Shown: positions 1 to 64,000 of the stretch, piece after piece
Numbering within the stretch: the first letter of the stretch is position 1
How the letters are laid out: every line of letters begins with the position of its first letter
Source: Loxodes magnus
Taxonomy: Eukaryota; Ciliophora; Karyorelictea; Loxodida; Loxodidae
DNA length: 64,000 bases
Direction of reading: 5' to 3'
Assembly: GCA_946699065.1 (NCBI GenBank)
Contig: CAMPDV010000005.1
Span: 620,001-684,000, forward strand
Translations under genes and position numbers: made by a program
The notes under the pieces: generated by a model
Seen by the model: the letters and a program-made list of their open reading frames with translations, nothing else
Told to the model about the DNA's origin: nothing
The model's database searches: none

Positions 1-1597
1 TCTCCTTTTAAGATAGAGTATACGCTTCTCTTTCTGTCGCTTATAAAGAGTCTTTTTGCAAAAAATCTTCAAAATGATAAGGAAGTTGATTTAGTTAGAT
101 AGGAAGCTTTTAGTTTTTATTCTGATACCTTTTAGGTTTATCCTAGACTTTATCCATTCTTTTAACTCTAAATATTCAATAAAATTACATTTAATTGACT
201 CTGTTTTTCAGTTCAGAAGTTCTATAAGATAGTTGCCTATCTAAAAAACTCTATACTTCATTTGTGTCACTTTAAAGAGCTTATCCACTTTTAACTGAAC
301 TAAGCTATAACTAGTAATTTTTGTTTTATGCCTAAGGAGTTTATTCTCTAAAAGATTATCTTTCTATTGATGAGTTCCTTCTTGTATAGCTACGCCTCTA
401 ATACGAAGTATAAACTTTTAATTTACTAAAGAAAACCTTTTTAATGAAAGCTTTATAGTGATTTAAGGCAAATAGAGACATCATTTGCTTCACTTTCCTT
501 AACTCAAGCCAGATTTTCATTTTTTGAAAGCCGAACTATTAGAGCTTTAAATAATAGAAATTTGATCCAATGTCAGGTTAAGCATATTGATACTGCATTT
601 TATTTTTATACATAATGGAGCTTTTGACTGTTAATAAGACTCTTATATTAGTTAATATTATTATATATAAAGCAATGCTTAAAATAAACTATCAAGAAGA
701 CAGCAAATCCACAATCGACTAACGGCATCACGATGCTTTCTCTTACATCACTTTTACCAGTTGCTACTTTATTTGGAGAATAAAGCTTTTATGCTTATTT
801 ATTTTCAAGTCCTTCTTTCTTAACTACTCATTCAATTTCCAAATTATTGAATCTTTTTCTTAGTCCTGCTAATTATTCTATTCACAGCTTAAATCATAAT
901 TGCTTTCATGGTCTTCCATCTATTTTTAAATTGTTTCGTTTTTAAAATTAAATTTCTCTATAATACTTTGGAACTTCTGAATGTTGTCACATATGTTTTG
1001 GATCTTATTGATTACTCCTTTTTCTTTAATTTCTTCCTTTTTAATGCTTTAAGGGCTTTGCTAGTTAAGCTTTGTAATATGGAAGTTTTCTTAATACGTA
1101 TTGCTTTCATTTTGCTTTTTAATTATTTTTTAGGGAGATTAAGAATTCTCTAAATCACTAACATCAACTTTTTATACCTTTAGCATTTCTGATTATTGAT
1201 CCTAAGCTCTAAAGCATGTATTTCTTCTCAATTTCTGGCTTTCATTTTAATTGGTAGTAATGAATTTATCATGGCTTCCACTTCTCAGAAACTTTTAATT
1301 ATTTTAAGACTTTTTTAAATCTTTAATCTGCTTTTGAAGTTAGTTAATTTCCTTCTAATATTTTTCCTCTATTAGTTTTAGCTTGACAAAATAATTAAAC
1401 TCTTAATTTCTAAGTTCTATTTCTAAATCCTATATTTTCAGTTCTAAATTCTTGCTTTTATTTGAATCGCTTAAGTTAAGTTGTTCTGGTTATATTTGAT
1501 CAGATAAGTTTTTCTTATATCTTCTAATTGTAGGAGGAGGAGTTTGGTTCTTATTCTAAGGTTTTTTTTCTGAAAGATTGAAGATTCTTTTGAGCAT
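1..1597 (-). CDS. Coiled-coil protein, C-terminus beyond the window
   Basis: Read with TAA/TAG as Gln and TGA as Trp, one frame stays open from ATG at 1597 to the left edge (about 532 codons, C-terminus missing). The N-terminus is basic with a short Pro run (QTPPPTIRR, near residue 22). Residues ~55-130 are a Lys/Glu/Gln-rich probable coiled coil (IQDLEIELRNQEF). Around residues 290-315 there is a hydrophobic helix (LLSSWQFILSIALYIIILTN) that could be a membrane segment or a buried helix, followed by a basic region with YLKLQQFGFQKMKIWLELRK and a Ser/Arg/Gln-rich tail. I do not recognise the family; the aromatic-basic helices resemble Sfi1-type centrin-binding repeats only loosely. A putative 28-nt intron at 719-746 was considered and dropped because the frame continues without it. 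Confidence 0.7.
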
Positions 1598-2892
1598 TAT
1601 GCTTCTAATTTGAAAAAAGTCTTTATTAATAAATTAATTTAAATAAATATGAAAAGCCTATTTCTTAATAGTACCTAGAGTATTAGACTGATACCTTTTA
1701 TCTTTCTATTAGCACTTATAAGCCTTCTAGTTCTTTATATATTTAACTGCTTTATTTGAAAACCTTTATTCTAACTGATTTAAAACTCAAGTTAAACTAT
1801 TAATTTAAAATTATCTATGTGATGCCTTTATTTCTATCTTTATTAATATAGCCACAAGCCTGACTAGCGTCTACCTATATAATGATTGATAACTTTAAAA
1901 AGTCTCATTTTTAAATATCGATAAGAACTTTCCTCTTTAATTATTTTATTTATATAAAGCAACTAAATTAGAACTTAAAGTTATGGCTTTATCTCCTGCC
2001 TTTGAAATTAAAGATAAATTTCTAATTCTATAGCTATTATTAGTTCTAAGCCTTCTATAAACAGTAAGCTCCTTCTATAGGCTTATTTTTACTGCTTCTA
2101 AGTCCTTGGCTATTTTATTTATAAGATTCAATTATACCAACTAAAGTCATTTTGCCTTCTAAAATATTAGTTAATTGGGTTGGTTTCTATTTGAGATTAA
2201 ACTGGAAAATATCAGAGTATGGAAGATATCTTCATATACTAGAAGTTTTAAAAAGCAGATTAAGAAAAGAGAAAGAAAGTAATAAAGCTAAAGGTAATAA
2301 GGCTAGACTAAGTATATAGCAAGCAGACTAAATGATAACAATATGAATGTAAGGATGAATTATACTTATGACTTACTCTTTATCATTCCTTTTAGTTTAA
2401 TTTTCCTAAAGTCTATTTAAACTAATTTACAAATAGATATATTAAGCTTTCTTACTATTAAAAGTACAAAATATTTCTAAATTATAATGAAATGGCTCAT
2501 TTATAGACTAAGCTAAATGTTATTTAAAGGTTAACTCAGTCTGCTTTTTAATGCTAACTAAGGAACTATAGGAATGATGCAAAATAGCTTTCTAGCAATT
2601 GCTTAGGAAGTTAAATAGAGTTTAGCTGATAAATTATAGAGTTGAGATAGTAAAATATTAAAACTAATAAAAGTAAATAATGCTCTTTTATTTATAGGCA
2701 TTTTAGCTTTATTCAATTAAAAGAAAACTAAAGTCTTTTAGAATAAATTATTAAGTCTCAGAATATTTTAAAAAGGATATATATTGAGTATATCATAAAA
2801 GGCATGCTAGAGGTAATTATTAAAGATGATATTTAATGCTTAAAAATAGAGAGGAAAGATAAACTTAGTGGTTGACGTAAATAAAGTGTTAT
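1598..2892. other. Intergenic, AT-rich
   Basis: Between the coiled-coil gene start and the HPt gene stop. Very AT-rich with no frame showing coding bias on either strand. It should hold the upstream region of the left gene; I see no distinct promoter motif. Confidence 0.6.
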
Positions 2893-3357
2893 TCATTTTT
2901 TGTATTTTTGAAGAATTTCTTCGATATTATAAGAATCAGGTAGCACCGTTTCATTAGCTAAGCTAATCGCTGCCTTTACAGCTTCACTAAAAGCAGGATC
3001 TTAAGTTTAGCTAAATTTTTAAGATATATACTGGGAAGCCGAAATAGATTCCTTTGCAACATCCTGATAAATTCTCAAGCATAGTTCATATTGAAATTAG
3101 TTCTCAGGTTCATTCAATAATTAGAGAGCAAAGCAAAGCTTTTAAAGGTTTGTAGCTGCTACATAGCTGGAAGATCCTTTGAGTTTATGTGCTGCCTTTC
3201 TGATTTTATCTTGATCTTTGTCTTTAAAGGCTTCGTTTAATTCGTTAAGGCTAATATTAAGCTCTTTTGTATATGTTAACAAAATTTAGTTAAATTTTTG
3301 TTCTGAACCATAAACTTCAATGCCCTTCTAAATTTCGAATGGAGATGATTCAGCCAT
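2893..3357 (-). CDS. Free-standing HPt (histidine phosphotransfer) protein
   Basis: A 154-aa protein, start ATG at 3357 and stop TGA at 2893-2895. Residues ~20-110 match the HPt four-helix bundle, with the phospho-accepting motif RKAAHKLKGSSSYVAA; His57 is the expected phosphorylated residue and the following LKGSS is the family signature. HPt proteins shuttle phosphate between hybrid histidine kinases and response regulators, usually in the cytosol or nucleus. There is no kinase or receiver domain in the protein, so it would act as the separate middle step of a multistep phosphorelay; no partner is encoded nearby. Length is typical (YPD1 is ~167 aa). Five Gln codons are TAA or TAG. No intron is needed. 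Confidence 0.88.
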
Positions 3358-5107
3358 TTTACCTTTGTTAAATTATCTCGATTTCTTCAATTAAACTTTA
3401 AAGTTAAATCCTAAATCTTGGACATTAAATATGATTATATCTGTTATTTTAATCAGACTGTCTATATAAAGCTATTCTAATGAAATAGCTTCTTAAGCTA
3501 TTATCTATGTTACTTATTAAGTAATGGCCATTCATCTATTTTTAGCTTTTTGAGGTTAATTAACTGTACTTTAGCTAAAAAGGGGTACTAAAGCTGATAA
3601 GAGTAGTTTATGGTTAATATTCATTTTTTCTAATACACTTTTTGCTATTTTTAGAAACTTGTTATTGCTCTTTCTTTAACTTCCTGGCTAATAATATATA
3701 TTCAAAGTCTAGTTTTATGGATATTATTTTATTAGTTAAAACTAAATCTATATTAAGTTTAGAAGCTTTTAATATAGAAAATAGTCATGGACATTAAACA
3801 AGACCTAATAATCAATAATATTCACATTATATATAGTACCATTATCAAGCATTCAATTATTGGATACATTTTCTGTCTATAAAATTACTTATGAAGGATA
3901 TAACTAGATTCAATTATATTATATAGCTAACTATTAACAAAGATAGCATCCCTATATCATTATACTATAATATTAGACTTAAAGCTTATTATAAAGAATG
4001 CTAGTTTATTATAGCTAAATTAATAGCAGCATAGAATTATTCAAATTACTTTATATAGTCTAGTTATCTCTTAGCATACTACCTATTTCTTTAGTAGTTT
4101 CATTTCTAAGGTCTAAATTAATAGTTTAATGGCTTTTATCTATTATTAGTCATATTATTGTTCTCTTAGACTTAATTAATCTAATGATTTGTGATTTAAA
4201 ATAATCAAAGCCAAATAAAAGAAACTAAAGGTTAGTTAAAAATTTAAATTAGCAAGCATTCTATAAATATGACTACCTCTATTTATAGATACTTGATTTA
4301 TATATATCAAGCTAACTAGTCTAGAGCTATCTACACTGCTAGATTTAAATTAAATTTATTATTAGACTGTTATTATAAGATCTTTAAAAGGTTAGCTTCT
4401 ATCAAATTTTTAGACTAAATACAAAATTATAATTTAAGCAAATGATAATTAAACTATTTGGTAATCCTTCCAATAAAAATTAAAAGATAGTTGCTAGAGA
4501 TAGAAGTAAATACTTATGCTTTACTTATAAAGATTGAAAATATAGTTAATAGTTAGATAATAAATGAATAGATAGCTAAAAATACATAGCATCTTATTTG
4601 GTTTTAAACCAAAGCATATAAAATAATTGATTTAATAGTATAAATAAATACAAGTTTGAATGTATTTCATTCTAGTTTAAAATAGGTAACAGTATTATTT
4701 AGCGTTATTAGAAATTACTTACAATGTACAAAATTTAAAAAGAAGACTAACTTATTGCTTTGCTTATAGAAATTAAAGAAGCTGTTAGATGAAATTAGCT
4801 ATCCTTAATAAGTACATTTAAGATAAAGTTAGCTGAATATAGAGTGAAGCTGTATGGAATCTTTCCTTTAATTCATTTTATATCTATGAAGATATCAGAA
4901 AATTACTGTTGAAATGGTTAAATTAAACAATCATTTATTTTTAGCTCTTCAATGCAACTTTTAACAAAACTGATTATAGAAGTTTAGTAGAAGTTAAAAG
5001 TTATAAAATTAGGATATAAAAAGGATATTCTTGATTTAATTAGCTTAGCTACTAAAGACACCATACAAAGTAAAATAAAAGAATAAAGGATTTTTGTTTA
5101 AATTAAA
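3358..5107. other. Intergenic, AT-rich, between divergent genes
   Basis: A 1.75-kb gap between the starts of the HPt (-) and GRASP (+) genes. Extremely AT-rich, dense in short words such as tagct and agcta. No frame shows a credible protein. The sequence just before the GRASP start reads aattaaaATG. Confidence 0.6.
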
Positions 5108-5929
5108 ATGGGGAACTAGTACGTGACTTTTGGCTATAGAATAATAAAAACTGAGGTAGATTCACCTGCTAAATTGGCTGCTTTAGAAGATTATTTTGAT
5201 TATGTTGTAGCGATTAGCGATTAAGCAATTTAAAATGCGGATAAGCCTTTTAATGAAATAATAAAAGAACACAAAGATAAGGCACTTTAACTCAAAATTT
5301 TTAATATTAGAACCTCATGCTTTAGAAATGTGACTGTTTATCCTACTGATAAATGGGGAGGAACTGGACTCCTGGGTGCTACTATTAGGTTTGAAAGCTT
5401 TGCTAATACTGAAAGCCAAGGAGTGCGTGCTTTAGAAGTTCTTGTTAATTCACCAGCTGCAATAGCAGGTTTGCAACCGTTTGATGATTATATTCTTGGA
5501 ACTAAGCAATATGTTTTCAAGTCAGCTGAACATTTTAGTTCTTGTGTTGCTTCATCCAGGAACTAAGAAATGGAGCTTTTCGTGTATAATAGGAATGATA
5601 ATAAAGTAAGAGTAGTCCTCTTAACACCTAATCCATTATGGGGAGGCAGAGGAATGATTGGATGTGATGTTGGAGATGGAGTATTTAACAGAATTCCTTC
5701 TAAAACTCCTCATGCAGGAAGTACATTATGAGACTAAAGCGATATTTAAACCTAAATTGAAGAATCTTAAGTAAAAAGCGAACCATTGACTGAAAAAAAA
5801 GATAACGAAGAAGAAAATTTTACTTTATAATATAAAGCTGAAGACAGCAACTAAGAGTAGAAGTAATTACACGAATATGTAGAAAGTCCGCCAAAGACAG
5901 AGCAAGAATTAGAAGGCAAAAAAAGTTGA
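5108..5929 (+). CDS. GRASP: GRASP55/65-type Golgi reassembly stacking protein
   Basis: A 273-aa protein from ATG 5108 to TGA 5927-5929. GRASP proteins tether Golgi cisternae through two N-terminal PDZ-like domains and also take part in unconventional secretion. Both PDZ domains are visible: residues ~8-95 (FGYRIIKTEVDSPAKLAALE, then VTVYPTDKWGGTGLLGATIRF) and ~100-200 (VNSPAAIAGLQPFDDYILG, then TPNPLWGGRGMIGCDVGDGVF). The conserved WGG-GLLG and SPAA-AGL signatures of the family are intact. The protein starts MGNQYVT, so Gly2 is a probable N-myristoylation site for membrane anchoring. The C-terminal ~65 residues are Glu/Gln-rich and unstructured, shorter than the animal SPR domain. A sense TGA (Trp) lies in STLWDQ. 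No intron is needed. Confidence 0.93.
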
Positions 5930-6804
5930 TTTCAAAGAACCTAGTAGAATTTATATTAAATAACTAAATTTTAAATATTTCTTAGCATTTCATTACATCA
6001 ATCTAGTTATAAATGCTAGCTACTAATATATTTCTTACCTTAATTATATTGCTTAGAGATAAAATAATAGATACTATATAAATGGTTCTTATAAAATATA
6101 CTTAAAAGCTATGTATTAATCTTTTGAAGGAATAGGATGAATATAAATATTCATTTCTTTGTGCAGCTAATTTTGGTTATATTTCTTAATTTAAGCTTAA
6201 TTAAGGCGCATTTAATAATTATAACTAAATAGATAAAATCTAAAATCTAATAACTAAACTATTTTAATTCAATTTAATGCTCTCAATTTAAGTTTATATT
6301 AGCACTTAATAGAATATTCATCATTATAGCTTAATTAAGGCTCATTTATAGAAGTGTTTGAAATATCTAAACAAAAGAGTTTATTCTATAATCATTTTAT
6401 AATAATCCTTTACTATCTTCCTATTAATTCAAATTGGCATCGCTATCTATTTTTAAAAATGTGCTTGAATAAATAAATCAAAGACTTGACAAATCACAAA
6501 TAAGAAGCTCATTTATGAAGCTTTTATTAATTATGACTTTAAAAATAGAAAGAAAAGCTAACTTGACAGTAAGATCATCTTCTTTATCCTTTCACAATCA
6601 TATATTAATTTAAGGTAATTTAGTAAACTGCCAAAAGGAGATTAATAGATACATAAAATATAACTTGGCAAGGAATAGAATAAAAGTATTAGAAGTAGAT
6701 AATTATAATAATAAGCACACTAAGACTATATTAATTTCCTTTATTAGGCTAAATCTACTAGTATAATATAAATTATATATTTAAATCAAGACAAATCTTC
6801 TGTG
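5930..6804. other. Intergenic between convergent genes
   Basis: AT-rich gap between the 3' ends of GRASP (+) and the basic protein gene (-). No credible reading frame or RNA seen. Confidence 0.6.
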
Positions 6805-7536
6805 TCAATTTTACTTTATAAAGACAGTTGGCTTCTTGACTAGCTTATTTTTAAAGTTATTGCCTTTTTGAGGCTCACCAGGTTATTCTTTAGGTATTTA
6901 CAATGTAGTTCCTGGATTAAATTTATTTTTGTTACATGGAATTTCAAATGCTCTTACTGGTTATTTCTACTGTTAATTTGTAAGATTTTGCAAAGTATTG
7001 GTTTATACTTTTGCTGGCTTAGGTTGTTAAATGGTTTGCTTTTCGTCTCTAACTGTTTTTTTAGTATTTGGCAAAGTAATATCAACTTTTCTTTTCTTAG
7101 ACTCATTTTACTACTTTTAAACAGCTGCTTTTTTCTTAAATCCATAATTTTGCTACTTATTAGCCTCTTACAACTTGTTGAATTGAATATTATTTGGATT
7201 CTTCAGCCCGTTCTTTTAATAATTGCCTTCTTTCCTTTCTTTTAATGCCTATTAATTGTGCTCAATTTGATTTTTTTATGGCTGATTCTTAGTTGGATTT
7301 TATAAAGCATCAGTTGCTTATTCCACCTTTTACTCCTCTAACCTCAGATTAAGAATCTAAGGGTTGAGAGAACTACTTTTGCAATCATTGGTATCTAGCA
7401 TTCACTAATAATCCAAAACAACTTGTGGAAGTTAGAACTATTCAAACTTGACAGGAGAATCGACATTGAGAGGTCTTTCAGAGATTTTAAATTTCCTAGA
7501 GCTTTGGTATTTATAAAAATTGGCTCCACTTTACAT
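6805..7536 (-). CDS. Basic Gln/Lys/Asn-rich protein, family not recognised
   Basis: A 243-aa frame from ATG 7536 to TGA 6805-6807. The N-terminal ~60 residues are the least repetitive part (RKFKISERPLNVDSPVKFE). The middle is very rich in Gln, Lys and Asn, with a bipartite-looking basic stretch ESKKRKVD that could be a nuclear localisation signal, and a C-terminal basic tail ending VKKPTVFIKQN. No catalytic motif or known domain is visible, and most of the chain is probably disordered. It is transcribed divergently from the coiled-coil gene at 7619, only 82 bp between the two ATGs, so both probably share one promoter region. One sense TGA (Trp) occurs in LDYQWMLD. The function is unknown; a nuclear or cytoskeletal low-complexity protein is a guess. 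Confidence 0.72.
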
Positions 7537-7618
7537 TTTGTTTATTTGAAAATTTGAAATTAGAAGATATTTCATTTATTTCAATACCTATCACTAATTC
7601 AATCTTCATACATTAAAA
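7537..7618. promoter_or_regulatory. Short shared divergent promoter region
   Basis: Only 82 bp separate the ATG at 7536 (-) and the ATG at 7619 (+). Both 5' UTRs and both core promoters must lie here or overlap the genes. No TATA-like element stands out against the AT-rich background. Confidence 0.5.
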
Positions 7619-9007
7619 ATGAATCACGCCTATTAAAACAGTAATACTAAGTAGAACTCTAAAACTTAGAAATAGACATAAGGAAGAAATATGTAAGGCT
7701 AGTATTTTTAACTAATTCAAACTAGCTAAAAAAGTAGAAATTAGCCTAACCTAGAAGGGAAATAGTAGAAAGGTAATGGAATTTAAAGCTAAAATAAATA
7801 GAAAAATTAGATTAATAATAGTTAGCAGTAATCTCCTAGTCTGATTACTTAGGACAAAAGAAAGAAAAATAGCGTAGTTGCTTAAAAGAGCTAAGACTCA
7901 TCTATTAATTCTGCTGAAAAGAAATCGAATTTGTTAAAATAGAACTAGGATTCCGCTTTAAATAAGAAGCTTTAATTTTAAATATAATTCAGCTAAGAAG
8001 TTAAGGCTAATAGTTAAAGGTCTAATGAAAGATATTAAGGATAATAAGTTGAATATAGTTCTTTTTAGTCTAGTGGTAGATCAAAAAGAACCATACTTTA
8101 TAATAAAGCTGTCAAGAAATCAGCTGATTTTACTTAGAAAGAAAATAGTTAGGTTAATAATTAAAGACTGTTTAACAATGCTCAACAATTATATAACAGC
8201 ATTTAAAATTAAGAAATCTAAAAGAGACCTAAAAGTGACTTAAGCATTTCTTATGAAAGGTATCAAGAAGAAGTTGAAGTATAGAAGTAAAACTCTTTTT
8301 CTAATAGCGACTATGGTGGTAAGATTCTAAATACTTGGGTATAAGATGTAAGAGATTCACCTATTGATTAAAAGATATAAAAATTTGAGGAAAAATCTCA
8401 TGCAACTCGCAAACTACAATTCCTAGCATTGATCCAAGAGCTTAAAAAGTAGAGATAATTAGATGAAGAAAGATGAGCAGAAAATAACTAAAAGTAGGCA
8501 AATCTTCTAAATGAAATAATTTAATTGAATGAAGATCTTCAAAAAACGGAACGAAAGCATATCTAGGAAACTTCTCTAATAAATTTTTTGAAAGACGAAT
8601 CAAAACTCTTAAAATAAGAAGTTGAAGATACAAGAAAAAAATTAGAAGAGGCTCTTTAAAAAATGTATTAATAGGAAGATATCATTCAGTAAAAAGAAAA
8701 AGAATCAAAAAAACTATAATCAGATTATAAAAATGAGCAATACTAGTAAAATACTCTAAATTAGTAGATTTCTGATAATGAAAATATTGAATCTTACCTA
8801 GAAGAAATTTGCTAAGATTTTCAGAATCAAGACACAAATTCAATTATTAGTTAACTTAATTAAAAGCTACAATAAGAGCAGTAATCTAGATTGAGAACTG
8901 AAGAAAATGCTGCAAATATGATATTTCATGAAGAAAATATTATAAATACTTTAGAGCAAAAGATAAAGAAACTGGAAGCTGAAATAAAAAAATTCTAGAA
9001 GAAGTGA
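7619..9007 (+). CDS. Coiled-coil protein with disordered Gln/Asn-rich N-terminus
   Basis: A 462-aa frame from ATG 7619 (context cattaaaaATG) to TGA 9005-9007. Residues 1-240 are low complexity, rich in Gln, Asn, Ser and Lys. From about residue 270 to the C-terminus the sequence is a long amphipathic coiled coil (KLQFLALIQELKKQRQLDEE, later NTLEQKIKKLEAEIKKFQKK at the very end). No enzymatic domain is visible. Architecture of this type is common among ciliate basal-body and cortical cytoskeleton proteins, but I cannot assign a family. A sense TGA (Trp) is in DEERWAENN. It is divergent from the gene at 6805-7536 and no intron is required. Confidence 0.8.
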
Positions 9008-11588
9008 GTTACTGTACATAATAATTTAGTTATGTTAACTTTAGATAAATTAAATTAGGCCTATATTAAATTCATTCAAATATCTATCTTAAAATTTATT
9101 ATTTATTAAGTTAAAATATTCTGTTTAAAACTAAAAAACGTTTAGACTTCTTTACTTTACTAGCATTACACTTTTATAAATGGCTCACCTATAGAAAGAA
9201 AATAGATCACTTCATAAATAAGATTTATATACTTTCTTTTAATTTATTAGATAAAAGGTTATAAAAGTATATGATTTATGGACAAAGTATTAGTTGTATT
9301 TTAAATTAATTTAAAATCCAAATATGATATCCCTCAAATATATAAGTATATAAAGCAAATGAAGTAACTGAATATAATTTGAGATATTATAGTAGTGTAG
9401 CTCTTTAATTTCTTATTTATACTATTAGATCAATTTAATAAAAGTTCTATATCTAAATCTTATATGGCATTTCATTAGATTGACTTATCTATATATAATT
9501 CTATATTATCTAGATAAATTCTTAAAATAATATCTATCAAGTTTAAGTAATAGAAGTATTGTATTAATAATTTTAGAAAAGGTAAACGAAGAAAGTATCT
9601 AGTTTCTAAAGTATAGCAACTTTATTGGTATAAATTACATTAACATTTTAAAGTTGGAATTTAGTATCAATTAGCATTTAAAAGATCTATTTTAAATATA
9701 GTTTTTTAATTGCATATTAGTTACATGATTACTATTTCTTTTTAGCATTAAAGTGATAAAGATTTACACTATTCTAAGATATTTTAGCTAATATTATAGG
9801 AAGCAATATTGTTTGCTTTTACTTATTTGATTTAATAGCTTGAAGAAGTTAATTAATTTTTAGTTATGATATTTATAAAATAAAGTAAGCATCTTATCAC
9901 TTAGAATACTACTTATGCAAAATTACCTTTGACCCAATAGCACCAAAAGTAAGAGATGAAGAAGCTAATAAAAAATATCTAAGATAAAATTTAATTTCAG
10001 AACTAACTGGATGTTGCTTAATTTTTTAAATCAATAAATAAATTTTTCTTTATGTAAAAAAGAGACACTTATAAGATAAATTTACTGCCTTTAATTACTT
10101 TAGCCTATGAACGCATGTTTTGCATTTCGTTGTTTTAAAGTTTAAATTTGTATTGTCAAAGAAAATATAAGCATATTCAATCATCTTCGATATTGCAAAG
10201 AAAAATGAGTAGAATTTTGAGATTAGAAAAAGGTTTATCTTTTCTAGCTTTATACTTGAGTGCCGGTTCACTTTGAATACTTCTTTATAAATTATTAAAG
10301 ATTAATAATAGTCAAATGATTTAAATTACATGCTAAAGCTTAAAAATTTAATTAGCAATTTTATTTCTTATTTTTACTTAAATTTCTTACTGTTTGCTAG
10401 TTATATTAATTAATTTAAACTTTATCTCCTTATTAAAGCCTTATTTTCTTTTTCTATATTTGATTATTTTATAATTCATTATACTTTAAAGGCAGACAAA
10501 GTTAATATAGAATGATAATCTATTTTTCCATTAAAAAGGAGAAATTATTAATGCAGATATATGTAGATAATGTTATCTCTTAGCAAAATTCAGCAAATAT
10601 ATTAATAATACTATAGTCTTTTAAATTAAGTCTTTAAAGTTAAATTATTATATTTACTCTGTTTTACTTTCAATAGCTTTAAAGCTTTCAAATTTATCAC
10701 TATATTAAATCTCTACTATAAACCTTCCTAAATAATCCAGTCTCTGTAAAATTCTTTAAATAGATTTTACTTTAACTAAGCTGTTTATTTAAAGTAAGCC
10801 TTCTAAATTATAAAATCTATTATGGCTAGCTTTCATTAATAAAAGTAACTTTTCAATCCAAATGCTTCTTATAAAGAGTTAACTAAAATGAAAATATTGC
10901 AATAGGAGTGATATATTAGTATTTAGCTAGAGTACTTAATTTTATTATTTATACTTTATAAATTAATTTCCTTAGAAATTTATTCTAATGAAATAGTTTG
11001 TTTATTAGAAAATAGCTTTAAACTTAAATTAAAGCTATTACTTTAATTGCTTAATTCTTTATTCATATAGATGATCCATCTTAATATTTCAGCTAGAAAC
11101 AATAGGTGTAGCTTAGTTAAATATTTAATATTTATCTTGCACTTTATATTTTAGCTAGCTACTATATAAATTAACGCCCTTAGTACAAGCAATTTTAAGA
11201 CATGTATCTTTTACTTAGTCACTAGAATTTGATTTAAATTCTTCTAATGATAATATATAGCAGAAATAAAAGGCCGCATGAAGGTAGTAAATGATAAACT
11301 CTAAAGTTGTCAATTCTAAGAAAATTCTGATATTATTTTAATAAATCTATTTTTAGTTTATTTATAGAAAATATTTTATTTCAGCTTGTCTTTTATAAAC
11401 TAATGCCTTACATCCAAAATTGCTTAGTTACATGTAAATATTTATCTATAATATGTTGACTGTATTCTAAAGGATTTAATATCTATTGAGCATTAATAGG
11501 GAAATACTAATAATAAGAATTAAGAAATTTTTCAATTAAAAAATAAATATCTTTTACTTAACCAGTTTACTGGTTTCGATCTTAAATT
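9008..11588. other. Long intergenic region, AT-rich
   Basis: A 2.6-kb gap between the coiled-coil gene (+) and the zinc-finger gene (-), two convergent 3' ends. I find no frame with convincing protein character. A slightly less AT-rich stretch near 9,930-10,000 might be a gene remnant, but I cannot support it. Confidence 0.5.
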
Positions 11589-13853
11589 TCATAGGTCAAG
11601 GTAGTTACTTGTAACGCCATCTTGTCTTTAGTTACTAGCTGGAGATTGACTTTATGTTGAAACTACTGATGAGTACTATGAATTATTCATTAGGTTTTAA
11701 TAATTTTAGTAATTGAGAAGGTTTTAAGTTGATAGCACTTACTGGTTATTTGATTGAAATTTAATTTACATTTTATGCGTTTTTAAATGAATGGCATATT
11801 ATTAGTAATTTTGTTATCATTTCTAGCAATAGGTACATTATAAGAATTTTACTTTTCTTTCCATTTAGCATCTATATCCTATTCTACTTCATGTAAATCA
11901 TTTTTGCGATGATCGTATTGACTTCTAAATTTTGGGATTAAGAGAATTAATATCAATATGACCCAAAAAATTTTATAATTAACGTGGATTAGCTCTTTCA
12001 ACTTTAAGCTTTGTTTAATTTCTTTTTGGCAACTATTCCTGCTTAACAGTCTGATTAATATCAGTATTATCTTATGCTTATTTACCTTGGCAATTAGATA
12101 AAGATTTAGCATTTTTGATAGAAGAATTTTTATTTTTATATATTTCTTATTTGATTCCTTCAGCCTAAAAATCGTTATTTCCTTATTCTTAGTCACCAAA
12201 CTAATTTTTCTTTCTTTTTTTCATTATGCAGCAGCTTATGCTTTCTTCATTTTCAAGCTAAACCTTACTACTAAATTTATCTTTTCCAGAAGCTTGCTTC
12301 GACTTTTCAAAAGATCTTCTCTCATTTTCTTAAATTTTCCTATTTCTTTTTAGTCTAATATATCCTTACTTAGTTGTTTTTTAATTTTAAGCTTCTTCTT
12401 TCTAGCGACTAGATTAAATTAATTTATCATTTTATTACTTTGATTAAGAAGAAATTGTTCCTTTATAAGATTCATTAATTAAGCTAAACCCTTAATCTTT
12501 TTAACTCTAAAAGCATTCATTTTTTTTCTATATAGATTTTTTTGAAACTCCATTTTTAATCTCTTTATTGTTTTATTCATTTTTTTATTTCCTTATATTT
12601 TACTTCGCTTAATCAGATTTTTCTTAGGGATTAGAATTTTGATCGAAAGTATCTTCTTAATCTTTTTCTTATTATTTCTTTTGAAAATCATTTTTAAGGT
12701 TTTATGGATATTCAATTTTTTATTTTTTTTAGATTTTAAAACCCTGATCATTTTAAGAAGATTCAGATACAGAATTAGATACTTAATCTATGTTAATTTG
12801 CTCTTTTTATTCTTTAAAATGATTTTAAATTTCCAAATTCAATTTATTTTTCTTTTCGAAATTTTTCTTATTGCAAGATTTTATTTCTATTGCAATTTCG
12901 TTATATAAAGCTAATTTATCGTTATTTTCATTATCATTATCATTCTAGTTTTAAAACTCACATATGAGCTCTTAGTTTTCAACATTTTCCTTTCTTAATC
13001 TTTTTCTTCCTATCTTTTTAATAGTCTTTATATTCTCTAAATTGCTTTTCTTTTAATTGGTTCTTGTAGATTATTACATTTATTTTTAAGTTTTAGAATT
13101 CTTTATTTATAAACTTTTTGATGTTTTAATGCTTAGAAAACCTTCTTCATCAGATAATTCCTATTTTTCCTTTTGAGTTTCTTAGTCTTCGCAATTTTTT
13201 TGATTTATAAAAATTGTTATAGGCTGAGAAAATGATTTTTATATAAGAGGTAATGAGTGTTACTAAGTAAAGTCTAAATTTGCTTATTAAGTCTTGTTTT
13301 CATCTAATAATTAGTACTAGTTTTAAGCTGAAGATTCAAATGTTTGAGATTAATTTGTTATCATATTTCGAATTTCATTTTAGTGCTATTAAACTGTAGA
13401 GTGACATGTTGTCTCTTAAAGTGATGCTTAGATTTCCTTTCCTTCTGTTTTTTATTGATTATTGAAAATTTATGATTCCTTAAAAGTTTCCATACTATTA
13501 GCTTGGAGATTCAAGGAAGGATCATTTTTTTTAAGGTTAAATGACTTGGCTTTGAAGTATGATCTTTTGAGTTTAAGACATTGCCATTGCAAATCTTTCT
13601 AAATTTGCTAGATTTTTGCAATGACAGTTAAATGTAGACCTGTCATGCTTTAGATCTAGTCTATGGTCAAACTTGTGTCGCTAAACAATCTTATCACTAA
13701 AAGAACTTTTTACAATATCAGTTAAAGACTTCCCACTGATGTACGAAGTAAAGTGCTTCCCCTTCTCTCTTATTCTAAATCATAATCTTATGTCGCAATT
13801 TCAGTATTCAGAGTAAGTGCACTGAAGATGATGTTTTCGGTTTACTCATCCAT
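11589..13853 (-). CDS. C2H2 zinc-finger protein, Gln/Asn-rich, two tiny introns
   Basis: About 743 aa from ATG 13853 to TGA 11589-11591. Near the C-terminus (residues 662-682) there is a textbook C2H2 finger: C-x2-C-x12-H-x3-H in CTYCQKWQQNYQQYAIHLKT plus the final His, so nucleic-acid or protein binding is likely. Most of the rest is low complexity (Gln, Asn, Lys, Ser) as in many ciliate transcription-related proteins. The N-terminal 100 residues (HKFDHRLDLKHDRSTFNCH) are better ordered but unrecognised. Two inferred introns restore a continuous frame: 17 nt at 13697-13713 (GTAAAAAGTTCTTTTAG) and 16 nt at 13564-13579 (GTCTTAAACTCAAAAG); the second has an unusual GTC start. A second in-frame TGA follows 57 nt downstream (11532-11534), so the end could be there. 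CEP135 ends 94 bp upstream. Confidence 0.75.
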
Positions 13854-13947
13854 GCTTTTTTTATCAATATGGAGAATGCTTTAAACAAAAATTAAAATAA
13901 AAATAAATATGAAAATAAATCCTTAAATAAAAATATTATTTTACATC

Positions 13948-16900
13948 TCATTTACTTTTCCAAGATAGGCTTTCTCCTCCAAACTTCTGTTCGCTTGCTT
14001 TACTCCTCGACATACTTCTTTCATAATCGCTCACCTAGCTTTCTAACTTAAATATAGAATGTTTTAACTTTCCATTTTCTTCTCTAAGCTTCAAAATTTC
14101 CATTTCCAATTCGTAGCTTGGCTATAAGCCTTTTTACTTTATATCTTGTTTCTATTTAGTCGAGCCAAACTTTTCATTAAACTTTTACACCTACTAAAGT
14201 AAAGAAGCTTTTTCTTCTTCGCTGTTATTGAGATTAGTATGTAAGTTATGCATATTTTCCCTCTCCATTCTTAAAATTTTCTCAAGTTCATTGAATTTCT
14301 TTCTTTCATATTCTAATTAATTCTTTAATCCAGTTATTTCAGTATTGAAAACATTAGCCTATTCCTTTAGTTTATTGTTCTCATATTAATACTAAGCAAG
14401 CATTCTTTATATATCTTCTCTTCCTTGCTCAATACTTATACTATGTTACTAAGCATTATCAACATCTCTTAAAATTTCCTATTTCTCTTTATCGCTTTGT
14501 TCAAGTTACTAGCTTAAAAAAGAGATTTATCTTTCAAAATTTTAAATATCAGTCATTTATTATTAGATACTCGTTTCTAGTTACTAAATATGAGATATTT
14601 AATTGGTAATTTCATTTTCTTATTACCTTACTTAGTACATTAGTTCTTATTTTTCTTTACTTAAAATTTATACTGAATCGCTCAATCTTTAGTTTTCATC
14701 ACACACTTACTTGTAGTTGCTCAAAATATCATCTCTTTCTCTTTCAATACCCCTTTATTACGTCTTTTGCAAGAGCTCTTGATTTTAAAAATCTAATTTT
14801 AATTTCTTTAATTGATCTCTTTCCTAACTAATTTGCATCAGTTAAGTAGTTAATAATTAGTGCTCTGCTTAAATGCTTTTCAAACTATCACCTAATTCTT
14901 CTGCTTCTTATTTGGATTAAAATAATTGAGATTAGAAGTCATGTAATTCACTATGTGCTTGGTCTACCTATAATTTCAAGTTTTTTATTTCAAGATCTCT
15001 TTCATCAATTCTCTATTAATAAGCAGTAAACTAATCTGATAAATCCTTGTGACCAGATTTTATCATTTGATATTATTCATTTAATTTCTTATGCTATTTT
15101 TACAAAGAATCAAGTTGGTCAGTCTTTTCATCAACCAAATTTTATATATAATCTCTTTCCTTATCCAAGTTTCTCAAGCTTATCTATAAATTTTATATTT
15201 ATCTTTCTTTTTCCTCAAGCATTGTAGTCATTTATTAAATCTACTCTAAAAGTTTTTGTTTATCTTTATCTTCATTTTGCTTATTTTAATGGTATAAACT
15301 AAATTTTTTGATCATGTCGTCACGAGCTTCATCTAATCCAGTTACAAGCTATTTTAATTAGTCAATTTGATCATTTTAAATCAAAACCGTTTATTTTTCA
15401 GTTTCATACTTTCTTCTTAGTCCATTCATTTCTTCTTAATATTTGTAATTTTCAATTTTCATATTAGAAAGTTCTCTTTTTATATCATCAAGTTACAAAA
15501 CTTAATAAGAAAGTTTCTCTTCAAGTTTTACGTTCTGAGTTTTTTGGTAATTTTCTTATTTTTCCATTTCAGTAAGTTTTGATCTTGTCTAGTTTAATTC
15601 TCTGATAATATCTTCTTTACTTTGATTAGTAAACTCACTTTATCTTTGCAAATTTTCAATTTTATCATTTAATCTTTAAGTTTCTGCTTTCCATTTTTCT
15701 ACTTCACGAGTTAAATTTAGTTCTGTCTAGCGTGCACTTTCCAACTAAATCTTTAAATTTTCAAGGTCTTATTGATAAAGCTCTGACTTTTTTATACTTT
15801 ACGTGATGTTAACAGTTTCTTTTTCAAAAACCTCTAGTTATTCAATTAGCTAATCCCTTTCTTTCACTAATTTTTCTACCTGTATTAAAAGTTTACCTGA
15901 GCGTTCATTTGTAAAATTTCCTATTTTTTTGCTTCATTTTGATTAATTAAATCTTCGATTTTCCTTTAAAGAGTGATTTTTTCTGTGTCTTATTAGTTTT
16001 TAGATAGTGATGTTCTTTATAATTAATCTTTTAATTCCTCTACTCTTCTCTTAAGAGGTCTTAATTCTATAAGCTCATTATATAACGAAGTTTTCTCGCT
16101 TTGTAACTAATTTATTTGATTTTATTTTAAAGTAAGTTCAGTTTGTATTTCTCCAAATTCACTTTAAATTGCCTTGTTTTTTTACTGTTACTCTTAAATC
16201 TAAAGCAAAAGATCTTGAATCCTACGATCTTAATCTTAAGTACCTTACTTCTATTTTTCAAGAAGCTATTACAGAGATTTATTCTCAATTTTAAGAACTT
16301 AAACCTCTTTATTTTATCCTTCAAGCATGACTTCAAGTCTCTATTTAGCTATCCCAGCTTAATCACTATCTGATTTAATTTTGAACTACTAAGATCTGAT
16401 TTCATCATAAGAATTCTATAATTATTACTTTAATTGAAGCACTTTCTCAAATTCAATACGAACATTTTCAAGTTCATTATTCTTAACATTTAATTCCATT
16501 TCTAAAGCAGCTACTTTATTTCTTAAATCAACTACTTCTTAAGCTCCCTACAAATTCTCCTTATTTATTCTCTTGACACTTTCTTGATTCATTTTTAATT
16601 CTTTTTATAGTACCTCAATTTAACTTTAGTTGTGATCATTTTCATTTTTATAGCTTGCCAATTCTTATTGAAGTTTATCAACTTCAGACGAAAGATCTTC
16701 TATTTAGCTTAGCAATTTTTGTTTTTCGGCTTTGCTTCTTTCCATAGCTTGATTAAAAGCTTTTTTGTCACTATTAAAAGCGGATTAAGCTTGCAATTAT
16801 TAGTCGATTTATTCTTTCTAATACTTAATTTATTGCTCTTTTGCTTTAATTTCTTCCTTATACTTTTGTTCTATATTTCTAAGTTTATTTATCTCTTCTT

Positions 16901-17960
16901 AAACCTTTTCGTCCTGCTAAGTTTTGCCTTTAATTTAAGTACCCAACATTTGCAATTCGTTTAACTTAGTTTATAAATCACTGTTCTTTTACTGAGCTTC
17001 TTACAATTCTTACATAAGCTTTTAGTTTTGCTCAGGCCAGTTTTTATTTTTGTAATTTGAAAGATCAGAGGTAAGTTTATTATTTTCTGAATGTAAGAAG
17101 TCAAGTTAAGTTTGAAGTTGCTCTATTTTTAGATTAAGCTATTTAGTGTCATAGTCGATTGTTAATTTTTCAATGTTAGGGCCTTGTACTATACTATTTA
17201 ATCTTAGTAATTCTTTATCTCTGCTTTCAACTATTTTTTACATATCAAAAACCTTTTCTTCAGCAAGATCTTTGAGTTTCTATAAATGATCAATCTACTG
17301 CTTGAGAATGTTTTTACATTCATCTGCATCTCTAAGTTCATTTGCCCATTATTTTGTTTACTTCTAAAGATTTTAATCCAACGAATCTATAGCTTGAGGA
17401 GTTAATCCCTTAATTTCAGCATTTCTCAAAACTTCTATTTGCTGTGTTTTAATTTAATTCTCTTTGCTTTATAAATTTGGTGGTAAAAGACCTTTCTACG
17501 AACTTGGCGCGTAAATTTTAGTCATAAGTTCTTCGACTTTTAAAGTTAATCTATTTTTTTCTTATTCTACTTTCTGCTTTTATTCCTTAATGCTTTCGAT
17601 CACAAACCTTAAATCCCCTCTTTCCTATTCTAAGCTTTTAACTTTGGCTCTTCATTTGTTTTCATCTTGGTCTGTTTTTTCCTTAATATGCATTAATTCT
17701 TAATGCAGTTAGTTATTTTCTTCTTATAGTCTTCCTGCTTCTTTTTAAAGTGGAATTATTCCCTATCTAGCCTATTCAGTTGCCTTTTAAGAACTTTCTA
17801 ATTTTTGCTTAAGCTACTAAAACCCTTCAGTTATTCTGAGCAAGTCACCTAATAACTTTTCAACTAGAGGAGCTGAATCAATAGAAAAAGGCTAGCAATA
17901 ATGAAGAGCGTCAAGTTATCTTTTTAAGGCTTAAAACCTTCTAGATTGAACCATATCCAT
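13948..17960 (-). CDS. CEP135: CEP135/Bld10 centriole cartwheel protein
   Basis: About 1,331 aa from ATG 17960 to TGA 13948-13950, with one 17-nt intron at 15880-15896 (GTAAACTTTTAATACAG) that restores the frame. CEP135/Bld10 is a coiled-coil protein at the cartwheel spoke tip and is needed for centriole and basal body assembly. The N-terminus matches the family closely: RRFQALKRQLDALHYCQPF followed by DSAPLVEKLLGDLLRITE aligns with human RKQLDCLGY-LPF and DSVPLVEKLFSDL. Further on, RDKELLRLNSIVQGPN and LKIEQLQTQLDFLHSENNKL match the second conserved block. The rest is near-continuous coiled coil with a short basic Ser-rich tail (RSMSRSKASEQKFGGES). It is somewhat longer than human CEP135 (1,140 aa). 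A ciliate with many basal bodies would need it constitutively. Confidence 0.92.
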
Positions 17961-19667
17961 ATTTAAAAAAATATAAGAATAAAGATTAATAAATTTCATA
18001 TTCTCTCTTTCTAAATCCTTGCTTTCACTATCTTTGCATCCAAATCACTTATTTCTTATTTCATTACATACCTTCTTCTCTATTCCTTTTTAATATATCA
18101 TAATCTTACTTTAACTCTAAGAAAAATCATTTATTCACCTAGAATCTTACTTTAGTTTTAATTCAGAGACTAAATTATTAGATTTTAGTACAAAATAATT
18201 TAATAATAAGTTGTCTAAGTAAGCTTTATGCTCAGGGAGACTTCATATAAGAGGATTGTGATTGATTTAGTATTAATAAACGAGCTATATAATTTGTCTA
18301 TTTCTTAATCTTGCCTTTTAAGATTATTCTATGAAAAGTTTAAATTATTTCATATCAGTTCTAAGTTATTAGATTGCTTTAACGTTTAATAATATAAGAT
18401 TAAATTTCTATTTTAAAAACTAAGAATTATTATATTCATAACAAAGCTTATAATTCTACTGTGCTTAATTTCTATTGCAGAGGAAAATGGATCTGCTTTT
18501 AAACTACTTATTAGACTTATTATGTGAGAAATAATAGCTTAAGCGATGTAGTATTATGAACATTGTATTATATTTTTGCTTATATTTCTTTATATTTTCC
18601 TATACCTATTAATCGCAATTATTCTCTTTATCTAGCTATTTAATGAATATCTAAGGTAAAGTCTAAATATTAGTTAAAATAATGAAATATTAAAGAATTT
18701 TTATCTGAATAATGAAAATAAACCAGTTAGATTTCTTATATTCATTGACTAAAGCATAGGATTTAAATGATATTAGATTAGTATAATGTTTAATATAATT
18801 GAAATCATTATTTAGCTTCTATATTTATAGCAACCCTTTGCTTCATTTATAAGTCAGACTCTAATTAGTCTCTATCTGTTATTATATTAGCATTGAAATA
18901 TGAATTTCTAATATATTACATCCCTAAACTTTTAAACGAAGTAGCTATCTTAATTTAATAATTAGCCTATATTAATTGCACAAGCTCTTTATCTTCTTAA
19001 GCATTTATATTATTTTACCATCAAAGTATATTCAAGAAGTAAATAATTATTAAGCTTTAAAATAAAAGCATTCAAAAGCTAAGATTAAGCTCTAATGACT
19101 AGTAATTATTTTAAAGGCTAGCATGCTTAAAATAACTGGTTTAATTTATCTTACTTCTAGTAATTTAATCTACTTCTATCTATCTACAGCACTATCTCTA
19201 TATAATTCTAAGCTATACTTAAATTATAATACCTTATTTATTGCAGCTATAATTACATTTCTTTTTACTCTAATTACATTCTTCATTATAAATTACCGTT
19301 ATAATTTGAACTCTTCAGTTTATAACTTAAAATTAGTTAACTCTACTATGACTAGTTTAAAATAATGTTCTTTAATAACTATTTTAGTACTTATAAGAAA
19401 AGCTAGAATCTAGGTTTATAAATTAAAATGAAAAGCTTAAAGTGAGACTATCCTAAGTATTTTAATTTAAGAAGTATTTTTAGCTATTAAGCAAAATGCC
19501 TGCTTTCTATATAAGCTTTAGACTATACGTATTGTAAGATATAGAGATAAAATTAGAAGAGTTTAGCATCTTTAATTTGGTTAAATCAACTAATTAATAA
19601 GCAACTTTATCATAATTCTTAGCTAATAGCTTTATTTTTTGTTTAATTTACTATATTGGTTATTAAA
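17961..19667. other. Intergenic between divergent genes
   Basis: AT-rich 1.7-kb gap between the starts of CEP135 (-) and the MORN protein gene (+). The small open frame near 19,123 is Leu/Tyr/Asn-rich and looks like chance in AT-rich DNA. Confidence 0.6.
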
Positions 19668-20870
19668 ATGTACGTTCCTCAATTTATTGAATAGCTTGCA
19701 TCACTTAAAGTTAATTAAAACGAAATTTAGCCTAATTCTTTAAAACCTACAAGCAATAGAAATTCAAGATCTTTAAGCAATAACCAAAGTGAATAAATCA
19801 AATAACCTTCCACTAATGCTGCTTAACTCAAATAACCTTTTTTGGATCTTAATTAACTTAAATAGCCTTCCTCTAATCCTACTTAACCTAAATAACCTTC
19901 CTCTAACCCAACTTAGCTTTAATATCCTTTCTCTGATCCTGCTTAACTTTAGTAACCTTTCTCTAATCCTGCTTAGCCTAAATAATCTTTCTCTGATCCT
20001 GCTTAACTTTAGTAACCTTTCTCTAATCCTGCTTAACCTAAATAATCTTTCTCTAATCCTGCTTAGCCTAAATAATCTTTCTCGAGTTCTGGTTTCTAAG
20101 ATAGAGAAAGTAATTAGAATGTTCTTAGCTCTAAACAATCATCTGATTAGATAGAAATAGATAGGTAAAATGCTGAGTAACAAGAAAAGTAACTTAACTC
20201 TGAGTTATAGTAATAAGCATATGAGACTGATAGATATTTAGCCCAATAATCTTCAGATCCAATTCCTTAAATAAGAAGCAAAAGCAAAATTGTAAATAAT
20301 TTAGACTAAACCCTAGGCCATTATAATTTAAATCCTCAGGAAGACTATCCAATTTTATAAAATCCAATTGAATTTAGAGATTTGATGTATATAGGTTAAG
20401 CTACAAATCTTGAAGAAGATATTAAACCAATTGGTTTAGGAAGAGCAATTATTAAGTCTTCTTAATCTAAATATGAAGGAGAATTTTATATGGGATTTTT
20501 TCATGGTCTTGGACGCTATATTTCTGGAATGTAATTAGCTGAGGGACATGTATATGTAGGATAATTTGAATATAGCTTAAAGTAAGGTTGAGGAATTTAT
20601 GTTTTTTCAGATGGAACTTTACATAAAGGAAATTGGAATAAAAACTAACCTTTTGGATAAGGAACAAGATATTACCATAACGGAGACGAAGCAACAGGTA
20701 ATTGAGCAGGATTTTGATAATGCTATGAAGTTACATATGTTAAATAAGATGGGCAATAATGAAAAGGGGATATTGTAAATGGATAGAAAATTAAAAAGGA
20801 GAGATTTTTAGGATCTTTAGAAGGATGGAGGAAAAATGAACGAGATTAAGCACAAAAAACTAATTAATGA
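19668..20870 (+). CDS. MORN-repeat protein with Pro/Gln tandem-repeat N-terminus
   Basis: A 400-aa protein from ATG 19668 to TGA 20868-20870, no intron. Residues ~53-145 are a tandem array of 10-aa units such as QLQQPFSNPA and QPKQSFSDPA. The C-terminal ~150 residues contain about four MORN repeats: YEGEFYMGFFHGLGRY, YVGQFEYSLKQGWGIYVFSDG, HKGNWNKNQPFGQGTRYY and ATGNWAGFWQCYE. MORN repeats bind membranes or act as linear scaffolds and are frequent in ciliate and apicomplexan cortex, flagellar and radial-spoke proteins. No kinase or other catalytic domain is present, so a scaffold role in the cortex or axoneme is the best guess. Several Trp codons in the MORN part are TGA. The K+ channel gene follows in the same direction 355 bp later. 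Confidence 0.85.
19825..20090 (+). repeat. In-frame 30-bp tandem repeat (about 8-9 units)
   Basis: Degenerate 30-bp units coding ten residues each, alternating QPKQ-SFS(D/N)PA and QLQQ-PFS(D/N)PA types. The units are most alike in the middle and right part, suggesting recent slippage or unequal exchange there. The repeat also creates long open frames on both strands, which are artefacts. Confidence 0.9.
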
Positions 20871-21225
20871 GTTATTTAATTTTTAATATTAACATTCTTT
20901 CAACTAATAAAAAGTTACTCTAGCTGCAGAAACAAAATTTTACTTTTAACTATATCCGATAACATAAACATTTATCATTTATGTTATACCAATCAATGAA
21001 TAATAAATCTTATATTTATAATTAGATATATGGACCATAATAGCAAAAGTATTGTTAGAACAATTCAGCTTTAGATAAATGATTAACATATATTTAAAAT
21101 GAAACTATTATTCTAAATTAATTTTCATCAATGTTTAACAAAAATAACTTAGAATTATATTTAAAACGCTAAGATTCAACAAGATGCTAGAAAATAAAAT
21201 TAAGTAGAATTTTATATTAAACACT
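20871..21225. other. Intergenic, tandem genes
   Basis: 355 bp between the MORN gene stop and the K+ channel start; AT-rich and without features I can name. It must carry the MORN 3' end and the channel promoter. Confidence 0.6.
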
Positions 21226-24200
21226 ATGGATATTTTAAGAGCACTTCCTACATAAGTTAAAACTCTTTCTAATAATCAACCCAAAAAATCTCTCATTTCG
21301 TCTATGAAAGGCAAGCTCGGAGTAATGTTTTAAAACAAAAAATTAATTTCTGACGTTAGATTACAAGTTGCTAAGGATAGATGGAGAAAACTAAGCACTC
21401 TTAGAAAAGCTTTAGGCACTAAACCTTTGTAAGCTTCTTTATATACTATATAGTAAGTCATTAGGGTCATAGAAACTTGGAAGAAAAAGTACTGCCCTAT
21501 TTGCATCTTCTGACTAAGTTATTTAGATACAAAAACAAAGTAGGAAAAATTTTATAATATATCCAGGAGACAGTTGAAAAGGAATTTTTGACTTCATTAT
21601 CTCAATTCTTATTTTATATTTTTGCTTGATAGTTCCAGTTAGAATTGGTTTTACACTGGAAGCTGTTGGTTTTTGATATTTCCTAGAATTGTTCTTTGAT
21701 TTTTTGTTTGCAATCGATATTATTCTGAGATTTCGATGTGCTTATCTAGAAAATACCGAAGTTGTAGATATTCCAAAAAAAATAGCTTCAAGATATTTCA
21801 AAAGTTGGTTTGCGATAGACTTCATTTCCACTTTTCCTTTTTAGTTGCTAGATAATTAAATGCAATTTGCGAAGCTAGGAAGATTATTAAGAATTATGAG
21901 AATCTCAAAGCTTTTTAGATTAACTAGACTATTTAGAAGTTCCTCAATAACTCAATTGCTAACATAATCTGGAAATATAGACTTTCACTAGATAATGTAT
22001 ATTACAAGAATGGCTAAATTTCTTTTCTCAACTGTAATTCTAGTACATCTATTTGCCTGTTTTTGAAATTTTGTTTCAGAAGGGACAGAGCATCCTTGGT
22101 ATGATAGATATGGCTATTAAAATTATACTTAAGGAGAAAAATATATTGGATGCTTGTACTGGGTTATTACCACCTGGACAACTGTTGGATATGGAGATAT
22201 CCATCCTTTCTATATTGAAGAAATTATATTTACTATCTTTGTTTAGTTCATTGGAATTGCCTTTTTTGCTTATTTAATGGGAAACGTAAGTTCGATGGTT
22301 GCTGACTATTAGAATAAAAAGAATAGAGATACCTCTAGATAAGATAATCTAGACTTATGGGTTATGAAAACTGACCGAGCAAACCCCACAAAGAAACTTC
22401 CAGCTGCTTTACATAAATAAATAAACGAACTATTTACTTACTTATGATCTTAAGAAACCACCTTTATCAAGGAATACGGATTTTTAAGCAAAATTCCTTA
22501 TAACCTTAGAAATCAAGTATTGCAGCATATTTTCTAAGATTTAATCAAATTCTACGAAATTCTTTTTAAAGGATGCGAAGACAATTTCAAGTATGACTTC
22601 ATTCTATCTTTGATGCCTCATTAATATCAACCTAATGATTATATAATTTATGCTTACAAGCCAGTTTTTGAAATGTATCTGGTGACTAAAGGATAAATCA
22701 TAGTATCTTACAAAGACTTGAAATTCCTTACGTTATATGCTAGTAGTTTCATAGGAGAGCATTACATTATATTAAATTGCATTCCTGCTTATAACTACTA
22801 AGCAGGATCTGATGGACTTAACGTGATGACAATTACAAAATCTAAGTTTGTTGATCTTTTAGAGGAATATCCTTAAACTTTCAATTAATTTACAAAAATC
22901 GCTAACGAAAGAAGAATTAAGTTTCTAAAGTTAAGATAAGAAGTAGTTGAAAAGCATAATGAAAAGCATGGATGGCAAAATTTAACTAGAAACAGTAAAA
23001 TGTAAGATATTAAGAAAAAAATGGATAAAGCTTTTGGCTCAAATTAATCTTTAAAATAGTCATTTAGTGAAAAAGATAAGCCTGGATTCCATATTTCCTA
23101 GTTTAGCTCATAGCAAAATTCATTTTCAAGTTCGTTTGTTGAAAAAAATATTTAAAACTTAAGCGCTATGATTCTTCTTGATCCTGATGATGAAAAACCT
23201 AAATAGCAAAACGAAGAAAAAAGCAAAATGGAAAGTTAAATAAGCGAACTTAAAGAAGACATAAAGTAAATTAAGGAAACCTTAAATAATTTAAACAATT
23301 AAGTCTTTTAAAGCTTAGACTCAATAATCGCTCAACTTGAAACTTCCAAAATTGGAAAGAATTTTTCGTATGAAATGGATATTTCATAAGAAGGCTCCGA
23401 TAACGATGAAAATGCTACAACGAAAATTGATTTTTAGGAGAATAACCAAGATCCTTTTACTTAAAAGCTAATAAGCAAACTAAAAGCGGTTGAAGAAACA
23501 TAAGAAAATCAATAAAAAAAATTGCCTTTTACTAGTTTATTTAAACCTAAATAATAAAATTAATAAAGTATGGAATAGTATCCAGAAAATGAAGAAACAA
23601 CATCACAGTCAGAGTCAACCAAAAAAATGTTTGAATCTCATGAAATAGAAAATCAAAAAAAATTTGACCTTTAGAAAATGAATACTATTAAAGAATAAAC
23701 TTCAACATGCGAGTAGATAAGCATATCTATGGAAAAAAGCTAATTAAAGCAAAAAACTACGTCTCATTTTGAAGAAACTATCTTAAAAACGGAGTAAAGT
23801 TTGAATGAATAGGATAATTCACGGATAAAAAACGAAACTTTGCCAATTTCTTTTAAAAATGTTAGGAAAAATGTTTAAAAAATAAATAAAGCAAAAGAGT
23901 AATATGATACAATTGAAGAACAATAAGAATTCAAAGATTTTGAAACTTAGAACTTTGACACATAAAAAACTTTAAAGTAATCAAATCTTCCAGATATTCA
24001 TAAATCAAAATAGTAGTTGAATAATATATTTGATTTAAATTTAGAACTTGAAGAAAATAACTAAAAGCAAAAATAAAAGTAATAATTCTAAAAATTTGAC
24101 AAAGATCTTGGATAAAGCTAAAATGTGGATCTTTTTGACTAGATAAATTAACATCAAAGCACTTCTAGCACTCTTAACACAATCTAGAAACCAATTTAAT

Positions 24201-24298
24201 TCAAAAAAGTAAATCTCAATGAAAAATAGCAGAATTAGAGAAGTTAGAAAAGTTAGAAAAAGAAAAACAAGGAAGAGAAAGAAGATGAATAAATTTGA
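21226..24298 (+). CDS. Voltage/cyclic-nucleotide-gated (EAG/CNG family) K+ channel
   Basis: About 1,015 aa from ATG 21226 to TGA 24296-24298, with one 25-nt GT-AG intron at 21429-21453 that exactly restores the frame. The core is a six-TM channel: S1 begins after FIIYPGDSWKGIFDFIIS, S2-S3 carry DFLFAIDIILRF, S4 is the basic LGRLLRIMRISKLFRLTRLF, and the pore loop has TTWTTVGYGDIHP with the K+ filter GYGD at residues 313-316. A C-linker and a cyclic-nucleotide-binding-like domain follow (~residues 400-560, with YQPNDYIIYAYKPVFEMYLV and SSFIGEHYIILN). The last ~400 residues are Gln/Glu/Lys-rich and disordered. Such channels set membrane potential and ciliary reversal in ciliates. Three Trp codons in or near the core are TGA (GFWYFLE, CFWNFVSE, YLWSQE). 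Whether the CNBD binds ligand cannot be told; a classic Arg in the phosphate cassette is not evident. Confidence 0.93.
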
Positions 24299-27200
24299 TT
24301 ATTTGTTGATTACTTTGTATGAAAATTAAATTAAATTATTGCTATTTTATATATCTGGATTCCTTTTCGATTCTATAAAAATATAATCAACTTTACTTAC
24401 TATTTTTGCTCCAAGCTTAATTATTACTCTATAAAGGAAAATTTACTTTTTATTCTAAATTTAAAGTTAGGCTTCTAACTTTAATTTTTTACTTTTTCTC
24501 CTCAATTTTTTAGCTTTTAGCCTTTAAGTATATCTTGCTTTTATTTTGCATAGAGAAGAACTATTATAATAAAAAAAGTTGTCTTCAAAGTAACTAGAAA
24601 TAGATAAATTAACTAATTTTAATAAGATAGTGAATATGAAGCAAGCATTTGCTTTGAAATGAAGGGTATAACATAAAAGAAAAATAAGAAAATTAAGTAT
24701 GATTGTAAAATACGTAATGATATATTAATAAATATAACTCTAACTTAATATCTCTTCATTATATATTAACATTTTCACTATATTTCTTTTAATCTTACTT
24801 AGCTAGCTAAGTTGAAGCACTCTAAATTATTAGATAGAATAACGTTTTAAATTTACTAATTATTAGTTATAGCACCAAAATATATATAAGCTAGACTATT
24901 TCCCTATAATTTAATTCTTAGACTTTGCTAATTTATCTAATTTGCTTAAAGAGTAACGCTTACCGTATATTAATTTAAAAGAGCAGTTCTATAATTTAGG
25001 AATCATTTAGATTGACGTATAGCTAAGAAAGAAAAATTGTATGGGATTTTTTGTTTTTAAAATTAAATAATTTATAAACCTAGAGATAGTTAAAGAGTAA
25101 TAAGGATTAATTTGTCTATTAATAGCAGTCAGTTAATTAAAAGCTTCTTAACTGCAAAATTTAAACTATTTTCTTATAAATATATAATGAAGATAATCAA
25201 AAGTGGAAGCAGAATAATTTTTTTAATTTCATAAAGTAACAAATGATTAAAAGCTAGAATAATATATCATTTAATAGCTTCTAATAATAGTAAACTTTCC
25301 AAAAAGTCATCTCAACAAAGAAGCAAATCTAATTTTAGAGATTGTTTTTCAAACTATTGTTAAGGATATCAAAACATTTTTTCTACCTAAAAGATCTAAA
25401 ATTATAATAGACATTGCATAACCTTAATGGTTTTAGTTAAAACTTATTTAATATTTAAAAACAAAGAATAAGGCTTGATATAATTACCATTCAGCTAGAT
25501 GAATTTATTAAAAATAATATAACTATTATTAATTCAGTCTAAGCAGATAATCTTAAACTTTATGTTAATTTATTATCGATAAGCTTCTTCTAAATTTTTC
25601 GATTAGATTGCAATTAGCCTTTACATAATATTAAATGAATTATACGTTTAAGATATTCTAAAAGTCGAGTCAGTTATGTATAATGTTAAGTATTTAAATC
25701 ATAAAGCTATATATAAATATAAACTAAATTGAAGTAGCATAACTACAACGAATTGATAGCTTATATAAGCATGAAGAATTAAAATACAGAACATATTTAT
25801 AATTTTTTAATTTATATAATAAAAAGCAGCTTAACTAATTAATTTTGGTAATAAGTGATAAATTAAATCTAGACACTTTTTATGGCTATTTTATAATTTA
25901 ATAAGCAGGTATTATATTTTAAGAGAGAATTTGATTTCAGAATTAATAAAAGTTAAATTTCTAAAAAGTAATAATATATAGAAACTGTAGCTTGCTTTAT
26001 TTTAAAGATTTATATTTATTAAATCAAGCAGATTCAATACAAATTTTGTAATTAAATTAGATAGAACGTAAAAAAGTAAATTAATGATAACTTTTTCACT
26101 AACATTACAGCTTTAAACCTAAAATGTATTGAACTACTAGCTTACTTAAATTACCTTCTTTTAATTTAAATTAATAATATTCTTAAATTTCAAATGTCAA
26201 AACACATTTTTTAAGGCCTTTCGTTATAAAAATTATTAAGGTGACTATTTGAGAATCTAATCAATTTATTTACGAAGTAAAAAAGCAAATTAGATAGCTT
26301 ATTATTTTATCAGTGTAAAAGGTTAAAATATTTTATTTCTGAAAGAAGAACTTAGATTAAAAGATAAAATTAATGATAGCAACATAGGAGTGCTTATAGC
26401 AAAATGAATGGAAAGGTATAAACCTATTATTTAATATAAAGTTATTATATTTGTAATTATTTTGAGAATCCAAATCATTCTAAATTAACAATTAACTTTT
26501 GTTGTCTTCGTTATCATTATTTAACGATAACTTCTGATTAATCAAATATTATCTTCATTGTAAACTCCTTTGTATGTTTTAAGAATGTAAACTAATAAAG
26601 AATAACTAATTTAAAAGCAAATTGTATAGCAAATTTGAGATATGATAAAAGATATTAATTTAAGTATTATATAACTATAATCTATCAAAAAGTTTGACTA
26701 TAACATCTATCTTTATTAGAAAAACTAATTTCGTTTTTCTTAAAATGAAACATACTAATGTTCTTTCAAATATCTCCATAGCATTAATTTAAATTGGTTA
26801 GTTTAAAATCGCTATCTTTAGCAAATGTTTTATATTATATAAAAGCTATATAATATAAATGAAAAAATAAAGAGGTTTAGCATATAAGACATTTAAAATA
26901 TACATAGAATATAAGATAATAGCAAAGTGAGTCTTAATTTCAGTTATTACTTTAGTAATTTGGAATGACTCTTTAAAGAAGTAATTAAATTGCTTAAAAC
27001 TCTATCTTTATTCTCTAAAATATTTGGTAGCATAAATTATTTATTTAGATATATTTTTATTATAACTTCTCATTTAATTAGCTGCATATTCTAAGATATC
27101 AGCTTATTTTTGAAATAAAAAAGATTAAATTAGCATAATTTAGTAAAGTTAGTAAGTGTAATAAATAGTTTGAAAGGGAGTAAAGAATGTAGAATATTAA

Positions 27201-27812
27201 TAGAATTTAGAAACTAATTTTAAAAATAAGATAATATATCTAGCTTTATTAGCATCCATCAAAAAATATCTAAGTATTATAATAAATAAACTAAAACGTT
27301 TAACTCCTTTATACTCTTTATATAAAAATACCATCAATAAATGGAGTTGAATTTTAAGATGAATTAGATGAGGATTAAAATACAATAGTTAGAACTATAA
27401 AATAACTTAGTAGTAATTTTAAATTGGTTTTTATAATTTCTTAATGATTCTAGAATAAGATAAATAGCAAAGTGTTAATAAATCAAATTAAATATATTAA
27501 AGTTAATAGATTAAATAAAGTAATTTTATATAGATATATATAAATATTATAATTAAACCAACAATGATAATAGTAATAGATAAATAATTGGACTTTATTA
27601 ATCTAGTTAAATAAATTTAGACAATATTCTAGTTTTATTTTAATATTCTATTAGTGATATCCATGAAAATAATAGTAAATGAAGACTATGAATATTGTAG
27701 AAATTAAGGATAATCTTTTGCTTATTTTTAATTTTTAGTTTTTGAGTTCTCTTATCAAAGATAAATTTGAGGTAATAGTTAATAGTTAAGAATTTTATCT
27801 TTTTATAATTCT
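24299..27812. other. Long intergenic region, AT-rich
   Basis: A 3.5-kb gap between the K+ channel 3' end and the 3' end of the small secreted protein gene (convergent). Nothing with coding character or RNA structure was found; open frames here are short and rich in Ile, Leu, Asn and Lys, as expected by chance. Confidence 0.55.
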
Positions 27813-28199
27813 TCAACCCGAAAAAATTCTAGTACTTTGCTTTTTTATTCCAAGTTTATCTAATTTCTCTTCTAATTCCTTCTAATCTTGAGATTTATAC
27901 TCTTAAGAAACGTCAATTCCTTAATCGCTTGCAAATTTCACTACGCATGTTTTGAAAGCATCACTTAACTCTGATTTGAACTCTCCATTTTCAGGTGGGT
28001 TAGGAGCAAATACTTAATTATAGCATTCCTCGTTCATGCATTTGTTTATGCAATTTCATAGGTTGTTTTTAAATTCATTTGAAAGATCAACATAAGCACA
28101 TTTTGTTTTACAATCTAGCTGCTTATCTCTAATATACTCAAGCAAATGAATAGCATTCATCGAATATAGAAATACAAGAAAAATAAAGCACTTTTTCAT
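27813..28199 (-). CDS. Small secreted Cys-containing protein
   Basis: A 128-aa frame from ATG 28199 (context aaaaaATG) to TGA 27813-27815. The first ~17 residues MKKCFIFLVFLYSMNA form a clear signal peptide. The mature part has about six cysteines, including a cluster spaced C-x3-C and C-x3-C-x4-C (DCKTKCAY, then NCINKCMNEECYN) and a later TCVVK, suggesting disulphide bonds in a small secreted or lumenal domain. The C-terminal ~45 residues are charged (QEYKSQDQKELEEKLDKLGI). I do not recognise a family. The Trp in NLWNC is encoded by TGA. No intron is needed. Confidence 0.78.
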
Positions 28200-29982
28200 T
28201 TTTTAATTTAAGATATTTATTCACTTTTTCATAACTTAAGCTCTTTAACTAGGTAGCTTCATAAAACTTAAAGAATCATTTTAAATCGAGAATATTCTCT
28301 AAGTCAATCAATACTTATTCTTAAAATATAATTCAGCTCTAAAACGCCTAACAACTATTATTATGCTAAATACAAAAAGGAAAATTATCTCTAGATTTAT
28401 ATAATTTTAGTCTAATGAGATAAAGAGTTGGATAATAAGATATGAGGAATTATTAAAAGCTATTAAAGTTAAATATAGGAAAATATAGGAAAATATAGGA
28501 AAATATAGTTTCATAAGTATATATTTAATTATTCATTTAGTTACCAATTATTTCTTTCAGTTAAAACTTTCATTAATATCACTTTTGTTTGTCTTTAACT
28601 ATTGATAAGAGTAAATTAAGTTATAAAAGAACTATCATTCAACTTAATTTTTGGCTGAATTTCCCAAAAGTATATATAATGCAGTTAGACTTTAAAAATA
28701 AAAGTCCCAAATTAAATAAAAGTTATAAAAAACAGCTAATAAAATTGATATCAATAGATAATTAAAAAGGATATAGCTATCTTAGATCATTATGATTGTT
28801 ACCCTTACTTAGTTATTAACTTAAACTTATCTAAAATAACTGTCTTTTTTTTAATATTTTCTTAAAATAAAACCAGCAAGGAATAGAATAAAATGATATA
28901 AGTCTATTATATTATTTGAAAAGTTTCGTAGAGTTGATTCTTTATTTTAATTAAACTAAACTTTTAGTATTTTAAAAAGATTTCTAATTAAATAGATAGT
29001 TTATATAATAAAAGAAGAAATATCGTAAGTAGATAACTATTAGTCTAAATAATTAAACTATGAACCTTTTTAGTTAGAAAGATCTTGCCCTTCTTACAAG
29101 ATAGAATAAATTAATATTTTGAGTTCATGCTTATAAATTTCCTTTTATCTACCTCAACTAGTTATTAGCTATATTTAAAACTAAACTTCATATACTATTT
29201 CTTTAAATAATGTATTCTTAAGATTATATAAGGATAAGAAGCTATAAAAGAGTCATATAGTTAGCATTATTAGCTTAGATATAAATTTAAAGCAGTTACT
29301 TATTAATTATATAACTTGATTATCTATTTTAGATAATAGAAGTTATGTCTAAATCTTAATAGACTATAAACTTATAATTGGCAAACTTGCTTATTAATTA
29401 ATTAATGAAATGATAAGATTATTAATAGCAGCTTTAGTTGAATTTCGTAAAACCTTGCTTTAAATTAAGAATATTTCAATTGACAGTTAATAAGCTTCTA
29501 TACTTGATATTAGATCCTCTTATAACAAAAATTCTAAGACTTACAAAATTTATTAGCAATAGAGTATTAAGCTATTTAGAAAATTGCTTAATTAATAGAC
29601 CATAGTACATTTTATAATTGTAAAGATACTAACATTTGGTAGCTGATATTCTTTATTCTATTTCAAAAAGACGTAAAAGCATTAAAGTCAATAACTAAAA
29701 ATGGTATAAGAGAGAACGATTAATAAGAATAGAGATACTCTATTATATTTCTTAATAATTTGATTGCTAAATAAAGTAAATTGATATACCTTATTTATGA
29801 AATTATCCTAGAACTATATGCTTATAGAAGCATTCGTTTATCTAGGTTAATATTAATATTTTAACTTTATAAAGCTATGAAGTTTCTATTGAATTAAAAG
29901 ATATACTGAGAGAATTATATAAAAGAATCATTTGCTTTACATTTTTTAATTAATTGAAATAAATCCTTTTATTTTAATTAAA
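28200..29982. other. Intergenic between divergent genes
   Basis: AT-rich 1.8-kb gap between the starts of the secreted protein gene (-) and SRP9 (+). It holds a small 10-bp tandem repeat at 28471-28508; nothing else seen. Confidence 0.6.
28471..28508. repeat. 10-bp tandem repeat
   Basis: Nearly four perfect copies of aaatatagga in intergenic DNA. Probably a neutral slippage repeat. Confidence 0.9.
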
Positions 29983-30237
29983 ATGTGGGTAAAGGACTGA
30001 GAAAAGTTTCTGGAAAACATAACGGGTTTATTGGAGTCAGATCCAAACTCAAGATTTTAATATAAACTAAAGAATTAAAAACAGACAGTCGTTGTAGTAG
30101 TAACAAATGATAAAATGAAATTTAGACACAAAATTTTAGGAGAAGATAGAAAAACAAAACTAAAGTAAGTGCTAGAGCTGTTTATGAAGTTAAGTTTGAA
30201 CCACGAAATTAAAAAGACTGCTAAAAGAAGAAGTTGA
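29983..30237 (+). CDS. SRP9: SRP9-like signal recognition particle subunit
   Basis: An 84-aa protein from ATG 29983 (context aattaaaATG) to TGA 30235-30237. SRP9 pairs with SRP14 on the Alu domain of SRP RNA and helps slow elongation during signal-peptide targeting. The family pattern is visible: an N-terminal Trp-x-x-Phe (DWEKFLENITGLLESDPNS), a central beta hairpin (RFQYKLKNQKQTVVVVVTND), then KMKFRHKI and a C-terminal helix KLKQVLELFMKLSL. Length agrees with SRP9 (~86 aa). The conserved Trp of DWEKF is encoded by TGA at codon 6, good evidence for sense TGA. Divergence in the central segment makes the assignment probable rather than certain. Confidence 0.75.
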
Positions 30238-31876
30238 AAATGCTTTTACTTTATAAATAATTTAATACTCTAAATCTGTTTAACCACCCTATATCAATTT
30301 CCTAGCTTTGGTTATTTTAATTAAATTTAATCTTTATATTAAAACTTATACACATACACTCTAAATCCTTTTTAAATTAAAAACTTAATCAAAGGCTTCA
30401 GTTTATCATAATGGATTTAATTTTATATTATGTATACACTTTTCACTGCTATCTTAATTAGGCTATTCTATAGCTATCTTAATGTAGTTTAATAATCTTA
30501 TTTTTTAATTTAACTTAAATAACGTAAAGACTCCTAAAATCTAATTTTATGAATCATTTTATTTTAACCCATGAAGCTTAACAAGCTAATATGCATTAAT
30601 AGTAACAAATCATAACTTTAAAATTAATTATATTTAAAATAAAGTTCATAGGCTATAATAATTGTTTATTTACCAAATTAGATAGTGAAAGTGCTAAAAA
30701 ATGGGAAAAATACTCTATAATTTTAATAGGATTGTAAGCAGCCTTAAATTAATATATGCATACATAGTTACCTTTTACTACATTTTTAGAATTATAAAAA
30801 AATAGATAAAAAGTAATAAAAGGAATTATTTGTGCAATTACTAAATTGATAATCTGCAAATCATTTCAGTAATCATCTATTGAAAATCTTTATCATACTA
30901 TTTTAAATTAATAATTTATTCATCATAATATAGTAGATTATTTAGTACCTAGGATCTAAAACACAATATTATGATGCTCTAAAATAGTTATCCAAAAAAT
31001 TTGCATGAATATGCTGTTTCCTTGCCTTATTTCGATTTAAAAAATTAAGTATAATAATAATAAAAAGGAACATTTTTCTAAAAAAAAGATATAGAAGTTT
31101 TATTATATTTGCTATGAAAGTAGCATAATTTAATAATGAATAAATTACTTTAAATAAATACTTTACAACTGTAAATCTTGAGAATTATCTAAGTTCAATG
31201 TAATAAGATTTTTGGATCTAATATAATTGTCACTTTTCTAAATAATAATAAGTTTCTGTGATATGTGCCTTTCTTTTCGTTTTATTGATTATTGTATTAT
31301 TTTATTGCTGTAAAAAAGATATTTTTGAAACATAAAAAAATAGCAGCATCTAAAAAGAGTTGGATAGTCTAGTTTAATAACTTTGCTCTAAGTCATATAA
31401 TACATTATTACTATAAATAACTTAATAAAAATAACTTTGTTTAGTTTTAGCCTAATTATATATTTCTTAATAGTTTAAATTATCTAGTTATTTTCTATTA
31501 ATCTTGACTATATAAAGCACAATGTATAAATGAACGAGTCTTATTTAGTTATTATCAAATAAATCTAATAAGACAGGTAAATATCATATCCACTAAAATG
31601 CTTTTGTAAACTAATTTATGCCACTTTTATTAGTTATTAATTGATTTATTTTGAATAATGCTTTCTTCTTTTCTTATATACAGATTTAATAAACTTAGAA
31701 TAAACTTCATTAGGTGGGATAGTACAGTTGTTAAAAGAGTTTTAATTTAATTCTAAATATTTAATTTTTCCTTTAAGATTTATAAAAAATTATATCTTTA
31801 TTTAATTTACAAATACAACTACAACTTAACAATTAAGTACTATAAGTACTACATAAGAGATATTATTATTTAAATT
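30238..31876. other. Intergenic, AT-rich
   Basis: 1.6 kb of AT-rich sequence between SRP9 and the small Lys/Ile-rich frame. I see no gene or RNA here. Confidence 0.55.
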
Positions 31877-32155
31877 ATGAATTAAGCATTATGAAAGCGT
31901 CTTACTAAAATAAGAAATATCTTATACTATCTAAAAAAAGATATTGATGAAGTAAAATGGAAAATATTAGATATTTTATTAAAAATAGAAAGAGAAAACT
32001 ACGATTTTATAAAAATAAAAATATTCAAACTAATATAAAAAATTATTGAGGAGCAAAAGTTAATCATTTACGAATATCAAGATAAATTATCAATCTTCAA
32101 GAAGTAAAAATGTAAGTAATCTAGTAGTTAAGAATATAAAAAAGTTAAAAGTTGA
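31877..32155 (+). CDS. Possible small Lys/Ile-rich helical protein
   Basis: A 92-codon frame from ATG 31877 to TGA 32153-32155 (MNQALWKRLTKIRNILYYLK at the start, QEYKKVKS at the end). It predicts amphipathic helices (DEVKWKILDILLKIERENYD) and a basic tail, with TGA as Trp at codon 6. The stop lies 4 bp before the left arm of the glutamine synthetase inverted repeat and 53 bp before the GS stop, so the two genes would be convergent. The composition is close to what AT-rich noncoding DNA gives with only TGA as stop, and I do not recognise a family, so this may be chance. Confidence 0.35.
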
Positions 32156-32207
32156 AATTTTAAAAAAGGAAAGAAAGCTAAATTCGAAAACTTGGTAATT
32201 AAAAATC

Positions 32208-33455
32208 TCATAGTTCAGTCAAAGTTGTCTAAGTTGAAATCGATTCAATTGTGCTTGCATCTGAAAACTTATGAATATTCTTTATTATCGAACCCAAAGT
32301 ACTCTAATCCAATATATTGTAATAACTCTTCTTTTGAAAAACTGCTTCTTCCCATTCAGTACATACTTCACGATATCTTCCACATACATCAACTAAAAAT
32401 TACCCATCTAAACAAACAGTATCAACTATTAATGATGTTACCATATATGGATCCATATTTGCTGCTGGCCTTCTGTCTTCAATATATCCTTTCTTATTCT
32501 CCATTGTCTTCGTTGGAATTCTTACACTCGCTCCACGATTTCCTACTCCCGATGAAAAATGTTTATAACTTGCAGTCTCATGATGTCCAGTTAATCTTTC
32601 AGTATTCGATAATCCATAAAATTACATATGCTTACTATGTGAGTATTCTAATCTATCAATTGCATCCATTATTACTGAAATTCCTCCTTCTTCTCTCATT
32701 TTATTCGTCGAAAAGTTCGTATGAGCTCCTGATCCGTTCCAATCTCCTGATATTGGTTTCGGATGATAAGATATTATTAAAGAATGCTACTCGGCTATTC
32801 GAGTCAAAATATATCTTGCCATTCATAAATGATCTCCTGCTTCTAATCCTCCACATGTTCCTATTTAGAATTCCCATTACCCTGGAAAAACTTCGGCATT
32901 CGTTCCGAAAATCTGTATTCCTGCATATAAACAAGCTTTCAAATGTTATTCCATTACTACTCTTCCTATACAATTTTAAGCATCAACAGAACAGTAATAG
33001 TACCCTTAAGCTTTTGGTACATAGTTGAAAGCTTTAAATCCTAAAGGCCATCCTGTTTTTGTCATTATTGTATATTCCTATTCTATTCCAAACAAACACT
33101 CCAAATCTACTGCTTCTTACATAACTCTTTCGCAAACATTTCTTGTGTTCCATTTCGTTGGTTCTCTGTTGTCTGGTTCTAAAGTTTCACATAGAACCAT
33201 CTTATTAGGTCCTCCTCTAAACGGATCTCTAAAAATAGCAACAGGATGTAAAATTACTTCTTAGTCTTACTCTGTTTTAAATGTAGCTACCCAATCTTCA
33301 ACATCTTCTAAACTTTCTACCTTCTTATCATAAACTCTTGCTTTAGAACGCATTTCTAAAGGAGACTAGCCTATCCAAACATACTCTACTATTACTCTTC
33401 CTTATTAAGACAAACTCTTACTTTTTTATCCTTTTACTGCACCTTTTCTTAGCAT
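32208..33455 (-). CDS. GLN: Glutamine synthetase (GS II), copy A
   Basis: A 415-aa protein from ATG 33455 to TGA 32208-32210. GS condenses glutamate and ammonia with ATP hydrolysis and is usually a cytosolic decamer in eukaryotes. Family motifs are present: [22 protein letters not shown], the metal-binding EQE (Glu125/127), [53 protein letters not shown] and [14 protein letters not shown]. The Trp of GDHLW is encoded by TGA (32823-32825). The N-terminal motif W-x-FDGSST, which supplies the ammonium-pocket Asp, is not recognisable; instead [17 protein letters not shown] is found. The last ~50 residues after CGRYREVC are a Ser/Thr-rich extension. It differs from copy B by two silent changes only. 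The start was chosen at the first Met before EYVWIG. Confidence 0.93.
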
Positions 33456-33607
33456 TTGTTGTGATTGTTAGAGTTGTTATCGTTTTTATACCCACTCTTA
33501 AACACCAAGTTTAAAACGTGTGTTTAAGAAGCCTTAAAACGTAATTTATAGAGAAGCATTTTAAACACCTTAAAAGTGCTAATGAAAGCAAAATTTCTTA
33601 AATTAAA
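33456..33607. promoter_or_regulatory. Divergent intergenic promoter of left arm
   Basis: 152 bp between the GS-A start (-) and the small frame start (+), repeated exactly at 36697-36848 in the right arm. It contains inverted words around tttaagaagcctt and aaacacc/ggtgttt that may be regulatory or structural. Conservation is explained by recent duplication, so it is not evidence of function. Confidence 0.45.
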
Positions 33608-33866
33608 ATGAATGGCTAATAACTCTATTCAGCTAAGAAGCATAGAGCACTTAATTCTGAAGATGAAGCAGATAACGAATGGTTAAGATAAGTAAGTACA
33701 GAAAATAGATGATTAAAATGAGGAAGCTCTAAAGCTTTCTAATATAGAAGTTATAGAATACTAGAGGGAGAAAGGAATAGTTAATAAAAGAAAATTAATT
33801 AAATTAAAGATAAGTAATTTAAGATCATTATAACGAGTATAAGACCATCTAATACCAAGGTACAAT
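33608..33866 (+). CDS. Small divergent frame in left arm, possibly spliced
   Basis: ATG 33608 in good context (aattaaaATG) opens a hydrophilic frame MNGQQLYSAKKHRALNSEDE, then ADNEWLRQ. Unspliced, it stops at TGA 33710-33712 (34 aa). A canonical-looking 17-nt intron GTAAGTACAGAAAATAG at 33692-33708 would instead let the frame run on through the arm end into the spacer (QMIKMRKLQSFLIQKLQNTR and onwards), so the given end is only the end of the shared arm. The same start is present in the right arm. It could be a short protein, the first exon of a larger gene truncated by the duplication breakpoint, or an upstream transcript of GS. No family is recognised. Confidence 0.4.
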
Positions 33867-36437
33867 AGGGTTTCTTTAAAAGACTTATATTTTTAATTAT
33901 TTTAGTTGCTTATCTTTGTTAGCTCAAAGATATTTTAATTTAGATAAGACAAATCATTATTCGATTTAATTCAAGAGTTTTCTAATCTTAAAATAGTTTC
34001 TCTGCTAAATGTTAAATTCTTTACTATAATTTTTTTCTTTGACTCATTATTATTAAATTATCTTTACTTAATGATTTCATACTTTGATTGTTAATTATTA
34101 CTTTTAAAATACTTACTATGATGAAAAATAAGTGAGAAAATTTAATCATTTGGTAATAAACAATTTTAAAAAATCAAAGATTATGATTATATACTTATAT
34201 AAATTTATTATATTAAGACAAAAAAATAGAAGCCAGACTCTTATTTTTATTTACAAAATTAAGCATTTTCAATCCTTCCAAAAAAGGGAAAATGCTTTAT
34301 TTTAATAATAATCTAGTTAGGCTATTCTTTTGCAACGAAATAAATAATTGTAATATCAATTTTATTTGTGATAAAAGCTTTTTGGAGTTAAATAGTTCTA
34401 AAGATATTTCAAAGTACAATTCAACTGTCAATTTATAGCAAGAATTGTTTAAATTTTCTCTTATGATTTATATACTTTTAATACTTTAAAAGCTAGAAAT
34501 TTACTAATTATTTATATTTTTCCTAATTTCTAAGTTATTATTATTCTGATAGATCTTAGTATTTCACTAACTATGCTTAAAATAAAATAACTTTGATATA
34601 TTTTAATTTTTGTCTTTTACTTTTTTAAATATTTTGATTGAATTATAATGTATTCATGGAATAACTCTATATTAAATAGTATACTGACTATAAATCAAAT
34701 TTCAAATATATCCATTAAATTATTAAGCTTATTGATAATTTTCTCATTTCAGTATGTTACAAAGATAGCTAATGATAATTAAGTTTTATTTTACTAAAGT
34801 AGAATCTATTATTTAGCATAATCTTCTAACATTTAGATTATTTATTTTGTTAACTTTATACCTTTTATTGTTTTATGCTTATTAGGTTTTTAATACAATA
34901 AATTAAAAGAAAGTTACATTCTTAATATCTCCCAAAAGAATATTAATTAAGTCTACTATTTTAGATTAGGCTCCAATCTGTAATTCTACTGTTTGCTATT
35001 GATATTCTTGATATATAATTTTACAGTTAGCAATGCAAATTGCTGTTTATTGAACTATTTTAAAATTACTAGCTATATATATTATAAACTAGACACTTCT
35101 ATACATGGCCTAATTTTTATAATTATATTAAGAATTTAAGAATATAAATATATAATAGCCATAGACTTTTTACTATAAATATTTGAGCAAATAGGAATTA
35201 ATCTAGCTTAAAGGAATTTAACTATAGCACAATAAATACAAAATTTTGAGTAAATAGGTTTGCAAATAATTAAGAATGTTAATTATCTATAGCTAGGGCT
35301 AAGAAATATAATTACTATGATTTTTATTATGCTGTATAATAAAATCTTAAAATTATGAAAATTTATATTTCTAACTTGCTTAATGAAATATGTATCAATT
35401 GAGAGTTATTTTAGATAAGTTATACTTAAATAATCTAATCATTTTAGATTTTTTAGGTTATATCCTTAGTCTTTATTAGCATTTTATATTGTGAGATATT
35501 TTTAAATGCCTTCATCTCTTATATGAAGGTTTATAAATCTATTAAGAGTATGAATTATTTTTGAGCTATTTTAAACCTTTTAATTATAATGTCTTTCTAA
35601 TCTTATTAATGAAATTTGGAGATTAATAGTAGTTAATGTAAGGATTGTATAAGTTGAATAAAGTAAATAAATATAGATAAAGTATATTCACTACTTAATG
35701 CCAAGTGACTAAACAGGTAAGAACATCATTTCTGACACTTCATAGTAAAATAGCTAACTAGTTCTAATGCTCTTTTTAAATTATAAAAGGCTGTTCCTTT
35801 ATTCCCTCTTTAGCCTCTCAATCTTATTTTAGAAAAATAAACAGAATTGAAAAAGAAATTAATTTGAAGATAAATAAGTTTATCATAATATAAAATTAGA
35901 TTGCATGCATTTATAAGTTAAATAGTAAAATAAAAGAAGTTCAGTTTAACTCCTTTATTATAATCTACAAGTTAGAAGTGAAAACCTAACAATTATCATG
36001 GAATATATAAATAAAAATTCTGAATAAATAAAGATCATTTATTTTTCTTCTATTATTAGGAACCAAAAGAGTAAAATAATAAGAAAAGTAAAAAATCTAG
36101 GTTAAGTAGTTTATAAAAGAATTTTAAATGCTTTACAAAATAAATCATACATAGAATAAAAAAAAATTTAAGTATGGATTTTAATACCTTTTAGATAACT
36201 TTTTAAATCTACTGTGCTTATACATTTATCAGATAATACTTATATATGCAATTTTAAATATATTAAATAAAATTGCATAACAAACTTATCCAAAACAAAA
36301 TCATATTATTAACTAAATAACTAACAATCGTTAGAACATGAAAATAAAAAAATAAAAATTTTAATTCTAAAAAATTCATGAACTTAAAAAGACATCTTTA
36401 TAATATCTAAACAACAAGATTATATAAAAGTGTCTTA
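33867..36437. other. Spacer between the inverted arms
   Basis: 2,571 bp of unique AT-rich DNA between the two arms, not palindromic itself. I find no convincing gene. A 10-bp perfect stem (AAGCATTTTC / GAAAATGCTT, 17-nt loop) lies at 34261-34297. Confidence 0.6.
34261..34297. repeat. Hairpin-forming inverted repeat in spacer
   Basis: AAGCATTTTC pairs perfectly with GAAAATGCTT across a 17-nt loop. Could be a transcript 3'-end hairpin or chance. Confidence 0.5.
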
Positions 36438-36696
36438 ATTGTACCTTTGTATTAGATGGTCTTATACTCGTTATAATGATCTTAAATTACTTATCTTTAA
36501 TTTAATTAATTTTCTTTTATTAACTATTCCTTTCTCCCTCTAGTATTCTATAACTTCTATATTAGAAAGCTTTAGAGCTTCCTCATTTTAATCATCTATT
36601 TTCTGTACTTACTTATCTTAACCATTCGTTATCTGCTTCATCTTCAGAATTAAGTGCTCTATGCTTCTTAGCTGAATAGAGTTATTAGCCATTCAT
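36438..36696 (-). CDS. Small divergent frame in right arm, possibly spliced
   Basis: Mirror of the left-arm frame, ATG at 36696, same first 28 residues (MNGQQLYSAKKHRALNSEDE onward) and the same candidate 17-nt intron (36596-36612). Unspliced it stops after 34 residues. Beyond the arm end the downstream sequence differs from that of the left copy, so if both are expressed through the breakpoint they would have different C-termini. One base differs between copies near the inner end (36443-36450). Confidence 0.4.
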
Positions 36697-36848
36697 TTTA
36701 ATTTAAGAAATTTTGCTTTCATTAGCACTTTTAAGGTGTTTAAAATGCTTCTCTATAAATTACGTTTTAAGGCTTCTTAAACACACGTTTTAAACTTGGT
36801 GTTTAAGAGTGGGTATAAAAACGATAACAACTCTAACAATCACAACAA

Positions 36849-38096
36849 ATGCTAAGAAAAGGTGCAGTAAAAGGATAAAAAAGTAAGAGTTTGTCTTAAT
36901 AAGGAAGAGTAATAGTAGAGTATGTTTGGATAGGCTAGTCTCCTTTAGAAATGCGTTCTAAAGCAAGAGTTTATGATAAGAAGGTAGAAAGTTTAGAAGA
37001 TGTTGAAGATTGGGTAGCTACATTTAAAACAGAGTAAGACTAAGAAGTAATTTTACATCCTGTTGCTATTTTTAGAGATCCGTTTAGAGGAGGACCTAAT
37101 AAGATGGTTCTATGTGAAACTTTAGAACCAGACAACAGAGAACCAACGAAATGGAACACAAGAAATGTTTGCGAAAGAGTTATGTAAGAAGCAGTAGATT
37201 TGGAGTGTTTGTTTGGAATAGAATAGGAATATACAATAATGACAAAAACAGGATGGCCTTTAGGATTTAAAGCTTTCAACTATGTACCAAAAGCTTAAGG
37301 GTACTATTACTGTTCTGTTGATGCTTAAAATTGTATAGGAAGAGTAGTAATGGAATAACATTTGAAAGCTTGTTTATATGCAGGAATACAGATTTTCGGA
37401 ACGAATGCCGAAGTTTTTCCAGGGTAATGGGAATTCTAAATAGGAACATGTGGAGGATTAGAAGCAGGAGATCATTTATGAATGGCAAGATATATTTTGA
37501 CTCGAATAGCCGAGTAGCATTCTTTAATAATATCTTATCATCCGAAACCAATATCAGGAGATTGGAACGGATCAGGAGCTCATACGAACTTTTCGACGAA
37601 TAAAATGAGAGAAGAAGGAGGAATTTCAGTAATAATGGATGCAATTGATAGATTAGAATACTCACATAGTAAGCATATGTAATTTTATGGATTATCGAAT
37701 ACTGAAAGATTAACTGGACATCATGAGACTGCAAGTTATAAACATTTTTCATCAGGAGTAGGAAATCGTGGAGCGAGTGTAAGAATTCCAACGAAGACAA
37801 TGGAGAATAAGAAAGGATATATTGAAGACAGAAGGCCAGCAGCAAATATGGATCCATATATGGTAACATCATTAATAGTTGATACTGTTTGTTTAGATGG
37901 GTAATTTTTAGTTGATGTATGTGGAAGATATCGTGAAGTATGTACTGAATGGGAGGAAGCAGTTTTTCAAAAGAAGAGTTATTACAATATATTGGATTAG
38001 AGTACTTTGGGTTCGATAATAAAGAATATTCATAAGTTTTCAGATGCAAGCACAATTGAATCGATTTCAACTTAGACAACTTTGACTGAACTATGA
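36849..38096 (+). CDS. GLN: Glutamine synthetase (GS II), copy B
   Basis: A 415-aa protein, ATG 36849 to TGA 38094-38096, predicted identical to copy A. The catalytic residues visible are Glu125 and Glu127 (GIEQEYT), the His of GAHTNFS, the Arg of NRGASVRIP and Glu of YIEDRRP; the invariant Trp of GDHLW is TGA at 37479-37481. As in copy A the FDGSST loop is replaced by VATFKTEQD, so the change predates the duplication or has been homogenised. The silent differences are TGG GAG (B) against TGG GAA (A) near residue 363, and TCA (B) against TCG (A) in HFSSGVGN. The gene points outward from the palindrome centre. No intron is needed. Confidence 0.93.
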
Positions 38097-38146
38097 GATT
38101 TTTAATTACCAAGTTTTCGAATTTAGCTTTCTTTCCTTTTTTAAAT

Positions 38147-38852
38147 TTTAAAATTAAATATTTTAATAGATTTATAATATAAATCATTTAAATAATAATT
38201 TTTATATCAAACTTATTAAATATCTTTTAAATTTATTTTAAATTCTTTGATATAAGGATCTAATTCTAGATGAATTATTAAAAGAGCACTAAAAATTTAC
38301 TTTATTTTAGTTTTTGAATATAAGCTTCATTCGTTTAGATGACCTTTTATAATAATTAAGTAAAAAATCCAATTTTTTGTCTACTTCCTAGTCTAGTTGT
38401 GTATGCCTATTATATATTTTTAATAATATATTCAATAATATATTCCCTATTTATTAAACCCATTTAATGTCTTCAGTATACTTCAATTGCTTATTTTATT
38501 ACTTAGTATTTTATCTTTGGTAGACTTTAACATCAATTAAAAGTTTTTTAAATTTTAATATTAGTTATGATTATTTATATGGCTTTCAGTATTATTCTTT
38601 AACTATCTAAATAAATAAGCTTTAAGCATACTATTGTTTTAAATATCATTAAAATGATTAAAGAATTTAATTAATAATAGCATTTGCTTGCTTAATAATA
38701 TGAGTTTTCTTATTTTAACTGTCTTATATTTTATAATTTTTATAGCTTTATGACGAAAATAAATAATAATCATTTATTTTAGGATTTTTAACGAAGGAAC
38801 TTTAAATTGATTCTAATTACTTATTTTAAAATCAGATTACTTAGAAAGTTTT
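38147..38852. other. Intergenic between convergent genes
   Basis: AT-rich gap between the GS-B 3' end and the DDI1 3' end. No gene seen. Confidence 0.6.
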
Positions 38853-40100
38853 TCACAAATTGAAAAGAAAACTTGCCGCTTCATCGACGTTTCCAGTTTG
38901 TCTAAGTGCTTCTATTGCTTGCTCCCTAGTAAATCCTAAGTTTATTAGCTTTTTAATATCTTATTCGTTTAAATTTTACTGTCTCTGAGGTTGTTGTTGT
39001 TATTGCTGCTATTGCTGTGGCTTAGGTTGTTATGATGGCTTTTATACAGGTTATTAGACAGGCTATTAAGCAGGGTTTTGTACATTTTTAGTAATTTATT
39101 AAAACTCCTAAAACGATTTTTCTTATGCCTCTAAAAAGCTTTCATCTTCTTTAAATTACTAAATAGAATCTCTTTTTATTTCTCCTTCACTCAAAAAAGG
39201 AACAACGACTTGACATTTATTTAAGTTTAGAGTATTAGTAGCTAAATCTATACAGCATTAATGTCTCCTTAGCATATCTAAACCTAAAAGCATGTCTATC
39301 TTATTATCTTCAAGGATTGTAAATGAACACATAAAAAAATTGCTACCTATTTCTAACTGAGCTGCGTGAACTCTTCCAAGAATTTTGCTTTATCCGATAC
39401 CTATTGCCATTCCTTAAAACTTTTTATCCAAGAGACGCATTAATCCGCAAGCACTGGCACATCTCTCTGACATAATAGTTTATTAAGCACCAGAATCAAC
39501 AAAAGCTTAAATTTTGATATTATTAACTTTCACATCAATATAAAGCATTACAATATGTCCAAAAGTTTCAGGAATATTTTCATAAGCTGTTTCAAGATTC
39601 TCTTCTATATTCTTTTCTTAAATTATTTTTTCAATCTGTTGCTATGCTTTTGGATCTAGTGGATCGAAATTCAACTGCTAAATCTACTACATATTCTGCA
39701 TTTCCTGCATCTTTTTTTCCATGTCTTTTTATTTTAGCATTTCAATCAAAAGTAAAGAGTCTTCTGAGAGAATTGCTTGTGCATAGTCAGGATTTTGATG
39801 TAGCAATTATTGTAATTACTAAGGATTATTTTTGTAATATTACTATAATTCCTCTGCAAGTTCTTCATAAGTTTAAGCCTTTTTAACTTATAACTGGAGC
39901 AGATCATTATCTTTGATTTAATACTGTTGTAGGGACATGAAATCGTTTTGTAGCCACATATTATTAAAAACTATCATTTGTCTCTTAACAGGAATTTCAG
40001 TTTGAATTTCTAGCAATACTTTTATAGATTCCAAGGTATCTTAAGGCTCAACTTCTAGATTGAAAAATACTCCATTTGGAGCAGCTATAGTCAATTTCAT
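38853..40100 (-). CDS. DDI1: DDI1-type ubiquitin shuttle/aspartic protease
   Basis: A 415-aa protein from ATG 40100 to TGA 38853-38855. DDI1 delivers or cleaves heavily ubiquitinated proteins at the proteasome. All parts are in order: an N-terminal ubiquitin-like domain (residues 1-75, [19 protein letters not shown]), a helical Gln-rich linker (~80-165), the dimeric protease-like domain (~185-305) with the active-site VDSGAQQTIMS (Asp202) and the second signature [17 protein letters not shown], a Pro/Gln-rich spacer (~345-370) and a C-terminal UBA domain ([19 protein letters not shown], ending ASFLFNL). This is the host's own conserved gene, not a retroelement. The UBA ends exactly at TGA. 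No in-frame TGA separates it from the upstream four-TM gene. Confidence 0.95.
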
Positions 40101-40301
40101 TTTAAAGTTATAAAATTAATAAAATCTCTTAACTTAAGGGAAATTAATAGTTTAGAACTTATCAGAAGGTTAAGAAAATCCTAGAATAAGATATCTTATT
40201 TTATAATATCTTATGCTAGTCAATTCTATTTAAATGAGTAGAAAATATTTATCAAGGTTAATGATATAAAGTAGCTGATTTACTTTAATCTATTTATTAA
40301 A

Positions 40302-40880
40302 TTATTTTTAAAGTCTATATCCAGTTCCACCAAAAGGTATATATGTTTGCCCCTAACTTTGAGAAGATGCATTCAACTATTAATTTTAACCTCTTCTGCC
40401 AAGCCACCCTCCAGTTTAGCCTGAATCTTAATTTCCATAGCTAGCCATACGAGTACTAAACATTCCCATTCCTACCGGTACTCCTTATTCCTAAGAGCAA
40501 GCTTTGAATTCTTTATATCCTTAGAAAGATCAATAAATAGCAAATATGTAAAAAGGAACTAGAATAAATAAGACATAGCTGTAAGCACCAACCATAATAT
40601 TTGTCTATAAGATAGTTCCAAGTTTAACAAAATCAGTTACCAAGTCTGATAAGCTGAAGATAATATAGATTAATAAAGTACAAGAGTCCATTCTAGAATA
40701 ACCACACCAAAGAATCCAAGAGAATATTAATAAGTTAAAACCTGACCAGGGATTCATAAACAAAACCAATATTCCTATTGCTAATTGAATATAAAATACT
40801 AATCTTAATTTCTCTACCAGATGCAAAGCTTTTTACGATGGATCAATTAGAGGTGGACCACCACCGAGGCAATTTCCCAT
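40302..40880 (-). CDS. Four-TM membrane protein with acylated N-terminus; 3' end unclear
   Basis: Frame from ATG 40880 (or ATG 40886, two codons upstream). Starting at 40880 the protein begins MGNCLGGGPP: Gly2 with Cys4 is a strong myristoylation plus palmitoylation pattern, which favours this start. Four hydrophobic segments follow (LVFYIQLAIGILVLFM; LLIFSWILWCGY; LLIYIIFSLSDLVTDF; YVLFILVPFYIFAIYW), then FQGYKEFKACS and a cytosolic Gly/Gln/Ser-rich tail ending near QTYIPFGGTGYRLQK. The GYKEFK motif after the last TM recalls SCAMP-like vesicle proteins, but I cannot assign it. No in-frame TGA occurs before the DDI1 ATG, so the end given is approximate. A ~58-nt intron from about position 40281 would place a TGA directly after its splice site. 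Confidence 0.7.
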
Positions 40881-40886
40881 AAACAT

Positions 40887-42771
40887 TTTAATTTAATTTG
40901 AAATTCCTTTTGTAAAATAAAAAGGCTAATAAAAGTTAATAGCCACTTATTTAAACTAAATCTTCATCTTGTAATTTAAGAAGCTAATTAGTATTCTAGA
41001 TATATTTACATTAATTAAAACTATTTATTCCTTCAGATGGTCATTAAACTGATAAAACTTATAGCATTCCAAGAGATCTTTGCATAATCTCTTAATGGCT
41101 CAGATAAAACATAAGGCAGAATAATTAGAAAGTTTAAAATATAAGTAAGCCAATCTAGCACTATTAAGTATATCCTTTCCATCTTTTAGTATCTATATTT
41201 ATTTATATTTTTATCTCAAACTTATTTATTCACATCATTATTCTGGATTTTGCTGATATAGTATAAAAGAGGTTATATCTAAGTCCATGTAAAATAAGAA
41301 GCATAAACTATAAAAATGAGATAATGAATGTACAAATATTAATTAATCTAGATTTTACAGAAAGGGAGTTAAATTAAAATCTAGAGTAAGACAAATAACT
41401 TTAATCATACTTCTATCTAAACTCATACCTTTTAACAGATTTTTTATTAGAAAGTTAAAATTCAAAATATTATAAAGTCATGAAGAGAAGAGAAAGGAAA
41501 ATAAAAGATTTATAATAATGCTATAGAGAAAAACAATAATTAAAGAATAGTTCTACAATAAGATGCTAATAATTATAGAACTAAACATTAAAAATATAAG
41601 ATAAAGTCATATCTATTGATTTGAATAATTATAGTAAAATACAACTTATTTGATACTAAAAATAATATTTGCTTTAACTAACTTATGTCATTTTTAATTT
41701 TAAATACTAACTTGTAAGAATGAACTACCTAATAAATAAAGATTATTATAATTGGTTATTAACAAATAATGAGTCTAGATATTGTAGAAGTAAATTTTAG
41801 CAAGTCATATATTTGCTTACTATGTATACCTTTCTAAATCTATAATTAACTATTCCTAGCTAAAAGCAAAACTAGGTAAATCATATTTATAGCACAAATA
41901 ATATTAAGTTTTGATTGATCTTTTTGAATTAAAAAAATAGCTTGCGATTGATATTTGATATTATACTAAAAATAATAGCAATATAATTAATCATAACAAG
42001 GATTATTTAAGATTATTTCTAAATCAGTATTAATTTAAAATTAGAGCTTAATATAAAAAATATTAATCCACTAAAAAGGAATTTAAGATAACCTAGAAGC
42101 ATAATATATAACAAACTTAGGCTTTATTTCATTTTTTAATTACCAATGGAAAAGTAATTAAAGCTTATTAACCTATTTTATTTTATTTAGGATTTAGTAA
42201 AAATTATATGTTACAGATAGCAAAATTTAATAATATTTTATTTTAAGTCTAAGTTTTCTAGATGAGAAATTGAATTTTTAAGAAGAAACATATTTTGTAT
42301 TGATATTTTATGAAAGCAACATAATATGCAATCTACGAATTTATTTTATTTGAAATACCTTCAGAAAAGTATAATGAAAACGTATAAGATAAAGTTATGA
42401 AAATAATTATTAATTAGTTGATAACATTTTATAAGAATTTAATTAAATTTATAGTAAAAAATTAAAATTAACTGAATCAATAGTTAAGCAACATAAAGTG
42501 TCTTAAAGAAAATAAAATTATAGATAAATTTAAAAATATCAAGCTTTAGTTTAATAATCATAGAAATAAGCTAAAATCTTTGAAACTTTATTTATAGAAA
42601 ATAACTTTTCTTACTTTTAAATACAAAAATATTATTCAGTATATAATTTTATTCTGCTTTGTGAAGAATAGAGTTAAGACTAAAATTTAAAATAGTGATC
42701 TGATTTAAAAAGACTATTAAATAAATTAAACAATTAAAAGAGTTATTATTACAATGATTAATTTATTACAA
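40887..42771. other. Intergenic, AT-rich
   Basis: 1.9 kb between the four-TM gene start and the end of the Gln-rich gene. Its right part (about 42,370-42,771) is an open continuation of the Gln-rich frame without TGA, but its composition (Ile, Leu, Phe, Asn) is noncoding in character. Nothing else seen. Confidence 0.5.
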
Positions 42772-45186
42772 TTAATCTTGTAGTTTGTCTTTCATTTAAG
42801 AATCTTCATTGCTAAATAAATTTGATTTCTGTTATTCTAGTTATTAAAAACTACTTTAATTACTTATTATTTTTTATTCTTTTGTTGATTTATTAAATTA
42901 CTATTCCTATACCTATTAATTATTTATATTTTCTTCATTATTTTCTACAATTTATTACTCTATGCTACCCTACTTTTAATTTAAACTATCTGCATATTGA
43001 TCTTTTTCCTCTTCCGTGTTTTTAGGGATATTTAATTGTTATTGATCTTCATTTTTTTCAAGCTAATTTCCGTTTTCTATTTATTAATTATCAAGATCTT
43101 TTAATTTTAGTTTACTTTCTTAAAGTAACTAATTATTTTTTGATGAATCTTAAATAGATAAATTTTCTGGTTTGTCTTAAATGTTCTATTCATTCTTTTT
43201 TTCTTCAATATGTTAATTTTCTATCGTCTAATTTATTTTTTATTTTGAAAATTCATCTTCATCTTTTAAACTTAACCTTTTCTATAAAGATTCATTTAAA
43301 TTGTACTGAATATTTTTAACCTAATTATTTATTTTTTACTGTTTTACTAAGGGTTATTTTTTTATCTGTTTTGTTTCTATCTCATTCATATTTTCATAAA
43401 CAACTTTTTTTTATTATGCTTAACCTTGCTATAGCTCTATTGTATTCTTTTACTTATCTTATAAAATACTAATTTCTGATAATTCTTCTAATGTGGTTCC
43501 ATTATCTAATGAGTTTTCTTTTGAAAAATCAATATCTTCTTCGAAATCAAAACTGCTTAGATTGTATAATTCTTAGTTATTAAATTCCTTAATAGATATT
43601 TAAGAAGTTTTTTAATTATAGGAATTGCTTGATTGCTATTCAAATAAATCATTTTCACTATTTTATGGCTAAATATTTTCTTATTTGTTCATAGTTATAT
43701 TTCTTTCATTTTAGTCTCTTTTTTCTTAAAAGGTCTTCTTTCTTTGCTTCTTTTAAATGTCTTATTTTTCATTTACTTAGATTAATTTCTGCTCTTTTTC
43801 ATTTTCTTAAACAGAATTCTTTTGTTTGCCTTTTCCGAATCCATTAGTAAAAGATATTAATTTAGTATTTATTTACTAATTTTGACTTTCTTCTAAATGA
43901 TCTTTACTTTCTTTAGTGGAGTTTTTAAGAGTGTCTCTTTCTGAAGTAGACTAATTTCCAGTAGTAAAGATTGAATTTTAATTAGTATCATTTATGATAA
44001 TTTTCTTATTAGCATTCAACTCTTTTGCCTGCTAATTAGCTTCTGAAGAATGTTTCTATTACTAAATTAACTCTAGAGATTCAAGAAACTTCTGTTCAAA
44101 TATTCGATAAATCAATTCAAATTCAGTTACTATTTAATTAATTTTACTATTTATTAAATCAGAGTTAGTCTGGGTTTTGCAAAACAATTTAGACTTTACA
44201 GACTTTTGGAAAATAAAAAATCCTATTTCTTATCTTAATTTTTCCTTAGCAGACTAAGCTATTCTTTTATTATGAATTATTCTTATTTCAGAAATCAAAT
44301 TGCTGACTTTAGCGTACTTACCTTTTCCTTCATTGCTTCTTTTTTTGTCATTGATTTCTTTTCCATTAGATACTTATTCCTGTTAATACTGCTTTATCAT
44401 TTCTTCTAGTTTTATCTCAATTTCCTCTTCTTTCAATTTCAATCCTAGAAACTACGCTATTTCAGGATATTAAGTAAAGTTGACTTTGTTGTTTAAAGAA
44501 ATTAGGTATTAAATAACTTGTAAGGTCTAGTTTTAAAGTAGCATAGCATACTGCTTTGTATATGCATCGATTAAGAGATTGAAGGGAGGATTAAAGCACG
44601 AAAAGCTAAACCACATAGTTTCCATGCTAACAATTCTTTAGGTAAAATTTTCTTACTCAATCAAATTAAAGCTCTTTGAGAAGTTTTATCTATATATATA
44701 GTTTTGTGGTTTCATTATATCTCAAAGGAAGATTAAATCATTCATAATATTAAGGATATTTTAAATCCATAAATAATCTTTTATTACTGTAGGATTTGCA
44801 TTTATTGACTTCTGAAAATCTATCTGCAGCTATTTTTTCTCTTGTCAGGTTAAATTATTCTAAATTTTTTACAGTTTTTGCATATGATGAATTATTTTGA
44901 TAGGTTCAAGAGAGATAGCGAAGTTCTTTTTCTCAGTAGTCCAATATTCTTTGCTAAGCATAAATAGTTCGTTATCTAAAATATTATAATTGAAATTCTA
45001 ATACAAATCCTTACGAGTACGCAAGCACTGTACTATGTCTATTTCTTTATTAAAATCAGTTGGACTCATAATTTCACTTAGCATAGCTGTCTTCAACTTT
45101 TAATTATTGAATTCAGTTGGAGCATTGGAGAGTTTGCTTTATTCATCTGATATTAAATTAGAATTGTATTAATCTATTTCCTACAT
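42772..45186 (-). CDS. Gln/Asn/Glu-rich protein with helical N-terminal domain; 3' end unclear
   Basis: About 804 codons from ATG 45186 (context attaaaATG) to the point where coding character fades. Residues 1-380 look folded and helical (ISLEPIKIIHHMQKLQKI; SMETMWFSFSCFNPPFNLL; EIGFFIFQKSVKSKLFCK). The remainder is low complexity with very frequent Gln (mostly TAA/TAG), Asn, Glu and Lys. I do not recognise a family. A 15-nt segment GTAAGTACGCTAAAG around residue 290 has intron-like ends, but its length is a multiple of three, so splicing cannot be judged. Unlike other genes here, no in-frame TGA follows the natural end for some 400 nt; a missed intron or a TAA/TAG stop could explain this. 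Trp codons at LTWQEKK and LIFLWDIM are TGA. Confidence 0.75.
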
Positions 45187-47933
45187 TTTAATCCTTTAAA
45201 TGAAGTGATATTATTAAGGAATTGAAGCAAAGCAACAATAGTATTTCAATATACATAACAATATAAAATTTACTGAATATTTATAATAAAAGCTAATTAC
45301 AACTAAACGAATAGTTTAAAATAACTTTTATGCTTATGATTATATTTACCATGCTGATATCTTGTTTATTTCATCTAATTGAGATGCCTTTTAACTTTGT
45401 CATGAAGAGTATTCTATACCTGCTATAATGCTAGACTATTGCTAATTGTTTTCCTTAGAAAGATATTAAGACTTTTGTTCTTTTAAAAGACGGATGACTA
45501 AGTTTAAATCTTAGGTTTATGAAATTTAGTAGTTTTAAGTTTTAAATACAATCTGATTGCTAAAGGGAATTGAATTAAAAATTGATAATTATACTAAATG
45601 AAAATGAAAAACCTAAAATAGGCAAGAATAATAGTATTTTATTATATCAAGTGAAATATTTCTTAAGTCTTAACTTAAAATTAGCCTTTTTAAATAATTG
45701 ATTATCTTTTATCATAGTGTAAATAGTATTTACTAAGGTTGACTTACATAGTTAAAAGCAATAAGTTTAAGTAAATATACTAACTAAAATTTTATTAGTA
45801 ATCAAGTCAGATTGAAGAAGGGAGATAATTATTACGCCGTAATTAATCTTTGAGTTTTCTTTGCAGTTTAAAGAAGTTAAATTTTATAAGAGTGATAAAA
45901 AGGGAAATTATCTAATTATGAAATTAGTTTTTCAATCCTTTATAGAAAAAGATATTTCAATATCAATTTTGACTAAAGATTACTTAAATTAGAGTAAGGG
46001 CTAAGAAATAAGCTTCAGAAGTAATAACTGTCTAAGCAAAGAAATCTTGCAATATAAATTTTTCTTTTTAAAATAATTTCAAAAATCTTTAAAAATTAAA
46101 CTTTTAAAAACACTATAATTTCTCTTTATTTAGAGAAAAATAAGATATAATAGAAATGCTTAATGATTAATTTTGAATAAAAATAAAGATTTTAACTTAC
46201 CTAAAGTAAATCTTTTAATTAAATACTTTAAGATAAAAATAAAATTTTGTTTCAAAAGGAAAATTAAATTCCTTAAAAATTGAAGTAGTGATTCAAGTTA
46301 GTATAAGTATTACTAAATCTGTAACTATATTAAAAACTTCTAATAGTAAAAACTCTGTATATTAAAGACTCCTATTTCGCTAGAAAAATTAATATATGAT
46401 AAAAATTATAAGTTTAATAAAAAAAGATATACCATTTCTTCCTTTAAATTTGTTTAAGATTTAGACTTTTTAAATTACGATTTAATGGTATTAAAAACAA
46501 AGAGACTGAATTAAGATTAAGATTAATTTTTCTTAGTTAAAAACCATTTTGAATAACTGATAGAGGTAATTGGGCCTATAAATATTTTTAACTGCTTGAT
46601 CTTGATAGATTAATTTAAATTAAAAGCGTTAAAATGAATGAATATCACTAAAATATGAATAAGATAGACATTAAAACTAATAAACCTTTTGAAGCACATA
46701 AGCATAATAATTTATTATTATTTTCTATTTTAGTTCTCTTTTCATATTAATATTCCTATTTTTTGAAAATGCTTATTGCTTTATTATATCTAGTTTTGCT
46801 TTATTCGAAATCGCTCATACAATTTCTACGAACTTTTTAAACCAGGTTAGATGATTAGCTCATTAAAAGATATGGAATATCCTAAAAAATGTTAACTAAT
46901 ACAATTAATTGTATTTAATGCTTATAACTAAGCAATTAATTTTAATAAGCAATTTTAAATAAACTTTTATTTATAGAAAGCATAGCTGAATCTCTCTTAT
47001 CTATAACTCAACTTGCTTATCCTTTTATTTTTTGTAAGTATAACTTGTTAATGTTTAAAATAGCTTGATTATTAACATAAGGTAAGAACATAAAAAATTA
47101 AACTAAATGTAAATTTAGATATTAAGGATTTTAGAGTTCTTGCATGCTATTATTTGTTAATTTGGTTTTAATTTAAAAATAATAAATTTCATTGTAAAGA
47201 TGCAAAAGCTTTGCATAGTTACTTTCTGTCTTAGATATAGGATTATTAAATATTTTTTTAATAAGTTTGAAACTGTTATAGTGAATATAATAACAATGAA
47301 GTATCTTGTTGTTCTTATAAAGAATTTAAAATCAGAGTAATTCGAAGCTTTTCTATTTAGTCTTTAAAGCTGAATCTTAGTAAAAGTTAAATTAGTTTAA
47401 TATTATTTAAGGTTTCTGATTCTCTCAAACAATTAAAGAAATATAAGATATCTTTCAAACAAGGTCTTGGAAAAATTAAGTAATTATTCTTAACCTTGCA
47501 TTTGTATCTTTATTATTTAGTGGTCTTCTACATGAATTAACTTTCTTTACAAAATCTAAGAAAAATAATGTTTATTATTTTTAATTTACTTAGATCATTA
47601 ACTTTAACTTTAGCAAAGCATTAAAGCTTTAATTTCACCAAATATAAAAGTTTATCAGATCTTAAAAACGACTTTACTCATATGAATTTTCAAATATTTT
47701 TCAAGATACTATATAAATTAAAAATAAGCTCTAATTAATTATTATATATAAAGCATGATTAAGCCTAGTTTCATAAAGATTCATTAAATACCTCTTAAAT
47801 TTATAAGTAAAAGCATATTAAGACTTTAATTAAAATTAATGCATTATGATGATGCAAGAGCTATTAGGTATTATAATAAGCTATGCTATCCTTAATTAAA
47901 TTTTAAATTAAAAGTATTTATGAGTCTCGAAGA
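45187..47933. other. Long intergenic region, AT-rich
   Basis: 2.7 kb between the Gln-rich gene start and the uS8 gene stop. Nothing with coding character or recognisable RNA was found. Confidence 0.55.
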
Positions 47934-48326
47934 TCAATAGAAGAAACCAAGTATCTTCCCTCCAACATGCTTCTTTTTAGCTTCCTCATGATCCATTATT
48001 CCATAAGTCGTAGTAAGAACAATTTTGCCGAATTGACGAGATGGAAGTAAATTTGCTGCATATTTTTCTATATCTGCTAATCCCATATCAAATCGAGGGC
48101 TGATGACTCCTACTTTGTTTAACCTACCAATTAATTCAACAACTATCTTATTTGCTCTATGGTCATCTATTATTTCGAACTCTCCAATATATCCGTCTCT
48201 TTGCATAACTTGAAGGAATCTAACTACGACTTTTGAGACAGGGTGGATTAAGACTTATCTCTTTCCTTTCTTCTCTGCGTTTACTATTGATTTTAAGCAA
48301 TCGGCTAGGACTCCTGCTCTCACCAT
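47934..48326 (-). CDS. RPS15A: 40S ribosomal protein uS8 (RPS15A)
   Basis: A 130-aa protein, exactly the eukaryotic length, from ATG 48326 (context attaaaATG) to TGA 47934-47936. uS8 binds helix 21/25 of 18S rRNA in the small subunit. Conserved blocks run the full length: [94 protein letters not shown] and the C-terminus [19 protein letters not shown]. The family ends in GFFY, which is followed immediately by TGA, so TGA must act as a stop here. No intron is needed and codon use is less extreme than in neighbours, as expected for a highly expressed gene. Confidence 0.98.
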
Positions 48327-48943
48327 TTTAATACAAATAACTCTAAATAAATAAAATATTTAAACTAACGTTTATTATTAACTATCAACTTCCTCTTTAA
48401 TTACATCTCTTTAAATGTTTGGAATTCAATTGTCATTTTATATTCCACTAGCATCAAAAAATTAAGTGTGATAGATCAATTATGTATTGTATCTAAATAG
48501 TTGAGAATAAATCTCTCTCATTAATAAAAGTTGGTAGTAACATCCTTTTTCTTAAAAGACTAGATGTTTCATCAACAATTATTTCATTACTATCCAAAGG
48601 TAAATCCTTGAGTATGTATCACTAAATTATTTATATCAGATTATTAAAGCAAAATATTTAAAAAGTCATCATTAATCTCATTTTATAGATATATTTAAAT
48701 TCGATATGATAAAGACTAAACATCTCAAAATGATAATTCTTTCACTTAGATTTTTATTTCATCTCACTTTCAAGTTAAAAGCTATAACAAAAATATTAGA
48801 TGAACTTAGTTTAATTATATACGATAATTTATTCTACTTATTACCTGTTATAATAGACAAAACTAAATAGTTTTTTAAAATAGAATGAGCTAAAGGATTT
48901 TTAATTTGTTTAATTAAATTTAAATGTAAACTAAGTATTTAAA
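48327..48943. other. Intergenic, AT-rich
   Basis: 617 bp between uS8 and the PDI-like gene. It should contain the uS8 promoter and the PDI 3' end; no motif stands out. Confidence 0.6.
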
Positions 48944-50422
48944 TCAGAGATCCTCTTTCTATACTTCTTCCAATGTTTCCTATTTATTTCCATAATTTAA
49001 GACATTTTCCACATCCAATTTATTTGTACAATAGTGGCTTAGTCATTCAATTACATACTCTTTTTAAAATATTCCAGTATAATTGTATTGATTTTTATTT
49101 TCAGCAGTATAGAGAGTTAGAACTGGATAATTTTCAATATAGACATCTTCTAAGTCATTTTTATTCATATCTATCTAGGCTAGCAATAACTATTCGTTGT
49201 ATCTTTCAAGTATTTTAGGTAGTGTAACATATTCTTTATAAACATTTTCACATAGATCACAATAATGGATAAAAAAGAACACTACTACATCTATTTCCTT
49301 CTAATATACTACATCTTTGAAATTTTTTCCTACTAGTACTCTTATATCATTAATGTATTCTTTTTCTGGAATATCTTCGCTTTTATAGAAATTTTTTAGC
49401 TTTCCATTCTTAAAGTTGTTGTAAAATTTCAGTATGTTTGATTAACTGAATTTATCTTCCATCTTATGCTTTACTAATTACTTCTAAGGCTATTAGAGTA
49501 CTATCCAAACTGATGGCTATTCCTTAACTCCTAAATACTTACCTAGATCTTCTCCTAATCTCTTATTAGAATCTGCATAAGTAAAGATTAGGTTGCGTAT
49601 ATCTTCTGATAGCTCATTAAATATATTAATAGACTTTTTATCACTTTCATTGACAAACAAAATTATTCCTGGATATCCTCCTTAAAATATGGTATGATGT
49701 ATTTGATCGTCAATTTCAGCTCCTCTAGGAACAGAAAAAAAGTTAATATAATGCCACACATCATCTACCTCCCATTTTCCTGTGTATTGAACAAACTTTT
49801 CATCAAATGTTTTTAAAATAGCGAAATTATTCTCTCTTATATTATAAATCTTTGTTATTTATTTGTTACCTATAAAGCCACACTTTATATAATGAAGCTC
49901 AGCACATACTTATTCAAACTTATCGAAATTTTCATCTTTCTTGCTTCCATAAAACAAAGGCATTACCTTCCTTTCTTTCAACTCATTTTAGAAGTCTCTC
50001 ACTTCCCAAAAATCTATAACTGATGGCTTTCTTTTTTCATTAGCAAATTTTTTAATATTCTCAAATTTGGGTTCTCCCATGAATTAAACAGGCCTTGCGT
50101 CTTAAAAGAAGAATACTAAAAGAGGAACATCTTTAACATTCATTTGATCAGCTGTATCTTTATTTGTAGAGATATCAATCTGAGAAAAGTAAATAGGCGG
50201 ATTCTCTTTAAGTAGTTAAGTTGCTATTCCTTCTAAAGTATTTTAAAACTCTTGACAAATACTGCAACTTGGTGAGTAAAAGAAGACAAAAATACCATTT
50301 GGCTAATACTTCTCAATAATCATGAAGAATATTCCATCATCAAGTTCAATAATAGGTTTATCTTATTAGCCTAGGACAGACAAGGTCTGTAGAAATATTA
50401 AGACTCCTTATATAAATTTCAT
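48944..50422 (-). CDS. PDI-like protein with two thioredoxin domains
   Basis: A 492-aa protein from ATG 50422 to TGA 48944-48946. The N-terminus MKFIQGVLIFLQTLSVLG is a signal peptide. The first thioredoxin domain (~25-130) has FFYSPSCSICQEF with Cys53 and Cys56 in place of the usual CGHC; the cis-Pro context is NVKDVPLLVFF. Two redox-inactive thioredoxin-like b and b' domains follow (~135-365), and a second domain with FFFIHYCDLCENVYKEY has Cys388 and Cys391 and the cis-Pro motif IENYPVLTLY. The order a-b-b'-a' is that of classical PDI, which forms and shuffles disulphides in the ER lumen. Both active sites are unusual (CSIC and CDLC), so its redox behaviour may differ. The C-terminus ends in KEDL, a plausible KDEL-type ER retrieval signal. 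A sense TGA is in VIEWLSHYC. Confidence 0.92.
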
Positions 50423-50590
50423 TTTATTTAAAAGAGTTATATCAAATGTAAATAATACCTACGTGTATTAAAAGCATACTTCATCCTATAAAGTCAAGTA
50501 AATGCTTCAACCTTTAAATTCTTATCACTCTAGTTATGGTATTGAGGAATATAATCAGTTAATTGAAAAAGTAAAATAATAAAGAGAGAT

Positions 50591-53149
50591 TCAGGAGTAT
50601 TAAGATTAATTATTTAGAATGTATTTAAGCAAAAGGATATTCTGGTTTGCCACTTTCGAAAATCTTTGGTAGATTAAAAATACTTATTTAAGAAGCCCTT
50701 CCATTTGAGCAATTCCACTATGAACCTTTATTATTTCCTAACTCCAAAGTAAATATAAGTATATAGCGCATTATTTCTCATTCTAACAGAGTTTGCTCAA
50801 ATTATTAACTAACTACTAAATCTCTTCTACGTTTTATAATTATTAGACTAGAAAGCTAACTTGTTGCTATGGAATTGCATGTATTACTTTTTAAAATAGC
50901 TCATTATTCTGCAATCTGATGCTTATTACTAAAGCAAGGAAATAGTTTTAAGTTTTTAGGTGCTTGTAAACGGATTGTTCGTTAATATCTACTTCTAATT
51001 ATAAAGGCTTAAAATACTACTTTTTAGACCCTGCTGTTCCATATAGAAGAACTCCTTCACAAGTACTAAGTGCTATGAAATTTCCAGTTGGTGACCATCT
51101 TATGCAATCAGTTCCGACTGTAAATACTCTTTCACTCATTTCTCCGGGTCTATGCTTTTTCAAAATTCCTTGCTCTTCAAAATCTTCAATAGCTCTATAA
51201 TTAGAATCTTTAATAGATAAAATATTAATTCCTTCTTTAATGTATTTCGAATTCAATTTCTAAAGAGCTCCTTCCAAGTCTTTGTTATTCTAAAAGCATA
51301 TTCTTTGTAGTAAAATCCTTGACTTGGAATCATAAACGCACAAATATTTACTGGTTCCAGCTCCTAGTAAAAGCTTGCCATCAGGACTGAAATGGATAGT
51401 TTAGAATTTGTAATCTGGATTGTTTTTACTTTAGAACACATCGTTATTTTTTCTTCCAGGCTTAACTTCTCTTTTGCCTTCAATAATTCCCTAAAGTTCA
51501 TACTAAAGCCATATGTAAATATTTCCCTCTGACGTGCAAGAAGCTATTTGCTATCCATCAGGACTTCAGCATAAACTCAAGACTTCTTAATTGTGGGTTA
51601 AAACATCAGTACTTTATTTGCCTCATATATCCCATATTCTTACTGATTTATCCCAAGAACTAGAAGCTAGTATTGCATGAATAGGATGAAATCTTGCGCA
51701 AGTTATAGGCCCTGTATGTCCACTTCATATATGAAGCAATTCACTTGTTTGTAAATCCCAAACAAATATTTTATAATCAGTTTAATCTCCAGAAGCTATT
51801 ATTGAACCACTTTAATCGCAAGTTACACTCATAAATTAAACACTTTTATGTGCAGTTAGAACCCTAAAATTAACATACTTAGTTAAATCATAAGCTCTTA
51901 TTGTTCCATCTAAAGAACTAGAAAGTAAGATATTTTTACGAGACGGAAAATGCAGATCAGTAATCTAGCTCTTATGATCGGAAAAAGTAGCGTAGCAGAA
52001 CTATGTCTATCCATCCCATAATTTAATTTTACCTGTATAATCACCTGTTGCCACATGATTTTAATGAGAAATAGCACAGCAAGTAATTTAACTAGTTCCT
52101 TATAGCTTAAGAATATAAGTTTCAGTTTGCCATTCCCAAACTAGTAATTGCTTTTATTTAATTGAAGCAACTGCAATTCATTCTCCGGTATCATTTAATG
52201 TTAAAGTAGAAATATCTCCAATACTTAAGCTATGTAAATGCTATATTTCATCGCTTGAAACTCTTTGATAAATAGCAAAAACTCCAGATTTTTTGAATGC
52301 AGCTACTAGAAGATTTTATTTCATATCAACACATACTAGTTTTTTAGATGTTTCATGGCTTAGCTAGTGCTTTATGTATAAGACAAATCTACCCTTTTAT
52401 AATAAAATTTCTGTTTCTGAATATTATTTATTCTCAATGCTCAGAGATTACTATTTCTCTTCTATTGCTGGATTCTCTTTTTTCTATTTTTTTTCATCCA
52501 CATCATCGGTGTATTTCCAAACCATAATCTTACCGTCTGCACTTACACTCAATATTTCTTATGGAAAATCTACATAGAAGACATTGATAACAGGAAATCT
52601 GTGACCTGAAAAAATAAAAGGAGAGTATTCTTCATTATTCGTCATCACAAAAATCTTAACAGTATGATCTGAACTAGCTGTTAGAATAAAGCGGCTATCC
52701 TAGGTTCATTATATCTTCAATAGAGAACCATGATGTCACTAATTTAATTTCTTATAAGGGATCAAAGGCTAAATATCTCTTTCGCAAAACTTGAAAACGC
52801 CTAAACAACCTGTATCAGTACCCATAGCTAGAAACTATCCGCAGAAGCTAAATTGAAGATCAGTGATTTTGGAGTGGAAATGAAAGTAGCTTGTTATTAC
52901 TTAGTACTAAATATTGCAAAAAACTGCCATTCCTTGATAGTCACAAGCAAGAAGAGTTTACTAGTTAGGGTGAAGGCATAAGATATCCAAATTATGTTAA
53001 GCTTCAAAAGGAAGAGTATAAACTTATTACTTTATAAGGTTAGTCACTTTTATCTTATTAGAAATCACTCCTAGCAAATTTTTTTCTGTGAAAACTAAAT
53101 TTCCTGATTCATATGTAGGACCTAGAACGCCTTAACATTAAAAATCCAT
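50591..53149 (-). CDS. PWP2: PWP2/UTP1, SSU processome WD40 protein
   Basis: An 852-aa protein from ATG 53149 to TGA 50591-50593, no intron. PWP2 is a subunit of the UtpB complex, binds the 5' ETS/U3 snoRNP and is required for 18S rRNA processing in the nucleolus. It has two WD40 propellers (~residues 10-690); characteristic strands include [68 protein letters not shown] and [18 protein letters not shown], which match human PWP2 closely. The C-terminal ~150 residues are the helical Utp12 domain ([36 protein letters not shown]). Length is close to human PWP2 (919 aa). Sense TGA codons give Trp in LNQWHHGS, KIQWTQDSR and SLCWSPDG, positions where WD repeats expect Trp or aromatic residues. Confidence 0.96.
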
Positions 53150-54374
53150 CTTAAAAATGTAAATATTTTAACTTATGTTTCATAAACCTTCTTAATATTT
53201 AAAATTTAAAATTATCCTTATTTTTTCTATTTTAGTCTTTATGTGTTTTATCAACTTTCTATGTGTAAGCAATACAAATAAGTAAAGTTATAAGATTATA
53301 TATAAAATCATTATATTCTTCTTTCTTTGAAATTATCACTATTAAAGCTATTTATTTTATTTTAAGTGTACAAAGTATCAAATTTCTAGCTACATGATAT
53401 GATTAAAGAACTTTATATATAAAGCTAGCAGACTAAACTTATTATTGTTATAAATTGCTTGCAAGTTAGATTTCTTACTTGTTTAATTGTCTATTTTTTA
53501 TTAACTAAGCATCATGTATAACTAAATCAAATAATAGATATTTTCTTTTGCTTCATTTATAGCTATAAGGTAAATTCTAATTTAGAAGTTGTAATAATAT
53601 AGTACTTAATAAGGATACTTACTATAAATATAATCTAGCTATGTGAATTTTTTATGATTTAATAAGAATAAAGAAAGCATAAAAGGCTATTAGTGCGTAT
53701 AAGCTCTATTTATATTTAATAGTTTAAAAAGTAAAATTCTAACTTACTTATATGCATTCGAAGTTTTTATATCAATTATAACTTCAATTTGCTTTCAAGT
53801 ATCTTTTTTAACTATTTATTCCTCTCATTTGATTAAAAGCAAGCTTAACATATAATCAATATAACCCAAAGTCTTACTCTTATTTTTATATAGCCTTTAA
53901 AATCCACATACTATAATTAAAGTGTCATAATAAATTATGAATTTAATTAACAAAAGCTTTTGATATAACTAAAATGATTAAAATATAATTAGACTAGCTT
54001 AATTTCATTAGCTTTCATATTAAATTATTACAGTGTGGCTAACAAATTTAATATTATAATGCTATATCTAAATCATAGTTGAATATATTTATTATTGACG
54101 TTCTTATTAGACTAATATATATTGTCCAGTTTGTTACTATTTTATTATTCTTCAGATGTTTTGCTTGATAATTGTATTATAAAGAGTGCTTAAGAATATT
54201 AATATTCCCTTGCTTTAATATTTATTAAGACTGTAACTATTAAAACAATAAGCTATTCTACTTTACCTTATCATATATACTATGACAAATGAGCAGGATT
54301 TAAGCTCTTTAGTTTTAAATTTGACTTGCAAATTTAAATTAAAATTAGTTAAAAGTTTAAATATCTCTACTTTC
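53150..54374. other. Intergenic, AT-rich
   Basis: 1.2 kb between the PWP2 start and the EMC8/9 gene stop. No coding or structural signal found. Confidence 0.6.
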
Positions 54375-54863
54375 TCATTTAGGAGGCCATTCTAGCCCAG
54401 GATCTTCTAAGTGACTTTCGAAATCATATACCTTTTTACTTGGAATAGATTGTTCAGTTATATCTTTACTTTAGCTTTTGCTAAAACTCTATCCATCTCA
54501 ATGTCCAAATGTTAACTTATGACTTTCTGCTTCTATTTCAATAAGAACGCATGGAGGTTAGGATATGTTGCAGTTTTTCTGAATTACTTCACATATTTTG
54601 GGAATAAGTAGAACTTCTACAGATTCATAAATTCCTAGAATTGTCATATTAAAACTATTAGCATATGCATGAGCTTATAAAAAGGCAACGTCTAAAAGAG
54701 GTGGTTGAGCAGAATCAATATCATGAAATAAAGGTAAAGCCTTTTATATTTATAATGTCTTTGGATCTCCTAAAAGCACTCCAAGAACTTTCGTTCCGCT
54801 CGCAAAGGAAGTGAAGTGTTTTAAAATCAAAGCTTCTGCTTCTTCTTTTATACTAAAACTCAT
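54375..54863 (-). CDS. EMC8: ER membrane complex subunit 8/9 (UPF0172)
   Basis: A 162-aa protein from ATG 54863 (context gtaaaaATG) to TGA 54375-54377. EMC8/9 is a cytosolic MPN-like subunit of the EMC insertase, which inserts tail-anchored and multipass proteins into the ER. Matching features are the N-terminal helix and strand (AEALILKHFTSFASGTKVLG, VLLGD), the conserved ALPLFHDIDSAQPPLLDVAF that corresponds to the VPLFH-x-LAPMLEVAL block, NMTILGIYESVE for AGYYQANE, and the acidic C-terminus. The family lacks the JAMM metal residues, as here. It is somewhat shorter than human EMC8 (210 aa). The Trp in FGHWDGQS is TGA. No intron is needed. Confidence 0.85.
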
Positions 54864-56986
54864 TTTTACAACACTCAAATTAAAAAATGTTCTAAGTTGC
54901 TTATTAAATTTTAAATTAGTTTCAAATATATATATAAGCAGTCAAATAACTTGAACTAATACTTTACATAAAGCAAACTATCTGCGTCTTTATAAGTATT
55001 AAGATATATAGCAAATTTGTCAATTTAGCTTTACAAGCATTTCTTTTAATTATTTTAGCTTTATCACTTTATTTTCTGTCTTAAGTGATTTATTAAACTC
55101 TAAATTTATAGATTGCTTGATTTAAAAGAGGCTATTAATTAAATTAGATAGAATTGATCAAAGGGTAATTAAATTTTACTAAATTCAAACAGCTTAGTTT
55201 AAATTCCTTTAATATGAGTATTCATTTACCTTTTAAGGTAAAAAGATTGCTTAAATCAAAGAAATCATTATTTTACTTAGAATGAACTGCCTTTATTCAA
55301 AGAAAGGCTTATATTAAACTACTTGGATAAGCTAAAATAAATTTTAAAAATAAGCATTAATAAAGATACTTAAAATACTTTGATATAGCTAAAATTACTG
55401 ATTTTGTATAGCTCTATAATTATTCATATGTAAACATGTTTCTTATATTGGAATTTTATTGTTTTTCTATGTGAATATCTATAATAAAACTTTGGTTATA
55501 TATTTATTTAAATTTAAGCTTTAATTGATTTAAAACTTATTATAAATTTAAATAATTTTAGATTATTTAATTTAACCTTTTCATTAATATCTTATCCATT
55601 CTATTTAGTTTAATTTTTCTCTAATTTAACAAGGAACATTTTTTTCAGATTGTTAATTAATTTCTATTAATTTAATAATTTTAATTTGAAGTACTTTATT
55701 TTTCCTTTACATTTATTTATTTTATAATCTAACAAATTATCTTCAAAGAGTACTTTAATTGTACCTAGTTACTATCCTTTCTATTTTAAAGCGTCTTAGT
55801 TTATTTTGATCTTTTAAATTTATGTTAACTATCTATTTTTTATTATAATCCCTTATTCCTAAACCTACTGTAACTAAATCATTTTAGTTAGATTTCACAT
55901 AACAATTTACTTTTGTTTCCTGGTAAAAAGAATGAAGCAAGAATAGAGAATAGAAATTAAAATTTTCTTAATTATAAAGTATCAAGTATGAAATAAAGTA
56001 TTTGCTAGATCTTCTTTTAAGTTAAAATATTAGGACTATCAAGATCTATCATAGCAAAAAGAATACAAGAATTAATCAATAGCTAAGCATTTATCTTAAA
56101 CGAATCTAATTAGAAATGATTGAATCTTAAATTTAAAGTAATAGCTTATGTATTATATTATTAATGCAAACCTAATCATTATTCAATTATTGGAAATTAT
56201 AGCATCACTAACAGATTTATCAAATAGCGTTGCTTTCTCATTTTCTCTAAATTTTAAACTAGCTTAATTTCTTAATCTGTAAGTAAGTTCATAAATTTGG
56301 TTAGATATCTATAGTATGAAGTACAATATTTAGATTAGTGTTAAAGTATTGTCTATACTAAATTTTAAATAGATTATCTTATATTTCAGCTAATGAATAG
56401 CTCTCGTTCCTTATTATACAAACAAAAGTTCCAACATCTCCTTATATTGGATAATATTAATACTTAAAAATTACTAAATTACACTCTAAATAAGTTAGAA
56501 GCCAACTAAACTAAGTAATACAGCTAATTATAACTAGATAATCTAATAATATAATATCTAATAGAAATAATATAATTTAAAGTAATTCAAAATTAAGTGC
56601 TTAAAATAAATTTATAATCTAGGGGATTGAGATTTATAAGGATACTATTATAAAATTTATTAAAGTCAAAGTTAATATTTAAAGATAGGCTTAGTAGCAT
56701 TAACTTTAGATTTGATAAAGGTAATTTTAAAAGCTAGATATGTTATACATTTCTCTTTAAAAATTATATAATTATAATAGAATTAAGTAAAATCTTTCAG
56801 TTAAATATTTACTTTGATATACAATAAAGCATTACGTCATAGAATGAAAGGCATTCAAATTATTTATTATATACTCTATAATAAAGAAATCTTTCTTCTT
56901 ACTTTATTATAGAAAATATTTCTAGTGTATAATACTATTGTATAGAAAAGAATAAATATTAGATATATAAAAATAATTTTAAATAA
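54864..56986. other. Long intergenic region, AT-rich
   Basis: 2.1 kb between EMC8/9 and the GC-richer block. Highly AT-rich with no gene-like signal. Confidence 0.6.
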
Positions 56987-57829
56987 ATGAAAAGCAAGCT
57001 AAAGAAAATTGAAGCAAAGAAAATAGGAAGTTTCCACAAAAAAATATAACGCCAAATAAAAGAACTTACTGACCCTGACTCTCCTTCATCGGCAAAAGGG
57101 AAACGCCTTTAAGGGAACATTGAAGAGGCAAAATTTTATACAAATGAATCGTTAAGCGATCAAGTTTGACTTATGAAGAAAAATTTATAAAAGCAGGATG
57201 AGATAGTATTTAATCTCGCGGAAAATATAAGGGAACCCCTAAAAAATTGAAGAACTTAATTAGGAAACCAACTGATACAAAGTCAAGTAGTGACTAAAGA
57301 ACAACTCTGACTATAATCTTAATCTAGATTGAACAAAGTTGACATAATGGATATTGAATAAGATTAATAAGCGTAGAACAAATAGAATTAATAAGAATAA
57401 AAATAATAATAAGACATAACAACTAAAATAGAAAAGATAAAGAATTACTTATACCCGGAACACAAGCTTAAAATCATCAAATATAGAAGATGCTGATTCT
57501 GCCACTCAAAGAACCATTTTCTGAAAACCTCCAAAATTTTAAGCAACTAAAGAGAAAGGAAGACTAAATAACTTGAAGAGAACTTACAAGGTTATGTGTA
57601 ACTTCTAATGGAGTTCTCAAGAAGAAGATTTTCAACGGATCAAGGAGATTATCTTAGTGGCTATCTCCCACATAAAAAACTTGGTAGTGGTTCCCACCAC
57701 GTTAAAATCTGTCAGCGAGAATTTGGTTTAGATTCTAGGGAACGCAAATTTTTTCTGACGTTTAGTTTACTTTTATTATTATTATAAGAGTAACTTATAT
57801 AGATAAATATTCACTAGGTCTTTATATGA
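56987..57829 (+). CDS. Unrecognised frame with zinc-knuckle-like Cys/His cluster
   Basis: A 280-codon frame from ATG 56987 to TGA 57827-57829, clearly GC-richer than the flanking DNA between 57,000 and 57,760. It predicts a basic, helical N-terminal half (MKSKLKKIEAKKIGSFHKKI), Gln-rich middle (about residue 125-145) and, at about residues 165-185, a Cys/His cluster (RRCWFCHSKNHF) reminiscent of CCHC zinc knuckles in nucleic-acid-binding and retroelement capsid-type proteins. The C-terminal part (RRRFSTDQGDYLSGYLPHKK) is unrecognised, and the last ~25 residues look noncoding. No polymerase, protease or integrase motif is seen nearby. It may be a host gene, or an old element fragment; the family cannot be named from this sequence. 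Confidence 0.45.
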
Positions 57830-57839
57830 ACATTTTAAT

Positions 57840-58790
57840 AAATAGAAGTTATTCTTAAATAATAACTAAAAGAAAATTTCTTTGAATTTCAATATAATTT
57901 GTATAGATTAAAGTGATTCTTCCTCTAATGAATAACCAATATTTAAATTAAGTCTATCTGAATTTTTGTAAATAAAATCTTCCTAGCTGCTTCTGAAATT
58001 ATTAATAGTTTTCTTCCTACTCTTTATCTTCAATTCAATCCTCTTCATATTCTGATAATCAGTCATTTTTTCACTTGTTTAGTATTATGCTTGATGTAGC
58101 TCCTTTTATCGCTCTCCTTATTATAATATTAGTCTTTCTCCATAATTGAATCATGTAATTTCAGTACAAAATAAAACTTTCTTCTATGAATCTTACTTTC
58201 TCGCGTGCAATATATTCGATTCAATTTGCACCAAATATTTTCCTCTATTTTTTAATTCCTATTAAACAATTAAAATTATCTTATCAAGTATTCTTTACTC
58301 TTATAGTATCCACATCTTAATATATTTTTCCGCTTATTGATGTATCAGACTTTTACTTCTTCTTAATATTTATAAAGCCTTTATTGCTTTAGTTTTAATT
58401 GATTGTTCATTGCTTGAAAAAGTTTGATTGGCCGAATAACTATTCTATTTACTTTAGTGTAAATTTATTTCTTAATTTCTGATTAATTGCTAATTTCCTT
58501 TTTAATTAGTTATTTTCTTGTTATATCTTCATCAAAGTTTATATCAAAGTCCTAATTTTTTCATTTAATTTAATCATCTAAGTTTTTATGATCTGATTCT
58601 TCTAGAACAGCTGTCATGTCTACTTTTAATAGCAAATATTAAAGGCTGCTTAGTTTTTACCTTCAGAAGAATCAAATTGAATTGTTTATATTTAAATAAG
58701 AATAACTAATTAATAGGATAATGATAGAAATAGAAGAAGTTATAAGAAATATTCTTAGCAGCTTTGTTTCTTTTATTTCAAATAAATCAT
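57840..58790 (-). other. Coding-like region, frame not resolved
   Basis: The minus strand here reads as protein-like in more than one frame. One frame can start at ATG 58618 (MTAVLEESDHKNLDDQIKWK), giving a basic, charged protein for ~180 residues. Another runs from ATG 58790 through a hydrophobic stretch (YFLQLLLFLSLSYQLVILI) into KWKNDWLSEYEEDWIEDKEQ. I cannot decide between them, and neither ends cleanly in TGA near a natural C-terminus. A spliced gene in this interval is likely but not defined. Confidence 0.35.
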
Positions 58791-58842
58791 ATTTTATATC
58801 ATAGAAAATTACACTTATAAATAAATTAATTAAATAAATTTG

Positions 58843-58882
58843 ATTATAGAGCGCGTAGCACCTCGTTGGTGCGCAGCTCTTT
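58843..58882. repeat. Left inverted repeat with hairpin
   Basis: A ~40-bp sequence that recurs inverted at 59629-59668; the shared core is CCAACGAGGTGCTA with AAAGAGC on one side and CTCTATAAT on the other. The left copy folds into a GC-rich hairpin by itself: AGAGCGC and GCACC pair with GGTGC and GCGCAGCTCT-side bases around the loop TCGTT. Such GC-rich structure is exceptional in this AT-rich window. Confidence 0.75.
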
Positions 58883-59268
58883 AATACTATAACTTCCAAA
58901 TTACCAACTCACTTCATAAAAACTTGAGCGGGATAGCAAAATTTTGAACCACATAAGTACTTTACATATTTACACTTAGGAGATTTTTTAAACACTGGGA
59001 CACTTTATACTTTATATATTTACTTAGCTAAGCATGCTAATAAAATCTAGTTTAATTATGTTTTAATTTTCTTTATACATACTTTAAGAGAAATAAAGAA
59101 TAATTAGTATATTTACAAAGCAAAATAAGAATTTACAAATTAATTAAAGAATAAAGGATTATTTAAAGAAATTATAGAATAAAGCACTTCTAATATTATA
59201 CTACTGTACTTAGCTTTATTAGAAAATTAGCTAAATAGAAGATAAATTATTAATTTTTAAATTAAAAT

Positions 59269-59712
59269 ATGGATATCGGCTGCTTCATAAGAACTAGTAT
59301 GTAATTTGGTGCAGTTTATACTGCATTGCGTGTAATCTCGTATTAAGCGTCACCACGGGGAAGAGTGGAAAAGCTCGAAAGAGATAAATCTAACTTGCCC
59401 AGTGGCTCTCTCTAGCATTATGAAAGTTTGACGTACGCTCTGCTAATGTCTTAACTACTATTTCTTATTTGGATCTAATTTAAGAAGACTGGAGCATTTA
59501 GTTCAAGATTCGAGAATAATCTTTAATAAGGAGAATCTCCATTTGTAGAAGCCGACGTGACTCATTGGACTGCTAGAATTTTAAAAAGAAGTAAGATAAT
59601 TTTTTTAAAATATTTAATATTAATATTGAAAGAGCCACTAGCCAACGAGGTGCTATATACTCTATAATTATCTTAATTTATTTATATAAGTTAATTTATT
59701 ACTTTTATATGA
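59269..59712 (+). CDS. Unrecognised ORF between inverted repeats
   Basis: A 147-codon frame from ATG 59269 (context attaaaatATG) to TGA 59710-59712, in GC-richer DNA than its flanks. The first ~115 residues (MDIGCFIRTSMQFGAVYTAL; then YQASPRGRVEKLERDKSNLP; SPFVEADVTHWTARILKRS) have a balanced composition unlike chance AT-rich frames. The final ~30 residues run through the right inverted repeat and look noncoding, so the true end may lie earlier, perhaps via an intron starting at the GTAAG near 59,591. I do not recognise a family. Its position between two inverted ~40-bp repeats suggests a small mobile unit or a cassette, but no transposase signature is visible. Confidence 0.4.
59629..59668. 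repeat. Right inverted repeat
   Basis: Reverse complement partner of 58843-58882: AAAGAGCC, then CCAACGAGGTGCTA, then CTCTATAAT. The match is strong in these blocks and weak between them; the two copies are ~745 bp apart. Confidence 0.75.
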
Positions 59713-60058
59713 AAGCATTTCTGATTATCCTTTATTATTTTTTAATTTACGAAGAATTCTACTATGTAAATGATTATATCATTAAAATATATTATTAGAG
59801 TCATTTATATTTACCACCAATATAGATATTTTAGTTTCAATTGAAAATTAAAATTTTCCTTCTATTATAAAAATTTAGTTAGATAAAATCTTACATTATA
59901 AACTTATATTTATAATGCTTACTATTGTCTAAAAGTATTTACATAATTTACTTAGTTGTTTCATAAATTTATATGTAGCAATTGATTTTTCCCTAAGAAT
60001 TTTAGTAGAATTATTATAAATAATAAATATAATTTTCTATATAAAAAATTTTAAAAAG
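59713..60058. other. Intergenic, AT-rich
   Basis: About 350 bp of AT-rich DNA between the repeat-flanked frame and the next gene-like frame. Nothing identified. Confidence 0.6.
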
Positions 60059-60813
60059 ATGCATAATTTTAGAAAAGGATCCTTTTCCGCCTCCAGAAAG
60101 AGCATGAAAAGCAGAGATCTTAGAGGAAACTTAAAAGCTGCAGAAAACGATCCATAATACAATAACACTCATCTTTGAGGAGAAACCGAGGAAATAGATT
60201 AAGTCTGCCTTACACCAGGAGGTCACAGAATTGAATTCTTTTGGATAGATGAGCATGGAATAGCTCATTAAGGTGGTGCTGAACATCCAGGAAGAGGTTA
60301 AGAAACTCCGAAAGAAAAATATTAAGTTGATGGAGTAAAGCTAGCACGGATTTTAAGATAAACTTGATCTCAGAATGGTTAATTTGGAGAGGGAGATCGA
60401 CACTCTATGAAAATATTAACAAGAGTAAAACAGCAAAACAAAATCTTAGATACGATAGATATAGAGTTAAAATGCATAGCTGGAAATTAAAATATCTAGT
60501 CAACAACAAATTGAACAAGTTGAAAAGAAACTTAACTAAAACTGCTAAATGGAGCTTTAGGAAATGGAAGGAAGCAATACATACGTAAGAATAGCGAGGT
60601 AGACTAGATTTAGAAAGAAATTCTATTTCCGTTGCTCATTAGGTCAATTATACAAGTAGTGCAAGAAATTTTATTAATTCAAGGAAAAATACTGAATCGA
60701 GAAAAAAGAGATAAGAAATTTTATTTTGTTATTGGGAAGGAGGAATTCATAAGAGAGAATTGAATCAAAATACACCAAGGCTGATTTTAGCAAGACCTAT
60801 AGGAAGAAGATGA
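60059..60813 (+). CDS. Unrecognised basic protein, probably one intron
   Basis: Frame from ATG 60059. The first ~90 residues (MHNFRKGSFSASRKSMKSRD; EIDQVCLTPGGHRIEFFWID; EHGIAHQGGAEHPGRGQETP) have a well-mixed composition and GC-richer codons. A 23-nt GT-AG intron at 60335-60357 would join them to a second frame (LISEWLIWRGRSTLYENINK and WSFRKWKEAIHT) that ends ARPIGRR at TGA 60811-60813, giving 243 aa with total length in phase. The C-terminal half is strongly basic and rich in Arg, Lys and Asn, consistent with nucleic-acid binding. Family not recognised. With the frames at 56,987 and 59,269 it shares a higher GC level than ordinary genes here, so these three may belong to one acquired or mobile segment. 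Confidence 0.5.
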
Positions 60814-60862
60814 CATGGATTAAAACAAATGGAGGAGAGATCAAACTTAAAAACTTATTTTA

Positions 60863-60887
60863 AGCAGCAGATTTTACATCTGCTGCT
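60863..60887. terminator. Perfect 10-bp hairpin between convergent genes
   Basis: AGCAGCAGAT pairs perfectly with ATCTGCTGCT across a 5-nt loop (tttac). It lies 50 bp after the TGA at 60813 (+) and 102 bp after the TGA at 60989 (-), that is, between two convergent 3' ends, where it could serve as a 3'-end or transcription-stop structure on both strands. Confidence 0.5.
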
Positions 60888-60988
60888 AAACAATTTTAAA
60901 ACTTTAAAAATTTAAAAATAATATTTTAATTAGTTTATATAGAATTACTAAGATATATATTAAGATCCTATTTTTATTTATTAGCTTG

Positions 60989-63900
60989 TCATAAATATAA
61001 TTTTTCTTTGTAGAAGGAAATTAGTCTTTTAGAATATACTATAATGCTAAAATATTTATTCCAAAATTCGTAATAAGCGAAATCTTACTAAAAATGGTCT
61101 CCTGCCCAATCATCATCGTATCCATAAATTTTCTTTGACGTTATGGTATCAAATATACTTCAAGCACCAGATAAAGTAAGATGAGGAGTATTCCATTTAC
61201 AAGCTGATGTTTCAGGTTGGTTATGATTACAGGAACCAGAGCATTCTAACCAGCAAGGAGTTTACATAGTATTTTGTTAAATTCATGATTTAGTCATTGG
61301 CTATACAAAATTATAAATTCTAAGAGCTAAAACTTTTCCTTCAAATTAATTTTAAAATCCAGCCATTGTATTAACTCCAACAGAAAGTTTGTCATTATTG
61401 TTAGCTGAACTAATATCCAGCAAAAATTTATATCTATAATAGCATTAGGCTGAAATTCTGTAGGCTGAATAGCAATATGTAGTCAAAGTTGGCTAGAAAA
61501 GAATTTAAATATGATGCCAAGTTTAAGCATGATAATAAGGAAATGAAGTTCATTTATTCTAATTGAGGTTAGTGTTATAATGGTATAATACGAAAGTTCT
61601 TTAAAATTAGTTAACTGATATTTATAAAAATTCTCTACTTAAGTCGCTTATTTGTAATATTCCCATATTTTAATTAGATGAAAAGTTAATTCAAAAATCA
61701 AGAACAAATCCTGTTGGATTAAGTGCATTTCCAACTAAGGAATTTAAAAATGCGATATTTATACGATCATCTGTCCCTCCGTCATTTGTAAAAATTAAAC
61801 CGTTTCTTTGGTCAGAAACCAAAGGATCATAGCTTAAGGGAGTTTGTAAATTTAGAGGAAAGTTTGGTAGATCTGAGTAGTCAACACAACTGTACGAATG
61901 ACCTGATACTAAAGTTTTTTCTTTACCATATGTACAAATGCAGTCTCCTGTGTCAATCCATTTGGGATTATACTCATAAGCATTTAAACATGTGTTCTAA
62001 ATTCTAATATGATTTCAAACTCTGAGCCATGCAAATTCGTAATCATATGAAGAAGTTCCAAATACAATATTATTTCCATTAAAATGTTGCAGATTACAAG
62101 TGTTACTCAAGGTTAGAGGTCCCAAAAAGTCATGACAAATAGGTTCATATTTACTTTGAGTCACACAAAATTAGTGATCATAATTAACTCCATTAAATTC
62201 AGTTGAGTAAAGTATTTCTACATTTACTGTAGTAAAAGTACCAATATTTACTTACATTGTTGTTATAGGAACTATATTCAAAGTTAGCTTGAATACTCCT
62301 GCTTGAATCTTCAATACAACAGAACATCCGTTTCCATTAATAGTCATTAAAGTATACTCATTAGTATTATAGCTAAGTTTAAACCAGATTTAATAAGTAA
62401 ATGTTTTACTTTGTAATAGATCTCCGTTAAATAAAACTGCATCATATCCATTATAAGTGTTTTAAGTCACCATGTTAATTAAACTCCAAGAACTATCAGT
62501 TAAGTGATGAGGTACATAATTAGTACACCCAGAATATTCAGGAGTATCAGATGAACAAACACCAATACAAGTTTCTCAGCATGGGTCTTTCAATGAATAG
62601 CAATCCATAAGATTTTCATCTAATAACAGAGAAGTATATGTCTAATGATAAACTCTTAAAGCTAGCATAGAGCCTTCAAAAGATTAAAAGCCAACTTTAT
62701 TACCCCAACCTATGTAAACTTTATCTGTAGCTACTAGTTAAGTTAATGAAAGTTAAAACTCTGGACGAAGATAACAGAATGCTTAGAACTTAAAATCTGC
62801 ATAGCAGTATTTAGTACCAATAGTAGTGAAGCTAAGCATAATATGATGCCAATCCGATAAATCATAATAAGGAACTTAAAATCTTTGATTTGAGTTTAAA
62901 TCAGAGAAAACTTAGAATATTCTAGAATTTGTTTAAATGCATAGTTGTAAGAAAATTCTTCCTGCTGGTACTGAAATCTCTAAAAATATCATGTTAGGAT
63001 CAGTATTTGAAAAGGTAATCCAAAGAGAAAGTGTAAATCCATTTGAATTAAATAATGAAGTAGTTACTCATTTATCCTTAAAGGTATCAGTAATATCATC
63101 TGAAGCATCACTTCGCAAAAAAGAAGTATCATATAGTTAGCTTATGTATATAGATTCGAAGGCAGCCTATATGCATAGTTAAATTGGCCAGTTAAGTATT
63201 ATAGGATAAGAAGTGCAGGTTATAAAATTAGCAGAATAATCAAATAAATAACCTAATGAGCATTAACATTCACCTGAATGAGGTCAATGAGCGTTATATT
63301 ATCTTATTGTTGAGCATTCAGTTGTGTATTCAAAATTAAATATCTTAATGTAAGTCACTTAATACGTAACAGCTGAAGGTCCAAATTGAATATAGCTATC
63401 TGCATGCTTTAATCTGCATTATGCAACTGATAAAGTTTGAGTGGGAATGCATGTTGGTTCTTCGTCATTTTCGATTACACAGAAATTAAACTGATAACTT
63501 CCACTTCCTTAATCAATAAACTATACTTCAAAAGGTACTTCAGTACTTCCTGAATAACTTATCGAAACTGTCCATGTGCCTCCTGGAGTTAATGTAATAA
63601 TAAAATTGGTATTTTAAGCATCAACTGTAAGAGAACAACCTTCTGTCGGATTTTAAATTTGCATGATTGTATATCGAGTTGCAGATTCTGTAACTATAGA
63701 CCACCAACGATAAGTTGCATACTTTTGCTAGAAATGATCTCCATAAAAATATTATTCATATCCCCAATATTTAATAACGTTAGCTGGATTATTATCAATT
63801 GTTTAGTAATTAATCGCATTAAAAATATGTGGGGAATTAACTATACATGAAGGCAAATCAGGAGAATCTGCAGGACATGTTCCTTCACAATAGACTCAGC

Positions 63901-64000
63901 ATGGACTTTGCAAAGTTAAGGAGTCAACAAACTATTCTGATAATGAAGAAGGTAAAGCAGTCCAATGATTGTTATATATTCTTAATGCTAGTAATTTTCC
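60989..64000 (-). CDS. Large secreted/surface protein with LamG-like repeats, N-terminus beyond the window
   Basis: An open frame of ~1,003 codons from the right edge to TGA 60989-60991, C-terminus complete. It consists of ~440-aa repeats with a period of ~1,320 nt: each has a Cys block (DPCWETCIGVCSSDTPEYSG; TPCWLECSGSCNHNQPETSA), a segment with YGDHFQQ or similar (near 63737, 62418 and 61097), a jelly-roll domain of the laminin G/concanavalin type (SDWHHIMLSFTTIGTKYCYA; QTWHHIQILFQPTLTTYCYS) and FEGSMLALRVY / FEGKVLALRIY strands. Such modules bind carbohydrates or proteins, so an extracellular or cell-surface role is likely; the signal peptide must lie outside the window. No TM helix is evident except the weak hydrophobic end (YFSIIVYSKRLISFY). 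Cys are abundant, consistent with passage through the ER. Confidence 0.85.

Follow-up and report, generated by a model that had tools for sequence, protein, structure and literature searches.

Two glutamine synthetase (GS)-like genes lie in the arms of a nearly perfect inverted repeat in a 64,000-nucleotide stretch of the Loxodes magnus genome (hereafter, the window). This raises the question of what such a locus represents: is the duplication real and recent, and does the duplicated gene still make glutamine? The initial annotation described two arms that are reverse complements with three differences, and base-by-base alignment over 1,708 bp confirmed both the arms and the number of differences (Table 1). 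The length and identity of the match exclude a chance origin. A repeat search gave longer edges (32140-33866 / 36438-38164, 99% identity). Since the outer 19 bp of this extension agree at only 12 of 19 positions, we take 32159 and 38145 as the true arm edges. Two of the three differences are at third codon positions and silent (32349/37955 and 32550/37754), and the other is noncoding and close to the inner edge (33856/36448).

Table 1. Features of the inverted duplication, in positions of the window
Feature	Position	Strand	Evidence
Left arm, 1,708 bp, reverse complement of right arm (3 differences)	32159..33866	-	repeat search, arm comparison, assembly search
Right arm, 1,708 bp	36438..38145	+	repeat search, arm comparison, assembly search
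Spacer, 2,571 bp, 19.8% GC	33867..36437	no strand	single full match in assembly, no Pfam match
GS-like gene, right copy, 415 codons + TGA stop	36849..38096	+	translation, family match, genome search
GS-like gene, left copy, protein as right copy	32208..33455	-	translation, genome search
411 bp upstream of right copy, inside arm; presumed promoter and 5' leader	36438..36848	+	
411 bp upstream of left copy, same as right copy's	33456..33866	-	
49 bp from stop to arm edge, right copy	38097..38145	+	
49 bp from stop to arm edge, left copy, same as right copy's	32159..32207	-	
Broken ammonium motif, residues 55-64, where W-N-[YF]-D-G-S-S is expected; left copy at 33264-33293	37011..37040	+	
C-terminal tail, residues 374-415; left copy at 32211-32336	37968..38093	+	
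In-frame TGA read as Trp 211; left copy at 32823-32825	37479..37481	+	W in 108/111 homologues

The window corresponds to C5:620001-684000 of an assembly of 705,730,643 bases in 7,843 contigs. In searches of this assembly, in which only the best candidates were scored and very common words were skipped, the arm found its two copies at about 100% identity and eight more places at 68-70%. The spacer, for which simple repeats were skipped as well, was matched in full solely by itself; its described uniqueness therefore holds, apart from four short and weak matches elsewhere (53 to 181 bp, 70-85%). Pfam domains were absent from all six frames of the spacer. A blastn search (E 1e-10) for further inverted self-matches of at least 150 bp gave none in the window or in any of 15 other stretches of 9-10 kb, a small sample of 204 kb in total and a non-random one, because GS loci make up 10 of the 15.

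Each arm consists of 411 bp of upstream sequence, a gene of 415 codons and 49 bp past the stop, and the two genes stand head to head, with their 5' ends facing the spacer. Both translations give the same protein, as the initial annotation had predicted together with the silence of the coding differences, and the two copies score alike in the genome search. The DNA match to the C7 paralogue (see below) stops short of the upstream stretch of the right copy. Published 3'-UTRs of L. magnus have a mean length of 53 bp and a median of 41 bp (PMC11441545). The outer arm edge thus lies about where a Loxodes 3'-UTR would end, and the duplicated piece would therefore correspond to about one transcription unit.

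The twin genes are whole only if TAA and TAG are read as glutamine and the internal TGA as tryptophan. Their coding sequence contains 13 TAA, 5 TAG and 2 TGA codons (one internal, one terminal) and has a GC content of 33.7%; for L. magnus, a coding GC content of 33.5% and a code in which TGA means either tryptophan or stop are reported (PMC11441545). The coding sequence follows the karyorelict nuclear code (NCBI table 27). The bacterial code yields no GS frame, and under code 6, where TGA is a stop, both copies encode a truncated GS of 210 residues. We rejected the idea that the internal TGA marks a pseudogene, because this codon falls at a near-invariant tryptophan and an unrelated channel gene uses TGA in the same way. 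That gene, cyclic-nucleotide-gated/K+ channel-like (21281-22950, +), has five in-frame TGA codons and supports an ambiguous TGA code. When its columns were counted on 48 of 70 homologues, tryptophan was the commonest residue at two of the TGA positions (33/48 and 17/48); the other three are less telling (L 14/W 13; F 20/W 6; and residue 9, mostly gap).

By descent, the twin genes are type II glutamine synthetases (GSII), with GSII sequence and fold over the core. The label of the initial annotation is thus right as to family and fold, but the ammonium motif is broken and the genes belong to a separate paralogous clade. Compared with eukaryotic GSII (GlnII), which is decameric, the twin protein has lost the W-N-[YF]-D-G-S-S motif in both copies, carries G30Q, S65Q, W121L, G158D and other changes, and has an extra tail of 42 residues. 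To judge these departures we used 111 homologues of 300-450 aa, out of 120 listed and 7,994 found. Among these listed matches, the D of the motif is kept in 110 of 111 and the G in all 111; one homologue (P0013) lacks DGS[ST]. The twin protein departs at 15 columns that are conserved in at least 90% of the set. The motifs EQE, QWE, HTN, HET and EDRR are nevertheless all kept in the pair, as they are in the C358 paralogue, and YYC and HET are retained. The twin protein scores 361 bits against the 500-bit curated cut-off of NF041605, and the motif-bearing L010 is also below it (420). A 21-nt GT...AG stretch (37014-37034, +) lies exactly at the broken motif and is a possible micro-intron. Its length is within the intron sizes reported for L. 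magnus, and excision would make the loop shorter still; intron lengths in multiples of three are depleted in this species (PMC11441545).

A protein search of the assembly revealed ten GSII genes, five with the WNYDGSS ammonium motif and five without. The motif-less genes are the twin pair, C4:840421, C7:1505039 and C358:221011; the motif-bearing ones are at C89, C1, C6 and C15 (two), and W-N-Y-D-G-S-S is present in 5/5. In C4, C7 and C358, three other residues and then a longer basic loop come after the tryptophan, whereas in the twin pair the loop is shorter. Smaller homologue sets were hand-picked for spread from the 120 (21 and 23 for comparisons, 16 for the tree). In the tree, the four distinct GS-like proteins form one clade (100/100), the five motif-bearing proteins are its sister group (100/99), and both groups fall within one clade (100/99). 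C4 and C7 have lost EQE, QWE, HTN and HET and keep EDRR alone, so they can hardly be working synthetases. Their frames are open up to a TGA stop, and that of C358 is open over the GS part. Beyond NISPRATANN the C358 frame continues without TGA; the protein was cut there, and this shortened form was used in the tree, motif and dN/dS comparisons. The motif-bearing L013 is not wholly canonical, with HAN for HTN and ESML for EVMP.

The 42-residue tail (QSTLGSI ... ISTQ.TL) is common to the pair, C4 and C7; C358 has its first half, and the five motif-bearing proteins are without it. Among the four GS-like lineages, core dN/dS is 0.11-0.22, a rough estimate, as dS is saturated (1.3-2.3); C4 was absent from the first run and was included in a repeat on a new alignment. 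Two motif-bearing pairs gave 0.02 and 0.17. For the tail, dN against C358 is 0.50-0.53, compared with 0.16-0.30 when the pair, C4 and C7 are set against one another. The GS-like core is constrained, more strongly than the tail. Within the pair itself, two silent changes are too few to reveal selection. The same family holds an older inverted duplication: L009 and L013, both motif-bearing GS genes on C15, lie in oppositely oriented segments about 437 kb apart that are 73% alike over 4.6 kb. Two further genes of the GS superfamily, L016 (C1:1642193) and L017 (C31:214987), match PF00120 with 278 bits each and are 70% alike in DNA over 1.1 kb; the best NCBIfam match of L016 is type I glutamate-ammonia ligase, below cut-off. 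The main text of the genome paper does not mention 'glutamine synthetase' (PMC11441545).

What, then, would such proteins do? We favour the view that a GS-like gene was recently duplicated in inverted orientation, and that its product probably forms little or no glutamine but was retained for some other function, most likely as a non-catalytic or regulatory subunit. The clade keeps the GSII fold, but its ammonium-binding motif is broken and an extra C-terminal tail is present; the twin proteins could join the five motif-bearing GS in mixed decamers, and both copies of the pair are presumably expressed. A subunit role is favoured because two clade members have lost the metal-site motifs and because a new tail is common to the clade. 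Little or no glutamine synthesis by the pair appears the likeliest reading in view of the role of D50 in GSI, where this residue takes a proton from ammonium and contacts the flap of the adjacent subunit (PMC6529630), and of the glutamine auxotrophy of a Fusarium GSII mutant. In this mutant, D60A/S62A, changed at the putative NH4+ site, which we take to be the same D-G-S, regulatory effects were kept and the response to ammonium was lost (PMC3829961). It is an imperfect guide, since the mutant protein was below detection on blots in that report (PMC3829961). Some enzyme activity in the pair is possible, given the retention of EQE, QWE, HTN, HET and EDRR.

A more specific version of the subunit hypothesis is tentative. 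The proteins could be GS pseudo-subunits, blind to ammonium and equipped with a tail of their own, that sit in mixed decamers with motif-bearing GS and tune or switch off their sites; the duplication would then double the dose of a regulator, not that of the enzyme. GSII active sites form between neighbouring subunits, as do those of GSI, so pseudo-subunits would be expected to act on individual sites, and the mixed-decamer idea rests partly on this general picture of GSII. It also draws on the published description of the GSI active site as intersubunit (PMC6529630).

The pair might instead consist of altered ligases that couple glutamate with some different amine in place of ammonium, a reading we consider unlikely. 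GlnA3 and GlnA4 of Streptomyces, PauA7 and Haloferax GlnA-2 are likewise GS relatives with altered ammonium-site residues. GlnA4, PauA7 and GlnA-2 are described as not conserving D50 and as having Tyr179 and E327 replaced, while Streptomyces GlnA2 keeps D50 (PMC6529630, PMC8998196, PMC8394153). The loss of the D50 equivalent in Loxodes, together with the other catalytic motifs kept in the pair and C358, fits this possibility. However, the tyrosine and flap glutamate that are changed in the amine ligases are kept here (the pair retains YYC and HET), which makes it less likely. In addition, the amine ligases are prokaryotic and were compared with GSI-type enzymes, and C4 and C7, members of the same clade, are without the metal-site motifs.

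It is more doubtful still that the pair makes glutamine as before, with the changed loop tolerated and the duplication raising GS dosage. The five retained motifs and the purifying selection on the core would agree with this, but the motif D and G are almost invariant among the 111 homologues, the motif is kept in 5/5 sister paralogues, and the Fusarium D60A/S62A mutant was unable to form glutamine (PMC3829961). The initial annotation suggested a dosage increase; the extra copy does not imply higher GS activity, given the broken motif, the separate clade and the five motif-bearing genes elsewhere. As members of a subfamily with a broken ammonium site, the twin genes would therefore not simply increase the dosage of GS.

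We regard it as very improbable that the repeat is an assembly artefact, with a single locus assembled twice in opposite orientations. The published assembly is an unphased Falcon assembly with an identity threshold of 0.96 and a coverage of about 20-30x (PMC11441545), which leaves room for such an error; against it stand the unique spacer, the different flanks at all four edges, the three differences between the arms and the single 2.18-Mb contig that holds them. Least credible of all is that both copies are decaying pseudogenes, as long tree branches and the 15 departures might suggest, because the 415 codons are free of frameshifts, the frames of C4, C7 and C358 are open as described above and core dN/dS is 0.11-0.22 between lineages.

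The most likely reading is thus that the inverted duplication is real and recent. The arms differ at three of about 724 near-neutral sites (264 synonymous and 460 noncoding), or 0.4%, which is below the 0.6% heterozygosity given for L. magnus (PMC11441545), so that the arms are no more different than two alleles. This divergence agrees with the alternative posed at the outset of the work, very recent duplication or gene conversion, between which the present data do not discriminate. A transcription unit would have given rise to an inverted copy 2.6 kb away, either recently or with later gene conversion. Transposition of the arm was considered and rejected: the longest direct repeats that flank the left and right copies measure 6 bp and 5 bp, respectively, lengths often reached at random (at least 5 bp in 652/2000 random places, at least 6 bp in 248/2000). 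Terminal inverted repeats of the arm were not seen by eye. Human Y palindromes are inverted repeats that carry genes and are homogenized by gene conversion. The Loxodes pair resembles them in its near-identical arms with a gene each and its unique spacer, and differs in that its arms are small (1.7 kb) and conversion cannot be told from recency.

The flank to the right of the repeat (38146-38855) has 15 further matches in the genome: 14 of about 93 bp (77-78% identity) and one of about 50 bp (86%). We make no case for a mobile element here, as three of the matched loci align in many equally poor AT-rich registers. L051, L052 and L053 share a repeat of at least about 2.9 kb, of about 16% GC and 96-97% alike across three contigs, whose matches beside the right arm look like AT-rich chance. 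Further along lie a DDI1-like gene with ubiquitin, retroviral-type aspartyl protease and UBA domains (38856-40529, -), its 3' end 710 bp past the right arm, a ribosomal protein S8 family gene (47955-48455, -) and a protein-disulfide-isomerase-like gene (49046-50506, -). At 19800-20083 a tandem array of 9.5 copies of a 30-bp unit overlaps stretches of coding-like composition.

Two other GS relatives help to place the subunit hypothesis. Lengsin, a GS-like protein of the vertebrate lens, is said to have no GS activity and not to be a GSII; it is comparable as a GS relative, but it belongs to an unrelated lineage. Fusarium GSII has been proposed to be an ammonium sensor, a 'trigger enzyme' (PMC3829961). 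There, too, catalysis and regulation are separable and the putative NH4+ site matters; however, a single protein does both in Fusarium, whereas separate paralogues would do so in Loxodes.

The inverted duplication itself is ordinary, and the GS-like subfamily is the interesting part: the new finding here is the membership of the duplicated gene in a subfamily whose ammonium site is broken. The near-zero divergence of the arms makes the locus a good place to seek gene conversion in a ciliate, one in which germline and soma appear unedited (PMC11441545). With five of ten GSII genes motif-less, four lineages under constraint and a shared tail, Loxodes would offer a clear example of catalytically impaired relatives that arose from an essential decameric enzyme, and labelling such genes 'glutamine synthetase' from family matches may mislead metabolic models.
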